Shown here: in pieces, positions 1-64,000 of the stretch
How positions within the stretch are numbered: the stretch's first letter is position 1
Layout of the letters: the number at the start of each line of letters is the position of its first letter
Source of the DNA: Acidobacteriaceae bacterium
Lineage (GTDB): Bacteria > Acidobacteriota > Terriglobia > Terriglobales > Acidobacteriaceae
DNA: 64,000 nucleotides
Assembly (NCBI GenBank): GCA_027452245.1
Contig: DAIDGW010000094.1
Coordinates: 48,152-112,151 of the forward strand
Reading direction: 5' to 3'
Notes under the pieces: generated by a model
The model's database searches: none
What the model saw: the letters and a program-made list of their open reading frames with translations, nothing else
What the model was told of the DNA's origin: nothing
Program-made: the position numbers and the translations under genes

Positions 1-786
1 CTCATGCTGCTGGTTCCATTTGCAATTGCCATTACCTGGAAGCAGCCAAAAGAGCCGGAAAGGGACCTTGCTGAATCCACGGCCGTGAAGCGAACCGGGA
101 CCGAGGTCTTCTATCTGTTCTATCCCGTGCTGGTCTTGCTCATGTCTCTGAAGATCGCCCGTGAACGTCTCGCCCTCGCTGCGGTTGTGGTTTTTCTCTC
201 TTTTGTTTGCTCCAGCGCGCGGCTGCTTATCACTCAAAGTCGCCTGGTACGGGTGCAGGAAGCGCTTCGCCGCGAAGCATCTCGAGACTCCCTGACGGGC
301 TTGTGGAATCGCAAAGCGATCCTCGAGATACTGGATCGGGAACTTTTGCGGGCTGAGCGCGACGGTCAGGAGGTCGGCGTCATCATGGCCGATGTCGATC
401 ATTTCAAGTCCGTCAACGACAGCCGAGGGCATGCTGCCGGCGACATCGTCCTGCGCGTCATTTCCACCGAGATTTCCGCGGTCGTTCGTCCCTATGATTC
501 GGTTGGACGCTATGGCGGGGAGGAATTTCTGGCGATTGCACCCGGTTGCAGCCTCGAGGAAACTCTCGATTTGGCGGAACGCATTCGCGACCGCGTCGAG
601 CACTGTAGCGTCACCGCACACGGACACAGCCTCGGAGTCACTCTCAGTCTCGGTGTGGCTGTCGGCAACTCACTCGACCAGATGGAGAACTTGCTTCGTC
701 ATGCCGACGCCGCGTTATATCAGGCGAAAGCAAGCGGTCGCAACCGCGTGGAAGCGGGCGGCCCGCAGCCCTCGGTTCATTCGTAG
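1..786 (+). CDS. Diguanylate cyclase (GGDEF), 5' end outside window
   Basis: The C-terminal part of a membrane diguanylate cyclase, which makes the second messenger c-di-GMP from two GTP. The reading frame is open at the window edge, so the true start lies upstream. From the first ATG at position 4, residues 35-50 and 57-76 are hydrophobic and look like the last membrane segments. A GGDEF domain follows, with MADVDHFK at about 128-135 and the active-site GGEEF at 171-175. RPYD at 162-165 lies five residues before GGEEF and matches the inhibitory I-site (RxxD), so product inhibition is likely. Family assignment is firm; the sensory input cannot be seen. Confidence 0.93.
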   Translation, partial: LMLLVPFAIAITWKQPKEPERDLAESTAVKRTGTEVFYLFYPVLVLLMSLKIARERLALAAVVVFLSFVCSSARLLITQSRLVRVQEALRREASRDSLTGLWNRKAILEILDRELLRAERDGQEVGVIMADVDHFKSVNDSRGHAAGDIVLRVISTEISAVVRPYDSVGRYGGEEFLAIAPGCSLEETLDLAERIRDRVEHCSVTAHGHSLGVTLSLGVAVGNSLDQMENLLRHADAALYQAKASGRNRVEAGGPQPSVHS

Positions 787-802
787 CCCCGACAATCTGC
801 GG

Positions 803-1363
803 CTACTTCTGCCCGTCTTCCTTCACCGGTTCATTTTTCTCCGGCTCCGGCGCTGTCCCGAAGTTTGCTTTGTAGTAATCCTGCACCGCGGGTGGAAGCT
901 TGTCGAAATGAGAAAGAAAGCTCGTGACCTTCCACATATCTTCTTCGCTGAGTACCTTGTCCCAGGCAGGCATCCCCGTATAGCGAACTCCTGTGCGGAT
1001 CGTGTAGAAGATGTGCCACTCGGGATCGTCCGGCGGATCGGAAATGAAGTTTGGGGCTGGAGGAAAAAGCGAATTTTCCAATTGTGCCGGCTGTCGGTTC
1101 AGATTCCCGTGGCACAACGCGCAATTCATCGTGTACAGCTTCATCCCGTCTTCCAGATTCTGGTCTGTCGGGGGCAGAGGATTCGTCACCCGGGGCGCAT
1201 GACGTTCCATCGAGGCGTCCACCGCGCCCATGGCGAGCCGACGTTCCATGTGCGACGGTGCCACGTTGGCGGGCGTCGGGAAGAATCCCAGCATGGCCAG
1301 TCCCAGCACGGCCAGTACCAGCACAACAATCGTGAACGTCACCCCGAAGATAAACTTGCCCAT
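803..1363 (-). CDS. Membrane-anchored monoheme cytochrome c
   Basis: A 186-residue c-type cytochrome. Residues 5-28 form a hydrophobic signal anchor, so the heme domain should sit in the periplasm. The heme-binding motif is CALCH at 81-85, and M131 in TGMPAW is the likely distal ligand. This is the class I mono-heme layout of cytochrome subunits in respiratory chains. The C-terminus is rich in Glu, Pro and Lys. It converges with the GGDEF gene, and no oxidase or dehydrogenase gene is adjacent, so its electron partner is unknown. Confidence 0.9.
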   Translation of the reverse strand: MGKFIFGVTFTIVVLVLAVLGLAMLGFFPTPANVAPSHMERRLAMGAVDASMERHAPRVTNPLPPTDQNLEDGMKLYTMNCALCHGNLNRQPAQLENSLFPPAPNFISDPPDDPEWHIFYTIRTGVRYTGMPAWDKVLSEEDMWKVTSFLSHFDKLPPAVQDYYKANFGTAPEPEKNEPVKEDGQK

Positions 1364-2018
1364 GCAGCCTCCGCGAACAAATCATTGTGGCAGATGCCTC
1401 AGATCTCTGCCAGCAGATCAGGTTCCGATGCACGTGCTGCGCATATTGCGGCGATTGTGACGCTGTTCTGAAAATATCTGGCAGACATTCGAAAATACAC
1501 CCGCGCTCTAACTCAGTATCCCGTTCGGAAACGTCCTTGACCTGATGCCCCGAGGTACGCCCGAACCGGCCCTCGACTTTTCCACAGTTCCGATGTGACG
1601 TCTGTCCTTGCGCACGACGATGATCTTCAGAAATCATCGAATAAGGCCCAGGCCGCTCCCAAGTCTTGCCCGCTGGCGCCGAATGACCGGCAGCTGAAGT
1701 TCTTTGACATCAGGATTTTGCGAATGTTGTACTGCTCACGCGGCGAATTCGTCTTATTCAAATGAATAGTTTGCAAAAGCCGGAACTCCCCTGTACTTGT
1801 AGACTTGACTGCTAAGTGCTTGGGGCTCAGGATTTTACCTCTAAATCCCACGCCCTCGATATTTTGCACGTACTCACGCCATCTCGCAGGTGAGTAACAT
1901 GTTTGTTGTCATGGATTTGGGAGGTTTAATATCCCTTTTGCATAATCGGGATATCCTTGCGAAAACGGTGAACTGAATTCCGAAAGAAGTTCCGAGCCGG
2001 GGAGCCCCGGGCCCGGCT
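1364..2018. other. 655-bp intergenic region without a convincing gene
   Basis: The stretch lies upstream of the cytochrome gene and downstream of pdhB. An 80-codon minus-strand frame at 1627-1869 has no recognisable family, no clear ribosome-binding site and a more AT-rich composition than its neighbours, so I do not call it. The segment 1576-1638 resembles a sequence at the other end of the window and is listed separately. The cytochrome promoter should lie just above 1363, but no strong -35/-10 pair stands out. Confidence 0.5.
1576..1638. repeat. Dispersed element, copy A
   Basis: The segment contains TTTTCCACAG, then a GTGACG block, TGTCCTTGCGC and finally TCAGAAATCAT. The same blocks occur in the same order and at nearly the same spacing at 63761-63825. 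Similarity is broken by small differences, suggesting an old duplicated element. Function unknown. Confidence 0.5.
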
Positions 2019-2990
2019 TCAATAGGCTTTCAGTTTCCGGGCTTCGCGGATCACGTCTTCCAGCTTCGGCAGATAATGCAGTTCTTGCGGAGGGGAAAAG
2101 GGAATTGCCGAATCCAGACCCGCGATGCGTACGATGGGCCCGTCCAGGTCATCGAAGGCTTCTTCGTTGATAATCGCGGCAATTTCTCCTGCCAATCCGC
2201 CCGTCCGCGAGTGCTCGTGCAAGATGATCACCTTGTTGGTCTTTTTCACCGTCTGCGCGATGGCTTCGCGGTCCAGGGGAGACACCGTGCGCAGATCGAG
2301 GATTTCGAGATCGATTCCTTCCTTGGCCAGAAGGTCGGCTGCTTCGAGTGCGGTGTGTACCATGGCGGCATAAGTGATGACGCTCAGATCGCGGCCTTCG
2401 CGTGCAATGCGCGCTTTACCAATCGGGACGATGTAATCGTCGCTGGGCACTTCTTCCTTGATCCGGCGATACAAGTATTTGTGCTCGAAGAAGACGCATG
2501 GATTGCTGTCGCGGATCGCCGCCTTGATCAGGCCTTTGGCGTCGTATGGCGTGGCAGGGCAGATGACTTTCAGTCCGGGATTGTGCACAAACCACATCTC
2601 CGGATTCTGCGAGTGAAACGGCCCGCCGTGCACGTATCCGCCGCTCGGTCCGCGCAGAACCAGCGGCGCCGGGGCGCCCCATAGATAATGCGTCTTGGCG
2701 ACCATGTTGGAAATCTGGTTGAAGGCGCAGCCGATGAAATCCATAAACTGGAACTCCGCCACCGGACGCATGCCGGTCAGCGAGGCTCCAAACGCTGCGC
2801 CCACGATGGCCGACTCGGCAATCGGCGTGTCGATCACGCGCTCTGCGCCGAAGCGGTCGATAAATCCGTCGGTGACTTTGAATGCGCCACCGTAGATGCC
2901 GATGTCTTCACCCAGGCAGAAAACCGTCGGATCGTTTTCCATTTCTTCCCAGATTCCCTGGCGGATAGCTTCAAGATAGGTCAGTTGCAT
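2019..2990 (-). CDS. pdhB: Pyruvate dehydrogenase E1 component, beta subunit
   Basis: This 323-residue protein is the beta subunit of the thiamin-diphosphate-dependent E1 enzyme that decarboxylates pyruvate and passes the acetyl group to lipoyl-E2. It has the N-terminal TYLEAIRQGI and LGEDIGIYGG blocks and the C-terminal transketolase domain with EILDLRTVSPLD. Length is normal for heterotetrameric E1-beta. It is the last gene of a minus-strand block lpdA-lipB-pdhA-pdhB, 89 bp after pdhA. A branched-chain 2-oxoacid substrate cannot be excluded from sequence alone, but pairing with lipB and lpdA favours a general PDH. Confidence 0.93.
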   Translation of the reverse strand: MQLTYLEAIRQGIWEEMENDPTVFCLGEDIGIYGGAFKVTDGFIDRFGAERVIDTPIAESAIVGAAFGASLTGMRPVAEFQFMDFIGCAFNQISNMVAKTHYLWGAPAPLVLRGPSGGYVHGGPFHSQNPEMWFVHNPGLKVICPATPYDAKGLIKAAIRDSNPCVFFEHKYLYRRIKEEVPSDDYIVPIGKARIAREGRDLSVITYAAMVHTALEAADLLAKEGIDLEILDLRTVSPLDREAIAQTVKKTNKVIILHEHSRTGGLAGEIAAIINEEAFDDLDGPIVRIAGLDSAIPFSPPQELHYLPKLEDVIREARKLKAY

Positions 2991-3079
2991 AAGAGTTCAA
3001 TGAGCTTTGTCATTTCGATAAAGGATGCTCGTTCAAGTTAGTGAATGAGCACCGCAGTCGAGGGAACTGCTGGTGTTTT

Positions 3080-4474
3080 CTATTTGAAATGCGCAGCGGC
3101 TTCGGTTTCTTTGTACGCCGCGCTTCCTTTCTTAACCTTCGGCATGGCGTACTTCGGCTTGATCTCGTGGCATCCATCTTCGCAGAACACGCCGCCTTCC
3201 GCCGACTCCGGCGTCGGCATGGGCGAATTCACCGCGATCTCGCGCTCTTGCTCGATGATGCGGTCCACTTCCGCGATGAGCTTTTCGTTCTCTTTCGCCG
3301 AAAGCCATTTCTTGTCGCGCACCAAATAATTTTCGAGGCGCGCAATCGGATCGCGCCGCTTCCAGAACTCAAACATCGGCTTGGGAACATAGGCGGCAGC
3401 GTCATGGATGGCATGACCCTTCATGCGCATCATCTTCGCTTCAATCATTGTCGGACCTTCTCCGCGGTGCGCCCGCTCCACGGCTTCGTGCGAGGCATCG
3501 TAGACCTGGCAGGCATCCGTGCCATCGACGATGACGCTCGGAATCCCGTATCCAATCGCTCGTTCCGCCAGGTCCTTGCAGCGGTACTGCATCTCCGAAG
3601 GCGTCGAATACGCCCAGAGATTCGATTCGACCACCAGCACCAGTCCCAGATTCTGCACGGCGGCGAAATTAATGCCCTCGTACGTCACCCCCGTTGATTG
3701 CCCGCCATCGCCGATGTAAGTCATCACCGCGAGATTCCGGCCTTGCAGCCGCGCGCCGAGCGCCACGCCCGCCATTACGGGGATTAGATCGCCGAGCATT
3801 GAAATCGGCGAAACCATATTTCGCTTCTCGATGTCGCCGAAATGCGACGTTCCGTCCCGGCCCTTCGTCGGAGAATCGGCTTTGGCCATGTACTGCATCA
3901 TGGTGTCCGAGGCGCCAAATCCTCGGACGAGCAGCGATCCCTGGTTGCGGATCATCGGCGCAAACCAGTCGTCCTTGTCGAGCGCGTAGGCCGAAGCGCA
4001 CGAGCAGGCTTCCTGCCCCAGACCGAAATAGACGCCACCCACCACCTTGCCCTGCTTGTAGAGATTTTCGAGCGCAATCTCCATTTTCCGGTTCAGCAGC
4101 ATGTAGCGGTAAATTTCGATCGCTTGCCGTTTGTCGAGATACTTCGACTCGCGGATCGGCGGGACGGGCGCGTCAAGATCTCCGCTGACTTCGTAGCGGA
4201 CGTGCTGGGTTCCGTCTTTATCTTTTTCGACCAGTTGGCGGACGGAATAATCCGGATGCTCAAGCCGATAGTCCGGGATCGAATAAGTGCGGAGGCCGGA
4301 CCCATTGGCAGATTCAGCTTTGGGGGCGCCATTCTTTCCCTGAGCGGAGCCGATAGCTCCCGCTTTGGGCGCCCCATTCCTGGCGGCTTTTGCCAGAATT
4401 GGAGCTTTGGGCCTCGAGTTCCCATTGCGCGAACGATTGCCGTTCGAAGTGTGCTTAATTTTTTTATTCCCCAT
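3080..4474 (-). CDS. pdhA: Pyruvate dehydrogenase E1 component, alpha subunit
   Basis: This 464-residue E1-alpha subunit binds thiamin diphosphate and does the decarboxylation half of the PDH reaction. The ThDP motif starts at GDGG (255-258) and ends with N285. The phosphorylation-loop-like region GRDGTSHFGD lies at about 205-214. Residues 1-60 are a low-complexity basic tail rich in Asn, Lys, Ala and Gly, not found in typical 330-370 residue E1-alpha proteins. About 50 further residues precede the catalytic domain. The tail may tether the subunit to E2 or be a disordered extension. It lies between lipB and pdhB on the same strand. Confidence 0.93.
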   Translation of the reverse strand: MGNKKIKHTSNGNRSRNGNSRPKAPILAKAARNGAPKAGAIGSAQGKNGAPKAESANGSGLRTYSIPDYRLEHPDYSVRQLVEKDKDGTQHVRYEVSGDLDAPVPPIRESKYLDKRQAIEIYRYMLLNRKMEIALENLYKQGKVVGGVYFGLGQEACSCASAYALDKDDWFAPMIRNQGSLLVRGFGASDTMMQYMAKADSPTKGRDGTSHFGDIEKRNMVSPISMLGDLIPVMAGVALGARLQGRNLAVMTYIGDGGQSTGVTYEGINFAAVQNLGLVLVVESNLWAYSTPSEMQYRCKDLAERAIGYGIPSVIVDGTDACQVYDASHEAVERAHRGEGPTMIEAKMMRMKGHAIHDAAAYVPKPMFEFWKRRDPIARLENYLVRDKKWLSAKENEKLIAEVDRIIEQEREIAVNSPMPTPESAEGGVFCEDGCHEIKPKYAMPKVKKGSAAYKETEAAAHFK

Positions 4475-4564
4475 GTAAGACCAGCGCGAAAGCGCGATGT
4501 ATTGATGGTAACGCGAGCGAGGCTGGAACGGCTAGAGCATCTCGGGCGAACTTCCAGGTTTGGG

Positions 4565-5425
4565 TCATGCCCAATGAGTTTCGTCTTCTCTGTGAATTTT
4601 TCGGAATTCCTCGGGCGGCTTCATGGGAACGCCGACCGTACGCCCCAGCAGCGCATCGAGTGTGTCGACGCACAGCATCTGGCTTTGGAAGACCAATCCG
4701 AGATTGCGCGAGATGGATTCGGCGACGGCGTTGATGTCGAGTTCGCGGCCGAGTTCGTTCTGCATGGACGTGACCGGCTTTGCCGTGATGCCGCAGGGGA
4801 TGATCAGGTTGAAGTATCTGAGGTCCGTATTCACATTGAGCGCGAAGCCGTGGGAGGTGACAAAGCGGGAAACGTGAATGCCGATGGCGGCGAGTTTGGC
4901 CTCGGGCGCGCGGAACAGCAGGTCCTTCGACTGCGGCGAACGATTCTTCGAATCGTTCTCTTCCGCTCGGGATGACAGAGGATTGCCAGTCTCGGGGTCG
5001 GTCCACACTCCGGTCAGCCCCGCCACACGCTTGGTGGCAATGCCGAACTCGGCGCAGGAGCGCATCAGAACGTCTTCGAGGCGGCGGACAAATTCGACGA
5101 CACCCAGCGTCTTACGTTTGCCGTCTGGACTGGCGAATCCGCGCAGATCGAAGATTGGGTAGCCGACGATCTGCCCCGGCCCATGAAAAGTCACATCTCC
5201 GCCGCGGTCGCATTCGAACAGTTCCACGCCGCGCTGGGTCAGCACCTCAGGCGATGCAATCACGTTGGCTGCTTTGGCGTTGCGTCCGAGCGTAATGACC
5301 GGCGAATGTTCGAGCAGGAGAAGAACATCGCCGATCTTTCCCTCTTTGCGCAGCGCGACCAGTTGTTCCTGCAGACGAAGACCGGTGGCGTAATCTACGG
5401 TGCCGAGTTGGACGACGGAGACCAT
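4565..5425 (-). CDS. lipB: Octanoyl-[ACP]:protein N-octanoyltransferase, with in-frame repeat insertion
   Basis: LipB moves octanoate from acyl carrier protein to the lipoyl domains of 2-oxoacid dehydrogenase E2 subunits, the first step of lipoate synthesis. The signature RGGDVTFHGPGQ is at 74-85, the conserved lysine is K177 in AKLAAIGI, and the catalytic cysteine is C211 in PCGI. The protein is 286 residues, against roughly 210-240 for most LipB. Residues about 150-172, between GVWTD and the KLAAIGI strand, are extra. They are encoded by a copy of the dispersed palindromic repeat that is intergenic elsewhere in the window. All catalytic residues flank the insert, so the enzyme is probably active. 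Confidence 0.93.
   Translation of the reverse strand: MVSVVQLGTVDYATGLRLQEQLVALRKEGKIGDVLLLLEHSPVITLGRNAKAANVIASPEVLTQRGVELFECDRGGDVTFHGPGQIVGYPIFDLRGFASPDGKRKTLGVVEFVRRLEDVLMRSCAEFGIATKRVAGLTGVWTDPETGNPLSSRAEENDSKNRSPQSKDLLFRAPEAKLAAIGIHVSRFVTSHGFALNVNTDLRYFNLIIPCGITAKPVTSMQNELGRELDINAVAESISRNLGLVFQSQMLCVDTLDALLGRTVGVPMKPPEEFRKIHREDETHWA
4914..4981 (-). repeat. Dispersed palindromic repeat inside lipB
   Basis: Read on the minus strand the segment starts TGTCATCCCGAGCG, holds a perfect 9-bp inverted repeat (GAACGATTC, 3-nt loop, GAATCGTTC; + strand 4938-4958) and ends CCGCAGTCGAAGGACCTGCT. The same order of start, palindrome and tail is seen in intergenic copies near 49.5 and 56.9 kb, and the start and end blocks are seen near 44.3 kb. 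Here it is translated in frame without a stop. Confidence 0.8.
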
Positions 5426-5428
5426 AAA

Positions 5429-5518
5429 ATTGAGTGAGTGGAAGATTGCGTCATCGAGCGATTTACAAGTCTTGCTTCCGGTTCACTCAATCGCAGAATG
5501 GCTTAATCACCCGATCTC
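5429..5518. repeat. Octamer-phased degenerate repeat, lpdA-lipB gap
   Basis: The 94-bp gap between lpdA and lipB can be cut into 8-bp units related to ATTGAGTG (ATTGAGTG, ATTGCGTC, ATCGAGCG). These are followed by units in the opposite sense (ACTCAATC, GCTTAATC, ACCCGATC). A similar array lies at 26783-26897. It is transcribed if the PDH block is an operon, and the inverted halves could fold. Confidence 0.55.
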
Positions 5519-5519
5519 C

Positions 5520-6935
5520 TCAGGCGTTGATGGCGATCCCGTACACACTGTTGGATGCGTCGAGCATGGCTTCGGATAGAGTCGGGTGCGCGTGGATGGT
5601 CCACATCAAGTCCTCCACCGTCGCTTCCAGTTCCATCGCAGCCACAGCCTCGGCGATCAGTTCCGTCGCCTGCGGGCCGATAATGTGCACGCCCAGAATC
5701 TCGCCGTAATCCGCATCGGAGACGATCTTAATGAAGCCCTCATGCTGGCCAACGATCGACGCGCGCGAATTCGCGGTGAACGGGAACTTGCCCACTTTGA
5801 CGTTGTATCCGGCTTCGCGGGCCTTGGCCTCGGTTAATCCCACGCTGCCGATTTCGGGGTGGCAGTAGGTGGCGCCGGGAATGTGCTCGGGGTTAATGGG
5901 TTTTCCGGGTTTGCCGGCAATTTTCGAAATCGCGCAGATCGCTTCCATTGCTCCCACGTGCGCCAGTTGCGGCGATCCGAGCACGATGTCTCCCACCGCG
6001 TAGATACCGGGTTCGGCGGTCTGCATCCACGAATCGGTCTGGATGAACTCCCGCTCCGGCTTGATCCTGGTCTTTTCCAATCCAATATCCTGGGTGCGCG
6101 GCTTGCGCCCGATGGCGATCAGGATCTTCTCCGCTTCGATCTTCTGGTGCTTGCCATCGACGGTGATCGAAACCGCAACGCCGGTTTTGGTTTTCTCGAC
6201 CTTGTCGACTTTCGCGCCGACGTGAAAAGCGATGCCACGCTTGCGATAAACGCGGGCCAGTTCTTTCGAGACCTCTTCGTCTTCGACTGGAACCAGGCGC
6301 GGCAGCATTTCGACGATCGTCACTTCGCAGTCGAACGAACGGTAGATGGAGGCGAACTCGACGCCAACCGCGCCGGCACCAACAATCACCAGCGACTTCG
6401 GGATCTGCTTCAGGCTCAAAATCTCGATGTTGGTGAGAACCCGATCGCTGACTTCCATCCCCGGAATCATGCGCGCTTCCGATCCCGTGGCCAGCAAGAT
6501 GTTCCTGGCTTTTACCTGGCTGGTCTTGCCGTCATTGTTGACCGCGACGGTGTGGACGCCGTTTTGCGCCGGTCCTGTAAGTTTCCCGTATCCCTTGATG
6601 GTCTCGACTTTGTTCTTCTTCATCAGGAATTCGAGACCTTTAGCGTGCTTGGCGACGATTTTGCCCTTGCGGTCCTGAATGGCCGCCCAATTCAGTTTGC
6701 GCGCGTCCACGCCCTCGATGCCGAATTCCTTGGCTTCCTTGAGGTGATCCCAAAGTTCGGCATTGAACAGCAAGGCTTTTGTCGGAATGCAGCCGACGTG
6801 CAGGCACGTGCCGCCGAGAAATCCGTCTTTTTCGAGGAGTGCAGTTTTCAGGCCCCATTGGCCCGCGCGGATGGCAGCGGTATATCCGGCCGGACCGCTG
6901 CCGATGATGACAACGTCATAAATTGTTTCTGGCAA
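5520..6935 (-). CDS. lpdA: Dihydrolipoyl dehydrogenase (E3)
   Basis: A FAD enzyme that reoxidises dihydrolipoamide of E2 (or of glycine cleavage H protein) with NAD. The N-terminal Rossmann motif is IGSGPAG, and the redox-active disulfide is in GGTCLHVGCIPTKALL. A second NAD-binding GAGAVG motif and the C-terminal HAHPTLSEAML with its catalytic His-Glu pair are present. The frame can begin at TTG 6977, but I prefer TTG at 6935. It has GAGG eight bases upstream and starts directly at the Rossmann strand, giving 471 residues. It is the first gene of the PDH block. Confidence 0.93.
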   Translation of the reverse strand: MPETIYDVVIIGSGPAGYTAAIRAGQWGLKTALLEKDGFLGGTCLHVGCIPTKALLFNAELWDHLKEAKEFGIEGVDARKLNWAAIQDRKGKIVAKHAKGLEFLMKKNKVETIKGYGKLTGPAQNGVHTVAVNNDGKTSQVKARNILLATGSEARMIPGMEVSDRVLTNIEILSLKQIPKSLVIVGAGAVGVEFASIYRSFDCEVTIVEMLPRLVPVEDEEVSKELARVYRKRGIAFHVGAKVDKVEKTKTGVAVSITVDGKHQKIEAEKILIAIGRKPRTQDIGLEKTRIKPEREFIQTDSWMQTAEPGIYAVGDIVLGSPQLAHVGAMEAICAISKIAGKPGKPINPEHIPGATYCHPEIGSVGLTEAKAREAGYNVKVGKFPFTANSRASIVGQHEGFIKIVSDADYGEILGVHIIGPQATELIAEAVAAMELEATVEDLMWTIHAHPTLSEAMLDASNSVYGIAINA

Positions 6936-7064
6936 GTGATAATCCTCAGTACGAAGAGATGACAGAAGGCAAACCAACGATTCTAGAACACAGGCTGGCG
7001 CGGGACAAATCCGGATTCAGTGCCGCCGGAGTGGAACTTGCTCATTCCGTGCGATACTGAATTG

Positions 7065-7454
7065 ATGCAGTCTCCGCTTCAAACGCCAACCGCAGCTACT
7101 GATCCCAAGTCGGTCAAAGTCAACCTGACAACCGGCACGGGTGTTGACATCGAATGGAAAGACGGCCATTCCTCTCATTACAACTTCATTTACCTGCGCG
7201 ACGCTTGCCCTTGCGCGATGTGCAACGAGGAGCGGGAAAAAACGAAGCGGAAACCGGGCGAACCGGCGAAACTCGCGCCCGGCGCGCTGCCCATGTTCAA
7301 GCCCGCGGCCAAGCCGGAATCGGCTGAAGGCGTGGGAAAGTACGCCATCAAATTTTCCTGGAATGACGGCCACGACCTGGGGATTTATTCCTGGCAATAT
7401 CTTCGGGAAGTGTGTCCCTGCGAAGAATGCAGGCAACTACGCGCTGGGCGATGA
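7065..7454 (+). CDS. DUF971 (GBBH-like N-terminal) protein
   Basis: A 129-residue protein of the DUF971 family, the small domain found alone in bacteria and at the N-terminus of gamma-butyrobetaine hydroxylase. Two cysteine pairs are visible, CPCAMC in the first half and CPCEEC near the end, probably binding a metal. In bacteria DUF971 is often next to iron-sulfur carrier or Mrp genes; that is not the case here. The start at 7065 is preferred over an earlier in-frame codon at 7020. The 3' end overlaps the convergent obgE gene by 18 bp. Confidence 0.8.
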
Positions 7455-8501
7455 TTCTTTCTGCTCTTGGGCGCTCTGCCGCAACTCTGCCTTCCGCAAC
7501 TGCTGTACTTCTTCCGCGATGCCGTACTTGAGGTCCTCGATCCCTTTGCCGGTCACGGCAGAAATTTCATAGAGCTTGAGTTTTTGTTTCTTGCAGTAGC
7601 GCTTCAGTTTGGCCAACTTGTCTTTATTGGCCACATCGATTTTCGACGCAACCATGATCATGGGCTTGTCTTCGAGATGAGCGCCGAAGCTGGCGAGTTC
7701 TCCCATGATGACGTCCACGTCTTTCACCACGTCCGGTCTTCCGCTCGCGTCCGATACATCCACCAGGTGCACCAGCAGGCGCGTGCGCTCGATGTGGCGC
7801 AGGAATTGGGTTCCCAATCCCGCCCCGGTATGTGCGCCTTCAATCAATCCCGGGATGTCGGCGACGACGAAGCTGATTTCCTCTTTCTCGTCGCCCACCG
7901 CGACCACGCCCAGATTCGGCTCAAGCGTGGTGAAGGGATAATCGGCAATCTTGGGACGCGCCGCCGAGATGCGTGAGATCAAGGTGGATTTGCCGACGTT
8001 GGGATATCCGATGAGGCCGACGTCGGCGAGCAACTTCAGTTCCAGCCGGTAATTGCGCTCTTCGCCCGGACGCCCGGGCTCATGCTCGCGGGGCGCCTGA
8101 TGGGTGGAAGTTGCAAAGCGGGCATTGCCGCGTCCGCCACGACCTCCGCGGGCGATCACAATGCGCTGGTCGGGGCCGGAGAAGTCAAAGACTTTTTCGC
8201 CACTCTCCTCGTCGTAGACGATCGTTCCCACTGGAACTTTGAGAACCACATCGCCACCATCCCGTCCGGTCTTGTTGGCGCCTTCGCCATGGCGTCCGCG
8301 ATCGGCCTTGTATTCGGGATTGAAACGGAAGTGAACGAGCGTATTGTGGCGCTCGCTGGACTCCATGATGACGTCGCCGCCTTTGCCGCCGTCTCCGCCA
8401 GAAGGGCCGCCGCGGGGTACGAATTTTTCGCGGCGGAAAGCCATGCAGCCGTTCCCGCCGTCTCCGGCCTTGACCCGAATTTTGGCCTCGTCGATAAACA
8501 T
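7437..8501 (-). CDS. obgE: Ribosome-associated GTPase ObgE/CgtA
   Basis: This 354-residue essential GTPase acts in 50S ribosome subunit assembly and stress signalling. The N-terminal Obg fold is glycine-rich ([17 protein letters not shown] and RGGRGGRGN), followed by a GTPase domain with GYPNVGKST (G1), DIPG (G3) and a SKID-type G4. The C-terminal OCT extension is absent, replaced by a short tail rich in Gln, Lys and Ser. It lies downstream of rplU-rpmA on the same strand, a common bacterial order, but two small membrane-protein genes separate it from rpmA here. Confidence 0.95.
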
Positions 8502-8569
8502 TGCTGCCCTTTAAATTCTCACCGACCAGGGAGCCGGCGAGGCACACCGAACTGATCTTCCCGCATTGT

Positions 8570-8797
8570 TCAACCTCTTCGTGTTCCGCTGGCCCTCATC
8601 CCCTTGCGATACAGCCATGAAATTCCATGAGCGATTGAGGCAATCGTCAGAACGATGAGAAAGAAACGTATGTCTTGAATATGTCGAAATCGCCTCAGCA
8701 GTGTCGCCGCAATCTCTGGGGCAGCGAGAGTCAGTAGTATCGCTCCGAAAACAATTGACCAGCAGGTGACGAGTACAAATCTGAACACCGTTCTCAT
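8570..8797 (-). CDS. Small membrane protein, unknown
   Basis: A 75-residue protein with two predicted membrane segments (about 5-25 and 43-63) and a basic C-terminus. Its ATG overlaps the stop of the preceding gene in an ATGA arrangement at 8794-8797, which strongly suggests translational coupling. I do not recognise a family. The gene sits between rpmA and obgE on the same strand. Confidence 0.55.
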   Translation of the reverse strand: MRTVFRFVLVTCWSIVFGAILLTLAAPEIAATLLRRFRHIQDIRFFLIVLTIASIAHGISWLYRKGMRASGTRRG

Positions 8798-9168
8798 ATC
8801 CGCACCCTGTTTCGTCGAATCACTTGCGGAAGGTACACAAAGTAGCAGTAAAAGCAGCTCCCGTACCAAAACCCGAACAGAAGAATCAGAAACCATACTC
8901 CCTTTAGGTACTTCTTCGAGTAGTCTAGCCGCACCCAATACCACCACATGCCATAAAACAAGAACAACAGCGCAACCGCTCCTACAGTTCCGAAGATGGT
9001 CCACAAGATTCTCAACCACAGCGCCATCTTTGTTGCGGGCGCTATCCAGCCTTCGGACCATGCGAATAGAACAGGCACCAGAAATGTGGATGCAAAAAAC
9101 AGTTTTGCTGCTCTGGGACTCCTTATCCAGTTATCGGCAGAACCTACACAATCCGATATAAGTCCCAT
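8794..9168 (-). CDS. Small membrane protein, unknown
   Basis: This 124-residue protein has three hydrophobic stretches, is rich in Trp, Phe and Tyr in the second half, and ends in a basic tail. An in-frame start exists at 9216, but ATG 9168 has GGAGG ten bases upstream and is preferred. It is coupled by an ATGA overlap to the next small membrane gene. No family recognised. A terminator-like hairpin between rpmA and this gene suggests it has its own transcript. Confidence 0.6.
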   Translation of the reverse strand: MGLISDCVGSADNWIRSPRAAKLFFASTFLVPVLFAWSEGWIAPATKMALWLRILWTIFGTVGAVALLFLFYGMWWYWVRLDYSKKYLKGVWFLILLFGFWYGSCFYCYFVYLPQVIRRNRVRI

Positions 9169-9186
9169 ACGGTTCGTCCCTCCAAA

Positions 9187-9211
9187 AGAATAGCCCCTGC
9201 GAGAGGGGCTA
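9187..9211 (-). terminator. Rho-independent terminator after rpmA
   Basis: TAGCCCCT and AGGGGCTA form a perfect 8-bp stem with a 5-nt loop (9191-9211). On the minus strand this is followed by ATTCTTTT. It lies 27 bp after the rpmA stop and would end the rplU-rpmA message. Confidence 0.7.
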
Positions 9212-9237
9212 CGCATAGCTTCGAAAACCTCAAAAAG

Positions 9238-9510
9238 CTACTTGGCTTCGGCAACTTCGACGGGTTCGACCATGACGAACTTGCCCATCGAGCCCTTGTC
9301 CAGGAACTTGATGCGCCCGGTAATCTTGGCGAAAAGGGTGTCGTCTTTGCCGCGGCCGACATTGAGGCCGGGCTTCACGCGGGTGCCCCGCTGCCGCACG
9401 ATGATCGTGCCGCCCGGAACCAGTTGTCCGCCGAAAGCCTTGAATCCGAGCCGCTGCGCGTTGGAGTCGCGGCCGTTTCGTGATGTGCCTTGTCCTTTTT
9501 TATGTGCCAT
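9238..9510 (-). CDS. rpmA: Ribosomal protein bL27
   Basis: A 90-residue large-subunit ribosomal protein whose N-terminus reaches the peptidyl transferase centre. It starts [16 protein letters not shown] and carries the family signature [11 protein letters not shown], without the cleavable N-terminal extension seen in Firmicutes. It is 59 bp downstream of rplU, the universal rplU-rpmA pair. Confidence 0.97.
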
Positions 9511-9569
9511 AAATCAACCTCGCTGCCCCAGCAGTGTCAGATTTCCTTGTGATTCTGAACGGCAAACGT

Positions 9570-10040
9570 TCAGTGCTTTTTCTTGGCGGCAGACTTTTTT
9601 GCAGTCTTTTTCGCCGATTTCTTCTTGGCAGAGCCCTTCGCGGACTTCGCTTCCACCGCGTCGCCGTCTTCGGACGCTTTTACTTTCTTCGGCTTAGCTT
9701 CCTTCTTCGGCAGTTCTGGCGCCTTAAAGCTCTGCCCGTCGTAGGCGATCTCGGTAATGCGGACGGCGCTGTAGTTCTGGCGATGTCCACGGAGTTTTTT
9801 GTACTGCTTCTTGCGTTTGTAGTGAAATACGAGGATCTTGGGGCTGCGACCTTCCTCGACGACCTCGCCGACGACGCGGGCTTCGGATTGCGGTTTGCCG
9901 ATCTGCCCTTCCTGAGCTGAAACGGCCAGCACTTCGGGGAACTCGACGCGGCCGTCGGTGCCATTCATTCTTTCGACGCGAATCACGTCGCCGGGAGCTA
10001 CCCGGTATTGTTTTCCACCTGCGCGGATCACCGCGTACAT
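9570..10040 (-). CDS. rplU: Ribosomal protein bL21 with Lys/Ala-rich tail
   Basis: Residues 1-103 are a normal bL21, from MYAVIRAGGKQYRVAPGD to the RRKKQYKKLRGHRQ region that binds 23S rRNA. About 50 extra residues follow, made almost only of Lys, Ala, Ser and Glu, resembling histone-H1-like or AAKK repeats. Total 156 residues against the usual 100-105. The tail is probably disordered and may contact rRNA or DNA. First gene of the rplU-rpmA pair. Confidence 0.95.
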   Translation of the reverse strand: MYAVIRAGGKQYRVAPGDVIRVERMNGTDGRVEFPEVLAVSAQEGQIGKPQSEARVVGEVVEEGRSPKILVFHYKRKKQYKKLRGHRQNYSAVRITEIAYDGQSFKAPELPKKEAKPKKVKASEDGDAVEAKSAKGSAKKKSAKKTAKKSAAKKKH

Positions 10041-10276
10041 ACGATTGCCTCCATCCTAGATGTCGTGATTATCAGCCCGCGATCAAGCTCTGGAAACGGG
10101 CCCCCGGCGCACACGGACGCATTCAAGGGATTATTGCAATGCTGCTTGCTGTGTTTTTCCGCCACGGCGCTTAAGCAGCCAAGGCAGGCGTTCCCAGAAC
10201 GGGTCGGCGAGTACAGGCAAACTCAATCATTCTAACGTGCTTGCACGAGCACGGTCAATGTGAACGTGGGGTTAAG

Positions 10277-10302
10277 GCGCCCGCCTGTAATTTGGCGGGC
10301 GC
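10277..10302 (-). terminator. Hairpin after the alpha-galactosidase gene
   Basis: GCGCCCGCC and GGCGGGCGC make a 9-bp perfect stem with an 8-nt loop, 8 bp beyond the galactosidase stop. The following T tract on the minus strand is short, so efficiency is uncertain. Confidence 0.6.
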
Positions 10303-10309
10303 TTTCCAG

Positions 10310-12799
10310 CTATGGATTCTCCGTGAACCGCTTCTTCTCATTGGGATGGAAGCGGGTTTCGACCCGGCCGTTGACCTTGAGCATCATCGTCTTGTCGAAT
10401 GGTATGCCATCCAGGCCGTCCACGTGCAGCTTCACCGTGAAGTCTCCCGGATGCGTGTAGGCGTGCTCTACGCGTGGCTGGTCGGATTGCGTGCCATCCC
10501 CGAAATCCCAGCGATAGTGGACGGCGGGAACTCCGGCAGCATCTGCCTTGGCGAAAAACGGAACGCTCTTGCCCGCGTCGGCTTCGTCCTGCACCTCAAA
10601 GCTGATGGTGGGAGCCGCCGCCGGAATGGAGGTGTCTACGATCTTCAAGACCTTGGCGGAGCGCGGAGAAAGAGAAACGGAAATCATTTCGAGATTGTCG
10701 CCTGCCGACTGGCCATCGAAAACGTCGGTGACCTGACTGTGTCCCTGGAGTTGCAAACCGAGGTCTTTGCCCAGAGAGAATTTGTGTTCGGTTGGTTTCT
10801 CGGTCCAGTTAAAGACGGTGAGCATCGATTGCCGCTTGCTTTCTTTTAGCAGGAAGATGCTCGGCATTTCATCCTCCGCGCTGTAGCTCATCAGATCAAG
10901 CGGAATGGACGAGTGGCCCAGGCGCGCCATATTCATCAGATCCTGATTTTTCACGAGAGCGACGCGGTCGGCATCTTCGCCCAAGGTAGGCAGATCGTCG
11001 CCGATTTCGTACATTCCACCAGCGATGGCGGCCAAGGCGATTGAAACTTTCGCTTCGTCGAGCGTCAGCGGACGTTTGCCACCATGCCACTCCTGCTCGT
11101 CGACGGTTTGGCGGGAAACCGTAAAGGCATCTGGGTCGGCGAGATAGTAGTTATGGTTCATGAAGAAGCGAGCGGCGACGCCGGGAGCAGCTTCCTTGCT
11201 GGATTCAAATGTGTGTCCGGTGTCGACCGAGATGCGGCCGGTGTCGACCAGTCCGACAGGGTTCAGCATGGGGCTGCCGTCTTTATCGAGCAGCACACGT
11301 TCTCCAACGGCCTCGCGGATTACTTTCAGGCCGATACGTTGGGCCTCGAGCGCCGTAGTGTTGGGTTTGTAGTAGAAGCCTTCTATGGCGCTGTCATCCA
11401 TGAAGTCAAGCTTGATGTAGCGGATTCCCCAGACCTTGGCCATGTTGGAATAGGTTTTGCGCAAGTAGTCCTGGGCGGCGGGATTGGTGCTATCGAGAAC
11501 GTAGAGTGGATCGGTGTGGCTCTCTTCAAGGACAAAGCCGGCGTGAATCGGTTGTCCGGCAGCGTTGTGCACGAGCCAGTCTTTATGATTCTCGAAGACC
11601 CAGGAGCGCTCGGAAATTTCAAAGGGAGCGGTCCAGATGCCGGGCGTAAGTCCGAGATTGCGCACCTTGCTTTCAAGCACGCGCATGCCGCCGGGGAACA
11701 GATTCGCGTCGGGCGTAGTGTATTCGCCGCGGGCGTATTGATATCCCTCGTCGATGTGGAAGAATGTGTAACCCAGATCTTTCAGGTTCTGTGACAGCCA
11801 CATGGCGTTGGTCAGGGCCGTGCCCTGATCCAGACCGAAGTAATAGGCAGTCCAACTCCACCATCCGGCGGGACTGAATCCCATTTCGCGCGGATGATGC
11901 AGTTGGCGGATCAACCTGCCGTAGTCTTCCATTTGCGCCTGATAATCGGTTCCCGTGCTGATCAGCAGGCGTTCCGAAGATAGCTCCTTGCCGGGTTCAA
12001 CCGAAAGGCTTAATTCGACCTGATCCTCCGCCGGGGAATATTGCACTGAGTTTTCTTTTTCCAATTCGGTCGTGCCGGTGCATTCCACTTCGTAATTCGC
12101 AATGTGATCACCATTGATGTGCAGACGGAGGACGGTCACGAACTTGTCCGAGGATAGCGTGCCGAGAAACAGGTTTCGTTTGGTATCGCGGTTGTAAATC
12201 AGCTGACTCCCGACGGCGCGGTGCATTCCGTCGGTCGCATCGTTGAGATCATGAATTTTGATTCCGGGACGGTCTTCGCTCCAACTGTCGGAAAGGACGC
12301 GATCGGAAGCATCGGGGGCGCCCAGATCGGCAATCGCGGGTCCAGAGGCTTCGAGGTTGCGCAAGGCCTGCACGTTGATTGAGCTCGAGCCGGTGTTGTT
12401 CACCTTTGCCGAAACCGTCACAAAATCGGGATCGGAGTGAAGTGCGATCGAGTAGGTGAGATCGGGCTTGCCGTTCAGGCCGGTATTGGTGACGGTAATT
12501 GAAGTTTGTGATCCAAGATCGTCGGGAGCGCTCGCCGGAGCTGACGAATGTTGGGGATAGTCGGTCGATTCGATCCAATGATGATCGACTTCCGCGGCGA
12601 CATGCGCGTGCAGGATGGGCTTTTTCGTGACGGGATCAAGGATGGAGTAGCTGCCATCCGGGGCAATGCTCACGGCAATCGTCTTGGCGCTGTAAACCTC
12701 GCCGGCTTTCTTATGCTTTGAAGATGGCTTGGCAAACGTTAGGCTCGACAGCAGCAGGACGAGCAGAATGGACCAGTATGCCTTTCCATTGCGTTCCAT
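10310..12799 (-). CDS. Exported alpha-galactosidase-like glycoside hydrolase with PKD domain
   Basis: An 829-residue exported enzyme of glycoside hydrolase clan D (GH36/GH27-like), expected to remove alpha-linked galactose or a related sugar. A signal peptide covers about residues 1-23. A beta-sandwich N-domain is followed by a TIM barrel with WWSWTAYYFG (313-322), FFHIDEGYQ (346-354) and YIKLDFMDD (461-469), where D465 matches the catalytic nucleophile. Near the C-terminus a PKD domain is visible (RWDFGDG, EHAYTHPGDFTVKLHV), often a carbohydrate- or surface-binding module. The exact substrate is not deducible. Confidence 0.85.
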   Translation of the reverse strand: MERNGKAYWSILLVLLLSSLTFAKPSSKHKKAGEVYSAKTIAVSIAPDGSYSILDPVTKKPILHAHVAAEVDHHWIESTDYPQHSSAPASAPDDLGSQTSITVTNTGLNGKPDLTYSIALHSDPDFVTVSAKVNNTGSSSINVQALRNLEASGPAIADLGAPDASDRVLSDSWSEDRPGIKIHDLNDATDGMHRAVGSQLIYNRDTKRNLFLGTLSSDKFVTVLRLHINGDHIANYEVECTGTTELEKENSVQYSPAEDQVELSLSVEPGKELSSERLLISTGTDYQAQMEDYGRLIRQLHHPREMGFSPAGWWSWTAYYFGLDQGTALTNAMWLSQNLKDLGYTFFHIDEGYQYARGEYTTPDANLFPGGMRVLESKVRNLGLTPGIWTAPFEISERSWVFENHKDWLVHNAAGQPIHAGFVLEESHTDPLYVLDSTNPAAQDYLRKTYSNMAKVWGIRYIKLDFMDDSAIEGFYYKPNTTALEAQRIGLKVIREAVGERVLLDKDGSPMLNPVGLVDTGRISVDTGHTFESSKEAAPGVAARFFMNHNYYLADPDAFTVSRQTVDEQEWHGGKRPLTLDEAKVSIALAAIAGGMYEIGDDLPTLGEDADRVALVKNQDLMNMARLGHSSIPLDLMSYSAEDEMPSIFLLKESKRQSMLTVFNWTEKPTEHKFSLGKDLGLQLQGHSQVTDVFDGQSAGDNLEMISVSLSPRSAKVLKIVDTSIPAAAPTISFEVQDEADAGKSVPFFAKADAAGVPAVHYRWDFGDGTQSDQPRVEHAYTHPGDFTVKLHVDGLDGIPFDKTMMLKVNGRVETRFHPNEKKRFTENP

Positions 12800-12977
12800 A
12801 GATGGGAATCTCCTGGGCCGCCATAAGTTGTTTTCAACAGAGTCGCGGCGGATGCTTTAGCGCAGCAAATCGAAACGAAAAGTAATCGACCGTAATATAC
12901 GCCAAAGGCGAGCGTCAGACCAGATGAGGCGGAGATTTTTCGCTGAAACTAAGGTTGCGGTGCAGGGAAGCGAGACA

Positions 12978-13013
12978 CAAACAAAGCGGCCATAGACCGG
13001 AGCCTATGGCCGC
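12978..13013 (-). terminator. Terminator after the Gfo/Idh/MocA gene
   Basis: GCGGCCATAG and CTATGGCCGC form a perfect 10-bp stem with an 8-nt loop (12986-13013). On the minus strand it is followed by TTTGTTTGTG. It lies 19 bp after the oxidoreductase stop. Confidence 0.8.
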
Positions 13014-13031
13014 GGGTTGATTCAAGAATGC

Positions 13032-14384
13032 TTAGCTTTTGATAGAGCGCGCAGCCTCGTCCCAAGTGACGGGTTTCTTGCGGAAGTAGGATTCGTTGGC
13101 CATGTGGCAGGCAATGGCCGCGTTGTTGCCGAAGACAGCGTCTTCCACGACCGGTTTGCGCGACTTCACCGCCTGAAAGAAGACGTTCAGGTGGACGCGC
13201 ACATCGTCCCAGTCGTGCCCGTGATAGATGGTGTCATCGCGGAACGGCTCTTTTCCCAACGGCGGATCGTGCTCGGCGTGCCACTGCTTGAAATATTCTT
13301 CCCGCATCTTCGCCGGGAATGACGAGGCATAGTAGCTGGGATCGAGATCCACGCCGGGTTGGGCGGAGTGATGGAGGTCGAATTCTCCGGCGTCCATCAG
13401 TCCCTTGGGGCCCATGAAGCGGGCCAGTTCCGGCGTTTCACAGCCGAGATCGAGCCGCACATAGACCGGAATGCCGTGGTAATCGAAAAGCACGGTGTGG
13501 AAGTCCGGCATGTCGCGTCCATCGTTGAAGCGAAAGATTCCGCCCATGGCCGAAGCGGAGCGGGGAATCTCATTCCATCCCAGGGTGAACATCATGCCGC
13601 TGATCAGATGGACCATGAGATCGCCGGCGACTCCGGTGCCGTAATCGCGCCAGCAGCGCCATCTGGCGAAACGATATTTGTTGAAGGGAATCTTGGGGGC
13701 GTCGTTCAGCCATGTATCCCAGTCGAGAGTTTGCGGAGAAAGATCAAATGGCGGCGGATATTCCCATGCGCCCGTGGGATCGTTGCGGCCGAGGGTAAGT
13801 TCGACCATCTCGATATCGCCAATAGCGCCGTCGTGGTACATTTCGCGCGCCTTGGCGCACAGATTTGAACTGACACGCTGCGAACCGATCTGCACGATGC
13901 GGTTATGCTTGTGGGCCGCTTCCACCATGGCGAACCCGTCGGCGACGGTGTGCGACATCGGCTTCTCGCAATAAATATCCTTGCCGGCATTGCAGGCGTC
14001 GACGACGACGCGTTTGTGCCAATGGTCAGGAACGGCGGCCACAATGCAGTCGATATCCTTGCGGTCGAGCAATTCCTGATAGTGCCGCGTGGTCGGCAGG
14101 CTGGGATTATTCGTGATCTCTTTGGCCAGTGTGTGGCGGCCGTCGTAGAGGTCTGCGGCCCCGACGCACTCCACGCCGGGAAGCGAAACGGCGCCGGCGA
14201 GCAGCCCGGAACCTTGCATGCCGATGCCGATGATCCCGAATCGCACGCGGTCGCTGGGAGCGACATTGTCCTGCCCAGCCATCAACGGTTGAGCATCGAG
14301 CCGGATCGATTTTGAAACCAGCACACCACCCGCGGCAGCGGCTGCTCCGCCCCGCAAGAACGTACGCCGGGAGACGCTTTTCAT
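13032..14384 (-). CDS. Tat-exported Gfo/Idh/MocA oxidoreductase
   Basis: A 450-residue NAD(P)-dependent oxidoreductase of the Gfo/Idh/MocA family that acts on sugars or glycosides. It begins with a twin-arginine signal, SRRTFLRGG, so it should be folded with its cofactor and exported by Tat. The nucleotide-binding motif is GIIGIGMQGSG, and the EKPMSH motif carries the catalytic lysine. ATG 14384 is chosen because the GGAGGGC encoded by the first codons of the longer frame (14399) is its ribosome-binding site. It follows a DUF1080 gene on the same strand by 97 bp, a pairing that points to 3-keto-glycoside chemistry. Confidence 0.88.
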   Translation of the reverse strand: MKSVSRRTFLRGGAAAAAGGVLVSKSIRLDAQPLMAGQDNVAPSDRVRFGIIGIGMQGSGLLAGAVSLPGVECVGAADLYDGRHTLAKEITNNPSLPTTRHYQELLDRKDIDCIVAAVPDHWHKRVVVDACNAGKDIYCEKPMSHTVADGFAMVEAAHKHNRIVQIGSQRVSSNLCAKAREMYHDGAIGDIEMVELTLGRNDPTGAWEYPPPFDLSPQTLDWDTWLNDAPKIPFNKYRFARWRCWRDYGTGVAGDLMVHLISGMMFTLGWNEIPRSASAMGGIFRFNDGRDMPDFHTVLFDYHGIPVYVRLDLGCETPELARFMGPKGLMDAGEFDLHHSAQPGVDLDPSYYASSFPAKMREEYFKQWHAEHDPPLGKEPFRDDTIYHGHDWDDVRVHLNVFFQAVKSRKPVVEDAVFGNNAAIACHMANESYFRKKPVTWDEAARSIKS

Positions 14385-14481
14385 TATGAGGCCCTCCACT
14401 TCAAGTTGATTGCGGCATTTGGCCGCTGGTCGAACGGAACTCTGGTCTTAGTGCCGGTTTCGCCGTGTAGTTCGTGTACGC

Positions 14482-15180
14482 TCACGACTGTTTCAGCGGC
14501 TTGATGGCGACTTCCTTAAAGAACACGATGTCGTTGTCACTGTGGTTCTGGAGTCCAAACCAACCATAGATTGGACGAGGTCCGCGTTGCGGCTCGAAAT
14601 CAAACTTTCGCGGAGGCACGGGATCGCCCTCTTTGAAATCGGTGACCTTGATTCCGTTCAGCACAACGATCGTGCGCGGACCATCGAGGGTGATGTCCAT
14701 GGTGTTCCACTCCGGACCGGGTTTCCAGGCCTTGGCCAGGGGCTTGGTCAGCGAATAGAGCATTCCCGTGGAGTGATATTCATCTTCGCCGGAAGTCTCC
14801 GGGTGGTTATCGATCTGCACTTCGTAGCCGTAATGCACGGGCATCCACTCTTCCCGCGGTTCCAGGGGAATGCGGATGAAAACGCCGGAATTGTCGTTTA
14901 CGTCGCGCATTTTGTAGACGACATGGATCTCGCAATTGCCGATTTTCCCGCCGGTCCAGTAAAGCAAGCCCATTCCGCCGTGGGTCCGAATCAGCCCGTT
15001 TTCAACCGTATCGCCACCGGGGCCGACGTGCTTCCAGCCGGTCAGATCCTTGCCATTGAAGAGCTGCCGCCATTGATTGGGATCGCCCTTGCACACGTTT
15101 TCTGAATCGTCTGCCGCCAGGGCGCACGTCACCATTCCGGTAATGAGCAAAAGGGAGATGAGAATGTTTCGGATCACCAC
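14482..15180 (-). CDS. DUF1080 (3-keto-disaccharide hydrolase) family exported protein
   Basis: A 232-residue exported protein of the DUF1080 family, now associated with hydrolysis of 3-keto-glycosides. A hydrophobic signal peptide is at the N-terminus. The domain begins WRQLFNGKDLTGWKHVG and contains NSGVFIRIP, YEVQIDNH and GWFGLQNHSD, all typical of this concanavalin-like fold. The start is taken as GTG 15180 because AGGAGG lies six bases upstream; an earlier ATG at 15225 has no such site. Upstream partner of the Gfo/Idh/MocA oxidoreductase. Confidence 0.88.
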   Translation of the reverse strand: MVIRNILISLLLITGMVTCALAADDSENVCKGDPNQWRQLFNGKDLTGWKHVGPGGDTVENGLIRTHGGMGLLYWTGGKIGNCEIHVVYKMRDVNDNSGVFIRIPLEPREEWMPVHYGYEVQIDNHPETSGEDEYHSTGMLYSLTKPLAKAWKPGPEWNTMDITLDGPRTIVVLNGIKVTDFKEGDPVPPRKFDFEPQRGPRPIYGWFGLQNHSDNDIVFFKEVAIKPLKQS

Positions 15181-15462
15181 GGAGAACCTCCTGAAACGAT
15201 TTAGTGCTTGCTGGAAACGTAACACTGTACTCGCTGAACTGGACGAATCGCAATGGCCAAATCGAGAAATTTCCCTAGGATTCCGACCACGGAGCGCTGC
15301 CGGGGAGATTTGAAATCCTGGCCGCGAAGAGTCTGGAAGAACACGCTGAAATCCGTGGCCGGCTGCCGCGGAACGTGCGGGGTATCCTTCATTTTCGTTT
15401 GCACGTCTTGCGGAAAACGATTAGATTTTCCGTGTTTAGAACAGCTCTGTGGGAGGACGAGT

Positions 15463-15969
15463 ATGAGGCAATGCGATCGCATTCTGCTGGTCTCGGTGAT
15501 TGCAGTTCTTGCCGTCGCCGCATGGGGTCAGGCTGCTTCTCAGCACCTGCTTACTCGAGATGAGATCAAGAAAGTGATGCCATCCGAGTTCTTCTATGAC
15601 GGGCAGAAGGCGCCCACTCAACTGCGAAACGCGGTGGGATTCCAATTGCAGAACGGCAAGTTGATCCTCGCGGCGCTGGTCGACGCCTCGGGATACTCTA
15701 CAGCCGTGCAGCAGAAGTATCAGGGGATGCTGATCTGCGAGGCCAAGCTGAGAATCGGGGGCACCGAATTAAGCCCGGGGGAATACGGCTTCGGCTTTAC
15801 TAAGGAAGGGAAGTTCGTGGTGATGAATGTAGCCAACGAAGACGCGCTCATCGTGCCCTATGAAACGGACGCGAAACTGCAGCGCCCGGTACCCCTCAAA
15901 ATGATCGAAGATGGACCGGGATACAAGCTTTATGCCGGGCGGAGATGGGTGGAAATAAAACCCGAGTAG
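15463..15969 (+). CDS. Small exported protein, unknown
   Basis: A 168-residue protein with a signal peptide (MRQCDRILLVSVIAVLAVAAWG). The ATG at 15463 is preceded by GGGAGG at proper spacing, so the longer open frame from 15253 is rejected. The mature part contains MPSEFFYDGQKAPTQLRN and ends WVEIKPE. I do not know a named family. It is divergent from the DUF1080 operon. Confidence 0.7.
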   Translation: MRQCDRILLVSVIAVLAVAAWGQAASQHLLTRDEIKKVMPSEFFYDGQKAPTQLRNAVGFQLQNGKLILAALVDASGYSTAVQQKYQGMLICEAKLRIGGTELSPGEYGFGFTKEGKFVVMNVANEDALIVPYETDAKLQRPVPLKMIEDGPGYKLYAGRRWVEIKPE

Positions 15970-15997
15970 TGTGCGCCCGGGGAGATGCGATTTCGAG

Positions 15998-16627
15998 TTA
16001 GTGCGGCCGGGGCTGAAAAGGCCCGATGACGGTGCTTAATCCCGCGCGCTTGTGAAGTTCCTTGAGCAATGCACTGGCCGCATTCTCATAAGTCTTGCCC
16101 GGATCGGAAGGATCGGACCACACGGCGTCGTAGACGATCTGTGCCGCCTCTTTCAGATCAATGCGGAGCGAGGCTTCGCAGATGTCCAGCCGCTCTTGCA
16201 GGCGGTCATAACATTCGCGGCAGATTTCTGCCTCCTGCGTTTCTTTCCGGTGGCGTTCCCCAAGAGTACAGTTGCTCGGTTCTGCGGGAGTCACTTCAGC
16301 TGCTGATATCAATGCACCCGACTTAAATGCCTGGAGGAATTCTTCACGTTGGCGCTCCACGACCGCGGGGTCAGGAACCGGTTCGGGCAAGCCGTTCCGT
16401 GTAGTCGCCGCCGTGATTTCCGGTGAGACTCGCTCTTTGGTGTGGCATGTTGGACAGCATTCCAAATCCGCAGGATAGTACAGGTGGCATTTGGCGCAGG
16501 GCAGTCCATAGCCGGAATGCCGGGTGACAGTGGATGTGGCATGGGGCGCATGAACTGTGGTTTCCGCGGTGAGAACCGCGTCTGTTCTGTTAGTTATGGG
16601 AGTCTGTTGCGAGCGGCCTAATTCCAT
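15998..16627 (-). CDS. Cysteine-rich (zinc ribbon-like) hypothetical protein
   Basis: A 209-residue soluble protein with a putative zinc ribbon, CAKC plus CPTC at about residues 44-62, and a second cysteine cluster EICRECYDRL at about 135-145. The C-terminal half looks helical. No signal peptide. No function assigned; the cysteine pairs suggest metal binding. It converges on the preceding small exported protein. Confidence 0.65.
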   Translation of the reverse strand: MELGRSQQTPITNRTDAVLTAETTVHAPHATSTVTRHSGYGLPCAKCHLYYPADLECCPTCHTKERVSPEITAATTRNGLPEPVPDPAVVERQREEFLQAFKSGALISAAEVTPAEPSNCTLGERHRKETQEAEICRECYDRLQERLDICEASLRIDLKEAAQIVYDAVWSDPSDPGKTYENAASALLKELHKRAGLSTVIGPFQPRPH

Positions 16628-16763
16628 CCCTGGACCCCGAAGAAGGTGATCTCCTGCGATCGGAACTGCAGTCAGCTCAGTGTAAGAAAAACTGGGTCGC
16701 TTTACCGGATATCGTTAGTACACCCGGAGGTAGTGCACGTTTGGCAATGTGATACCTGGGAGT

Positions 16764-18218
16764 CTAGCGTGCGCTCGAAGACTTCATCAGCTTCAATAAC
16801 TGCTCCCGTTGTGCGCGATAAAGCTGGCGGTCGGGATCGAGCCTGGAGGCAAGATCAACTTCCGACAAAGCCTCGTCGTAGCGATCCATGCTGATCAGGC
16901 ATGCGGCGAGAGAGTAGTGATTGTCCGCGGATGCGTTCAAGCGAAGCGCCTCGCGAAACTCCTTCTCCGCCGCCGCCAGTTGTTGCTGCTGGAACAGTGC
17001 CGTCCCCAGATAGTGATGGGCAACGTCGGAATCCGGATTGAGCGACACCGCGATCTGTAGTTGGTGAATTGCGTCGTCCGGGCGGTCATCGAGGAGCAAA
17101 GCCTGTCCCAGCGCGCGGTGTTCTTCTGCACCGGAAGGATTCTGCTGCACTGCCAACTTGAGTTGCTCGACCGCGCTGGCATAATCTTTCTTCGCCATAT
17201 AAGCGCTGGCCATGCATCCGCGGCCTTCCTGCCATTCCGGATGATCGCGGTAGAGCTTGGTCAACTCGGTGATCGCCTGGTCGTACTTCCCCTCATCACA
17301 ATACGTATTGGCCAGATTGTTGCGGACGGAGGCCTCTTCTGGAGCAAGCTGCTTTGCATCCCGGTATTCCGCTTCGGCGTCATCCAGGCGTCCTTCTTCA
17401 TGCAGCGTCATGGCCAGATTGGCATGGGCTTCCCAGAAATTCGGACGCAAGCGGATAGCCTTCGTATACGCCAGCTGCGCTGCGGTGAGGTTTCTCGCAG
17501 TCTGCAGGGCGATCGCCATGTCGTAGTAGGAATCGGCGTTGTCAGGGTCGCGGGAAAGCGATTCCTGATAGGCATGCACCGCGGCATCGTATTGCCCGTT
17601 GGAATATAGGCCCAAGCCGAGGACGTGATAGCTTTCTGCATCGTGCGGATCCATGCTCAACGCGGTGCGCGCCTCTGCCACGGCATTCGGGCCGTCGTCG
17701 AGGCGATAGAAAATGTAGGCAAATCGCGTGTGGTTCTCAGCCCAATCGGGCATCAGCCGGGTCGAGGCAGTGATTTCGTCGAAGGCATCGTCCCACTGTC
17801 CTTGGGACGAGAGCATCGTTCCTAAGGCAAAGTGCAGTGCCGCATTGTTTGGGTCGGAAGCCACGAGTTTGCGGAATTGCAGTTCCGCGTCGTGGAATTG
17901 GCCTGCGTGGACATCCCCGGCAGCCTTCAGCAGGGGCTCCGGAATTGCGGCATCTTTGTGTGCTGGAGCAGTTTTTTCGGCGCTGAGCGTGCGCAGCAAG
18001 TCCGCATCGGCCCCCAAGCTAGCCAGTTGACGGATTTCCAATTTGTTGGGGACATTGGCGAGTCCGCGCTCCTGGACCATACGAACCAGCGTGGCGCTCG
18101 GTACGTCGGCCACAAGCCAGGCGGCAATTTGTTCGTTACAGATGGGTTTGGAATCTGCGGCAGCGGCTGCCACGCAGAGAAGTGACACCAGGGAAAAAGA
18201 CAGAAATTTTACGCGCAC
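16764..18218 (-). CDS. Exported TPR-repeat protein
   Basis: This 484-residue protein has a signal peptide (about 1-22), a short N-terminal domain and then at least nine tetratricopeptide repeats from about residue 105 to the end, with typical A/G at position 8 and A at position 20 of each unit. TPR arrays mediate protein-protein contacts; this one would work in the periplasm or at the cell surface. Partner unknown. It is divergent from tatA. Confidence 0.85.
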   Translation of the reverse strand: MRVKFLSFSLVSLLCVAAAAADSKPICNEQIAAWLVADVPSATLVRMVQERGLANVPNKLEIRQLASLGADADLLRTLSAEKTAPAHKDAAIPEPLLKAAGDVHAGQFHDAELQFRKLVASDPNNAALHFALGTMLSSQGQWDDAFDEITASTRLMPDWAENHTRFAYIFYRLDDGPNAVAEARTALSMDPHDAESYHVLGLGLYSNGQYDAAVHAYQESLSRDPDNADSYYDMAIALQTARNLTAAQLAYTKAIRLRPNFWEAHANLAMTLHEEGRLDDAEAEYRDAKQLAPEEASVRNNLANTYCDEGKYDQAITELTKLYRDHPEWQEGRGCMASAYMAKKDYASAVEQLKLAVQQNPSGAEEHRALGQALLLDDRPDDAIHQLQIAVSLNPDSDVAHHYLGTALFQQQQLAAAEKEFREALRLNASADNHYSLAACLISMDRYDEALSEVDLASRLDPDRQLYRAQREQLLKLMKSSSAR

Positions 18219-18448
18219 CGGACTCCCCGCCCCGCTGAATGGGGTGCTGATTGCCCGACTAGGTTGAAAATCGGGGGATGAACACTTATATCAGCATTCC
18301 CTGTGCAAACCTTACGCTCGGTCGGACCTCAGGGGTAAGGTAACTAAGGTAACCAGGCAAAGCTCGGTGCTTGTTTTGGTTACGGACCAATCCGGTGGAT
18401 CGTGGCCACCCGCAGATGGCTTACAACCCACCCTGCTTTTACTATGGT

Positions 18449-18477
18449 TTGACTTCACCCTATCGCTACCGTACGCT
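18449..18477 (+). promoter_or_regulatory. Sigma-70-type promoter for tatA
   Basis: TTGACT (18449-18454) and TACGCT (18472-18477) are separated by 17 bp and lie about 30 bp upstream of the tatA start. The -35 matches five of six consensus bases. Confidence 0.55.
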
Positions 18478-18507
18478 TATGTTGTAGCAATCTTTTGGAG
18501 GCTCCCC

Positions 18508-18705
18508 ATGGAAGGTCTATTTCAGCCGATGCACCTGCTCATTATCTTCTTCATTGCGTTGCTGGTGTTCGGCCCCAAGAAACTGCCGGAGCTCGGCAAA
18601 GGTCTTGGCGAAGGCTTTCGCGCCCTGAAGGAAGGAATGAAAGATCAGCCGGCGCAGGCCTCCACCGATGCCAATGCCACCAAGAAGCCTGAAGTAAAGA
18701 GCTAA
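18508..18705 (+). CDS. tatA: Sec-independent protein translocase TatA/E
   Basis: A 65-residue TatA, the pore-forming part of the twin-arginine export system. One membrane helix (about 8-21), then the FGPKKLPELGKGLGEGFRA amphipathic helix and a charged tail. ATG 18508 has GGAGG upstream; the longer frame from 18367 is rejected. It stands alone, with tatC not in the window. Tat substrates are encoded here at 13032-14384 and 30456-31661. Confidence 0.93.
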   Translation: MEGLFQPMHLLIIFFIALLVFGPKKLPELGKGLGEGFRALKEGMKDQPAQASTDANATKKPEVKS

Positions 18706-18845
18706 CCCTTGGTCCGGCGGCGCCGCGAAATCAGTTGCGCGCCTGAATTCTGCTACAGGTTAATGCGGAAACTACTTTTGCGCTGAGTTTCCAGCTCACT
18801 TTCCATTCTTTTGCATCTAATCGGCCCCTGAGGAGGACGTTCTCT

Positions 18846-19940
18846 GTGTTGCGGTCATCGCAGACTCTTGCACTCTGTAGCCTCATCTTCTGCGGCATGA
18901 TGTACGCCGACCAGATCACTCTCAACAATGGCGATCGCATCACCGGCAAGATAGCCACGTCGGACGGAAAAACCGTAGTGATACACACGAAATCTGCCGG
19001 AGATGTCACGGTCAACCTGTCGGATATTCAGCAGATCACCACCGACCAGGAACTTCACGTCGAGATGAAGGGTGGCAAAGCCGCCACCGGATCGCTTACG
19101 CTGCAAAACGGCAACGTCGAGGTTACGCCGAAGAGTGGATCTCCATTGCAGGGGCCGGTCGCCAACCTCACAGTCATGCGGAACGGCACTGAGGAAGCTG
19201 CCTACGAAAAATCCCAGCACCCCGGCTTCCTGCACGGATGGACGGGCGGGGTGAATGCCGGCTTCTCGCTGGCACGCGGAAACAGCTCAATCGAAAACCT
19301 GGCCCTGGGTCTTACGGCGACGCATCCGACCGCCGATAGCAAACTGAGTGCGACATTGAACTCGATCAACACGCAAAATAATCTGGCGACGCCGAGCACG
19401 GCCGCCAACTTGATCGAAGGCATCCTGATGTACAACCACGATCTCAATCCGAAATTTTTTGCCTTTGTCGGCGGAGACTTCATGAGCAATGCGCTTCAGG
19501 ACCTGGATTTGCGGCAGGTCTATGAATCGGGTTTCGGTTATCACGCGATCAAGTCGGATAATACGACGCTCGACCTTCTTTTTGGCGCCAACTATACCCA
19601 CGAGACGTATTCCAATGGACCTTTTGTTACGCCGGTGACCGTTCCGCCGACTTATGTCTCCTACGGAGTCACAAATCGTTTTGTGGCGCTAAGCTTGGGC
19701 GATCAGCTAATGCAGAAGACGAAATCCACGGTGATCAATCAATCGCTGATGGTCTATCCTGACATGAGCGATACGGGCCAGTACCGCATCGAGTTCAGCC
19801 TGGCGACGGTGACGAAGATAAGTAAGTGGCTGGGATGGCAAAATCAATTCTCGGACATTTACGTCAGCAATCCCCCAGTGGGCACGAAAAAGAATGACGT
19901 CATCTTCACCACGGGATTAAACGTTTCGTTCAGCGACTGA
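18846..19940 (+). CDS. DUF481 outer-membrane-like protein
   Basis: A 364-residue exported protein starting at GTG 18846 with GGAGGAC upstream. After a signal peptide, residues about 20-110 form a small beta domain (ITLNNGDRITGKI). The rest is a DUF481 domain, predicted to be an outer-membrane beta barrel (salt-stress-induced YdiY type), with alternating hydrophobic strands and a terminal GLNVSFSD. Function beyond membrane location is unknown. Confidence 0.8.
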   Translation: MLRSSQTLALCSLIFCGMMYADQITLNNGDRITGKIATSDGKTVVIHTKSAGDVTVNLSDIQQITTDQELHVEMKGGKAATGSLTLQNGNVEVTPKSGSPLQGPVANLTVMRNGTEEAAYEKSQHPGFLHGWTGGVNAGFSLARGNSSIENLALGLTATHPTADSKLSATLNSINTQNNLATPSTAANLIEGILMYNHDLNPKFFAFVGGDFMSNALQDLDLRQVYESGFGYHAIKSDNTTLDLLFGANYTHETYSNGPFVTPVTVPPTYVSYGVTNRFVALSLGDQLMQKTKSTVINQSLMVYPDMSDTGQYRIEFSLATVTKISKWLGWQNQFSDIYVSNPPVGTKKNDVIFTTGLNVSFSD

Positions 19941-20004
19941 CGCTTCGGCACGCGGGTGGATTCTCAGTCGGGTGATGGTTTAATTGTTGCGGGGAGTCGT
20001 GTTC

Positions 20005-21177
20005 GTGCGGGGCATCTCGAAATTAGTCCTGGCTGCTGCCGTGGCGTGTCTAGTCGCGCGGGGTGGAATCCTTGACGCGCAGACGAGCGCGCCCAAGGCT
20101 CAGAGCGCGAAATCCTACAGCTATGATCTTCCCGGTAACAAGAAATGGGTGGACACGAATCTCGACGTGCGCGGCGGGGCGAAGCTGCGCATCAGCGCTA
20201 CGGGCGAGATTACATATCCAGCCGATACATCACTCGAAGGCAAATCGCGGACTCTGGGGACATTTGGCCCCGACGGCCTTCCCCGCGGGTTTGCCGATCT
20301 GCTTCATCAATATCCAGTCGGGGATGCGGGCCATGGTGCTCTGATCGGACGCATCGGTTCCGATTCTTATTCTCAAGCCTTCCTGATCGGGAGGAGCAAG
20401 GAATACGATGTGCCCGTGGCTGGACGTCTGTTCCTGGGCATCAATGAAAGCGAACAGGATGCGTCGGTTGCCACCGGTGCCTTCCACGTGACGCTGGAAA
20501 TCCTGAATGAAGGGTCCGCCGATGCATCTCATCCCGGTGGGCCGGCGGACACCCCTATTCCGGGCATAACACCCGATTTGCTGAGCAAGATTCCACGACG
20601 CGTCACAGACCCTGCGCACAATCCCGGTGACATGGTGAATGTTTTCATCATTGGAACGCAGGAGCAGGTGCTGCAGGCGTTCGCGGCGGCAGGATGGGTC
20701 CAGGTTGACAAAACGGTCGGCAGCACTGCGCTCAACGCTTTGCTGGGTTCTTTGGAGAAAAAAGATTACCTGACCATGCCGATGAGCGTATTGTTCCTGT
20801 TCAATCGTGCGCAGGATTATGGATTTGCCCACGCCGAACCGGTGCGCGTGGTGATGTCGCGAAACCATCTCCGCCTTTGGAAATCCCCTTACGTAGTCGA
20901 TGGACGCCCGCTATGGTGCGTGGCGGCGACGCACGATATCGGTTTCGAGCGTGACCAGCGCAATAATGGCCTGACACACAAGATTGATCCTGCCATCGAC
21001 GGCGAACGCGAATACGTGAACGGCACGATTTCGAGCACCGGACTAGTCGCGCAGCGAGACCACGTGACTCCGCCCAACCCACTGACGACGGCAAAGACTG
21101 CGACGGGTGGCGAGTTCCACTCCGACGGGCGCATTGTGGTGCTCGTCCTCAAGAACACAAGCGGGAAGTCCAGCTAG
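20005..21177 (+). CDS. Exported LecA-like plus LssY C-terminal domain protein
   Basis: About 390 residues. After a signal peptide there is a galactose-binding PA-IL/LecA-like segment (KKWVDTNLDVRGGAKLRISA, then GALIGRIG), and after about residue 190 an LssY C-terminal domain (DMVNVFIIGTQEQVLQAFAAAGWV). LssY-C is found in proteins tied to type IV secretion-era and phosphatase fusions, and its activity is unknown. GTG 20005 is preferred because GGGGAG is eight bases upstream; TTG 19984 is an alternative. It may be co-transcribed with the DUF481 gene 64 bp upstream. Confidence 0.7.
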   Translation: MRGISKLVLAAAVACLVARGGILDAQTSAPKAQSAKSYSYDLPGNKKWVDTNLDVRGGAKLRISATGEITYPADTSLEGKSRTLGTFGPDGLPRGFADLLHQYPVGDAGHGALIGRIGSDSYSQAFLIGRSKEYDVPVAGRLFLGINESEQDASVATGAFHVTLEILNEGSADASHPGGPADTPIPGITPDLLSKIPRRVTDPAHNPGDMVNVFIIGTQEQVLQAFAAAGWVQVDKTVGSTALNALLGSLEKKDYLTMPMSVLFLFNRAQDYGFAHAEPVRVVMSRNHLRLWKSPYVVDGRPLWCVAATHDIGFERDQRNNGLTHKIDPAIDGEREYVNGTISSTGLVAQRDHVTPPNPLTTAKTATGGEFHSDGRIVVLVLKNTSGKSS

Positions 21178-21261
21178 CCGCAACCGGGCTGGCAGCTTTT
21201 TCAGTTTGACCGCAATCTCCGGATAGCCCTCACTTCCCGGTGGTCCTATGCTTTTCTCACC

Positions 21262-22362
21262 ATGACCACCAATGCCATACTCGCTATAGATTCTGTGCGG
21301 CAGGCCAACTTGAATTCGGTTCTTGACGACGAGCGCTGGCGCGCCGTCCTGTCCCGCGATTCCGAGCGGGACGGGCAGTTTGTCTTCGCGGTTTCGACCA
21401 CCGGTGTATATTGCCGGCCGTCGTGTCCGGCGCGTCGTCCGCGCCGAAGCAGTGTCGAGTTCTTTCTTCGTCCGGAACAAGCCGAGAGTGCAGGTTATCG
21501 GTCATGCCTGCGCTGCCGTCCAAAATCGCTCAGCGGGAATCCCGAATCCGATCAGGTGAAGGCCGTCTGCCGCTACATCGAGCAACATCTGGACGAGAGC
21601 ATCACCCTTGAACGCCTGGGACGGGAATTCGGGCAAAGCCCATTTCATCTCCAGCGTCGTTTCAAGGCGGTACTGGGAATCTCTCCCCGCGAGTATGCCG
21701 ACTCGTGCCGCTTGCACCAACTCAAGCACCGATTGCGATCCGGGGACAATGTGACCCGCGCCATGTACGAAGCCGGGTACGGCTCGAGCAGCCGTCTTTA
21801 TGAGCGGACGGCTTCGCAACTCGGGATGACGCCGGATAAATATCGTCGCGGCGCTATCGCTGCGGCCATCCGCTACACCTGTGTGGATTCGCCGCTGGGG
21901 CGGATGCTGGTTGCCGCCACCGATCTCGGCCTCTGCGCGATTCACTTTGCAGATTCTGAGGCTGAACTTCTCGAAGGCTTGAAGCGAGAGTTTCCCTACG
22001 CGGCCCGTAAGCGCGATGAAGGATCGCTTGCCTCTTGGGTCGAAACCTTACTGGCTCAACTCGGCAAAGGGAAGAGTGCGGCCTCGACATTGCCGCTCGA
22101 TATCCGCGCTACAGCTTTTCAACGGCGTGTATGGACTTATCTGCAGTCGATCCCATTCGGCACGACGAAATCTTATGGACAAGTTGCGAAAGCGATTGGG
22201 AAGCCGCGCGCCAGCCGTGCCGTGGCTCGTGCCTGCGCTTCCAACCGAGTTGCCGTCGTGATTCCATGCCATCGCGTGATTCGCGAGGACGGAAGTCCGG
22301 GCGGGTATCGTTGGGGAGTGGAGCGGAAGCAAGCTCTGCTTGCGATGGAACAAGAGAACTAG
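21262..22362 (+). CDS. ada: Ada: methyl-DNA repair protein and transcription regulator
   Basis: A 366-residue three-domain Ada. The N-terminal zinc domain has C51, C55, C82 and C85, and C51 is the predicted phosphotriester methyl acceptor. An AraC-type helix-turn-helix follows (about 100-195), then the O6-methylguanine-DNA methyltransferase domain with IPCHRV, where C336 is the acceptor. Methylation of the N-domain usually turns Ada into an activator of its own gene. No alkB or alkA is next to it here. Confidence 0.95.
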   Translation: MTTNAILAIDSVRQANLNSVLDDERWRAVLSRDSERDGQFVFAVSTTGVYCRPSCPARRPRRSSVEFFLRPEQAESAGYRSCLRCRPKSLSGNPESDQVKAVCRYIEQHLDESITLERLGREFGQSPFHLQRRFKAVLGISPREYADSCRLHQLKHRLRSGDNVTRAMYEAGYGSSSRLYERTASQLGMTPDKYRRGAIAAAIRYTCVDSPLGRMLVAATDLGLCAIHFADSEAELLEGLKREFPYAARKRDEGSLASWVETLLAQLGKGKSAASTLPLDIRATAFQRRVWTYLQSIPFGTTKSYGQVAKAIGKPRASRAVARACASNRVAVVIPCHRVIREDGSPGGYRWGVERKQALLAMEQEN

Positions 22363-22386
22363 CAGCAGTTGTGATTGTGATGGAGA

Positions 22387-22599
22387 TCACTGCGCTAATT
22401 CCAACTGCCGGAGTTCGTCGATCAGGCGGATGATCTTGGCTCGCCGTTCGTCGTATTCTTTCGCCTCGTCTCGGGTCATGCCGACGAAAGTGGCTGCCTT
22501 GAGGGCTTCGAGTTGTTCTACGGTGAGGCGGTCGATCTCTTCTTTCAAATGATGGATGTTGGCGATCTCGTGATTCCCATTCCCCGCATCCCGGTTCAT
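22387..22599 (-). CDS. Small coiled-coil protein, unknown
   Basis: A 70-residue charged protein, almost all helical with heptad-like Leu/Ile spacing (LKEEIDRLTVEQLEALKA, IIRLIDELRQLEL). Converges on ada with 24 bp between stops. No family recognised; its codon use fits its neighbours, which is the main support for calling it. Confidence 0.5.
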   Translation of the reverse strand: MNRDAGNGNHEIANIHHLKEEIDRLTVEQLEALKAATFVGMTRDEAKEYDERRAKIIRLIDELRQLELAQ

Positions 22600-22769
22600 A
22601 GACTCCTCATTCGGTTCCGTTTACTTAGATTCAGCAAGAAACCTTTCAACAAGCGCCAAGACGCGCCACTTAGGCTGTTTGGCCTGGGGCAGTCGGGTCG
22701 GCGTGGGGTAGAAGCATTTCCGGGGCCAACGCAAGTGATAGATTTAAGGCTCACTTGTGAGAGAAGCCT

Positions 22770-23687
22770 ATGCTTAAGTCTGATCTTCCCGAGTGCTGGC
22801 CTGCCCTTCCTCTCGATTCATGGCGTGACACCTACGCCACGCTTCACATGTGGACACAGATCGTAGGCAAGGTCCGTCTTCGCCTCACACCGCTGCTGAA
22901 TCATTGGTGGAATGTGCCGTTATACGTAACGGCGCGCGGACTGGCGACCTCGCGCATTGCCTACGGCCAGAGAGCTTTTGAAGTGTGGTTCGACTTCATC
23001 CGGCACCAGCTTGTTGTGGAGACCAGCGAGGGGACGGTACACAAGATGGACTTGCAGCCCCGTTCCGTCGCCGATTTCTACGCTGAATTCCTAGCCATGC
23101 TGCGGTCGGCAGGAATTGAAGTCAGCATCTGGAAAATGCCGGTCGAGATTCCGAACCCCATGGCCTTCGATGAAGACCGCCAGCACGCGTCGTACGATCG
23201 CCAAGCGGTAGAGAAGTTCTGGCGCATCCTGCTCTCGGTGGATGCAGTCCTGCAGCGGTTTCGGTCGTCGTTTATCGGGAAATCGAGCCCGGTGCATTTT
23301 TTCTGGGGGAGTTTCGATCTGGCGGTGACGCGTTTTTCCGGACGGCGCGCTCCCGAGCGTTCGGGGGCCGATGTCATAACGCGTGAAGCATATTCTCACG
23401 AGGTGAGCAGCGTTGGTTTTTGGCCGGGCGGCGGAGAGATCAAAGATGCGGCATTTTATTCCTATGCTGCACCCGAGCCGGTGGGGTTCAAACAGGCCCG
23501 GGTTCGTCCAGCGGCCGCCACTTACAATCCGCAGCTTTCCGAGTTCCTTCTGATGTACGAAGATGTACGCCGTTCCAGTTCTCCCACCGATTCTCTGCTG
23601 GATTTCTGCCAGTCTACTTATGAAGCGGCAGCCAGCCTCGGAAATTGGGACCGCAATGCACTCGAACGACAGTCTCGCGCATCTTAA
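22770..23687 (+). CDS. DUF5996 family protein
   Basis: A 305-residue protein recognisable by WPALPLDSWRDTYATLHMW, the long NVPLYVTARGL strand and HFFWGSFDLAVTRFSGR, which define DUF5996. The family is widespread in soil bacteria and has no known activity. No signal peptide. It is followed after 30 bp by the UBP zinc-finger gene. Confidence 0.82.
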   Translation: MLKSDLPECWPALPLDSWRDTYATLHMWTQIVGKVRLRLTPLLNHWWNVPLYVTARGLATSRIAYGQRAFEVWFDFIRHQLVVETSEGTVHKMDLQPRSVADFYAEFLAMLRSAGIEVSIWKMPVEIPNPMAFDEDRQHASYDRQAVEKFWRILLSVDAVLQRFRSSFIGKSSPVHFFWGSFDLAVTRFSGRRAPERSGADVITREAYSHEVSSVGFWPGGGEIKDAAFYSYAAPEPVGFKQARVRPAAATYNPQLSEFLLMYEDVRRSSSPTDSLLDFCQSTYEAAASLGNWDRNALERQSRAS

Positions 23688-23717
23688 ACATTGATTCCCT
23701 TAGCAAGGAGATTCACC

Positions 23718-24008
23718 ATGCCAGGCTGCACGCATACCGATCAGATAAAGATCACCAGCGCGAGCAAGCATGTCTGCGAGGATTGCATCAAAACCGGAGA
23801 CACATGGGTTCATCTTCGGATGTGCCTGGAATGCGGACATATCGGCTGCTGCGATTCCTCGAAGAACAAGCACGCCACCAAACACTTCCACCGCAGCAAG
23901 CACCCGCTCATGCGATCGATCGAACCCGGAGAAACGTGGGTGTGGTGCTACGTCGATCAAATGTCTCCGGGTGAGATACAGGCCCAGCGCTTCGTGCCTG
24001 GCAACTAG
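23718..24008 (+). CDS. UBP-type zinc finger protein
   Basis: A 96-residue protein that is essentially one UBP/ZnF domain: CTHTDQ, CEDC, CLECGHIGCCDSSKNKHA and HPLMRS supply the Cys/His zinc ligands. In eukaryotes the fold binds the ubiquitin C-terminus; bacterial members have no established ligand. The start at ATG 23718 is set by AAGGAG seven bases upstream. Confidence 0.88.
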   Translation: MPGCTHTDQIKITSASKHVCEDCIKTGDTWVHLRMCLECGHIGCCDSSKNKHATKHFHRSKHPLMRSIEPGETWVWCYVDQMSPGEIQAQRFVPGN

Positions 24009-24059
24009 CGCGAACTGCTGGGGATGCGCTACAGCGGTTCCATGTGATACAAACTCGCC

Positions 24060-25379
24060 GTGCCTTCGACCGCTTCGGCTGAAAAGCCTCCTCAATTGAT
24101 CCGCGCCATAGGCCGCTTCAGCTTCGCGGCGCTGGTGGTTAATTGCATTATCGGCAGCGGCATTTTCGGCCTGCCTTCGGTAATCGCGGCGCTCGTTGGA
24201 CGCGCCAGCGTCCCCGCCGTTCTCATGGCAGGAGCGGCGATGGCCATCATCATTGCCTGCTTTGCCGAGGTGGCCTCGCGGTTTCGCGACACTGGTGGCC
24301 CGTATCTCTATGTGCGCTCGGCCTTCGGACGCCTCCTGGGAATCGAAGTTGCGTGGCTTGTCTGGTTCGTCCGGCTGACTGCCTGTGCGGCCAACGTTAA
24401 TTTGTTTGCCATCTATCTTGCGGAATTCTGGCGTCCGGCGACCCGGCCGATTCCGAGGTTCGTCATTCTCACTGCGCTGGTTGGCGTGCTTGCCCTCACC
24501 AACTTTCGCGGAGTCCGCATCGGTACGCGCGTGAATAACGTATTCACAGCGGCCAAGCTTTCCGCTCTCGCATTTGTCTGCCTGATCGGGTCTTATTTCC
24601 TGATCTCTACACATCGACTGGTTCCCGCTGCTGCTGCGGGATTGCCGCCGCACGGCTGGCCTGAGGCCATGGTCCTGCTTATCTTTGCCTATGGAGGTTT
24701 TGAGGCCGCACTCATCTCTACCGGAGAAGTTCGCGATCCACGCCGGGACACGGTATTTGGGCTATTCGCCGGGCTGATTACGTGCACGATTATCTATGCT
24801 CTGGTCCAGTGGGTCGTCGTGGGCATGCTTCGCGATCCGGGCCACAGCAGTCGTCCCCTGGCCGACGTTGCGGGTATAGTGCTCGGTCGTGCCGGAGCCA
24901 GCCTGGTTGCGGTAGGAGCTTTAGCGTCGATCTATGGCTATCTCAGCGGCAATATGCTGGCGACGCCACGGATGACGTTCGCTCTATCGGAAGGAGGAGA
25001 TTTCCCGCACCTGTTTGGAGCGGTGCATTCCCGCTTTCATACGCCGTATGTTTCTATTTTCATCTTCGCTTTGCTGGTCTGGATCTTCGCTTTCTTCGGC
25101 AGCTTCGCTGGAAACGCCACGTTGTCGGCGGGAGCGCGGCTCTTCTACTACGCGCTGGTGTGCGCGGCGTTGCCGGTGCTGCGGCGCAAGGAAGGCTCAA
25201 ATGGCATTCCAGCAGACGCGGGGTTTCGCCTTCCGGCTGGAACCTTGTTCGCCGCGCTGGGCGTGGTGATTTGCCTCGCAATACTGACTCGAGTGGACTT
25301 CAGTAACTCGCTGCTGCTAGTTTCGGTCATTGTGCTGGGATATGTGAATTGGCTGGTGGTACGCAAGAGGACGGCGTAA
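24060..25379 (+). CDS. APC-family amino acid permease
   Basis: A 439-residue inner membrane transporter with about 12 membrane helices. The first unwound-helix motif GSGIFGLPS and the TGGPYLYVRSAFG loop are typical of the amino acid-polyamine-organocation superfamily. Start is GTG 24060 with a weak ribosome-binding site. Substrate not deducible. A second APC transporter is encoded at 51489-52904. Confidence 0.88.
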   Translation: MPSTASAEKPPQLIRAIGRFSFAALVVNCIIGSGIFGLPSVIAALVGRASVPAVLMAGAAMAIIIACFAEVASRFRDTGGPYLYVRSAFGRLLGIEVAWLVWFVRLTACAANVNLFAIYLAEFWRPATRPIPRFVILTALVGVLALTNFRGVRIGTRVNNVFTAAKLSALAFVCLIGSYFLISTHRLVPAAAAGLPPHGWPEAMVLLIFAYGGFEAALISTGEVRDPRRDTVFGLFAGLITCTIIYALVQWVVVGMLRDPGHSSRPLADVAGIVLGRAGASLVAVGALASIYGYLSGNMLATPRMTFALSEGGDFPHLFGAVHSRFHTPYVSIFIFALLVWIFAFFGSFAGNATLSAGARLFYYALVCAALPVLRRKEGSNGIPADAGFRLPAGTLFAALGVVICLAILTRVDFSNSLLLVSVIVLGYVNWLVVRKRTA

Positions 25380-25481
25380 CACTGCTAAGAGATACCGTCA
25401 CCTTTTGACTTTGGGGATCGGCCTGTTCACACTAATATTTGTCCCAGGAATTTCTCGTCTCAGACTGATGGAGAATAATTT

Positions 25482-26246
25482 ATGAAGTTTCTTTCTCTTG
25501 TTCTGACTTTGTGCCTCCTGTTGACCTGTGTCGTGTTTGCCCAAGAAACGCTCTCCAACGATTCCATTCAGAAGATGGTGAAGGGAGGCCTTGGTGACGA
25601 TGTGATTATTTCTGTGATCCAGCATCAGCCGGGCCAGTACGATCTCTCTCCGGAAGCCCTCATCGCACTGAAAAAGCAGGGAGTCTCGGACAAAGTGTTG
25701 GAAGCGATGTCAACTAAGAATAGCGCGGCAGCGTCCACGCCTGCTCCGGTTGTGGATCGCTACGAGGACCTCGACATCGGGGTCTATCGCAAAGTGAAAG
25801 ATGTCTGGACTCCCATCGCGACCGAGCCGGTGAACTGGAAGACCGGCGGATTACTGAAGTCGATTGCATCCGAAGGAATCGTGAAGGAAGACGTCAACGG
25901 GCGTCTGCAGGGGCACGAGAGCCCCACGAAAATGAACACGCCTCTCGAATTCCTGATCAAGGCTCCCGATGGACTGGAAGCGACCGATTTTCAGCTAGTG
26001 CATCTGCACGTCAAGAGCAATGCGCGTGAGTTCCGCACCATGACTGGGGGAGTGTTTCATTCATCCGGCGGTTCTTCTCGAGACGCTGTCTCTTTTCAGC
26101 AAACCCAAGTTGCGAAGCGAACTTATAAAATTACCTTGCCGAATAATCTGCCCGCGGGCGATTACGCGTTTCTGGCGCCGGGACTGACCGCTGCCTCTGC
26201 TGCGAGCACGACCGGAAAGGCGTACACATTTCATCTGGTTGAGTAG
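25482..26246 (+). CDS. Exported protein, unknown
   Basis: A 254-residue protein with a signal peptide ending near VFA-Q. Residues about 25-75 contain IQKMVKGGLGDDVIISVIQ and LSPEALIALKKQGVSDKVLEAM, a short helical module common at the N-terminus of exported acidobacterial proteins. The C-terminal part is beta-rich and ends in a strand YTFHLVE. Function unknown. Confidence 0.7.
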   Translation: MKFLSLVLTLCLLLTCVVFAQETLSNDSIQKMVKGGLGDDVIISVIQHQPGQYDLSPEALIALKKQGVSDKVLEAMSTKNSAAASTPAPVVDRYEDLDIGVYRKVKDVWTPIATEPVNWKTGGLLKSIASEGIVKEDVNGRLQGHESPTKMNTPLEFLIKAPDGLEATDFQLVHLHVKSNAREFRTMTGGVFHSSGGSSRDAVSFQQTQVAKRTYKITLPNNLPAGDYAFLAPGLTAASAASTTGKAYTFHLVE

Positions 26247-26403
26247 CAGCGGCTTATACCTCGTCCTTGTGGTATAGTGCCATTGCTCTCAATGGAGCGG
26301 GCGTAGGCCCGATCCGCTGCGCCTCGCCCTCTGCCCGCAGCGAGGCGAACCAACTGTCCGTGACGTGGGGTTGCGGACATACCAAAAAGGAGATCGACCA
26401 GCC

Positions 26404-26733
26404 ATGAGAAAAGTTCTGATGCTTTGTTTTGCCTGCCTGTTCTTGCTTGCCATCTACGCCGTTGCCTTCGATGGAATGGGGAAGAGCGAAACGGTGAAGG
26501 GTTGGGTAACCGACGATAAATGCGGCGCCAAGGGCGCGAGTGCCAAAGCCGAGGCATGCACCAAGAAGTGCCTGGCCAGCGGCGCCAACATGGTCATCGT
26601 CACGGATGGCGACCAGAAGGTGATCAAGGTGGATAATCCCGACGCGCTGAAGGGACACGAAGGACACCACATCTCCGCAACCGGAACCGTCAGCGGAGAT
26701 TCGATGCACGTCGACAGCATGAAGATGCTGTGA
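26404..26733 (+). CDS. Small exported cysteine-containing protein
   Basis: A 109-residue protein with a signal peptide (about 1-20) and a compact mature domain holding three cysteines (DDKCGAKG, ACTKKCLAS), then two beta strands and HHISATGTVSGDSMHVDSM. The ATG at 26404 has AAGGAG upstream. The fold is often seen in acidobacterial periplasmic proteins; the cysteines may form a disulfide or bind metal. Followed directly by a strong terminator. Confidence 0.7.
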   Translation: MRKVLMLCFACLFLLAIYAVAFDGMGKSETVKGWVTDDKCGAKGASAKAEACTKKCLASGANMVIVTDGDQKVIKVDNPDALKGHEGHHISATGTVSGDSMHVDSMKML

Positions 26734-26748
26734 CAAGTCAGGGAACGT

Positions 26749-26779
26749 AAAAAGGGGGCGGCTGCGGCCGCCCCCTTTT
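26749..26779. terminator. Bidirectional rho-independent terminator
   Basis: GGGGGCGGC and GCCGCCCCC form a 9-bp GC-only stem with a 4-nt loop, flanked by A5 on the left and T4 on the right. It can end transcription of the small exported protein gene on the plus strand and of thiG on the minus strand. Confidence 0.9.
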
Positions 26780-26782
26780 GTT

Positions 26783-26897
26783 ATTGAGTGGTCGAGCGAT
26801 TTGCTGATTGAGTGACTTGAAAACCCCAAGTGCTCAATTACCCGATTACTCAATCATTAATCAATCAGTGGCCCGATCACCCAAGAGCTCAAGGACT
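26783..26897. repeat. Octamer-phased degenerate repeat beside thiG
   Basis: Units related to ATTGAGTG (ATTGAGTG, GTCGAGCG, ATTTGCTG, ATTGAGTG) are followed by inverted units (GCTCAATT, ACCCGATT, ACTCAATC). The centre can fold, since ATTGAGTGACTTG faces CAAGTGCTCAAT. It resembles the 5429-5518 array in unit length and arrangement. Confidence 0.6.
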
Positions 26898-26906
26898 CAA
26901 TGAGCC

Positions 26907-27680
26907 TTAGCGGCTGACTCCCTCCAGCGGAGAGCTCGCGGTCGCATAAAGCTTCTTCGGCATTCTTCCGGCCAGGTATGCGTGCCGCCCAGCCAGGACG
27001 GCATGATGCATGGCCTCTGCCATAAGCACAGGGGCCTGCGCATTGGCGATGCCGGTATTCATCAGCACGGCGTCTGCGCCGAGTTCCATCGCGATGGCGG
27101 CATCCGATGCGGTGCCGACGCCGGCATCCACAATCAGAGGTACGCCGGAAATCATCTCGCGCAGAATGCGGATATGCGCCTGGTTCTGGATTCCCATGCC
27201 GCTGCCGATCGGCGCCCCGAGGGGCATCACGGCGGCAGCGCCCGCATCGATCAGGCGTTTGGCGAAAACGATGTCGTCGGAAGTGTAGGGAAGAACGGTG
27301 AATCCTTCACTGACCAGCGTACGCGTGGCCTCCAGTGTGGCCTGCACGTCGGGATACAACGTCGCCTGGTCTCCGATGACCTCCAATTTCACCCAATCAG
27401 AAAGCCCGACTTCGCGTCCCAGTCGCGCTGCGCGCACGGCTTCGTCCGCCGTGTAGCAGCCTGCCGTGTTGGGCAGCAGGAAGTATTTTTTGGCATCGAT
27501 GTAATCGAGCAGAGATTCCTTGCTGCGATCCAGATTCACGCGGCGCACCGCGACCGTGACCATTTCCGCGCCGCTGGCTTCCAGGGCGCGTGCCGTTTCC
27601 TGGAAAGATTTATATTTGCCCGTACCGACAATCAGCCGGGAGCGGAAGGAACGTCCGGCAATAGTTAAAGAGTCTGACAT
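26907..27680 (-). CDS. thiG: Thiazole synthase ThiG
   Basis: A 257-residue TIM-barrel enzyme that builds the thiazole ring of thiamin from deoxyxylulose phosphate, dehydroglycine and the ThiS thiocarboxylate. The Schiff-base lysine is in [10 protein letters not shown]. Also visible are [16 protein letters not shown] and [15 protein letters not shown] 27680 starts at the conserved N-terminus; the longer frame to 27893 is not needed. Other thi genes are absent from the window, and thiamin diphosphate would serve the PDH E1 encoded here. Confidence 0.95.
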
Positions 27681-27843
27681 GCGGATATTGTAGCGCCGAG
27701 AGACCTGGTTTCTCTGTGATGCTGAGCTGAGATGGGAATGGAGGTGGGTGTCGACAATTGCCGGCACATCAATGCGAAGAATACCCTTGCACTGGACTGC
27801 GAGGCCGATATATCTGTTTTCCGCACTAACGAGGGCTTCGGAG

Positions 27844-29661
27844 CTAACTGGAATGAACCGAAACCGCATCCGCTTGCGCGTACAGTTCGTCAATCTGCTT
27901 TCGGTAGCGTTCTTCCACCACTCGCCGCTTAAGCTTCATGGAGGGTGTCAGGATTCCATTGGCGATCGAGAACTCATCGGCCACCAGCAAGACTCTTTTC
28001 AGCTTTTCAAAGCGCGCCAGATTCTTATTCAGTTCTTCGATGATTTGCTCATAGAGCGCCTGCACCTTCGGGCTGGCAACCAATTCCTCGCGCGACGAGA
28101 ACGAGACGTTATGGCTGCGAGCCCAGTCTTCAAGCAGCCCAAAGTTGGGCGAAACCAGAACCGCGGGAAATTTGCGGCGGTCTCCAAGAACTGCCGCCGT
28201 CCCGATCAGCGCGTTAAGTTTGAGCGAATTCTCGATCGGTTGTGGGGCGATGAACTTGCCACCCGATGTCTTGATCAGGTCTTTCTTGCGATCGGTGACG
28301 GAAAGATATCCGTCGGCATCGACGTTGCCGATGTCGCCGGTCTTGAACCACCCCTTTTCGACGATGCCGTCTACAAATGCATTCCGCGTCTCTTCGGGGC
28401 GGTTCCAATATCCTTTGAAAATCGACGGCCCGCGAGCCAGAATCTCGCCATCTTCGGCAATCCGCACTTCAACATTCGGCAGGACCTTGCCCACTGTCCC
28501 GATGCGGTGATTCAGCGGAGTATTTACTGCGACCACCGGAGACGTTTCAGTCAAGCCGTAGCCTTCATGAATGCGGATGCCGACAGCTGCATACCACTCC
28601 GCCAGTTCTCGCCCCAGCGGCGCTCCGCCGGAGATGAAGGTCTCGACGCGTCCGCCCATGCCCTCGCGAATCTTCGAAAATACAAGCTTGTTCGCCAGAT
28701 TCCATTGCCATGAAGCCGGAGTCTTTCCCGCTAGGACTTCTGGCTTGTGCCGTGCTCCCACCGCTACCGCCCAATCGAAGATGGATCTTTTCGGGACCCC
28801 CTGGGCCTTCTGCTTCGCCTGCAAATAGATCTTTTCGTAGACCCGAGGAACGGCCACGAAAGTATGCGGCCGTACTTCGAGCAATACCGATGGCAACTGC
28901 TCAATGAACGGACAGTAGGCCAGCGTCACGCCGTGGTAGAGCATGGCGAAGTCCACGTGGCGCGCGGTGATGTGGCAGAGCGGCAGGAACGAGACGCTGA
29001 TCATCCCTGGTCGCATTTCGTATCCGAGCAGGGAGTAGTTGATATTCGACGCGATGTTGCCGTGAGTGAGCATCGCGCCCTTGGAATTGCCGGTGGTCCC
29101 CGATGTGTAGACGATGGTTGCGAGGTCGTCGGAGCCGATTGCTCGCGCCTTTGCTTCAATTTTCGGAGCCAGTCGCGTTGTGGCGTTCGCGAAAAGATCG
29201 TGCATGCTGACGCATTGGATGCCCGGGGCGGCAGGCTCTCCGTTCAACTGGATTCGGTCCATTACCACGATCTTTTCGACCGCGGTTGAGGAGACAATCG
29301 AAAGGATCTTGCGCAGGTGCTGTTCCGAAGAGACGAATATCACGCGCGCTCCAGAATCCTTCAACACAAACGCCGTCTGCTCGGGTGTCAGGGTTGTGTA
29401 CAGCGGCACGGTCACTGCGCCCACGAGAAGGCTGGCTATATCGGCCACGGACCATTCCGGGCGGTTCTCGCTAAGGATGGAAACGCGGTCGCCTTTGCGG
29501 ATGCCCCATCGTTCCAGCGCCTGCGCGGTACCCGCTACCATGGCGGCGAATCGCTGCGATGAAATGGGCAGCCATTTCCCCATCTCGCGGTGCAGCATCA
29601 GCGAATCGAGACTCCGTTCTACTGCCTTGAAGAAGATGTCGTTAAGCGTGGCGAGCGTCAT
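27844..29661 (-). CDS. Long-chain fatty acid-CoA ligase (AMP-binding)
   Basis: A 605-residue adenylate-forming enzyme that activates fatty acids to acyl-CoA. The AMP-binding P-loop is [16 protein letters not shown], followed by [10 protein letters not shown] (A5) and the hinge/A8 region [19 protein letters not shown] with the catalytic lysine near PSMKLKR. The start at 29661 matches the family N-terminus. The longer frame to 29817 would overlap the divergent peroxiredoxin start and is rejected. It resembles the FadD15-type bacterial ligases. Confidence 0.92.
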
Positions 29662-29811
29662 TGGCGGAGTGGCCCACACATCGTATGCACAGCACTCTAC
29701 TGGTTTCCGCCCTCGTTCGGCAATCGCCAATGTACGAAGGCCACTCCTGCGGCACGGTTTGCGGATACGCCTCGGCAAGAGTAAGCTGGCATCATTCTGT
29801 GGGAGGACGGA

Positions 29812-30402
29812 ATGCATACAAACTTTGGGCGATTCCTCGCTGCCAGTGCGCTGGCCGGCGCCCTGCTTGCCACGAGCGCAACCCCGCTATTCGCGCAAAG
29901 CAAGGCCGCCAATGCGAGCACGAAAGGAGCCTCAAGCATGCCGAAGGTCGGAGAGACAGCGCCGAATTTCACGCTGAAATATTTTGACGGCACCGATCTG
30001 AAAGATGTCTCACTGAGCCAATATCGCGGAAAGAAGAACGTCGTCCTGGCGTTCTATATTTTCGCCTTTACCGGTGGTTGAACGCAGCAGATGAAAAACT
30101 TCCAGGCGAATTTGAAAGCCCTGGAAGCAGCCGACACCCAGGTCCTGGGTGTGAGCATGGATAGCGCCTTCGCCAACAAAGCCTTCGCCGACCAGATTGG
30201 TGTCACGTTCCCGCTTCTCAGTGATTGGGGCGGCAAGGTTACCCGTGAATACGGAATCTACGAAAACCAGTATCAAGCGCCCCGCCGGGTGAACTTCCTC
30301 ATCGGCAAAGATGGCAAGATCCTCGAAGAGCAGGTCGATAAAGATGCCATCGATCCCAAAAAAATCGTGGATGCCTGCCAGCGTCCGAAGCTGAAAGGAT
30401 GA
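29812..30402 (+). CDS. Exported peroxiredoxin with in-frame TGA (probable selenocysteine) at the catalytic site
   Basis: The frame runs 196 residues if TGA at 30079-30081 is read through. A signal peptide (about 1-29, ending LFAQ) is followed by an AhpC/TSA peroxiredoxin fold: VGETAPNFTLKYFDG, NVVLAFYIF, VLGVSMDS, FPLLSDWGGKVTREYG and RRVNFLIGKDGKI. The family motif PxxxTxxC appears as IFAFTGG-TGA, so the codon at residue 90 replaces the peroxidatic cysteine. No frameshift and no other stop occurs, and the start has GGGAGG upstream. The only cysteine, C189 near the C-terminus, may be a resolving residue. Selenocysteine is the best reading; a point mutation of TGC/TGT is the alternative. Confidence 0.85.
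30079..30127 (+). promoter_or_regulatory. Candidate bacterial SECIS element
   Basis: After TGA (30079-30081) there are 17 nt, then CTTCCAGG (30099-30106) pairs perfectly with CCTGGAAG (30120-30127) around a 13-nt loop starting CG. The G is second in the loop, 26 nt after the UGA. This fits the bacterial SECIS model as I know it: a UGA-proximal hairpin, an apical loop about 16-37 nt downstream and a G in the first two loop positions. Confidence 0.75.
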
Positions 30403-30424
30403 ACGCGGAACCGAATAGCTGAAA

Positions 30425-30451
30425 CAAGGCTCCGGAATACCGGGGCCTTTT
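30425..30451. terminator. Terminator between convergent genes
   Basis: AAGGCTCCGG and CCGGGGCCTT form an imperfect 10-bp stem with a 4-nt loop AATA, ending in TTTT. It separates the peroxiredoxin from the convergent aminotransferase and could act in both directions. Confidence 0.75.
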
Positions 30452-30455
30452 CACT

Positions 30456-31661
30456 TCAGGTAAACATCTCCATGTGCGGATCAGCGGGTTTCTTCCACGC
30501 GGCTTTCTTTGGCCCCGGAACCGATGCCGTCACCGTCCCCTTCATCACTCGCTGGAAGGCCACCTGGAATTTCTCCATCTCCGGCTGGGTTCCGACCGTG
30601 ATGCGCACGTAGGTCGGCATGCTGGGCCAGATCCGTCCGATGATCACGTTCTGTGAAGCCATCGCCTGAATCACCTGCTTGCCCGGCTGCCGCGTATCCA
30701 GCAGAAAACAGTTCGACTCCGAAGGAATGTAGCTGTACCCGTTGGCGTCGAGCCATGCGAACGTCTGCTGACGAACGTCGGTATTGACCTTCCGCCGCTC
30801 GGCCACGATATTGGGATCTTTCAAGCTTGCCGTGGCCGCCACTGCCGCCGTCACCGGGATGAAAGTCCAGCCCGTATGGTCCATGATCTTTTGCTGAATA
30901 TCCGGACGCGCGATTGCAAAGCCGCAGCGCAGTCCCGCCATTCCGTACAGTTTGGAGAACGTGCGCAATACAATCACGTCCTTACCCGCTTTGACCAGGT
31001 CAATGGCAGAAACCGCGGTAGGGGCGAAATGGATGTACGCTTCGTCGACCATCACCACCGAGCCTTCGGGCTTGTGCTCGACCAGATATTCGATATCGCT
31101 GTGCGACGTGAGCGTGCCTGTGGGATTGTTCGGCGATGCGATATAGAACAGCCCGCCATCGGGTGCGGCGCTGAGCATGGCGTGCACGTCGTGCGAGTAA
31201 TCTTTGGCGAGCGGAACTTTGACGGTGCGTGCCCCCGCGCCTTTCGCCGCGAAGGTGCCAGCTTCATAGCCGGGATCGCCGGTCACGTAGCTTCTTTGCG
31301 GAGAGGTGAACGCCATCACTCCTTCGTGCAGCGGCGTGCTCGATCCGGAGAAGGCGCGAACGTAATCCGGCTTCAGCCCTTCTTGCTCGCAGAAGGTTTT
31401 GATGAGTTCGTCTGTCAGTTCGAACGAATAGCGCCCACCCTGGGGAATGACTTCCACGATCGCCTGACGAGCCACTTCACACGGCCCCAGCGGATTTTCA
31501 TTCTTGTCGATGATCACCGCATCTTTCGGGATCGGGGGATGCAACGCTTGAGCGGCCAGAATTGGCTCGGTCATGACGTGCAATGCCGCAGCGGCGGATG
31601 CTGCGGCGGAAACATGCAAAAAAGAACGGCGCGAAAACGCAGACTTCTCAGGCATGGGCAA
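30456..31661 (-). CDS. Tat-exported histidinol-phosphate aminotransferase-like protein
   Basis: A 401-residue class I/II aminotransferase related to HisC. It starts with a twin-arginine signal (FSRRSFLHVSAAASAAAAL). The catalytic domain shows DKNENPLGP, SPNNPTGT, DEAYIHF and RTFSKLYGMAGLRCG, the last holding the PLP lysine. PLP enzymes are normally cytoplasmic; a Tat signal would let the folded holoenzyme be exported. Substrate outside the cytoplasm is unknown. A C-terminal Lys/Pro-rich tail is present. Confidence 0.87.
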   Translation of the reverse strand: MPMPEKSAFSRRSFLHVSAAASAAAALHVMTEPILAAQALHPPIPKDAVIIDKNENPLGPCEVARQAIVEVIPQGGRYSFELTDELIKTFCEQEGLKPDYVRAFSGSSTPLHEGVMAFTSPQRSYVTGDPGYEAGTFAAKGAGARTVKVPLAKDYSHDVHAMLSAAPDGGLFYIASPNNPTGTLTSHSDIEYLVEHKPEGSVVMVDEAYIHFAPTAVSAIDLVKAGKDVIVLRTFSKLYGMAGLRCGFAIARPDIQQKIMDHTGWTFIPVTAAVAATASLKDPNIVAERRKVNTDVRQQTFAWLDANGYSYIPSESNCFLLDTRQPGKQVIQAMASQNVIIGRIWPSMPTYVRITVGTQPEMEKFQVAFQRVMKGTVTASVPGPKKAAWKKPADPHMEMFT

Positions 31662-31733
31662 GCCTCCGCATTGGAACGAACCCCAGAGTTGCCTAACAGC
31701 CTACCGCGCCTTCGCGCCCGATGCTAACAATTT

Positions 31734-32780
31734 TTACTCGGCCTGATTATGGCCAATGGCATAGTAGCCGGCACGCGCCTGGACTTTATCGTTCTTATCG
31801 TTGCACTTGATCTCGATCTTGCGGTAGGTCCCATCGAGCTTTGCGTTGGTTGGCGTGTAGCCGATGTTGTACTGGCTGCGCAATTCAGCGGCAATCTGGT
31901 CGAAGGCGTCCCGCAGTTTGTCGAACTTATTGCCGACATTGATGACCCGGCCGCCGGTTTGCTCGGTGAGCCTGCGCATCTCGCCTTCGCCGCTATACCC
32001 GCCGAATCCCCCATAAAATCCACGGTCGGCGCAGAGCAGAACATAGACGATGGCGTCAGCTTTCTGAGCGGCTTCTATCGCGTCCTGGATCTTCAACTTG
32101 CTGCCTTCATCCTGCCCATCGGTCAGCAGAATCATGGCCTTCCGCCCGACTTCCTTGGACAGCATGTCATGCGCGGAAAGATAAACCGCGTCATACAGCA
32201 GCGTGCCGGGCGCATTTTGTGTCGGCACCGGACCGCCTCCCATGCCGGGCAGGCCCCCGCTGGTGTAATCCACATTAATCTTGGCCTTATTCAGTCCGGC
32301 CTGCAGCCGGCGGACGTCGTTCGTGAAATCCTGCAAAAGGTCCACGGAGATATCAAAACTGATGACGTACGCTTCGTCCTTCTTCGTCAGGATCTCGCGC
32401 AGAAAAGCGGCCCCGACTTCCTTTTCCATGTCCAGCACGTTGGTCTGGCTGCCACTGGAATCGATCATGATCCCCAGCGTCAACGGCAGGTTGGATTCCG
32501 CGGTAAAGTACTTGATTGTCTGCGGCTTGCCGTCTTCAAAGATCTGAAAGTCACTCTTCGTCAGGTTGGGGATCAGCAGGCCGTGCTTGTCTTTCACGTT
32601 GAAAAACAGCTGCACGACGTTAACGTTGACCTTCAGGGTTTCGGTTGGTTCCTGACTGTCCTGAGAGGAGTTGTTTTGCTGCTGGGCAGCGTTTTGCTGC
32701 GACCATGCCGCCGACGCTGTTGTCAGCGCCAGGGCAAACACGAGGACGGCTTGCGTCCCAATCATGGAAAGTTTTCGCAT
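31734..32780 (-). CDS. Exported von Willebrand factor A protein
   Basis: A 348-residue protein of the VWFA-related type abundant in Acidobacteriota. Signal peptide about 1-27, a Gln-rich linker, an N-terminal beta domain (VQLFFNVKDKHGLLIPNLTKSDFQIFEDGKPQ is its core), then a VWA domain with the MIDAS motif DSSGS. The C-terminus SQYNIGYTPTN is typical. It probably binds metal-dependent protein ligands in the cell envelope. Divergent from a second VWA gene. Confidence 0.85.
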   Translation of the reverse strand: MRKLSMIGTQAVLVFALALTTASAAWSQQNAAQQQNNSSQDSQEPTETLKVNVNVVQLFFNVKDKHGLLIPNLTKSDFQIFEDGKPQTIKYFTAESNLPLTLGIMIDSSGSQTNVLDMEKEVGAAFLREILTKKDEAYVISFDISVDLLQDFTNDVRRLQAGLNKAKINVDYTSGGLPGMGGGPVPTQNAPGTLLYDAVYLSAHDMLSKEVGRKAMILLTDGQDEGSKLKIQDAIEAAQKADAIVYVLLCADRGFYGGFGGYSGEGEMRRLTEQTGGRVINVGNKFDKLRDAFDQIAAELRSQYNIGYTPTNAKLDGTYRKIEIKCNDKNDKVQARAGYYAIGHNQAE

Positions 32781-32961
32781 CAGGCTTCTCGAAGGGAGAC
32801 TTTGATAGTCTAATCCTGTAGGTTAGATGCACCAAATGGGTCAGGCCGGGTGCGGGAAATCGGAAGGTGCCAGAGATTCTTGACTGGGGGTATGATCAGA
32901 GCAGAAACTGGCCTGCCGAAATCTCCGCTGGTGCGTTGGTACATTGACGGGAAGAGGACAA

Positions 32962-34320
32962 ATGGGACTTCTGTCTAGCAGACGAGGATGGGTTCGTGTC
33001 AGTCTGGCGGCTCTGGTGACCTGTTTCGCCATATTTTTCTTTGCCAGTGTTCTGGGAGCCCAGTCGAATTCCGGACAGCAGCCGCAGCAGAACTCCTCGC
33101 AGAAACCCTCCTCGGATCAGGGAATTCCAGATGCTCCCTCCGCCGTGCAACCGCCGCCGGCATCGCCTCAGCTGCCCAAAGAAGACACGCAGATCCCGCT
33201 CAACGGCCCGGCCAATACTCCTCCGCCACAGAATCAATCCCAGCCGGCTCAGGAGCCGACCCAGCCCCCGCCGCCGATGCCCCCGGTGCAAACCATTCCT
33301 CCGGGGAGTCATGTCCAGACCGGGCCCAGCACGAGCGTGCAGCAGCAACTTTACAAGCTGGTCATCTCCACCAACTTCGTGCAGGTGCCGGTAACCGTCA
33401 AGGACTCCGATGGGCGTTTGGTTGACGGCCTGCTGCCGAGGGATTTTTCCGTTTACGAAGACGGCAAGAAACAGCAGCTTACGTTTTTTACCAGCGATCC
33501 CTTTGAACTGTCAGTCGCCGTCGTGATCGACATTGGCATGGCAGACGTCGATGTTCAGACCGTAAATAAAACTTATCCAGCGTTGGTCGGGGCATTCAGT
33601 CCCTACGATGAAGTTGCGGTGTATACCTTCAGCACGACCGTGAGCCAGCTTGCCGATTTCGGCAGTCCGACGAACCGTCTTACGGCCAGTTTGCACCAGA
33701 TGCAAACGATCCATGGCAGGAATAACGGCGTGCCCGTCTTGAGCGGGCCACTCGCCCCGAATGGGCCCATTGTGAACAACGTTCCCGTCGGGATGCCCAC
33801 CCAACCGGTGTATACGCCTCCGCGGGAATCTCACGTTCTGAACGACGCGATCTTGCGCGCCGCTCTTGACCTCAGCAAGCGCGACAAGACGCGCCGCAAG
33901 GTCATCTTCGTCATCAGTAATGGACAGGAGCGCGGCAGCCAGGCCAGCTATCATGACGTCTTGCGCGTCCTGCTGGCGAACGGAATCCAGCTCAAAGCCG
34001 TGGCCGTCGGCGGTTCGGCGCTGCCGATCTATAACAAGCTGGAAAAATTTCATATCCCGCTGCAGGGAAATGCCAACATCTTGCCCAGATATGCTGCCGC
34101 CTCGGGCGGAGGACAGGTGCTGGATGAGCTGACCGCGAATTCCATCGGCGTTGCCTATGCCGAGATCACTTCCGAAGCGCGCAACCAGTACACGCTCGGA
34201 TACCGCACCCGTGCCACTCCCAGTTCCGCGTACCGCAGCATCGAAGTGCGGGTCGATCGCGCCCATCTCAAGATCTTTGCCAAGGACGGTTATTATCCCG
34301 TTCCCACCACCGCGAGGTAG
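32962..34320 (+). CDS. Exported von Willebrand factor A protein, altered MIDAS
   Basis: A 452-residue relative of the divergent gene. Signal peptide, then a long Pro/Gln-rich linker (about 30-120), then the same beta domain (VTVKDSDGRLVDGLLPRDFSVYEDGKKQ) and a VWA fold. The metal site reads VIDIGMADVD instead of DxSxS, so the two serines are lost and metal binding may be impaired. C-terminus YTLGYRTRA is conserved. ATG 32962 is preferred because AAGAGG lies upstream. Confidence 0.83.
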   Translation: MGLLSSRRGWVRVSLAALVTCFAIFFFASVLGAQSNSGQQPQQNSSQKPSSDQGIPDAPSAVQPPPASPQLPKEDTQIPLNGPANTPPPQNQSQPAQEPTQPPPPMPPVQTIPPGSHVQTGPSTSVQQQLYKLVISTNFVQVPVTVKDSDGRLVDGLLPRDFSVYEDGKKQQLTFFTSDPFELSVAVVIDIGMADVDVQTVNKTYPALVGAFSPYDEVAVYTFSTTVSQLADFGSPTNRLTASLHQMQTIHGRNNGVPVLSGPLAPNGPIVNNVPVGMPTQPVYTPPRESHVLNDAILRAALDLSKRDKTRRKVIFVISNGQERGSQASYHDVLRVLLANGIQLKAVAVGGSALPIYNKLEKFHIPLQGNANILPRYAAASGGGQVLDELTANSIGVAYAEITSEARNQYTLGYRTRATPSSAYRSIEVRVDRAHLKIFAKDGYYPVPTTAR

Positions 34321-34515
34321 TGAAGCCGGTCAAATTGGATTTCATCGTCGCTCTGGAAGCATTTTTGGGCCAAGCTTCATCCCGGGGGTCACCCAAGTAA
34401 CCTGCCGGTCACCTGTTGCCTGTGATATAAAAACCAGTCGAGCCCCTACAGGCATTTGCATAGTTTGCGCTGAGGCTGCTGCCGTTGTGTAGCGCCGACG
34501 CGTTCGAGGAAACGC

Positions 34516-35103
34516 TTGAGTTTCATCAACTTCGCAGCCCGCGAGATCAATTGCAAGATCGTGTACTACGGCGCCGGTCTCGGCGGTAAGACCACGAATC
34601 TGCAAGTCATCTATCAGAAGACTGCCGACCAGCAGAAGGGCAAGATGATCTCGCTCGCCACCGAAACCGAGCGTACCCTGTTCTTCGACTTCCTGCCGCT
34701 CGATCTCGGCTCAGTTCGCGGTTTCAAGACCCGCATCCACCTCTATACGGTTCCCGGACAAGTCTTTTACGACGCCAGCCGCAAATTGATCCTGCGCGGC
34801 GTCGATGGCATCGTCTTCGTCGCCGACTCGCAGGAGCAGCGCATGGACGCCAACGTCGAAGCGCTCGACAACCTGATGTCGAACCTGAAAGAGCACGGCT
34901 ACGATTTCAATAAAATTCCGTATGTCCTCCAGTTGAACAAGCGCGACCTGCCCAACATTCTCTCGCCGGAAGACTTGGGCAAAGAGCTGCGCAAGAAGAA
35001 CGAGCCCGTGGTCGAAGCGGTGGCGTTCCAGGGCGTCGGTGTCTTTGAAACCCTCAAGGAAATCGCCAAACAGGTCCTGACCGAACTCAAAGCCGGCGGC
35101 TAG
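34516..35103 (+). CDS. mglA: MglA-like small GTPase
   Basis: A 195-residue Ras-like GTPase of the MglA family, which sets cell polarity and motility direction in Myxococcus. P-loop GAGLGGKTT (20-28), then TVPGQVFY replacing the usual DxxG switch II motif as in MglA, and NKRDLP (G4). Start is TTG 34516 with GAGG upstream. No mglB-type roadblock gene is adjacent, so the activating partner must be elsewhere. Confidence 0.9.
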
Positions 35104-35194
35104 TTTTTTTCCCCAACCGTCGCTTCTCCAGCCAGACTGTTTCAACTCAGAACCCGTTATGTACCTTCAGGGTGACTTTGGTTTTTCCCAGTCA

Positions 35195-35222
35195 TTGTTC
35201 CGCGTATCGAGCGGGGTACAAT
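35195..35222 (+). promoter_or_regulatory. Candidate promoter for mrdA-rodA
   Basis: TTGTTC (35195-35200) and TACAAT (35217-35222) are 16 bp apart and 93 bp upstream of mrdA. The -10 matches five of six consensus bases. Confidence 0.5.
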
Positions 35223-35315
35223 AACCACAACCTTCCCGAGAGGAAAAAGGCCCAAGTTTCGAACTCCCGGTGTGCTTCACGACCGCCTGAAGCCTGAAAC
35301 GATAAGCCTGACGCG

Positions 35316-37280
35316 ATGTTCGGCCGTGACGAAAAAGTATCCGCGATCCGCCTCACCGCGGTGCAGTACCTGATCCTTGCCATCCTGCTCATTCTTGCTT
35401 ATCGCTTGTGGCAATTGCAGGTCATGCAAAGCAACATCTACGCGTCTTTGGCGGAAAAGAACCGCATCCGCAACGTCCCGATTCTTGCTCCCCGCGGCAA
35501 GATCCTCGATCGCGAAGGCCGCACGATTGTCGATAACTATCCTTCGTTTTCCGCATTGCTGTTGCGCGATTCCAATCGCGACATCGCCGCCGACGCCGAC
35601 CTCATCGCCGAAGGATTGCATCTCGATCCCAACGAAGTGCGCGCCCGCATTCGCCACTTTGCCAACTCGCCGCAATATCAGCCGATTTTCCTGAAAGAAG
35701 ACATCACGCCCGACGAACTTGCATTCATCGAAGCGCACCGCAACGAGCTTCCCGAACTTGACACGATCATGGCGCACCGCCGCCTGTATCCGCGCAAAGG
35801 ATTCATGGCGCACCTGATCGGTTATGTCGGCGAGGTCAGCGAAGACATGCTGAACCAGCCGCAGTTCGAGCTCTACAATCCCGGCGATGTCGTGGGAATC
35901 TCCGGAGTCGAGCGCGAATACAACGCGCTTCTGATGGGCCAGAACGGCTCGCGCCAGGCGGTTGTCGACAGCCATGGCCGCGAAATCGGACATTTAGGCG
36001 AAACCGAAGCTGTCCCGGGGAAAACGCTTCGATTAACGGTTGACCTCGACCTGCAGATCGCCGCCGAAGAGGCACTGGGCGACAAAAACGGAGCGATCGT
36101 GGCCATGAATCCGCAGAGTGGCGAGATTCTGGCGATGGTGAGCCGCCCGACCTTCGATCCCAACGATTTTGCGGTGCACATCTCGCGCGAAGAGTGGAAC
36201 CATCTGGTCACCGATCCCGAAAAGCCGCTCCTGAATAAGGCTATTCAGGCTCAACTCGCTCCCGGTTCAACCTTCAAGATCATTATGTCCCTCGCCGGAT
36301 GGGAGGAAGGCATTGCGCAGACCATGCACGTGCATTGCAGCGGCAGCGCCGAATTCTATGGCCGCCGCTTCGGTTGCTGGGTCAAAACCGGGCATGGCGA
36401 CGTCAATCTCGAAAAGGCGATCTACCAATCCTGTGACGTCTTCTTTTACACCCTTGCCGAAAAGCTTGGCATCGACCGCATTGCCAAATACGCCACCATG
36501 TTGGGACTCGGCCAGAAGACCGGCATCGATCTGCCGAATGAAGTCAGCGGCGTAATGCCCTCGGAAGAATGGAAGATCCGCAACTTTAAGCAGAAATGGT
36601 TTGCCGGAGAGACAATCTCGGTGGGAATCGGCCAAGGAGCCGTCGCCACCACGCCGGTGCAACTCATGCGCGCGATTGCGGCCATCTCAACCGACGGCCG
36701 CTTGGTGATTCCTCATGTCGTGAATCCGGACCTGCTGCCCAAAGGTTTCGTCCAGGTGAGCCGCTACACGCAGGTGAAGATGGTCCCGTTCGATCAGAAC
36801 GGGTGGACATACATCACGGATGCGATGGGGCGCGTCCTGCTCCCGGAAGGCACGGCTCCGTCGGCGCATATACCGGGAATCGATATTGCAGGCAAAACGG
36901 GGTCGGCCCAGGTTGTCTCACTGGCGACCCGAGCGCGCTTCAAGAACAGCGACGCGCTCGCGCAAAACGGTTGGTTTGTTGGATTCACTCCGCGGCGCAA
37001 TCCTGACGTGATTGTCTGTGTGCTGTTTCAGGGCGGAGAACATGGCAAACTTGCGGCCCGCATCACCACCCAGGTGATCAAGGCTTACGTGGACAAGCAG
37101 CGCCGCACTCCACCCAAGATGGCGGACCAGGCGGAACCCAAAGGCAAAATTGAAATGAGTGCTTTATGGACTGAACCTGACGAGAATGGTGCCGAGAGCA
37201 AGCTCAGCGGTGGCCGCTTCCTGATCGACTTGGCCAGCAAGCCGCCGAAACTGGCGACTGCCGCTCCGGGAATCGAATGA
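35316..37280 (+). CDS. mrdA: Penicillin-binding protein 2 (elongasome transpeptidase)
   Basis: A 654-residue class B PBP that cross-links peptidoglycan during rod elongation. One N-terminal membrane helix (about 12-28), a dimerisation domain, then the transpeptidase with STFK (about 318), SCD-type motif in YQSCDVFFYT and KTGSAQ (about 527). The C-terminal 60 residues are a polar tail. RodA follows 31 bp later. MreB/C/D are not in this window. Confidence 0.95.
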   Translation: MFGRDEKVSAIRLTAVQYLILAILLILAYRLWQLQVMQSNIYASLAEKNRIRNVPILAPRGKILDREGRTIVDNYPSFSALLLRDSNRDIAADADLIAEGLHLDPNEVRARIRHFANSPQYQPIFLKEDITPDELAFIEAHRNELPELDTIMAHRRLYPRKGFMAHLIGYVGEVSEDMLNQPQFELYNPGDVVGISGVEREYNALLMGQNGSRQAVVDSHGREIGHLGETEAVPGKTLRLTVDLDLQIAAEEALGDKNGAIVAMNPQSGEILAMVSRPTFDPNDFAVHISREEWNHLVTDPEKPLLNKAIQAQLAPGSTFKIIMSLAGWEEGIAQTMHVHCSGSAEFYGRRFGCWVKTGHGDVNLEKAIYQSCDVFFYTLAEKLGIDRIAKYATMLGLGQKTGIDLPNEVSGVMPSEEWKIRNFKQKWFAGETISVGIGQGAVATTPVQLMRAIAAISTDGRLVIPHVVNPDLLPKGFVQVSRYTQVKMVPFDQNGWTYITDAMGRVLLPEGTAPSAHIPGIDIAGKTGSAQVVSLATRARFKNSDALAQNGWFVGFTPRRNPDVIVCVLFQGGEHGKLAARITTQVIKAYVDKQRRTPPKMADQAEPKGKIEMSALWTEPDENGAESKLSGGRFLIDLASKPPKLATAAPGIE

Positions 37281-37311
37281 CGAATCACTGGCAATTGCCT
37301 ACTGGAAACTG

Positions 37312-38394
37312 ATGTCTAGATACGTTTCATTTCGCGACTTTGATTGGCTCCTGTTGCTGTTCGTGCTGATCATCTGCGGTCTCGGCGTGATGGAGATCCG
37401 CAGCGCCACTACGCACACCAAGTTCGCCGGCGCACATGTCAAGCAGATGGAATGGGTTTTCGCCGGGGTCGGCATGATGTTCGCCATGAGCCTGATCAAC
37501 TATCAGGCGCTGCTGGAGCGCATTCACTGGTTTTACATCGCCGCTGTCGGTTCGCTCATGGGGGTGTTGATCTTCGGACAGAAATATCTCGGGGCCCGGC
37601 GCTGGATCAAGATGCCCGGCGGCAATCACTTCCAGCCCTCCGAATGGGTGAAGCTGATCCTGATTCTGGCCGTCGCCAAGTATTTCTCCGAGATGCACCA
37701 GCGCGATCTTTCCTGGTCCGATTTCATGAAAGCGGGAGCGATCGTCGGAGTTCCTATGCTGATGGTCTTGGCTCAGCCGGATCTGGGCACGGCGCTCACG
37801 TACCTGCCCATCGCGCTGATGGGCCTGTTTCTCGGAGGTCTGCACTGGAAGCAGGCGGCCATCGTCCTGCTCCTCGGCGCGTTGTGTATGCCCCTGGCCT
37901 GGCATCACCTCAAGGACTACCAGAAGGCTCGCCTGACCAGCTTCCTGCAGCCCGACGCCGACCCTCAGGGTTCCGGGTATCAAGTTACACAATCCCTCAT
38001 TGCGGTAGGTTCCGGAGGCCTCTGGGGAGGTTCTGGATCGCAGGTCCACGGGGCTTTTCTGCCCGTTCCGCAGACTGATTTTATCTTTGCCGCGTTTTCC
38101 GAGGAGCACGGATTTGTAGGTGCCCTGGTGGTGTTGCTGTTATACTTTATCGTGCTGATGCGTTTAACCCAGAACGCGCAAACAGCGCCCGACCGCGCTG
38201 GCACGTTCATCGTAATGGGTGTGGTGGCGGTGCTTAGCTTCCACATTCTGGTTAATGTCGGCATGGTAGTCGGCTTTATGCCGGTTACCGGAATACCCCT
38301 GCCGCTGATGAGTTATGGTGGGTCTTCCGTCCTGTTTATGTTTCTGGCGCTGGGATTAGTCATGAACGTTCGTATGCGCCGATTTGTGAATTGA
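37312..38394 (+). CDS. rodA: Rod-shape glycosyltransferase RodA
   Basis: A 360-residue SEDS-family membrane protein that polymerises lipid II glycan strands together with PBP2. About ten membrane helices, with the SEDS blocks RWIKMPGGNHFQPSEWVKL, QPDLGTALTY, SEEHGFVGAL and MPVTGIPLPLMSYGGSS. It forms an operon with mrdA. Confidence 0.95.
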   Translation: MSRYVSFRDFDWLLLLFVLIICGLGVMEIRSATTHTKFAGAHVKQMEWVFAGVGMMFAMSLINYQALLERIHWFYIAAVGSLMGVLIFGQKYLGARRWIKMPGGNHFQPSEWVKLILILAVAKYFSEMHQRDLSWSDFMKAGAIVGVPMLMVLAQPDLGTALTYLPIALMGLFLGGLHWKQAAIVLLLGALCMPLAWHHLKDYQKARLTSFLQPDADPQGSGYQVTQSLIAVGSGGLWGGSGSQVHGAFLPVPQTDFIFAAFSEEHGFVGALVVLLLYFIVLMRLTQNAQTAPDRAGTFIVMGVVAVLSFHILVNVGMVVGFMPVTGIPLPLMSYGGSSVLFMFLALGLVMNVRMRRFVN

Positions 38395-38781
38395 CTGGGG
38401 ATGACAGGGGAAGACGGCAGGAAAACGAAGTATTTACTGGGCTCGCTGCATGCGGCCCCAACAATATCGATCGCCCTCGCGTGAAGAGGGCAAACCGGCC
38501 CGTTGAGCAGTCAAAGGCCGGACAGGATTGTAGCTGGGCATTGCCGGGCAGGGAACGGCCCCCCGACCAGAATGGTCTGAGAGTGCGGTCACAAACCCGG
38601 CAGCCAAAAAAGCGATCAGTGCATAAGATTCCCAAGCTTCTGCAGCGGATTCGGTTCGGGACTAACCTCCCAAGCCCTACCCGTCCCCTGCGCGGGGCAC
38701 GTCTCGCAAAGCTTCACCTGTCCGTATCTTTCCTGAATCAACTCCGGTAATGTCCCGCTGTTTTGCGGGACCGGAGTGTCC
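38395..38781 (+). promoter_or_regulatory. 387-bp leader region of the RNase E/G gene
   Basis: No gene is seen here. It contains a 6-bp CCGGCC/GGCCGG hairpin near 38493-38522. Immediately before the start is a perfect hairpin GTCCCGC-TGTTTT-GCGGGAC (38752-38771), abutting the CGGAG ribosome-binding site. The position suggests control of translation, perhaps by the ribonuclease itself as known for enterobacterial rne. No known RNA family recognised. Confidence 0.5.
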
Positions 38782-41547
38782 ATGAATAAAGAATTGTTTG
38801 TCTCTTCTACCCCTCACGAAACGAAAGTGGGAATGGTGGAAGACGATCAGCTCGCAGAAATTTATCTCGAGCGCGAAAATGAATACACCTTAGCCGGATC
38901 GATTTATAAAGGCCGCGTCACTCGCGTCCTCCCCGGCATGCAATCCGCCTTTGTCGATATCGGCCTTGAGCGGGATGCTTTCCTCTACGTTTCCGACTTC
39001 CTCGATCTCGAGGAACACGACGAAGATCTCACCGACTCGGTTCCGGCCGGCCGGACCGTGCAAGATATGCGTCCGCAACCGGTGCCATCCCAGTCGCAGG
39101 CCGAGCCGGCTGAAATGCAGCCCGCAAACGGATCGCCTGAAGCGGAGTCCGAAGATGAGTCCGGCGAATCAGAACGTCCCGCCGAAGCCCAGGCGAACCA
39201 TCGCAATGGCGCCGAAGGCAATGGCAATGACTCCCAAGGACGTGAACGCGGAAGCTGGCGTGGCCGCCGCCGTCGTCGTGGCGGACGCCGTGACGGCCGC
39301 GATGGGCGCGAGCGCGGATTCGACCGTTCTCCTCGGGAAGACGCCCCCGCCGCATCTGAGTCCAGAACGCAATCCTACGGTCCTCCCGCCGGATACGTAC
39401 CCATCGTCCTTCCCGGCGAGTCCATCTCGAAGTACCAGAGAATGGCGCATCAGGCTGCTCCCGGCGAATTGAATCAGCCAGAACCAGTTTCCTCCTCCGC
39501 TGGGGAAGCGACTACCCCGCTGGCAGCCACGTTCCCGGAGGACGAGCCTCTCTTTGCCGCTCCCGAACAGAGGGAGGCTGTCGAGCCCACTGAGCAATCA
39601 GGCGCTGTGTCTGAAGTTTCTCATTCGCAATACGAAGACGCTCACGACCAGCGCGAAGAGACCGAGGCTGCATCCACGTCGGTCAACTGGAACCAGGAAT
39701 ATCGCCAACCTGAAGCTGTGGCTGCCCAAGAGCATTCTGATCCTGTCGAGGCCCGCGAAGTAGCTGGGATTTCCGAAGAAGAAATTAGCGAAGACATCAC
39801 CGAAGAAATCAGCATTTCTCCTCGTGAGGCCGCTGAATCGAACTCGGTCCACGAGTCCCGATCCCACGAGAACCCGGTTTTTGCTGCTCCGGGAACCATG
39901 GAAGAAGAGACCATCGAAGAAGAGGAGACGGACACTGCCCGCTACGAAGACTCTTCCGACGATAGCTACGACGAGTTTGAAGAGGAAACCCAAGCCGTCG
40001 GGCAATCCGGACCGCGCACTCCCGAGCCGCTGATTTCCGATGTGCGCGAAACCGTGGAAGAAATTCACTTCACTTCGCTGGCCGAATCGGGAGAATTACC
40101 CCACGACGAACAGGCCGCGGCCGAAGATTCCGACGACCTCGATCTGGAAGAAGCTCAGGCTGAAGCGGAGGCCCTGCTCGATGCGGAAGCCCGTGCTAAT
40201 GGCACCGTCGATGCCCGCGCCGAAGTTCGTGCTCCCGCCGGAACCGCCGGTTATACGCAGCGTACGCCACGGCCGGCTTTTGATCGCCGCAGTCCCCGCG
40301 GACGCCGCGGTGGACGCCGCTTCCGCCGCCGCGAGTCGCAGCCGGTTCCCCAGATCAGCGATCTGCTGAAGGAAGGCCAGGAGATTCTGGTCCAGATCGC
40401 CAAGGAACCCATCGGAAAGAAGGGCGCCCGCATCACCAGCCACATCGCTTTGCCGGGACGCTTCCTGGTTTACATGCCGACAGTGAACCATACCGGCGTC
40501 TCCCGTAAGATCGCTTCTGAAGAAGAGCGCCAGCGCCTGAAACGCATTGTGATGAGCGAGCGCGAAAACGGGCACGGCGGCTTCATCGTCCGTACCGCCG
40601 CGCAAAACGCCGCCGAAGATGAACTCCGCGCCGACATCCGCTTCCTCAAAGGCCTGTGGAACGACATCAAGAACCGCGCCGAAGGCTCCAAGCCGCCGGC
40701 GCTGATCTATCACGATCTCAACGTCGTCGAACGCGTGCTGCGCGACCAGGTGACCTCTGACTTCTCCGCTATCTGGGTCGACACCGAGGCCGAATACGAG
40801 CGCATTCTGCGCTTCTTCAACCGATTCCAGCCCGGGATGGTGAAGCGCGTAAAGCTCTACACCAAAGAGACGCCGTTGTTTGAGCAGTTCGGCCTCAGCG
40901 AGGAAATGAACAAGGCGCTCAAGTCCAAAGTCTGGCTGAAAAGCGGCGGATACATCGTCATTAACCAGACCGAAGCGCTGGTTGCGATCGACATCAACAC
41001 GGGCAAGTATGTCGGCAAGACCGCCCGCCTCGAAGACACCATCGTCAAGACCAACGTCGATGCCATCAAAGAGATCGTTCGCCAGATCCGCCTGCGCGAT
41101 CTCGGTGGCATCATCATCATCGACTTCATCGACATGGACGAGCGCCGTAACCGCCAGCGCGTTATGCAGGCCCTCGAAGAAGAACTCCGGCACGACCGCG
41201 CTCCTTCCAAAGTCCTGCAGTTCAATGATTTCGGGCTCGTCGCCATCACCCGCAAACGCGTCAAGCAATCTCTGGAGCGAACGATTGGCACGCCGTGCCC
41301 GTACTGCCAGTCGACCGGCTACGTGAAATCGGTCACGACGATCTGCAACGAGATCTATGTTGAAATGCGCAAGATCGCCAAGCATCTGGAGCATGAAGAC
41401 GTCATGCTGCGTGTCCACCCCGACGTCGCGAAAGAGTTGAAGTCGAACAACGCCCGCCTGCTGAACGAAATGGAAGAAATGACCAAGCGCACGATCATCG
41501 TGAAGAGCGATCCGGCGCTGCATCAGGAGCAGTTCGACATCAACTGA
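38782..41547 (+). CDS. rng: Ribonuclease E/G family endoribonuclease with large acidic insertion
   Basis: A 921-residue RNase E/G. It cleaves single-stranded RNA in mRNA decay and rRNA maturation. The S1 domain begins normally (EYTLAGSIYKGRVTRVLPGMQSAF is its core) but is split after about residue 82. Some 440 residues rich in Glu, Asp, Ser and Arg follow, including an RGR-rich patch. Then S1 resumes at about 520 (DLLKEGQEILVQI). The catalytic domain has VAIDINTGK and IIIDFIDMD with metal-binding aspartates, and the Zn-link CPYC near 838. ATG 38782 is chosen over GTG 38776. Confidence 0.92.
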   Translation: MNKELFVSSTPHETKVGMVEDDQLAEIYLERENEYTLAGSIYKGRVTRVLPGMQSAFVDIGLERDAFLYVSDFLDLEEHDEDLTDSVPAGRTVQDMRPQPVPSQSQAEPAEMQPANGSPEAESEDESGESERPAEAQANHRNGAEGNGNDSQGRERGSWRGRRRRRGGRRDGRDGRERGFDRSPREDAPAASESRTQSYGPPAGYVPIVLPGESISKYQRMAHQAAPGELNQPEPVSSSAGEATTPLAATFPEDEPLFAAPEQREAVEPTEQSGAVSEVSHSQYEDAHDQREETEAASTSVNWNQEYRQPEAVAAQEHSDPVEAREVAGISEEEISEDITEEISISPREAAESNSVHESRSHENPVFAAPGTMEEETIEEEETDTARYEDSSDDSYDEFEEETQAVGQSGPRTPEPLISDVRETVEEIHFTSLAESGELPHDEQAAAEDSDDLDLEEAQAEAEALLDAEARANGTVDARAEVRAPAGTAGYTQRTPRPAFDRRSPRGRRGGRRFRRRESQPVPQISDLLKEGQEILVQIAKEPIGKKGARITSHIALPGRFLVYMPTVNHTGVSRKIASEEERQRLKRIVMSERENGHGGFIVRTAAQNAAEDELRADIRFLKGLWNDIKNRAEGSKPPALIYHDLNVVERVLRDQVTSDFSAIWVDTEAEYERILRFFNRFQPGMVKRVKLYTKETPLFEQFGLSEEMNKALKSKVWLKSGGYIVINQTEALVAIDINTGKYVGKTARLEDTIVKTNVDAIKEIVRQIRLRDLGGIIIIDFIDMDERRNRQRVMQALEEELRHDRAPSKVLQFNDFGLVAITRKRVKQSLERTIGTPCPYCQSTGYVKSVTTICNEIYVEMRKIAKHLEHEDVMLRVHPDVAKELKSNNARLLNEMEEMTKRTIIVKSDPALHQEQFDIN

Positions 41548-41573
41548 GTTCTCGGCCAGCGTGGTTTCTCGGA

Positions 41574-41607
41574 AGAGAGGCGGGTGTTTTGCCCGTCTCT
41601 TTTTTTA
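41574..41607 (+). terminator. Rho-independent terminator after RNase E/G gene
   Basis: AGAGGCGGG and CCCGTCTCT pair over 9 bp (one G-T) with a short loop and are followed by a run of eight T. It lies 27 bp after the stop codon. Confidence 0.9.
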
Positions 41608-41734
41608 TTTGTGCTGTGAGTAAAGGTCAGGCCGGAGGCGCCGATGAGGCGTTTCTTCGATACTTCGGTTCTTGTAGCGGCGGTTTTGCAATCGTGTTTT
41701 TGGGCGATGAGTTGGCCGCTAAATTTCGGAAGCC

Positions 41735-43240
41735 CTAGCTCACATTGGCCAGCGTCTTCACCGCGATATCGGCCCGGCTGCGCAGTTTCTGTACCGATTC
41801 GTGTATGGCCCGTCCCGCCACTCCCGCGCCATTCTGCTCGGCATTCTTCGCGATTCCTCCGGCCTCTTCGGTCGCGGTATTCGCCATATCCAGCAGGACA
41901 ACCAGGGCATCGGCGTGCAGCTTCCATAGCGACGACATGCTTTGGCTGCGCTTCAATTCTTCCAGTTCGGTACTGATGCGCGCCGCGATTGAAACCAGGC
42001 GGATCAACATCCGCGCCACCTCCGCCCGCAGTGTCTTCTCTTCCAGGAAGCTGGCATTGTAGGCGTCAGCTTCCGCCGGGCTGAGCATCAGGTTGAAAAA
42101 GCGCATCGGGACAACTTGCCGGTATTTGGGATCGGCCACGCGCACGAAGACGCGAATCGATTCCTCCACGCGCCGCAGCTTGCCTTCTTCCATCGACAGT
42201 TGCTGTGCGGTAATCGCCGGCGGCTGGAATACAGGTGTCGGCACAGGCTGTTTGGGTGCCGCAGTCGTACGCGCCGGTTTGGCGCTCGCTGCCGCTCCGC
42301 TTGCCGCTATGCTCGGACGCGGTGTCGCCGGGGTGAGCAGCGACTTGCGGATCGGCGGCCGCCGGTCCAATTCCTTCTTCAACTTCGACACGCGCCGGAA
42401 TTTTTCCAGCGCGTTGCCGTAATCGGCCTGCAGCATCTCCTTTTGCTCGATGGCGGCCACGTGTTCCACGGTAACTTCCACGCCATCGACCGTGCTCAGG
42501 ATGCTGCCGCCCATATCCTCCAGCGCCTGCGCAAAATGCTTGATCTCCCCCAGCGCCTTCGTGAAAAGCTCGTCAAAGCGCGCTCCGAATGCCGAGTTAT
42601 AAGCCGCCACCGTCGCCAGCACGCCGGGATGATAGAACGACGTGTCCAGCCACTGCTTGAGTTCCCGCACTCGAGAGATGACTCCCGAATCCATCAGCGC
42701 ATTGAAGTCGCGGAATCGCGCAACCTCTTCCCGCAGCGGATCGAAACGCCGCAGCAGTTGCACGTGCTCTTCCGGCAGCGAAGGCACATCCGTGTCGGCA
42801 AGAATCTCGATCAGCGCAATTTCAAAGGGCGATAGCGGAAGCGCTCCATCCAATCCGTATCCGCTCTGTTCCCACTGTCCCGGAACGCGTGGATGCCGGT
42901 ACAAGAATGTCGCGATCAGGTCCGTTTTGTCGCGGTTGATATCGGTGCATTCCCGCCGCCGCACAAAATATCGCAACAGCCCCTCGGCCACTTCCGGATC
43001 GGTGTCGTCGTCCAGCGCCTTGCGCAGCATGGCCGGCGTGATCGCCATGTCGAGCAGGTGCAGCCAGCGATACATCGTCGACAGAGTAGCGGGAAGATCG
43101 CGTTCGCTGTGCCGCAGCGAGTCTTCGTCCAACCCGCTCGGAATCGGCAAGCTTCCACCCAGCGTCTCGCGCAGCAGCTTCTGGTAGAAGCCCTGCACCG
43201 TCGCCAGAATCGCTAACTCAAACTTGAGATCTTCGGCCAA
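41735..43240 (-). CDS. Hypothetical protein, mostly helical
   Basis: A 501-residue protein with no signal peptide and no family that I recognise. The first 270 residues are helical and acidic/basic mixed. Residues about 300-345 are an Ala/Pro/Thr-rich linker, and the last 150 residues are again helical, ending SRADIAVKTLANVS. It is alone between the RNase E/G and purU genes. A structural or adaptor role is possible but unsupported. Confidence 0.65.
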   Translation of the reverse strand: MAEDLKFELAILATVQGFYQKLLRETLGGSLPIPSGLDEDSLRHSERDLPATLSTMYRWLHLLDMAITPAMLRKALDDDTDPEVAEGLLRYFVRRRECTDINRDKTDLIATFLYRHPRVPGQWEQSGYGLDGALPLSPFEIALIEILADTDVPSLPEEHVQLLRRFDPLREEVARFRDFNALMDSGVISRVRELKQWLDTSFYHPGVLATVAAYNSAFGARFDELFTKALGEIKHFAQALEDMGGSILSTVDGVEVTVEHVAAIEQKEMLQADYGNALEKFRRVSKLKKELDRRPPIRKSLLTPATPRPSIAASGAAASAKPARTTAAPKQPVPTPVFQPPAITAQQLSMEEGKLRRVEESIRVFVRVADPKYRQVVPMRFFNLMLSPAEADAYNASFLEEKTLRAEVARMLIRLVSIAARISTELEELKRSQSMSSLWKLHADALVVLLDMANTATEEAGGIAKNAEQNGAGVAGRAIHESVQKLRSRADIAVKTLANVS

Positions 43241-43405
43241 CGAGGTTCCCAGGGGACGAAACTCTCCCCGAACTGTGGAAATGTTTTACTCCTGTCCAAG
43301 TAAAGACCAGAGTCACCAGCCCCGCAAGTTACCACCGGAATGGATGGCCGGAATGAAAGGCTTGCGATCTGAAGTACATGTACCGGCGGGAGAGGGAATA
43401 GGTTT

Positions 43406-44257
43406 TTAGAAAACGACGGTCTTGTTGCCGTAGACGAGTACCCGATTTTCCACGTGTGCCCGCACCGCCCGCGAGAGCACCACTTTTTCCAGGTCCCGCC
43501 CTTTGCGGATCAGATCGTCCACCGTGTCGCGGTGCGAGACGCGTACCACGTCCTGCTCGATGATCGGACCATCGTCGAGCACCTCAGTGACATAGTGGCT
43601 GGTGGCCCCAATCAGCTTCACGCCGCGCTGGAACGCCTGGTGATAGGGGCGCGCTCCCACGAACGCGGGAAGAAACGAGTGATGAATATTTATGATGCGC
43701 TGCGGATACCGGTTCACAAACTCATTCGACAGAATTTGCATATAACGCGCCAGCACCATCAAGTCAGGCCGGTGCTGATCGATCAGCGCTTGAATCGTCG
43801 CTTCCGCTTCGAGTTTGTTATCTTTGCGCACATCCACGATCGCATAAGGAATTTTGTAGAATTCGGCGATCGGCTGCGCGTCGGCGTGATTGGAGATGAT
43901 CAGCGGAATGTCGCATGCCAGTTCGCCGCTCTGCTGGCGATAGAGAAGATCGACTAGGCAGTGATCGTATTTCGAAACGAAGATAACCGTGCGCGCCCGC
44001 TGCGAAGACTGCGCCAGCCGCCACTTCATCTGAAATTTCTGCGCTACTGGAGAGAAGTGCCTGCCAAAATCGTTCAGATCGAAACCAAAATCCTTGGGAT
44101 CGAACTCAACCCGCATCAGGAACAATCCCGATTCTTCGTCCGCATGCTCATCGGCATGTAGGATGTTTCCGCCATGCCGAAACACAAAATCCGAAATCGC
44201 CGCGACCTCACCCTTCTGGTCGGGACACGAAATGAGCAGGATCGCCGAAGATTTCAT
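43406..44257 (-). CDS. purU: Formyltetrahydrofolate deformylase
   Basis: A 283-residue enzyme hydrolysing 10-formyl-THF to formate and THF, balancing one-carbon pools and feeding PurT. An N-terminal ACT domain (ILLISCPDQKGEVAAIS) is followed by the formyltransferase fold with INIHHSFLPAF and VTEVLDDGPIIEQD, which hold the catalytic Asn, His and Asp. ATG 44257 begins at the ACT domain; the longer frame to 44305 is not needed. Confidence 0.93.
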   Translation of the reverse strand: MKSSAILLISCPDQKGEVAAISDFVFRHGGNILHADEHADEESGLFLMRVEFDPKDFGFDLNDFGRHFSPVAQKFQMKWRLAQSSQRARTVIFVSKYDHCLVDLLYRQQSGELACDIPLIISNHADAQPIAEFYKIPYAIVDVRKDNKLEAEATIQALIDQHRPDLMVLARYMQILSNEFVNRYPQRIINIHHSFLPAFVGARPYHQAFQRGVKLIGATSHYVTEVLDDGPIIEQDVVRVSHRDTVDDLIRKGRDLEKVVLSRAVRAHVENRVLVYGNKTVVF

Positions 44258-44317
44258 AGGTAACCGTAACCTGGCAACGGCTGCCATGCTGAGCGCAGAC
44301 CGCATTCAGCCCCCACG

Positions 44318-44372
44318 CTGTGTCATCCTGAGCGCAGCCGCAGTTCAGGCGGAGCGAAGGATCTCCGGTTCA
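44318..44372. repeat. Dispersed repeat, copy between purU and broken gene
   Basis: Begins TGTGTCATCCTGAGCG, contains GCCGCAGTTCAGGCGGAGCG and ends GAAGGATCTCCGGTTC. The start and end blocks match the copy inside lipB (TGTCATCCCGAGCG, GAAGGACCTGCTGTTC), but the central palindrome is mostly missing. Confidence 0.65.
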
Positions 44373-44410
44373 ACCAGGCCCATCGGGCGACAAGGATCGC
44401 CGCTAAAAAC

Positions 44411-44740
44411 TTACGCTTGTCTCTTCATCTTGAGATCCGGTTTCTTCCGTATCTCTGTCCAATACTCCTCTCGAACATCCTCGTCAATTTCGGTCGGAAT
44501 ATTCGTTGGATACAACGCATCTGTGCCGTCTTTCCGCGGGCCCGAAATTCAGTATCGCTCGTTGGTTGCGATATCAAAATAATTAGCTTTGAACCCCATG
44601 CCCTTGAGGCTCTGAAATGCTTTGCCCTTGTAATACAGCGTGCTCCCCGTCTTCGAGTACGTGACCCGTCCGATTCGGGCAGGGCCGACCAACCCGTCTC
44701 CCTTGTACTCGACGTACATAATTCGGGAACGCTTCGACAT
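44411..44740 (-). pseudogene. Small conserved protein gene interrupted by one TGA
   Basis: The first 63 codons (MSKRSRIMYVEYKGDGLVGP, then RIGRVTYSKTG) match a small bacterial family often mislabelled as deoxyxylulose-phosphate synthase. TGA at 44549-44551 stops it, yet the same frame continues ISGPRKDGTDALYPTN and DEDVREEYWTEIRKKPDL to TAA at 44411, for 109 residues in all. As I recall the family, the interrupted position is Trp in a YWISGP block, so TGG to TGA is the simple explanation. It could be a pseudogene, a sequencing error or a readthrough gene. The downstream part shows no decay. Confidence 0.7.
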
Positions 44741-44746
44741 GCAGCA

Positions 44747-46333
44747 TCAACCCCTCAGTTCCTTCCCAATCTCCCGGGCCGCATTGGCCCCCGATCCACC
44801 CGTTAATCCTGCCCCCGGATGCGTCCCGCTCCCGCACAAATACAAATTCTGAATCGGCGTTCGATACCGTGCCCAATCCAGCAGCGGACGCATGGTGAAG
44901 AACTGATCGAGCGCCAGTTCGCCATGAAAAATCTGTCCCCCGGTCAGGCCGTACTTTTCTTCCAGATCGTGCGGCGTGATGATCTGGTGCGTCAAAATCA
45001 TCTCCGGCAGATTCGGAGCATACTGCGCCAGTGTCTGCACCACGGTTTGTCCCAGCGCCTTTCGCTGTTGCTCCCAATCACCTTTCAACTTGTACGGCGC
45101 GTATTGCATGTAGATTGACATCACGTGCTTGCCTTCCGGCGCCAGCGACGGATCGCTCAACGACGGAATCGTGACTTCCAAATACGGTGCTCGCGAGAAA
45201 TTCCCGTACTTCGATTCGTCAAACGCTCTCTCGATGTAATCGATCTCATGGCCAATCTGAATCCGTCCTTTCAGCGCCTCGGCCAATCCATTCTTCAGCG
45301 CCGTGAACGCCGGCAATCCAGAAAGCGCCAGGTTTACTTTCGCTACCGTTCCATTCCCGCGATAGTGTTGCAGCTTCTGCACGAAGTCCGGAGAAAGGTG
45401 CAGCGGATCGGTCAACTTCAGCAGCGTCCGCTTCGGATCCGCATTCGAGATGACCGCTTTCGCGAGGATCTCCTCGCCCGTCGAAAGCACCACGCCCGTT
45501 GCCACACCGTCCTTCACCGCGATTTCAATCACTTCCGCCCCGGTGCGAATTTCCGCTCCCGCGCCCTGCGCCGCCGCCGCCATCGCCTTCGTCACGGCTC
45601 CCAGGCCGCCCGCCGCGAACTGCGCCGATCCCGCCGGATGCGCATCGCCCGCCGCCCGGATCAGCAGCACCAGCGCGCTTCCCGCCGACCACGGGCCCAG
45701 GAACGTCCCAAAAATTCCCCGTGCCGCCACCACCGCGCGCAGCAATTCCGTCTCGAAATATTCCGCCGCCAGGTCAGCCACCGCCATCGGACCCCAGCGC
45801 AGCAGGCGGTACATATCTTTCTTACCCAGCTTGCGGATCGACCGTCCCGTCTTCAGCATTCCCCACAAGTCGGCTTTGCTGGGATGGTCGATGTTCGGCG
45901 GAGTCGTCGCCAGCGCCTCGCCGATTACCTTGCTCATCTTGCCCAGCGACGCTTCGAACTCCGGATACTTCTTCGCATCTTTCTCTGAGAACTTCGCAAT
46001 CTCCTGCGATGCGCGTTGCCTATCCTGATAAAGCGCCAACGCCCGCCCATCCGGAGAAAGCGCCGTCACCGCGGCTTCCGGCGTGATCCACTTCAGCCCG
46101 TGCTTTGCCAGTTGCATGTCACGCGCGACATCCGGACGAATCGGCCCCGCCGCATGCGCCAGTGTCGAGCAGCGAAATCCGGGATGGAACTCGTCCGTTA
46201 TCGCTGCTCCACCCACCTGTGCGGCGCGTTCCAGCACCAGCGGTTTCAATCCTGCCTTCGCCAGATAAAATGCTGTCACCAGCCCGTTGTGCCCGCCGCC
46301 GATAATCACCACATCCCGTTTCTGATTCGACAT
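44747..46333 (-). CDS. Phytoene desaturase-like FAD oxidoreductase
   Basis: A 528-residue flavoprotein of the carotenoid-desaturase/PYROXD2-like family. FAD-binding GGGHNGLVTAFYLAKAG at the N-terminus and a C-terminal NLYLCGSGTHPGAGLTGGSG flavin motif. Substrate unknown: no carotenoid genes are nearby. ATG 46333 lies 2 bp after the stop of its upstream paralogue and starts at the family N-terminus, so the pair is surely translated together. Confidence 0.9.
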   Translation of the reverse strand: MSNQKRDVVIIGGGHNGLVTAFYLAKAGLKPLVLERAAQVGGAAITDEFHPGFRCSTLAHAAGPIRPDVARDMQLAKHGLKWITPEAAVTALSPDGRALALYQDRQRASQEIAKFSEKDAKKYPEFEASLGKMSKVIGEALATTPPNIDHPSKADLWGMLKTGRSIRKLGKKDMYRLLRWGPMAVADLAAEYFETELLRAVVAARGIFGTFLGPWSAGSALVLLIRAAGDAHPAGSAQFAAGGLGAVTKAMAAAAQGAGAEIRTGAEVIEIAVKDGVATGVVLSTGEEILAKAVISNADPKRTLLKLTDPLHLSPDFVQKLQHYRGNGTVAKVNLALSGLPAFTALKNGLAEALKGRIQIGHEIDYIERAFDESKYGNFSRAPYLEVTIPSLSDPSLAPEGKHVMSIYMQYAPYKLKGDWEQQRKALGQTVVQTLAQYAPNLPEMILTHQIITPHDLEEKYGLTGGQIFHGELALDQFFTMRPLLDWARYRTPIQNLYLCGSGTHPGAGLTGGSGANAAREIGKELRG

Positions 46334-46335
46334 GA

Positions 46336-47934
46336 TTAGGCCGCCCCCTTCATGTCCTTCAACATCTCCAGCGCCGCCAGTCGTCCTGGTGCGCCCATAA
46401 TCCCGCCGCCCGGATGCGTGGCCGATCCGCACATATACAAATTTTTAATCGGTGTCCGGAACTGCGCCCATCCAGCCACCGGACGCAAAAAGAAAAGCTG
46501 CTCCAGAGAAAGCTCGCCCTGAAAGATATTGCCCTCGCTCAGCCCCCATTCGCGCTCCAGGTCGAGCGGCGTCACCACCTGCTTCTGGATGATGATGTCC
46601 TTCAGATTCGGTGCGTATTCGGAGATCGTGTCGACCACCGTGTTCCCGAACGCCTCCCGCTCGGTGTCCCAGTTGAGCCCGGGAGCCAGCTTGTACGGCG
46701 CATACTGCACGAAGCACGACAATACGTGCTTTCCCGGGGGCGCGACCGAAGGATCGGTCAGCGACGGAATCACCATATCGATATACGGGCGCTTTGAGAA
46801 GTGCCCATACTTCGCATCGTCGTACGCTCTCTCCATGTACTCGACCGCGGGCGAGATCGAAATCGCCCCGCGCAAATGCGCGCCCGGCCCGGGCATGCAC
46901 TTGAAGTTCGGCAGCGCATCCAGCGCCATGTTGACCTTGCCCGACGATCCCCGGAACTTGTAGCGGTTCACTTCCTCCAGGAAATCTCCCGGCAGGTGCT
47001 GCGCTTCGATGAACTTCGTGAATGTCAGCCGCGGATCGACGCTCGACGAAATCACATCGGCATAAATCTCGTCGCCGTTCGACAGCACCACGCCCTTCGC
47101 CTTGCCGTTCTTGATGATGATCTGCGAGATGCCCGCCTTCGTCCGGATCTCCACTCCCGCTTCCCGCGCTGCTTCGGCGATCGCATTCGAGATCGCGCCC
47201 GTTCCGCCCCGCGCAAATCCCCAGGCGCGGAACGCACCGTCGATCTCTCCCATGTAGTGATGCAGCAAAACGTACGCCGTACCCGGCGACCGCACGCCCA
47301 GAAACGTCCCGATGATTCCCGACGCCGACATCGTCGCCTTGAGCACGTCGGTCTCGAACCACTGGTCCAGGAAGTCGATCGCGCTCATCGTCATCAACTG
47401 CACCTGGTTGTACTTATCCTCGCTCGACATCGCCTGGAACCGCCGTCCCACGAAGAGCAGCTTCATCAATTCGCGCGGGTTCAGCGTGTGCGGATCGGGT
47501 GGAACCATGCTGAGAATCGGCTTCACGAAACGGCACATCGCCTGCATCGCCTTGCCGAATTCGTCGTACGCCTCGGCGTCCACCCGCGAGTGCCGCGCAA
47601 TTTCGCGATGCGTTTTGCCATGATCGTTCACCCGCCACAGGTAATCGCCGCTCGGCATTGGCGTGAACGTTCCATCCAGCGGCAGAATTTCCAGCCCGTG
47701 CCGCGGCAGGTCGAGGTCGCGAATAATCTCCGGCCGCAGCAGAGACACCACGTACGAGCAGACCGAGAACTTGAACCCGGGCACAATTTCTTCCGTGCAC
47801 GCCGCACCGCCCAGCACGTGCCGCCGCTCGAGCACCAGAACCTTTTTCCCCGCCTTCGCGAGATACGCGGCGTTCACCAGGCCGTTATGGCCTCCGCCCA
47901 CCACGATGACATCGTATGAATTGGATCCAGCCAT
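46336..47934 (-). CDS. Phytoene desaturase-like FAD oxidoreductase, paralogue
   Basis: A 532-residue paralogue of the following gene, with GGGHNGLVNAAYLAKAGKK for FAD and NLYMCGSATHPGGGIMGAPG at the end. The two share block order throughout, implying a tandem duplication, but have diverged well beyond recent copying. As first gene of the pair it is divergent from a GcvT-like gene, and such FAD oxidoreductase/GcvT neighbours often act in demethylation or amine oxidation. Confidence 0.9.
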   Translation of the reverse strand: MAGSNSYDVIVVGGGHNGLVNAAYLAKAGKKVLVLERRHVLGGAACTEEIVPGFKFSVCSYVVSLLRPEIIRDLDLPRHGLEILPLDGTFTPMPSGDYLWRVNDHGKTHREIARHSRVDAEAYDEFGKAMQAMCRFVKPILSMVPPDPHTLNPRELMKLLFVGRRFQAMSSEDKYNQVQLMTMSAIDFLDQWFETDVLKATMSASGIIGTFLGVRSPGTAYVLLHHYMGEIDGAFRAWGFARGGTGAISNAIAEAAREAGVEIRTKAGISQIIIKNGKAKGVVLSNGDEIYADVISSSVDPRLTFTKFIEAQHLPGDFLEEVNRYKFRGSSGKVNMALDALPNFKCMPGPGAHLRGAISISPAVEYMERAYDDAKYGHFSKRPYIDMVIPSLTDPSVAPPGKHVLSCFVQYAPYKLAPGLNWDTEREAFGNTVVDTISEYAPNLKDIIIQKQVVTPLDLEREWGLSEGNIFQGELSLEQLFFLRPVAGWAQFRTPIKNLYMCGSATHPGGGIMGAPGRLAALEMLKDMKGAA

Positions 47935-48286
47935 GGGCTGTTTGCTCCTGGGTTGCAGCTTGATTGTTAAGCGATCGGGAAACGCAATGATACTCGCGCC
48001 GAAGACAAGTTGGCAGGAAAGATCAGAGCCCGCTGGGAAGAACCGTCCATTGGATGAGGCGGCGCATGAAGACGATCATTGTACCGTAACCGGCATTCTT
48101 TAGCCGGTGTTATACATTCAATTCCGAAACTGCGTTATCCGAAGGCCGGCGCCTTCACCCCCGGACCGGGTACTTTACCGCGCAGGCATCTACACGCAAG
48201 CCCGTCGCCCATTGCTCCCACGCCTTCGCCTGCATATAATCCGAATTTCTCTGCGCCTCGGTGACGCAGACAACGAGCGAGCCACC
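47935..48286. other. 352-bp divergent intergenic region
   Basis: This lies between the divergent oxidoreductase pair and the GcvT-like gene and must hold both promoters. I see no strong -35/-10 pair, no repeat element and no credible small gene. The frame open from 48107 is read as upstream extension only. Confidence 0.4.
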
Positions 48287-49483
48287 ATGCCCATCGGAAC
48301 CGCATTTCACGAGCGCACTTTCCCTCTTTGCCACAGCCTTAACTACCGCGAGTGGTCCGGCTACTACACGGTCAGCGTCTACGAAGTTCATCATGAGCAT
48401 GAGTACAACGCCATCCGAAATGCGGCAGCGCTCATCGACATCTCGCCACTCTACAAGTACCTGATCACCGGGCGCGACGCTACCAAGCTTGTCAATCGCG
48501 TAATCACGCGCGACATCAACAAGGTGAAAGTCGGCCAGGTCATTTACTGCTGCTGGTGCGACGAGCAGGGCAAGGTCATCGACGACGGTACCATCTCCCG
48601 CCTCGAAGAAAACGTCTATCGCTGGACCGCCGCCGATCCCAGCCTGCGCTGGTTCCGGCAGAACGGCCTCAATCTCGACGTCACCATCGAAGACATCTCG
48701 GAAAAAGTCGCCGCCCTCGCGCTCCAGGGACCGACCTCTGCCAGGCTGCTGAAGTCCGTCGCTGAAGCCGACATCGCCAATCTGAAATATTTCCGTGTCA
48801 CCCGCGGCAAGATCGCCGGCGTCCCCGTCGACATCTCCCGCACCGGCTACACCGGCGACCTCGGCTACGAAATCTGGATGCCCTGGAATGATGCCGTGAA
48901 GGTCTGGGACGCCCTCGCCGAAAAAGGTAAGCAGTTCGATCTGCACGCCGCCGGAATGCTCGCGCTCGATGTCGCCCGCGTCGAAGCCGGGCTTCTGCTC
49001 ATCGAAGTCGACTACATCAGTTCGAAAAAAGCGCTGATCCCGTCACAGAAGTATTCCCCCTTCGAGCTGGGATTCGGCAAAATGGTCCATCTCGAAAAAG
49101 AAAACTTCATCGGCAAGCGCGCTTTGGAGCACGATGCGAAAATCGGCGTTCCTCGCCAGTTCGTCGGCCTTGAAATCGATTGGATCGACGTCGAGTCACT
49201 CTATGAAAAATACGGGCTCACGCCCGTCGCGCCCAGCCAGGCCTCGCGCGTCTCCGTCCCCGTCTATGACGGAGACATGCAGGTGGGCAAAGCCACCACG
49301 ACATCCTGGTCTCCCACGCTGAAAAAGATGATCGCACTCGCCAGCGTCGATACCGATCAGTCCAAGCCCGGCACGGAACTGCAGATGGAAATCACCATCG
49401 AAGCGATCCGCCTGAAGACCAACGCGAAAGTGACCGCGCTGCCGTTCTTCAGCCCGCCACGAAAAACCGCAACCCCGGTGTAA
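48287..49483 (+). CDS. GcvT-like aminomethyltransferase family protein
   Basis: A 398-residue member of the glycine cleavage T/dimethylglycine-sarcosine-DMSP demethylase superfamily, which moves one-carbon units to tetrahydrofolate. N-terminal folate-binding domain (LIDISPLYKYLITGRDA), the SRTGYTGDLGYEIW block, and a C-terminal beta barrel (ALASVDTDQSKPGTEL). The invariant Asp of true GcvT appears replaced in this subfamily, so glycine cleavage is not assured. With the neighbouring flavoproteins it may form an N- or O-demethylation system; purU nearby also handles formyl-THF. Confidence 0.85.
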   Translation: MPIGTAFHERTFPLCHSLNYREWSGYYTVSVYEVHHEHEYNAIRNAAALIDISPLYKYLITGRDATKLVNRVITRDINKVKVGQVIYCCWCDEQGKVIDDGTISRLEENVYRWTAADPSLRWFRQNGLNLDVTIEDISEKVAALALQGPTSARLLKSVAEADIANLKYFRVTRGKIAGVPVDISRTGYTGDLGYEIWMPWNDAVKVWDALAEKGKQFDLHAAGMLALDVARVEAGLLLIEVDYISSKKALIPSQKYSPFELGFGKMVHLEKENFIGKRALEHDAKIGVPRQFVGLEIDWIDVESLYEKYGLTPVAPSQASRVSVPVYDGDMQVGKATTTSWSPTLKKMIALASVDTDQSKPGTELQMEITIEAIRLKTNAKVTALPFFSPPRKTATPV

Positions 49484-49526
49484 GGACTCCCGGTGGGCAG
49501 CCGCCGCATTCGGCATACTTCATTGT

Positions 49527-49620
49527 CATTCCGGCGAGGATTCCAAAATCCGCCATTTCAAGCGAGGGCGGATCGCTGCGAGCGCAGCGATCCACCGCAG
49601 TCGAGAAACCTGCTTTCCAA
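49527..49620. repeat. Dispersed palindromic repeat, most complete intergenic copy
   Basis: Starts TGTCATTCCGGCGAGG, holds the perfect palindrome GGATCGCTGCG-AG-CGCAGCGATCC (49570-49593, 11-bp arms) and ends ACCGCAGTCGAGAAACCTGCT. This is the same order as the copy inside lipB. Confidence 0.75.
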
Positions 49621-49654
49621 CTAAGAAAATCAAATCTTCACTTGCGAAAGAGAA

Positions 49655-49689
49655 GAATCTGCTGGTCCATCTTCCCAACCAGCAGATTC
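49655..49689. repeat. Perfect 12-bp inverted repeat
   Basis: GAATCTGCTGGT and ACCAGCAGATTC are separated by 11 nt. No T-run follows on either side, so it is more likely a repeat or protein-binding hairpin than a terminator. Confidence 0.6.
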
Positions 49690-49723
49690 CTCACCCCCAA
49701 AAGCCCCAGTTTCGATTTTGCAA

Positions 49724-49775
49724 GGTGGATCGCCGCAGAACGGCGATCCACCCCAGCCGAGGACAGCAACGTTCG
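49724..49775. repeat. Dispersed palindromic repeat, variant copy
   Basis: GGTGGATCGCCG-CAGAA-CGGCGATCCACC (49724-49752, 12-bp arms) followed by CCAGCCGAGGACAGCAACG, a diverged form of the CCGCAGTCGAGGGATCTGC tail. Lies just beyond the stop of the next minus-strand gene. Confidence 0.6.
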
Positions 49776-49798
49776 TTTCCCTCGCTTCTGACCAAACT

Positions 49799-50278
49799 TC
49801 ACGGCCTCGTTGGACTCTCCGCTGACGCCACGATCGTTCGCCCCGCTAGTACGTACACTTTCGGATCACGGGTGAACTCTTTCTCTCGCTTCGAACTGGC
49901 ATAAAGGAATTCGTGTCCCGTCAGGCGCCCAGGATAGAACCACTTCAGCATTGCTTCCGGTTTATCGTGCGGCCGCTCCGCAAACTTGACTTCTGTTCTG
50001 TTCGTTGACTCTTTGCGAATCGTGGGCGCCGTCAGGAGGGTTGCATCAAGCTTCGTCCAGTTCTTGTTAAATATTTGGACTACGTTACGGTCGGAAGTAT
50101 CTTGTGTCAGGACAAACCAATAACTGCCGGCCGGCAATACTTTCCCAGGAATTTCTACCGGTTGGTTGAAGGTTAGGTTTGTCATTTGGTCCCACTCGCT
50201 GGCATTAGCATTCGGTAAAAAGATTACACAGGCCAATGCGCAGCAGAAAATGATTGCTATCCCTTTTAAAGAACTCAT
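49799..50278 (-). CDS. Small exported protein, unknown
   Basis: A 159-residue protein with a signal peptide (about 1-26, ending NANA-S). The mature part has FNQPVEIPGKVLPAGSYWFVL, a short beta motif that recurs in exported acidobacterial proteins, and VLAGRTIVASA near the end. Function unknown. It is more AT-rich than its neighbours. Confidence 0.65.
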   Translation of the reverse strand: MSSLKGIAIIFCCALACVIFLPNANASEWDQMTNLTFNQPVEIPGKVLPAGSYWFVLTQDTSDRNVVQIFNKNWTKLDATLLTAPTIRKESTNRTEVKFAERPHDKPEAMLKWFYPGRLTGHEFLYASSKREKEFTRDPKVYVLAGRTIVASAESPTRP

Positions 50279-50654
50279 TTCACTTCTCCCTTAATGATTT
50301 CCAGGCCTACAGCGTATGAAGCTGCCATCCATGATTGCGTTGCCCGCAATAGCCAGAAGTAAAACGATTATGCATAACGCTAGCTTAGTTGGATCGAAGC
50401 AGGCCGCTTCAATGCTGATGAGAGTAGTTCGGCTGAGCGCATCTGTGTCACGTAATTACTAACAATTACGTAAGGCGAGTTAGATGTGTGTGAGACGGCG
50501 AAACTATCATGCGTGCGCAACACTACTTTCTGATGCATCGGCAAACGTAATCTTATGTAAAGTTATGCAGAGTAGAAATGCAAACTCGGGAACTTAGCTC
50601 TTTCTGGATCTCCGCCGCTGTCGAGGGATCGGCTTGTTCCTTGGGGAACTGCAA
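50279..50654. promoter_or_regulatory. 376-bp intergenic region with a dyad and a repeat remnant
   Basis: No gene is seen. ACGTAATT-ACTAAC-AATTACGT (50450-50471) is a perfect 8-bp dyad of operator type. The end of the region (50605-50640) carries CCGCCGCTGTCGAGGGATC, a remnant of the dispersed repeat tail. The region is AT-rich compared with surroundings. Confidence 0.45.
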
Positions 50655-51485
50655 TCACGTTAAATCCGAATAGGCTCCCGAGGAGAAGTTCGGGCGTTCC
50701 CAGAATCTGTCGTAACACTCCATGCAGATCCAGTCGCGGCCATTCGTATATCCGCCACCATGGTCGTCATCCGATTCGTGCAACTCCCATCGGCAAATCG
50801 CGCAATGATCTCTCGTCCAGCCTCCCGTAACCAGCGTGAACTTGCCCGATTTATCGATGAGACTCAGGTCGAACGAGCAGCTTCCGGTATTTGTTTCCAG
50901 CGCAATATCGCGCACCTTGAACGTCATTTGGTGCCAGTGCCAGTTATACGCGCGACAGCTCTTCACCGCTTGGCGGATGTATTCTGCATTCCATTTCGCG
51001 CCATGAATCTGGATTGTTCCACCGCTTTCGGCTCGCGCCGGGGCAGTTGTGGTACGTTCCTCTACCTGGCCGGCGCACTCCTGTCGAATGCGGCTGGCGT
51101 CGGCGCCAAACTCGATCAAAAGTCTTGCCGAAAAGCTTTTCTCCTCGCCGAGGATGCCCAGCAACAAATCTTGGGTTCCGATATAGCGATGCGCGAGACG
51201 GTCGGCTTCATCAGCGGCATGTCTCAGAGCCCGCGTGGCAGCGTCGCTTAGCGGCAGGTCAACACTGGTGGCGATCGGGTTACTTCTCGAGACATGAGAA
51301 TCGATCCGCTGGCGAATGATTTCAGGATCGGTGGCAGCCATGTATTTCGGGCAGAGCTGTTTGAATTCGCGCAATAACCCAAGGAGCAGATGTTCCGTTT
51401 CGATCTCAGTGGAACCGTAGCTGCTGGCCTCATATCGAGCGAAGAAGACGACGCGCCGCGCTTTTTCTGTGAACCGCTCAAACAT
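50655..51485 (-). CDS. Clp N-domain protein with C-terminal zinc ribbon, no ATPase
   Basis: A 276-residue protein. Residues 1-145 are two Clp repeat (ClpC/ClpA N-domain) units: MFERFTEKARRVVFFARYEA, HLLLGLLREF, then YIGTQDLLLGILGEE. No AAA+ module follows. Instead residues about 160-215 form a beta domain, and HCAICRWELHES with WICMECYDRFWE makes a likely zinc site. It could act as an adaptor or decoy for ClpC-type unfoldases. The stop of this gene is preceded closely by the APC permease gene end (3 bp). Confidence 0.8.
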   Translation of the reverse strand: MFERFTEKARRVVFFARYEASSYGSTEIETEHLLLGLLREFKQLCPKYMAATDPEIIRQRIDSHVSRSNPIATSVDLPLSDAATRALRHAADEADRLAHRYIGTQDLLLGILGEEKSFSARLLIEFGADASRIRQECAGQVEERTTTAPARAESGGTIQIHGAKWNAEYIRQAVKSCRAYNWHWHQMTFKVRDIALETNTGSCSFDLSLIDKSGKFTLVTGGWTRDHCAICRWELHESDDDHGGGYTNGRDWICMECYDRFWERPNFSSGAYSDLT

Positions 51486-51488
51486 CGC

Positions 51489-52904
51489 TTACTCCACTTT
51501 CCGCCCCACCCGCTTCCAGTACAAATATCCCGGGATCCCCACCAGCACAATCGCCGTTCCCCAGAATGCCTCCCAAGGACGTGTCACAATCGTGTTCAAT
51601 GTCCACGCTGTGCCCACCAGCACATAGATTCCCGGTAGCCACGGATATCCCGTGCACCTATATGGACGCGGAATGTCCGGTCGTTTCCAGCGCAGCAGAA
51701 ACAGCCCAATCACTGTCAGCGTGTACGACAGCACCATGCCGTAAATGACATACGTATAAAGCTGATCGTACCTTCCGCTCAGCGTCAGCGCCGCCGCCCA
51801 GATTCCTTGCCCGATCAGGCTGAACGCCGGCGTCCGCCATTTCGGATGCACCTCGGCCATGCGCTTGAAGAACACTCCATCCTGCGCCATCGCCAGATAC
51901 ACGCGCGCTCCCGAAAGTGTGCATGTTGCCGCCGCGCTGAAACACGAAATGGAAATCATCAGCGAGAGCCAGACTGCGGCCTGCGGCGAAAACAACGCTG
52001 CCGCCGCCGCGTGCGCAATCGTTTCGTGCTGCGCGATCTCTTTCAGCGGCAGCGCGTACATATACGTCATGTTCATCGCGATATATATCACCGCCACCGC
52101 AAGCACGCCCAGCACCATGGCGCGCGGAACATTGCGCCGCGGTTCTTTCACCTCGCCCGCGACCCACGTGATGTACACCCACCCGTCGTATGCCCAGAAC
52201 ACCGCAATCAATCCCACGCCCAAAGCCGAAATCAGCGCGCCCGGCCCCAGTCCCATCGTCAGCGGCGCTCCATGCCCGCTGAAGTTCGACCAGTGTCCCT
52301 TGCCAATGGAAAAGCCCAGCACCACGAATCCCGCCATGGCGGTGAACTTCGTCCACGTGGAAACGTTTTGCAGCAGTGCGCCCCAGCGCAATCCCACCAC
52401 GTTCACATACGTCAGGATCGCAATCAGCAGCAGCGCGAATAAATGTGCCCGCGTCACCGCTACTCCCAACAATGAGAAGACCATATGCTGCTGCGAAACC
52501 AGCGGGAAAATTTCTCCCGTATATGCCGCCGAAGCCACGGCCAGCGCCGCAATGCTTCCGCCATTTGCTACCGCAAACAGCATCCAGCCATAGAGGAACG
52601 CCACCAGATCCCCGTAAGCTTCACGCAAATAGATGTACTGCCCACCCGAGTCCGGAAACATCGATCCCAGCTCGGCGAACGCCACGCATCCAAACAGCGA
52701 AATCACCGCGCCCAGCACCCACACTCCTAGAAACAGCAGCGGCTGCGGCAGCGGCGTCGCAATATCACGGGCAGTGAGAAAGATCGACGACCCGATGATT
52801 CCGCTGACCAGCAGCAGCACCGAGTCCAGCAGGCCCAGTCCGCGGATCAGCGAAGGTTGTGTTTGAGACTCTTTCTGGTTTACGACAACAGGAGTGTCAG
52901 CCAA
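51489..52904 (-). CDS. APC-family amino acid permease
   Basis: A 471-residue transporter with about 12 membrane helices, GIIGSSIFLTA in helix 1 and FPDSGGQYIYLREAYG after helix 2, closest in style to the LAT-type amino acid exchangers. WAYDGWVYITWVAGEVKEPRRN is the characteristic helix 6 region. Substrate unknown. The Clp N-domain gene starts 3 bp after its stop, and a small zinc-ribbon gene ends 4 bp before its start, suggesting a three-gene operon. Confidence 0.88.
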   Translation of the reverse strand: MADTPVVVNQKESQTQPSLIRGLGLLDSVLLLVSGIIGSSIFLTARDIATPLPQPLLFLGVWVLGAVISLFGCVAFAELGSMFPDSGGQYIYLREAYGDLVAFLYGWMLFAVANGGSIAALAVASAAYTGEIFPLVSQQHMVFSLLGVAVTRAHLFALLLIAILTYVNVVGLRWGALLQNVSTWTKFTAMAGFVVLGFSIGKGHWSNFSGHGAPLTMGLGPGALISALGVGLIAVFWAYDGWVYITWVAGEVKEPRRNVPRAMVLGVLAVAVIYIAMNMTYMYALPLKEIAQHETIAHAAAAALFSPQAAVWLSLMISISCFSAAATCTLSGARVYLAMAQDGVFFKRMAEVHPKWRTPAFSLIGQGIWAAALTLSGRYDQLYTYVIYGMVLSYTLTVIGLFLLRWKRPDIPRPYRCTGYPWLPGIYVLVGTAWTLNTIVTRPWEAFWGTAIVLVGIPGYLYWKRVGRKVE

Positions 52905-52908
52905 GGGT

Positions 52909-53079
52909 TTATCCGATTCCCAGTTCGTCGGGAGACTCCAGCGGCGTTCCGCATTTGCGGCAGATCACCGCGGCACAATCGCCGCACACCAGCGGATCTG
53001 TCACCTCTTCGGCGCAATTGGGACAGTACAGCGGCCCTGGCCCCGGCTTCGGTTCCGGATTCTGCGGATTCGTTGCCAT
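52909..53079 (-). CDS. Small zinc-ribbon protein
   Basis: A 56-residue protein: a Pro-rich N-terminus (NPQNPEPKPGPGP) followed by CPNC, CGDC and CRKC pairs that would bind one or two zinc ions. The ATG at 53079 is chosen; the longer frame to 53256 looks non-coding. It ends 4 bp before the permease start, which suggests coupling. Confidence 0.6.
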   Translation of the reverse strand: MATNPQNPEPKPGPGPLYCPNCAEEVTDPLVCGDCAAVICRKCGTPLESPDELGIG

Positions 53080-53241
53080 GAGGGGGAACTCTACCACAGC
53101 CTGCAGCGTTGGCACACGTCCGCCGCCTGTAGCCATCTCACTTCTCACCGCAAGTATGTCATCTGTGTGATTGCTCTCACTGACAATTGAGGAAAGCAGC
53201 CCTAAAATCATTTGCTGATTTGTGTGATCAAGGAGGCGCTT

Positions 53242-53553
53242 ATGAATTGGGATCACTTGGCTGAAGGGATTGATGTCCTCAGATTCTGGAAAGCCGTCCC
53301 GCCTCAGGAAGGCGAAGCAGAAATTGGCGTTCTAAAGCTGTCGAGTCCACGCTTGACGGAACTGAGAAATGCCCCCAGGGAATTTATCAACAAACATAAA
53401 ATTTTCGATAAAGACATACGTTCGATCGATCTGGAGCCGATCCCGCAAACGTATATCGGCAATAGCTCCGCCCTCATCGTGCTAAAGCACAACCCCACTT
53501 GCACTTGTTATGCGGCCATTGCAGCCGACCTGACCTTGGTGGCTGCCGCCTGA
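53242..53553 (+). CDS. Small protein of unknown function
   Basis: A 103-residue protein whose ATG at 53242 has AAGGAGG seven bases upstream. The middle part (SPRLTELRNAPREFINKHKI, then DLEPIPQT) faintly resembles nitrile-hydratase-type leader peptides. The tail is LKHNPTCTCYAAIAADLT, with two cysteines in TCTC. No maturation enzymes are nearby, so a peptide-precursor role is only a guess. Confidence 0.6.
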   Translation: MNWDHLAEGIDVLRFWKAVPPQEGEAEIGVLKLSSPRLTELRNAPREFINKHKIFDKDIRSIDLEPIPQTYIGNSSALIVLKHNPTCTCYAAIAADLTLVAAA

Positions 53554-53562
53554 AGTAAACCC

Positions 53563-55923
53563 TCAGAAGGATGCCAGTTGCATCCGCTCGAGTATTTGCT
53601 GAAATCTCGCGGCCTGCCGGAGAGAATCAACCGCCGGGTCCACTCTAATCCAGACCAGGTTGAGGTCTCTCCCGGCATAGGCCGCGTCAATCCACCGCAG
53701 CGCACTGTCTCCGTCTCCGAGCGCTGCGTACAAGGTGGCGATCAAGTAGGGCGGCACATAATTCTCATGCGAGCGCTTCAGCAACTGCGTCAAGATTTTG
53801 TGCCCCTCGGCGGCATTATGCGCGCCGGCGTAATTACGTCCCAGGAGCGCAGTTCGCAGCGTTTCTGAAGAGAGCTCGAAGGCCTTTCGACTCTCCTCCA
53901 AAGCCTTGCCCGAATCGCCTTTCCCGCCATACGCGTAGCTCAGGCACGCATGCGAGCTGTCGTAATTGGGAGCCAACTCCAGGGCCTTCCGGCACTGCAT
54001 CAGCGCCTGATCGTATTGCCGCGCACAGTAAAGAATCCAGCCGGCTGTCGTGTTCTTGTTGTAGTCCAGCGGATCCAGTTCCTGTGCGGCCAGCACCTGG
54101 GCCAGCGCTTCGTCCGCCCGCCCCATCGCCGCCAGAAAGACCGCATACATGCGATGCGCTTCCGCGTCATTCGGATTAAGTTGCAGCGCCCTCTGATACT
54201 CCCTGTCAGCGGCCGGCCAATCCCAGTCCCCATAGAAGCGCACCGTTCCCATTGCCGTGTGCGCATGTGCTTCCATTTCGTCCAGCGAGACCGCTTTAAG
54301 TGCGTATTCCCTCGCCTTGGCCATTGTTTCCCGCGGCGGTACTCCAATGTCATTCCAATAAGAATCGGACAGTCCTGCATACGCCGGGGCATAACTGGGA
54401 TCCGCCTGGATCGCCTGCTCGAAGTACTGGCGCGACCGCGCTCGCTGTTCGGCTGCCCCAAACTGCAAGTATCTTCCTCGCAGGTAGGCCTCCTGAGCCT
54501 CCGCTGCCACTACGTGCGCCGCTGCGCCTCGGCCTTGGTCGCTCGCTGGAAGATTGACCTTGATCTCTCGCGCCAGCGACAAGGCCAGTTTGCGCTGCAA
54601 TGCCAACAGGTCGCGAAATTCTCCTTCATACGTGTGCGACCATATCTGTCGGTCATCCGCCGCGCTGACCAGGCGCACTGAGACTTGCACTCTCCCTTCC
54701 GAACGGGTGACCGAGCCTTCCACGATCGCCTCCACATTGAGTTGATGCCCGATCTCCCGCAGTGACTGCCGTCCCGTCTTGTACTGCACGACCGAGGTGC
54801 GCGAGATGACTCGCTGCAATATGTTCATCTGCCCCAGGTCGGTAATTAAAAAATCCGTGATCCCATCTGCCAGGTATTCCTGTTGCGGATCGCCCGAGAG
54901 GTTCGCGAACGGCAGCACCGCCAGCGATTCAATCTCTACCGCCGGCGAGCGAGTCGGGCCCATTCGCCTGTTTCCAGGCTGCAAAGTCAAAATGATCAGC
55001 AACAAAGCCAGCAAAGCAGCCACGCCGTACCTTTTCCCTCGCGCCGCTTTTGCGGGTTTCACCGCCGCTTCCGATCTCGCCAGTTCCCGCAGGGCCCGTG
55101 CCAGATCGCCCGCCGATTGATACCGCTTCTCCGGTGATTTTTCCAGGCACTTCAGAATGATGGCCGAGATTCGCCCCGAGTCCCCCGGGCGCCGGTGTGA
55201 GGGCGGCACCACCGCTTTGTGCAGGATGTCATCCACCAGCGCCGTAAACAGCTTTTCCTCAAATGGCGGATGCCCCGTGTACAGTTCGTACAGCACCGCT
55301 CCCGCCGAATAGATGTCGGTGCGCGCATCCGCCGCCTGCCCCAGCACCTGTTCGCTCGGCATATACGGCAACGTTCCGCAGCAGTTTGCCGGGCCAATCG
55401 CGCTTACTGTGCTCGCCAGCGAATTGAAGCTGAGCGTGGATCGCGCCAGCCCGAAATCCAGAATCTTCAAACGATTATCTTTTGTCAGGCGCAGGTTCCC
55501 CGGCTTCAAATCCCGGTGAATGATTCCTTGCTCGTGCGCTGCCGCCAATCCTTCGGCCAACTGCACGCCGATTTCAATGACTTCCTTTTCTGGCAGGGCG
55601 CCTTCGCGCACCCGTTCGTCCAACGCCTGCCCGGGGACGTACTCCATCACCAGAAAATCCAGGTTTTGCTGCGTGTCAAAATCAAGCACCGTCACAATGT
55701 TGGGATGGTTCAGCTTGGAGAGGGCGTGCGCCTCTTTGCGGAAGAGTCCACGGCGGTTCTCGTCGGTATCCGGAGGCAGAACTTTCAGGGCGACGTTGTT
55801 GCCCAGGTGCTCGTCGTGGGCAAGAAAAACTTCCCCCATCCCGCCCTCGCCGATTTTTTCGACAATGCGGTAGTGCCCGAGTTCGCACCCGGCCAAAGAA
55901 CAATATTTGAACGCTGCGTTCAC
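53563..55923 (-). CDS. Ser/Thr protein kinase with TolB-like and TPR domains
   Basis: A 786-residue membrane protein. The Hanks-type kinase (about 18-285) has IGEGGMGEV, K47, HRDLKPGN (136-143) and DFG (156-158). One membrane helix lies at about 311-327. A TolB/adenylate-cyclase-associated segment follows (AVLPFANLSGDPQQEYLADG), then TPR repeats from about 490 to the end, ending in a C-terminal motif ARFQQILERM. This architecture is frequent in Acidobacteriota. The TPR part should be outside the membrane and may sense ligands or scaffold partners. Confidence 0.92.
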   Translation of the reverse strand: MNAAFKYCSLAGCELGHYRIVEKIGEGGMGEVFLAHDEHLGNNVALKVLPPDTDENRRGLFRKEAHALSKLNHPNIVTVLDFDTQQNLDFLVMEYVPGQALDERVREGALPEKEVIEIGVQLAEGLAAAHEQGIIHRDLKPGNLRLTKDNRLKILDFGLARSTLSFNSLASTVSAIGPANCCGTLPYMPSEQVLGQAADARTDIYSAGAVLYELYTGHPPFEEKLFTALVDDILHKAVVPPSHRRPGDSGRISAIILKCLEKSPEKRYQSAGDLARALRELARSEAAVKPAKAARGKRYGVAALLALLLIILTLQPGNRRMGPTRSPAVEIESLAVLPFANLSGDPQQEYLADGITDFLITDLGQMNILQRVISRTSVVQYKTGRQSLREIGHQLNVEAIVEGSVTRSEGRVQVSVRLVSAADDRQIWSHTYEGEFRDLLALQRKLALSLAREIKVNLPASDQGRGAAAHVVAAEAQEAYLRGRYLQFGAAEQRARSRQYFEQAIQADPSYAPAYAGLSDSYWNDIGVPPRETMAKAREYALKAVSLDEMEAHAHTAMGTVRFYGDWDWPAADREYQRALQLNPNDAEAHRMYAVFLAAMGRADEALAQVLAAQELDPLDYNKNTTAGWILYCARQYDQALMQCRKALELAPNYDSSHACLSYAYGGKGDSGKALEESRKAFELSSETLRTALLGRNYAGAHNAAEGHKILTQLLKRSHENYVPPYLIATLYAALGDGDSALRWIDAAYAGRDLNLVWIRVDPAVDSLRQAARFQQILERMQLASF

Positions 55924-56111
55924 GGGGAAGTCTCCTTCCCCCTATGCGAAAATCGTAGGTCCGGGAACCCGGCGAGTCAATAAACAATCCACAAGTGATT
56001 GGGTAGGAATTACCCGAGGGGTTTGCCCGTACAGGATACTGCTGCTGTCGATGTCCCGTCGCTTTCATGGTAAAACCAAGGCTGAGCGCTGCCACTCTAG
56101 AGAGGATCGCC

Positions 56112-56861
56112 ATGCCCGACAAGCCCCAGACTCCCGACGAGAAACTCCAGCACGAATTCAATCAATGGGCCGCCGAAGGGGAAGGCCCGAAGATGGAGCG
56201 CCATCATCTCGACATTACCGAAAAGACCATCCGCCTGATGGATCTGCGTCCCGGCGAGCGTGTCCTCGATCTCGGATGCGGTTCCGGATGGGCGACCCGC
56301 CTCCTCGCCCGCCTCGTCGCCGATGGCCCAGAAGGATATGGGCAGGTCGTCGGCCTTGACGTCTCCGACGAAATGGTGCGCCAGGCGCGCTCCGCCTCCA
56401 CCGACTTCGAAAACATTCTCTACGTCTGGGGATCGGCGCAGCAGGTTCCCTGGGAAGAAAATTTCTTCGACAAAGTTCTATCCGTCGAATCCTTCTACTA
56501 CTATCCCGATCAGGACCGCGCCCTGATGGAATTGTTCCGCGTGATGGCTCCCCGCGGACGCCTCTTCATCCTCATCAACCTCTACACCGACAACCAATAT
56601 TCCCTGCAGTGGGTCGACAAGCTGAAAGTCCCGGTACACGTGCGTTCCGCCGCCGAGTACATCGAACTCCTGAAGAAGCACGCTTTTGAGAACGTCGAAG
56701 CCCGGCGCATTCCCGACGACACGCCTACGCCCGACGGCTACAAGACGAAATCGTTCAAGAGCCTCGACGATCTGAAGGCATTCAAACGCGAAGGCGCGCT
56801 GCTGCTGATGGCCACCAAGCCCGACCTGCGCACCCCCGCACCGGGATACACCATCTATTAA
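56112..56861 (+). CDS. SAM-dependent methyltransferase (class I)
   Basis: A 249-residue methyltransferase. Motif I is VLDLGCGSGWATRLLA, an acidic loop VVGLDVSDEMVRQAR follows, then FFDKVLSVESFYYYPDQDRAL. The substrate cannot be named; it is similar in layout to UbiE/CrtF-like small-molecule methyltransferases. ATG 56112 has AGAGAGG upstream and is preferred over 56067. Confidence 0.85.
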   Translation: MPDKPQTPDEKLQHEFNQWAAEGEGPKMERHHLDITEKTIRLMDLRPGERVLDLGCGSGWATRLLARLVADGPEGYGQVVGLDVSDEMVRQARSASTDFENILYVWGSAQQVPWEENFFDKVLSVESFYYYPDQDRALMELFRVMAPRGRLFILINLYTDNQYSLQWVDKLKVPVHVRSAAEYIELLKKHAFENVEARRIPDDTPTPDGYKTKSFKSLDDLKAFKREGALLLMATKPDLRTPAPGYTIY

Positions 56862-56880
56862 GAGCGCCCTGCGCCTGCTC

Positions 56881-56940
56881 TCGTTCGAAGAAGGACGGAT
56901 CGTCCCGCAGCGACGATCCGCCGCAGTCGAGGGATCTGCT
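56881..56940. repeat. Dispersed palindromic repeat, copy before DUF4097 gene
   Basis: CGGATCGTC-CCGCAGC-GACGATCCG (56896-56920, 9-bp arms) followed by CCGCAGTCGAGGGATCTGCT. The tail is nearly identical to those in lipB and at 49594. It fills the gap between two convergent genes. Confidence 0.8.
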
Positions 56941-56942
56941 TT

Positions 56943-57815
56943 TCAAATCTCGCCGTCATCGCGGCCGAAGCTTTTCACCGTACTCATCGCCTTCCCGTCA
57001 TTCGCATGCCGCAGATCGATGCGTCCATTCACATTGCTCAATTTGACGTGCGCTCCCCCTCCACCCAGTTCTCCGCGCATGTCTTCTCCGACATAGCGAT
57101 GATGGTTCACACGCATCCCAAAATCGTTCTCGATCGATCCCGAAACGGTGCTCGCATCCACCTCAGCCCTGGTATCGGAAGGAATCGTCAACTCCACTTC
57201 GCCGTTGACCGACTTCAACTCCACCGTCTGCCCGGAAAGCCGCGTCAGGTTCGCCTCCAACTTACCGTTGATGGTGGAAAGCTCCATTCGCCCGCGCAGG
57301 TCCTTCGCCTCGAGCCGGCCATTGATGCACGAGGCCTCCACCTCGCCTGCCACGCCTGAGATATCGAGCGAACCGTTGATCAGCTTGATCTTGTCCAGCC
57401 TCGCCCCTCGCGGCACCGTCAGCGTGTACTCCACGCTGGCCGGATTGTTTTCTCCATCGTCGTTATCGAAGATCAGGTTGTGATCGCGATACTTCGTCTC
57501 GATCGAAACATAATCCTTTCCCGCATCGACTTCGATCTGGGCTGCGTCCAGCTGTTCTTTGCTGTTCGCGCGCTTGATGGCATCGACCTTGACCTCGTTG
57601 CGGTCCCACGCCGCGATGTGTACCGGGCCGTTGATGTTTTCGAGCGACACGCGCCCATCCGCCGTCCTGGGATAGGTCTTGTGGAACTCTTCCGTCACCG
57701 CACCATACTGGTCTGAAGCGTGCGCCCCGGCGGCCGCCAGCAGCAGCGCGCACAGGCTTCCCAGCAGCACCCCCATCCAGGTTGCGGTTCGTGTCATCCG
57801 GCGTGGACTGTTCAT
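56943..57815 (-). CDS. Exported DUF4097 protein
   Basis: A 290-residue exported protein. Signal peptide about 1-34, then a right-handed beta-helix-like DUF4097 domain with repeated short strands such as GRVSLENINGPVHIAAWD, LEAKDLRGRMELSTINGKLE and VELKSVNGEVELTIPSD. The start at ATG 57815 is supported by GGAGGG upstream. In other bacteria these genes are often near anti-sigma factors; none is seen here. Function unknown. Confidence 0.82.
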   Translation of the reverse strand: MNSPRRMTRTATWMGVLLGSLCALLLAAAGAHASDQYGAVTEEFHKTYPRTADGRVSLENINGPVHIAAWDRNEVKVDAIKRANSKEQLDAAQIEVDAGKDYVSIETKYRDHNLIFDNDDGENNPASVEYTLTVPRGARLDKIKLINGSLDISGVAGEVEASCINGRLEAKDLRGRMELSTINGKLEANLTRLSGQTVELKSVNGEVELTIPSDTRAEVDASTVSGSIENDFGMRVNHHRYVGEDMRGELGGGGAHVKLSNVNGRIDLRHANDGKAMSTVKSFGRDDGEI

Positions 57816-57912
57816 AACACCCTCCGTCTTGCACTTAGACGGACCAACCGGCATTTGGTGAGGCGGCATTTTACCTGCGACGGCTACGATCATAGGGACG
57901 CCGTTCTAAATT

Positions 57913-59241
57913 TCAGGTCATACTCAACCGCTTGCCCCACTCCGCCTCGGTGATCACATACACCGCCAGGATCGCCATCACCGGCTCAATCGGATGCCGG
58001 TACCGCTGGTTCGGATAAACCACGTAATACACCGCCGGATACAACCCGATTAGCCAGAACAGCAGCCACGCTCCCGGACGCTTCCGCCGCAGCGCCCGCC
58101 CTAGTCCCCAGAACATCAGCACCGACGTTGCCAGAAACAGCGAGTTCTTCACCGCTCCCGTCAGCCACTCCGAGCGCGGAGGGCCCGACCAGAAATACAC
58201 AAACCGTTTCACGCACAGCACGGCAAACCGCCCATAATCCTGCCGGATGTAATCCATCGCCTGCTGCTTGCGCATCGCGATATACGGCAGCTCTCCCATC
58301 GCGCGATACTGCCGCATGGCATACACGTTCTGCGTGGGATGCAGATATTCCATCCACGTCCCATCTGCGCCCGGGCCATTTCCCAGGCGAAGTTCGGCTC
58401 CGAAGTTGTCGCGCAGCAAAATGAACCTGCCGAACGTCTCGTAATTGCGAACCAACCACGGCGCCATGCAGGCGAAGAACACCACCGACGCCAGCGCAAC
58501 TCCTCCCAGCGACCGCTTGCCGCGCCGCGCGCGGTGATACCACGCCCACAATCCCGCCGCCGGCAAAAACGAAAGCAGCGCAGCGCTGTTCAGCCCCGCC
58601 AGTCCCCACAGCAGTCCGAAAACAAACCACGGCTTCCAGCCGTCGCGATCTTCCAGCGTGAGCGCCAGCCCCAGCAGGGTGGTCATCAGCAGCGCCGAAA
58701 GGCTCGTCTCCCACACCCAGCGCGTGTCCCATACCAGGACATAGGGAAGCAGCGCCCACGTCCATGCCGCGCCCACCGCAACTTTTTCGGAAAAGACTCT
58801 TTTCGCGATCAGGAAAATCGGAATGCAGGTCAGCGCCGAAAACAAGCTGTTGAGCCCCAGCAGCACAAACGCCGACAGCCCCGAGTAGATCCCGAAAGCG
58901 CGAAACACTCCCGCAATCAGCATCGGATACAGCGGAGACTCCCACGCTGTCGGTCCGGTAGGCGCGAGAAAGGGATTCGCAAACCCGTGCCCGGAAGCCA
59001 GCGCCGCGCCGATGCGTCCCATCTCCCAGCCGAAATTGAAATGGTCGTCGCCAGCCTTGAACCGCCACGTGTGCGCCATCAGAATCCACGCGATCCGCAC
59101 CCCGAATGCGACCGCGAAGATCCACAACGTGGATGCGCGCACCCGCCGCCACAGTCTTAATCCTCCCGGCGCCGTGGAAGGAGCCTTCGCCGCCGCAATG
59201 GATTTGGAAGTCACCGCCTGTTTTCGCCGCACCCGCTCCAA
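57913..59241 (-). CDS. Membrane glycosyltransferase (GT39/ArnT-like)
   Basis: A 442-residue protein with about ten membrane helices. The N-terminal loop KAGDDHFNFGWEMGRIG has the acidic pair expected in polyprenyl-phosphate-sugar glycosyltransferases (GT39/GT83). YPLYP-type motif appears as ESPLYPMLIAG. NQRYRHPIEPVMAIL near the C-terminus is also typical. It probably moves a sugar from a lipid carrier to protein or lipid in the periplasm. Acceptor unknown. Confidence 0.82.
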   Translation of the reverse strand: MERVRRKQAVTSKSIAAAKAPSTAPGGLRLWRRVRASTLWIFAVAFGVRIAWILMAHTWRFKAGDDHFNFGWEMGRIGAALASGHGFANPFLAPTGPTAWESPLYPMLIAGVFRAFGIYSGLSAFVLLGLNSLFSALTCIPIFLIAKRVFSEKVAVGAAWTWALLPYVLVWDTRWVWETSLSALLMTTLLGLALTLEDRDGWKPWFVFGLLWGLAGLNSAALLSFLPAAGLWAWYHRARRGKRSLGGVALASVVFFACMAPWLVRNYETFGRFILLRDNFGAELRLGNGPGADGTWMEYLHPTQNVYAMRQYRAMGELPYIAMRKQQAMDYIRQDYGRFAVLCVKRFVYFWSGPPRSEWLTGAVKNSLFLATSVLMFWGLGRALRRKRPGAWLLFWLIGLYPAVYYVVYPNQRYRHPIEPVMAILAVYVITEAEWGKRLSMT

Positions 59242-59282
59242 GTTCTTGGTTCTATTGCTATTTGAGCACAGCCCAGCGAAAC

Positions 59283-59573
59283 ATGCTGGGCCTTGTCGAA
59301 TTGTTCAACAGCGTTAAAAAATGGGGAATTTCCTGTAGTGAAACCATTCAAGAATTCTGGCACATTATGAAAAAACGACTGGGGCCCTTCGTCTGCATGC
59401 CTTTTGAGGACGAGATCATGAAATTGTGCGAGCGAATTTGCGCGTGCAACTCCGACGCGGAAGCGATCGAGTTGACCCGCGAAATGAAATCTCTGCTGCA
59501 TGATCGGATCCTGGAGCTCAGAAAGAGCGCCGTCGATCCCAAAATGTTTGAGTCTCGCCACCGCGAGGCCTGA
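59283..59573 (+). CDS. Small helical protein, unknown
   Basis: A 96-residue protein, mostly helical and with several cysteines (CSE, CMPF, CERICACN). The start at 59283 is chosen because upstream codons overlap the divergent glycosyltransferase gene. No family recognised. Confidence 0.5.
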   Translation: MLGLVELFNSVKKWGISCSETIQEFWHIMKKRLGPFVCMPFEDEIMKLCERICACNSDAEAIELTREMKSLLHDRILELRKSAVDPKMFESRHREA

Positions 59574-59684
59574 TTTCCAGGTGCCGCCGCGGCCCAAATT
59601 GGGCCGTGACAGCGCGCCTCTCCCGGCCTACACTGGAATGCTCTCATCCCTGCCGGGAATATACTGGCTCTTATTGAGGACTTC

Positions 59685-60245
59685 ATGGGCTGGCTGCAAA
59701 ATAAATTCGAAAAAAATTTCCTGATCAGTACGGTGGATTACGTTTTTAACTGGGCGCGCAAATCGGCGGTCTGGCCGATGACCTTCGGCCTCGCCTGCTG
59801 CGCCATTGAAATGATCGCGTCATCGACCGCGCGCTTCGACATCGCGCGCTTCGGCTCGGAGGTCTTCCGTCCCAGCCCGCGGCAGAGCGATCTCATGATC
59901 GTCGCCGGAACCGTGACGCTCAAGATGGCCCCCGTCGTCAAGCGCATCTACGATCAGATGCCCGATCCCAAGTGGGTCATCTCCATGGGCGCCTGCTCGT
60001 CGGTCGGCGGCCCGTTCAATACCTACGCCGTCCTGCAGGGGGTCGACAAGATCGTCCCCGTCGATGTCTATGTCACCGGATGCCCGCCGCGGCCGGAGAA
60101 TCTGTTTTACGCGCTGCTCAAGCTGCAGGACAAAATCGACACCATGACGATCGCGAAGCGCCCCACCGAAGTCCGCCTCGAACCCAACATGGTCGAGAAC
60201 TTCAAGCGCCAAGTCATGATCGCGCAAACTCTGCAGCCCAAGTAG
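59685..60245 (+). CDS. nuoB: NADH-quinone oxidoreductase subunit B
   Basis: A 186-residue complex I subunit carrying iron-sulfur cluster N2, which passes electrons to quinone. The ligands C38 and C39 ([10 protein letters not shown]), C104 (GACSS) and C133 (TGCPPRPE) are all present. ATG 59685 has GAGG five bases upstream. It stands alone: neither nuoA nor nuoC/nuoD flank it, and a terminator follows. It could belong to the main complex, or to an alternative complex made from scattered subunits. Confidence 0.95.
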
Positions 60246-60277
60246 GTTCCTGTGGCGGCACACGCCCTGGCTGTCTG

Positions 60278-60300
60278 GCCGAGCGCAGCTCGGCAATTTT
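60278..60300 (+). terminator. Terminator after nuoB
   Basis: GCCGAGC-GCA-GCTCGGC is a perfect 7-bp stem with a 3-nt loop followed by AATTTTT. It lies 33 bp after the nuoB stop and implies a monocistronic nuoB message. Confidence 0.85.
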
Positions 60301-60308
60301 TCTAGGCG

Positions 60309-60704
60309 ATGCCAAAGCCCGCTTTCCATTCCGTCGACGACTACATCTCGGCGCAACCCGAGTCTGTTCAGCCCATATTGCAAAACGTACGCAAGACCAT
60401 CCTGAAAGCCGCTCCCGCACTCGAAGAATCGATCTCCTACAATATTCCGGCGTACAAACTTAGCGGAGAGCGCGTGCTCTACTTCGCGGCATGGAAGCGC
60501 TACTTCTCCCTCTATCCCGCGACGAAGACATTGCTGGCTGAATTCAAAGACGAACTCGCCGGCCATGAAATCCAGAAGAGCACCATTCATTTCCCATTTT
60601 CCCAGCCGCTGCCCGCCCGACTGATCGCCCGCATCACGAAATTCCGCGCCCGCGAAGCCGCGACGCGCGCGAACGCAATTCCACCTGCGCGCAAGAAGCG
60701 CTGA
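60309..60704 (+). CDS. DUF1801 (YdhG/iron-chaperone-like) protein
   Basis: A 131-residue protein of the DUF1801 fold, recognised by VDDYISAQPESVQPILQNVR, ESISYNIPAYKL and FSLYPATK. Bacterial relatives (YdhG, Fra-like) are proposed iron-handling proteins, but activity is not proven. The C-terminal tail is basic. Confidence 0.82.
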   Translation: MPKPAFHSVDDYISAQPESVQPILQNVRKTILKAAPALEESISYNIPAYKLSGERVLYFAAWKRYFSLYPATKTLLAEFKDELAGHEIQKSTIHFPFSQPLPARLIARITKFRAREAATRANAIPPARKKR

Positions 60705-60752
60705 CGCCCTGCGTTACAATCTGATTCCAGACTCCACGGAGCTCCGCAACGC

Positions 60753-61058
60753 ATGGCTTTCACAAAAATTGCCAGCCAGTCCGACCTGCCAGCTCTCAAC
60801 GAAGCCCGGGAATTTTCCTGCGCGGGAAAAGAGATTTGCATCGCCAACGTGAACGGCGCCTACCGTGCCATCGACAACATCTGCCTGCATCAAGGCGGAC
60901 CGCTGGGCCAGGGAATGATCGAAGACGGGAAAATCGTCTGCCCGTGGCACGGATGGCAATGGGATCCAGTCAGCGGCGAAGCCGCCCATAATCCCCGCGC
61001 CAAGTTGAACGTCTATCCGCTGAAGATCGAAAACGGCGAAGTGTTAATCGAAATTTAA
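60753..61058 (+). CDS. Rieske-type [2Fe-2S] ferredoxin
   Basis: A 101-residue soluble Rieske protein. C44, H46, C63 and H66 (NICLHQGGPL, CPWHGWQWD) bind the cluster. Alone, such proteins serve as electron carriers for oxygenases or nitrite reductase-like systems. It has no oxygenase partner nearby; proximity to nuoB is not evidence of a joint function. Confidence 0.93.
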   Translation: MAFTKIASQSDLPALNEAREFSCAGKEICIANVNGAYRAIDNICLHQGGPLGQGMIEDGKIVCPWHGWQWDPVSGEAAHNPRAKLNVYPLKIENGEVLIEI

Positions 61059-61075
61059 GGTTCGGTCCAGGCACG

Positions 61076-61105
61076 GGGGCTGGCCCGGGTTTGTTTTTCT
61101 GCCTG
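61076..61105 (+). repeat. Partial copy of the 115-bp repeat
   Basis: GGGGCTGGCCCGGGTTTG and TTTTTCTGCCTG match the first 30 bp of the full copies at 61924 and 63835, then similarity stops. Confidence 0.7.
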
Positions 61106-61222
61106 AGAAGAACATGGGGACACACAGGACGTTCACCGGCTTTCGGCGCAGCGAGCGACTACTGAAAACGGTGTCCGTCCCGTCTGTCCCCACATTCTCT
61201 GTCCCCACATTCTCCCGAGCGG

Positions 61223-61873
61223 TTACTTCGGCTCAAGTGGGATGACGATTTCTCTCCTTTCGCCGTTCGAGAGTATCAACTCGGCTCCATCTGCATAGCG
61301 GGCCGTTCGATAGCCATCCGCAGTCGATGTGATCCGCACAGGCTTATGTGGCAGGGTGAATTGGAAAAGCCCGTCTTTGCTAGCCGTAAGCTCTACAAAT
61401 TGAGTGGGCGCTTGTGTCGCGCGAACAATGATCCTCCCCCCTCCTACGGGCCGGTTGTTGTGTGAATCCACGATCTGGCCTATTAGAATCCCACCTTGTT
61501 GCCCAAGCACAACCCGGACGCCTGCGAGATCCGCACCCTCGACCGAAATATCAGGGAACTCCGCCCCGGCATCCGCACTAAGCAGGAATGTGGGATCCGG
61601 GTATCCATGCTCCTCGTCCTTGGCGCGCACGATGTAGCGGCCATCCTTGACAGCGAGTCGGAAGTTGCCCTTATCATCGACCTTCGACCATGTGACGTCT
61701 CCGGCAGCATTTCCTATCGGTACTGCGGTTACCAACGCGCTTGCGTCGGGGCCGCCTAGCATGTCGGTGACTGTTCCAGAAATGACGTGTGTGTTTCCGC
61801 GCTGAGATAGGCCCACGCTCAGCAGGATGGTTCCCAATACTTTGGCTGCTCTGAGCATACGGTCAGTTCCCAT
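61223..61873 (-). CDS. Exported carboxypeptidase-regulatory-like protein
   Basis: A 216-residue exported protein. A signal peptide is followed by two Ig-like beta domains: VISGTVTDMLGGPDASALV, with GNFRLAVKDGRYIVRA, and GGILIGQIVDSHNNRPVGGG, with FQFTLPHKPVRITSTADGY. These are the carboxypeptidase D regulatory/CNA-B-like folds common in cell-surface proteins of this phylum. Its likely role is binding or structural. Confidence 0.75.
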   Translation of the reverse strand: MGTDRMLRAAKVLGTILLSVGLSQRGNTHVISGTVTDMLGGPDASALVTAVPIGNAAGDVTWSKVDDKGNFRLAVKDGRYIVRAKDEEHGYPDPTFLLSADAGAEFPDISVEGADLAGVRVVLGQQGGILIGQIVDSHNNRPVGGGRIIVRATQAPTQFVELTASKDGLFQFTLPHKPVRITSTADGYRTARYADGAELILSNGERREIVIPLEPK

Positions 61874-61923
61874 CGATGGTTATGGAGCTGCACTGGTATA
61901 CAAGTCCGTCAACGTACGGCAGA

Positions 61924-62038
61924 GGGGCTGGCCCGGGTTTGTTTTTCTGCCTGGATTTCCTCGAAATCGGCTGCCCCAGACTTCGTGGTGTTCGAAGTCT
62001 GGGCATTCCTGCTGCGGACGTCAGGTGATTTTTGATCG
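61924..62038 (+). repeat. 115-bp repeat, copy 1
   Basis: GGGGCTGGCCCGGG at the left, a palindrome CCCAGACTTCG-TGGTGTT-CGAAGTCTGGG (61975-62003, 11-bp arms) and ATTTTTGATCG at the right. Nearly identical to 63835-63951 in the same orientation. Minus-strand frames here and there look alike only because of this repeat. Confidence 0.88.
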
Positions 62039-62250
62039 CTCGCACCGCCCCTTCGCCCCCTGAAGCAGCGGGCGTTCACCCAGCCCCAGTTCCAATGGAC
62101 GAACCCTCCACCCGGCTCTGCCCACTATTCGTTTTTGCCACCGAGTGGAACGATACAAACGAGCGTTACACCGAACCCATAATTCTGGTTGTTTCCTTTT
62201 ACTCAGCACCAAACATCGAGTGCGAGCCTTGTGGGAAGATGGACTCAGAC

Positions 62251-62928
62251 ATGAGATCTTGGATCGCAAGCGTATTCTTCATCATGACGTTGCTGACTGG
62301 CACCCGCGGGCAGCAAGCGGTTGATCTTGGGACGGATAATGGTATTCGTTTGGTGATGGGTATCCTCAGTAAATCTGGGGCCAGTGGTTCACTTGCGTTC
62401 AATGGTGTTTGCTTCCACGATTTTCCATCAACCCAAATTCCGACAAGCTTCGACGCACCTGCAGAAAACCTCCTACGAGAGACGTTTTCCGAGGATTTGA
62501 TGATGCAGGTATATCAGGATGCCAGCGGAATCATCAGAATGGCCCAAACAGATGTAGACCGCAGTATATTGGATGTGAAGATCAGGCACGTGAGTTTCAC
62601 TAGACCTCAAGGTAGTGATGGTCCGATATACGATCCGACGGAAGCAATGCGGGCGATTTTACAAAGCCCAGAAGCAGTTCACTTCTCGCATATGCATAAT
62701 CTCAGGTTTCCTGCCATCGCAGTCCATTTGCCGCACGCTCCGTTGAATTCCGAGTCTCCCCACATATCGGGAAGCCTTAATGATGTGACTGTTTCCGAGG
62801 GCTTGGATCGTATATTAAAGGCTTTTCCCGGCCTGTGGGTTTATGAAAGCTGCCCCGGTGCGGTCGAGTTCTTCTTTTTTTCTAATTCGACGGGGTGGGT
62901 GTATGACATGCCTCGTAAGCACCCATAG
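62251..62928 (+). CDS. Exported protein in repeat-bounded island
   Basis: A 225-residue protein with a signal peptide (MRSWIASVFFIMTLLTGTRG). No family recognised. Near the C-terminus SGSLNDVTVSEGLDRILKAF resembles the strand-helix motif of STN/secretin N-domains. The ATG choice is uncertain (62239 is possible). Composition is more AT-rich than the window average, suggesting acquired DNA. Confidence 0.6.
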   Translation: MRSWIASVFFIMTLLTGTRGQQAVDLGTDNGIRLVMGILSKSGASGSLAFNGVCFHDFPSTQIPTSFDAPAENLLRETFSEDLMMQVYQDASGIIRMAQTDVDRSILDVKIRHVSFTRPQGSDGPIYDPTEAMRAILQSPEAVHFSHMHNLRFPAIAVHLPHAPLNSESPHISGSLNDVTVSEGLDRILKAFPGLWVYESCPGAVEFFFFSNSTGWVYDMPRKHP

Positions 62929-63012
62929 GTCTGATTTGTTATGCGGTTCTGGAGCTTCCGAAGACCTAAAGCACGCGGCAGGTGTGACTGATACGAATGA
63001 CGGACCCACGAA

Positions 63013-63756
63013 ATGATCCTGAATCGTCTCGCGAGGTATTTCACATTGTCGCTTCTCTTCCCATTGACCCTGGGGCAAGTACTATCTCCCCCCAGGAAGA
63101 TTCTGCCGCCGAAAAAGTCTCCGCTCGAAATCCGAATCGATCACTTTGACCTCACCGACGCCATCTTGCGCGATGGTGTGTCGGAACTCAGCCTCAAGGG
63201 AATAGACGGGCTGCATTTGGGATTCGAGGAGGTAATTCGGAACAAAATCCAGGACGACCCTAGAGCCTCGAGTCCGCACTTTTCGCTTCACATCGAAAAC
63301 GTGACGGTCAAGCAGGTCCTAGACGCCTTGTGCGATTCCGATGCTCGTTACACATGGGCGCGGAGTGGAGAGTCGGTTAACATCTTCCCGAAGACGACCG
63401 TGGGAGATTCTTCGTATTTACTTAACTTACGTATCGGCAGGATAGCGCTGGTTGATGTGCCTGATCCAGAGCAAGCACTCACGCCACTTTCTAAGCTCTT
63501 TCCAACTCAGCAAGTCGGATATTTTGGTCCAGGTCTTGCAGATAACACGTACCCCACGCCGTGGAGCGTTACTCTGGATAGCCTCACCGTACGCGAATTT
63601 GTTAATGAGATTGCTCTCCACATGGGAGCGCGAACATCCTGGGTGTGGCAAGGAGGAAAGCAGGAGAGAATGTTTACGTTCCTGAAGGGCGGCTTTCACA
63701 CTTCTCGGCCGGCAGACCCGGCGCGGCCCGCAGAGCTCTTCCAACAACTTCCATAA
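63013..63756 (+). CDS. Exported STN-domain-like protein in repeat-bounded island
   Basis: A 247-residue exported protein. Signal peptide about 1-22. SLHIENVTVKQVLDALCDSD and TWARSGESVNIFP have the form of a secretin/TonB short N-domain. A second similar motif is SVTLDSLTVREFVNEIALHM. The motif order recalls the preceding gene, so the two may be diverged relatives. Composition is AT-rich for this window. Confidence 0.6.
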   Translation: MILNRLARYFTLSLLFPLTLGQVLSPPRKILPPKKSPLEIRIDHFDLTDAILRDGVSELSLKGIDGLHLGFEEVIRNKIQDDPRASSPHFSLHIENVTVKQVLDALCDSDARYTWARSGESVNIFPKTTVGDSSYLLNLRIGRIALVDVPDPEQALTPLSKLFPTQQVGYFGPGLADNTYPTPWSVTLDSLTVREFVNEIALHMGARTSWVWQGGKQERMFTFLKGGFHTSRPADPARPAELFQQLP

Positions 63757-63760
63757 GTGC

Positions 63761-63825
63761 AGTTTTCCACAGCTCGATTGTGACGCATGTCCTTGCGCGG
63801 TTCGTCCCCATTCAGAAATCATGAG
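63761..63825. repeat. Dispersed element, copy B
   Basis: AGTTTTCCACAG, TGTGACG, ATGTCCTTGCGC and TCAGAAATCAT in order, matching 1576-1638. It lies directly before the second copy of the 115-bp repeat. Confidence 0.5.
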
Positions 63826-63834
63826 ACTGGCCGA

Positions 63835-63951
63835 GGGGCGCTGGCCCAGGTTTGTTTTCCTGCCTGGATTTCCTCGAAATCGGCTGCCCCAGACTTCGTG
63901 GTGTTCGAAGTCTGGGCGTTCCTGCTGCGGACGTCAGGTGATTTTTGATCG
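63835..63951 (+). repeat. 115-bp repeat, copy 2
   Basis: Same orientation and nearly same sequence as copy 1, with the palindrome CCCAGACTTCG/CGAAGTCTGGG at 63888-63916. Together with copy 1 it brackets the two exported protein genes. Confidence 0.88.
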
Positions 63952-64000
63952 TGCGCATACAGGCCCTTGTTTGGCTTGCGTGAAAACCTGTTCCGTCCAC

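What the first reader, a model, noticed from the sequence alone, without database searches (positions are those of the whole stretch)
29812..30402. Exported peroxiredoxin with TGA in place of the peroxidatic cysteine: probable selenoprotein
Seen: one uninterrupted frame with a single TGA (30079-30081) exactly at the C of the PxxxTxxC peroxiredoxin motif, with intact family sequence for 105 codons after it, a good ribosome-binding site and a signal peptide. Known: selenocysteine peroxiredoxins exist in some bacteria (for example PrxU of Eubacterium acidaminophilum), and Sec replaces catalytic Cys. Inference: this acidobacterium makes an exported Sec-peroxiredoxin. The motif is also altered, with Ile where Pro is usual (IFAFTGG before the TGA), and C189 may be the resolving residue.
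Basis: partly seen in the sequence, partly recalled or inferred. Interest (0 to 1): 0.93.

Follow-up and report, generated by a model that had tools for sequence, protein, structure and literature searches.

The report
Selenocysteine peroxiredoxin with distant insertion signal
A bacterium related to soil acidobacteria carries a gene for a predicted exported peroxide-destroying enzyme whose in-frame stop codon is very likely read as selenocysteine, and the RNA hairpin that likely directs this lies 60 nucleotides behind the codon, beyond the usual bacterial range of 16-37, with a second conserved hairpin between that would bring it closer.

Summary
In detail: an AhpC/TSA peroxiredoxin frame (29812-30402) has one in-frame TGA at the peroxidatic Cys. 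Of 203 distinct homologous genes read at DNA level in Acidobacteriota, 187 carry TGA at this codon, 16 TGC/TGT, none TAA/TAG. The genome holds selA, selB, selD and tRNA-Sec. All 118 class genomes with a listed TGA homologue also have selA, and selection is purifying on both sides of the TGA. The selenoprotein reading is supported; Sec insertion itself is untested. Sec-peroxiredoxins are a known family. New here is the recoding signal. Many distant relatives carry a classical SECIS hairpin 23 nt behind the UGA. The window's clade instead has a conserved G-U-loop hairpin 60 nt behind it (30134-30152), outside the published 16-37 nt range, with another conserved hairpin (30099-30127) between. Both exceed synonymous-codon nulls. 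None of 187 genes met both the proximal and the distal criterion. I propose that the first hairpin is a folded spacer that shortens the effective distance to about 31 nt. A C-terminal Cys (C189) is near-invariant and is the likely resolving residue; the motif's Pro is Val or Ile in most members.

The parts
29812..30402 (+). Peroxiredoxin gene (196 codons plus terminal TGA), read through the internal TGA
   Evidence: homologues
29801..29807 (+). GGGAGGA, ribosome-binding-like stretch (by eye)
29812..29898 (+). Predicted signal peptide (hydrophobic stretch ending near LFAQ; extent by eye)
   Evidence: sequence; family-wide hydropathy proxy 168 of 171
30079..30081 (+). TGA, predicted Sec codon (residue 90, peroxidatic position)
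   Evidence: 187 of 203 distinct genes TGA, 16 Cys; selA co-occurrence
30099..30127 (+). HP1: 8-bp hairpin between UGA and HP2, proposed folded spacer
   Evidence: 94.8% paired against 79.6% codon null; covariation
30134..30152 (+). HP2: 8-bp hairpin with GUC loop (30142-30144), proposed SECIS
   Evidence: 98.3% paired against 77.5% codon null; scan
30376..30378 (+). Codon of Cys189, proposed resolving residue
   Evidence: invariant in 40 aligned sequences; 180 of 187 distinct TGA genes

Best explanation
The gene encodes a predicted exported peroxiredoxin whose in-frame UGA is very likely read as selenocysteine, directed by a likely SelB-binding hairpin (HP2) 60 nt downstream that a second conserved hairpin (HP1) would bring into reach. 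Shown by computation: the conserved TGA at the peroxidatic position, Sec machinery genes in the genome, purifying selection on both sides of the TGA, the two conserved hairpins, and the near-invariant C-terminal Cys. Inferred: SelB with Sec-tRNA binds the G-U loop of HP2 while HP1 stays folded between ribosome and HP2, so that the path from UGA to loop is about 31 nt instead of 60. Sec90 is then predicted to attack hydroperoxides in the cell envelope and give a selenenic acid, Cys189 to resolve it as a selenenylsulfide, and an envelope thioredoxin-like protein to reduce it.
For: TGA or Cys only at this codon in 203 distinct genes. selA, selB, selD, tRNA-Sec. 118 of 118 genomes with a listed TGA homologue have selA; none of 78 selA-less genomes is among them. 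dN/dS low on both sides. HP2 98.3% and HP1 94.8% paired in 50 clade sequences against codon nulls of 77.5% and 79.6%; all eight pairs intact in 88% and 68% against 5.7% and 16.7%. Both-side changes 20 against 6.2 shuffled, 0 of 500. Triloop scan: peaks at 23 nt and 60 nt, none with both, Cys genes 1 of 16. HP2 loop G-U invariant in 55 sequences. Window fold z -3.45. Synonymous constraint highest over HP1 and HP2. Seven of seven inspected new hits of the two-hairpin model start directly behind an in-frame TGA of a peroxiredoxin. Structure pLDDT 91.4, AhpE-like.
Against: No expression, SelB-binding or mass-spectrometry data. A 66-nt whole-region energy test gave little for the own gene (z -0.18), though it cut HP2 off. 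Five of eight HP2 pairs never vary, the number of pair types does not exceed shuffles (12 against 12.3, 418 of 500), and RNAalifold keeps HP2 but only four pairs of HP1 with a tiny covariation term. A column-permutation null leaves a small excess only. 35 of 187 Sec genes meet neither hairpin criterion. The 16 Cys genes come from other branches, so there is no Cys control for HP2. Effective distance misses 16-37 nt in five of 61, three of them chance hits in proximal genes. Seven of 187 TGA genes lack the C-terminal Cys. A second same-genus genome (G054) has selA but no close homologue.
Confidence: 0.8

Rival explanations
1. HP1 is the true SECIS and HP2 is a pause or stability element. SelB would bind HP1, whose loop begins 25 nt behind the UGA, within the usual range.
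For: HP1 lies at a normal distance, is conserved above the codon null, and its loop has G in the second position in 45 of 50 sequences.
Against: Its 13-nt loop exceeds the 3-9 nt of the published model (PMC13188914), the loop sequence is not conserved, and it is less constrained than HP2. HP2 has the invariant G-U loop and 3-nt size of SECIS loops; SelD, FdhA-like and deiodinase-like genes of the same genome have G-G loops.
Confidence: 0.15
2. The gene is a decayed pseudogene or the TGA is a sequencing error.
For: The window has a single TGA; raw reads were not seen.
Against: 187 of 203 distinct genes from many genomes have the same codon and none has TAA or TAG; dN/dS is low behind the TGA.
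Confidence: 0.01
3. TGA is read as Trp or another residue by a changed code.
For: Eight of 22 database proteins fetched show W at this residue.
Against: TGA is also the terminal stop of this gene and of 39 of 187 distinct relatives' genes, the own included; the codon alternates only with Cys codons; Sec machinery is present. The W entries are likely gene calls made with code 4 (not verified).
Confidence: 0.01
4. A 1-Sec peroxiredoxin like AhpE: Sec90 is reduced directly by an external thiol and Cys189 is structural.
Against: A Cys in this region is kept in 180 of 187 TGA genes and 15 of 16 Cys genes.
Confidence: 0.3

Closest known systems
Sec-containing peroxiredoxin (Prx, PF00578, TxxU) selenoprotein family (PMC1794560, PMC13188914; passages read)
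   Same: AhpC/TSA fold, Sec at the peroxidatic Cys, TxxU motif
   Different: exported, Val/Ile instead of Pro in PxxxTxxU in most members, C-terminal conserved Cys, distal two-hairpin signal in the window's clade
PrxU (NCBIfam NF040737)
   Same: thioredoxin-fold peroxiredoxin, similar region matched
   Different: 84.6 bits against a cut-off of 270; not a member by that model
AhpE of Mycobacterium tuberculosis (1xxu, 4x0x)
   Different: Cys instead of Sec, 1-Cys enzyme by its PDB title, no signal peptide in the solved chain
Human peroxiredoxin 5 (1hd2, 1oc3)
   Same: second Cys far behind the peroxidatic one (47 and 151, PMC7920247 passages; 90 and 189 here)
   Different: the structural alignment ends with C189 at PRDX5 residue 161, not 151; Cys not Sec
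Consensus bacterial SECIS (PMC13188914 section 5 read; PMC10778597 passages)
   Same: HP2: 8-bp stem, 3-nt loop beginning G-U
   Different: 60 nt from UGA to loop instead of 16-37, with an intervening conserved hairpin

Membership tests
Sec-containing peroxiredoxin family | AhpC/TSA (PF00578) domain | tested here: met
   118.9 bits, cut-off 26
Sec-containing peroxiredoxin family | in-frame TGA at the peroxidatic Cys of TxxC | tested here: met
Sec-containing peroxiredoxin family | Sec machinery in the genome | tested here: met
Sec-containing peroxiredoxin family | Pro of PxxxTxxU (called highly conserved in PMC13188914) | tested here: not met
   Ile in the window; V 100, I 52, P 27, other 8 of 187. 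A usual but not exclusive feature: members with and without Pro lie in one tree
Sec-containing peroxiredoxin family | Sec in the protein, peroxidase activity | not testable with these tools
   needs mass spectrometry and assay
PrxU (NF040737) | score over the curated cut-off | tested here: not met
   84.6 against 270 bits
[quoted passage not shown]
   HP2
consensus bacterial SECIS | 16-37 nt between UGA and loop | tested here: not met
   60 nt; about 31 nt with HP1 taken out
consensus bacterial SECIS | bound by SelB | not testable with these tools
   needs binding or reporter assay
AhpE-type 1-Cys peroxiredoxin | single catalytic chalcogen, no resolving Cys | tested here: inconclusive
   fold close, but a conserved second Cys is present; its role is untested

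The most novel reading that the evidence does not exclude
Bacterial SECIS elements come in a second, distal class: a G-U-loop hairpin 57-60 nt behind the UGA, with a conserved hairpin between that acts as a folded spacer and sets the effective distance. It arose more than once among acidobacterial peroxiredoxins, replaces the proximal hairpin rather than joining it, and is invisible to predictors that require 16-37 nt. It carries a widespread exported Sec-peroxiredoxin.
Probability: 0.6. Interest if true: 0.8.

Novelty: new variant of a known kind. Interest (0 to 1): 0.74.

Why it matters
The protein side adds a widespread, predicted exported Sec-peroxiredoxin of Acidobacteriota to a known selenoprotein family; in the protein database many of its relatives stand as 109-residue pieces or with Trp at the key residue. 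The RNA side matters more: a conserved SECIS-like hairpin at 60 nt breaks the spacing rule used to find bacterial selenoproteins, and two alternative layouts within one protein family are a natural experiment on how SelB, SECIS and ribosome must be spaced. If the spacer reading holds, present scans would miss a class of selenoprotein genes, and Sec-insertion signals could be placed where protein sequence allows.

Tried and rejected
Pseudogene, sequencing error and code 4: rejected (see rivals). PrxU membership: rejected on score. A 66-nt whole-region MFE test was weak (mean z -1.0 for 81 TGA genes, 0.0 for 16 Cys genes; own gene -0.18) because it cut HP2 off; I first took HP1 alone for the SECIS. 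The scan over 90 nt showed HP2 to be the stronger element and changed the reading. Rfam found nothing in the window at gathering thresholds, and ARAGORN no tRNA there. Loss of Pro as an adaptation to Sec: not supported, since 27 of 187 Sec genes keep Pro and 8 of 16 Cys genes have Val. Gene neighbourhood: the gene stands alone between oppositely oriented neighbours and gave no functional link; of the relatives I looked at the whole neighbourhood of L055 only. PRDX5-like resolving site: spacing similar, structural place not the same. Rows dropped: L080 (contig starts behind the codon), L081 and L082 (29% identity) were left out of the DNA counts; L022/L051 and L023/L055 are the same genes and count once but twice; L176 and L177 (TGA, no C-terminal Cys, neither hairpin) were left out of the covariation count but kept; L236 was left out of A6 because its HP2 sits 3 nt nearer.

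Full report

Is it a selenoprotein? The own genome (6.23 Mb, 97.6% complete) has tRNA-Sec with anticodon TCA, selB with SelB winged-helix domains, selA and selD, itself with a TGA. In a class-wide search 278 of 299 genomes matched at E <= 1e-15 (the list of matches was truncated). From that search and I read 185 genes in 171 loci at DNA level: 169 TGA, 12 TGC, 4 TGT. The set holds all 16 listed matches without a stop. Across the phylum 48 of 297 genomes match at E <= 1e-25, and 47 of the 49 matches hold a TGA; 20 of 20 fetched have it at this codon. Two genes were fetched twice, so the distinct total is 203: 187 TGA and 16 Cys. The internal codon is never TAA or TAG there, while the terminal stops of the 187 are TAG 85, TAA 63 and TGA 39. 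The 118 genomes with a TGA homologue in the listed part all have selA; none of the 78 genomes without a selA match at E <= 1e-50 is among them (Fisher 3e-21; related genomes are not independent). dN/dS against nine relatives (two of them the same gene) is 0.04-0.13 before and 0.05-0.10 after the TGA.

Protein features. An N-terminal hydrophobic stretch is present in 168 of 171 genes scored (a hydropathy proxy, no signal-peptide program). The residue that is Pro in PxxxTxxC/U is V in 100, I in 52, P in 27 and another in 8 of 187 TGA genes. A Cys lies within +90 to +112 of the Sec in 180 of 187 TGA genes and in 15 of 16 Cys genes. In the protein tree Cys rows are scattered among Sec rows (12 changes, at least 3 forced by well-supported branches). 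In one nested set, seven Cys genes keep 1-2 of 5 hairpin pairs while eight sister Sec genes keep 4-5, which reads as Sec-to-Cys change with decay of the signal (inference).

The recoding signal. In the more distant relatives a hairpin with a GGN or GUC loop sits 23 nt behind the UGA: in 113 sequences 93.3% of cells are paired against a synonymous-codon null of 54.8% (max 58.8%), 36% in Cys genes, with 37 both-side changes against 13.1 shuffled, 0 of 500. The window's clade lacks it (4.8% paired). A scan of all stems in 90 nt found instead HP2, 52-70 nt behind the UGA: ACACCCAG-GUC-CUGGGUGU, loop G-U invariant in 55 sequences, with a G-C to A-U exchange at the loop-closing pair in 10 of 55 and further changes in L237. 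Between UGA and HP2 lies HP1. In 50 distinct clade sequences HP2 is 98.3% and HP1 94.8% paired against codon nulls of 77.5% and 79.6%; all eight pairs are intact in 88% and 68% against 5.7% and 16.7%. A stricter column-permutation null leaves a small excess only (98.3% against 96.5%, max 97.8%; 94.8% against 91.9%, max 93.2%). The covariation count on 55 sequences gives 20 both-side cells against 6.2 shuffled (0 of 500), but 12 pair types against 12.3 (418 of 500), and five of eight HP2 pairs never vary. RNAalifold predicts all of HP2 and four pairs of HP1 with a covariation term of only -0.22. Synonymous constraint is highest over HP1 and HP2 codons. For the window itself the 79-nt fold is -29.1 kcal/mol, z -3.45.

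Two alternative layouts. Scanning 187 distinct Sec sequences for G[G/U]N triloop hairpins of 6 bp or more gave 147 with at least one, nearly all at 23 nt (92) or 60 nt (53), plus one at 57 and four elsewhere, against 9.2% in nulls; Cys genes 1 of 16. With 5 bp allowed for the proximal form, 98 are proximal, 54 distal, none both, 35 neither. The distal genes of the window's clade sit in one branch of 53 rows (SH-aLRT 100; 48 distal, 5 unassigned, none proximal); L237/L231 and L236 lie elsewhere, so distal layouts likely arose more than once, although those are long branches with unsure places. With HP1 excised, 56 of 61 genes with a loop at 54-64 nt fall within 16-37 nt; five do not (12, 12, 14, 38, 38), three of which (L046, L084, L191) are chance 5-bp hits in proximal genes. 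A covariance model of the two hairpins hits the own genome once, at this gene, and 36 of 61 genomes searched. Of its 37 hits I inspected seven that were not in the training set: all seven start directly behind an in-frame TGA of a TxxU peroxiredoxin; three (L245-L247) are of another type without an evident signal peptide and fold into the same two hairpins, three (L248-L250) are proximal, one (L251) is of the own clade. In the same genome the SelD, FdhA-like and deiodinase-like genes have G-G loops at 20, 18 and 17 nt.

Mechanism. I commit to this: SelB reads HP2, HP1 is a folded spacer, Sec90 is peroxidatic and Cys189 resolving. The first two steps rest on conservation, geometry and the literature rule of 16-37 nt (PMC13188914, section 5 read; PMC10778597, passages read); the last two on family knowledge and conservation. 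None is shown at the bench.

What is known. Prx is one of the listed bacterial selenoprotein families; in 2006 it had 12 members, with 5 Cys-to-Sec and no Sec-to-Cys events, and Acidobacteria had 4 selenoproteins of 3 families (PMC1794560, passages read). The Sargasso Sea set held 43 Prx selenoproteins (PMC1088965, passages read). deep-Sep counts 3 selenoproteins in the acidobacterium Occallatibacter without naming them in the passage read (PMC12013277). The 2026 review lists Prx as TxxU, calls PxxxTxxU highly conserved, and says that a subset of bacterial SECIS elements does not fit the model (PMC13188914). My searches (open-licence library only, listings read, passages of the papers named) showed no description of an exported acidobacterial Sec-peroxiredoxin or of a two-hairpin distal bacterial SECIS; most subscription papers are not in that library.

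Noticed in passing
L211:1088-1783 (-), G000:C105, same genome as the window: Deiodinase-like gene with in-frame TGA at SYTUPPF; NCBIfam deiodinase_rel at 196 bits (cut-off 250) and a G-G-loop hairpin 17 nt behind the TGA.
   Followed up: partly
L209 (G000:C215) and L019 (G000:C108), same genome: FdhA-like gene and selD each with an in-frame TGA at the expected Sec position (by eye) and a G-G-loop hairpin at 18 and 20 nt.
   Followed up: partly
L046, L047, L049, L050, L083, L084, L087, L090, L124, L127, L131, L143, L153, L156: 14 loci hold two Sec-peroxiredoxin genes close together; a hetero-pair is conceivable.
   Followed up: no
L245, L246, L247: TPVU-type peroxiredoxins without evident signal peptide, found by the RNA model, that carry the same distal two-hairpin layout.
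   Followed up: partly
L176, L177: Sec-peroxiredoxins with neither hairpin layout and no C-terminal Cys, on a long branch.
   Followed up: no
L108, L112, L113, L115, L116, L117, L118 against L157, L158, L161, L165, L167, L171, L172, L182: Cys genes close to Sec genes, with a decayed hairpin: likely Sec-to-Cys change.
   Followed up: partly
protein database: Relatives stand as 109-residue C-terminal pieces or with Trp at the Sec position (8 of 22 fetched), likely annotation artefacts.
   Followed up: partly
G054, same genus: Has selA but no close homologue of this gene: gene loss without loss of the Sec trait.
   Followed up: no
window 27844-29817 (-): Divergent AMP-binding (acyl-CoA ligase-like, named by eye) gene upstream; a similar gene lies upstream in L055.
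   Followed up: no
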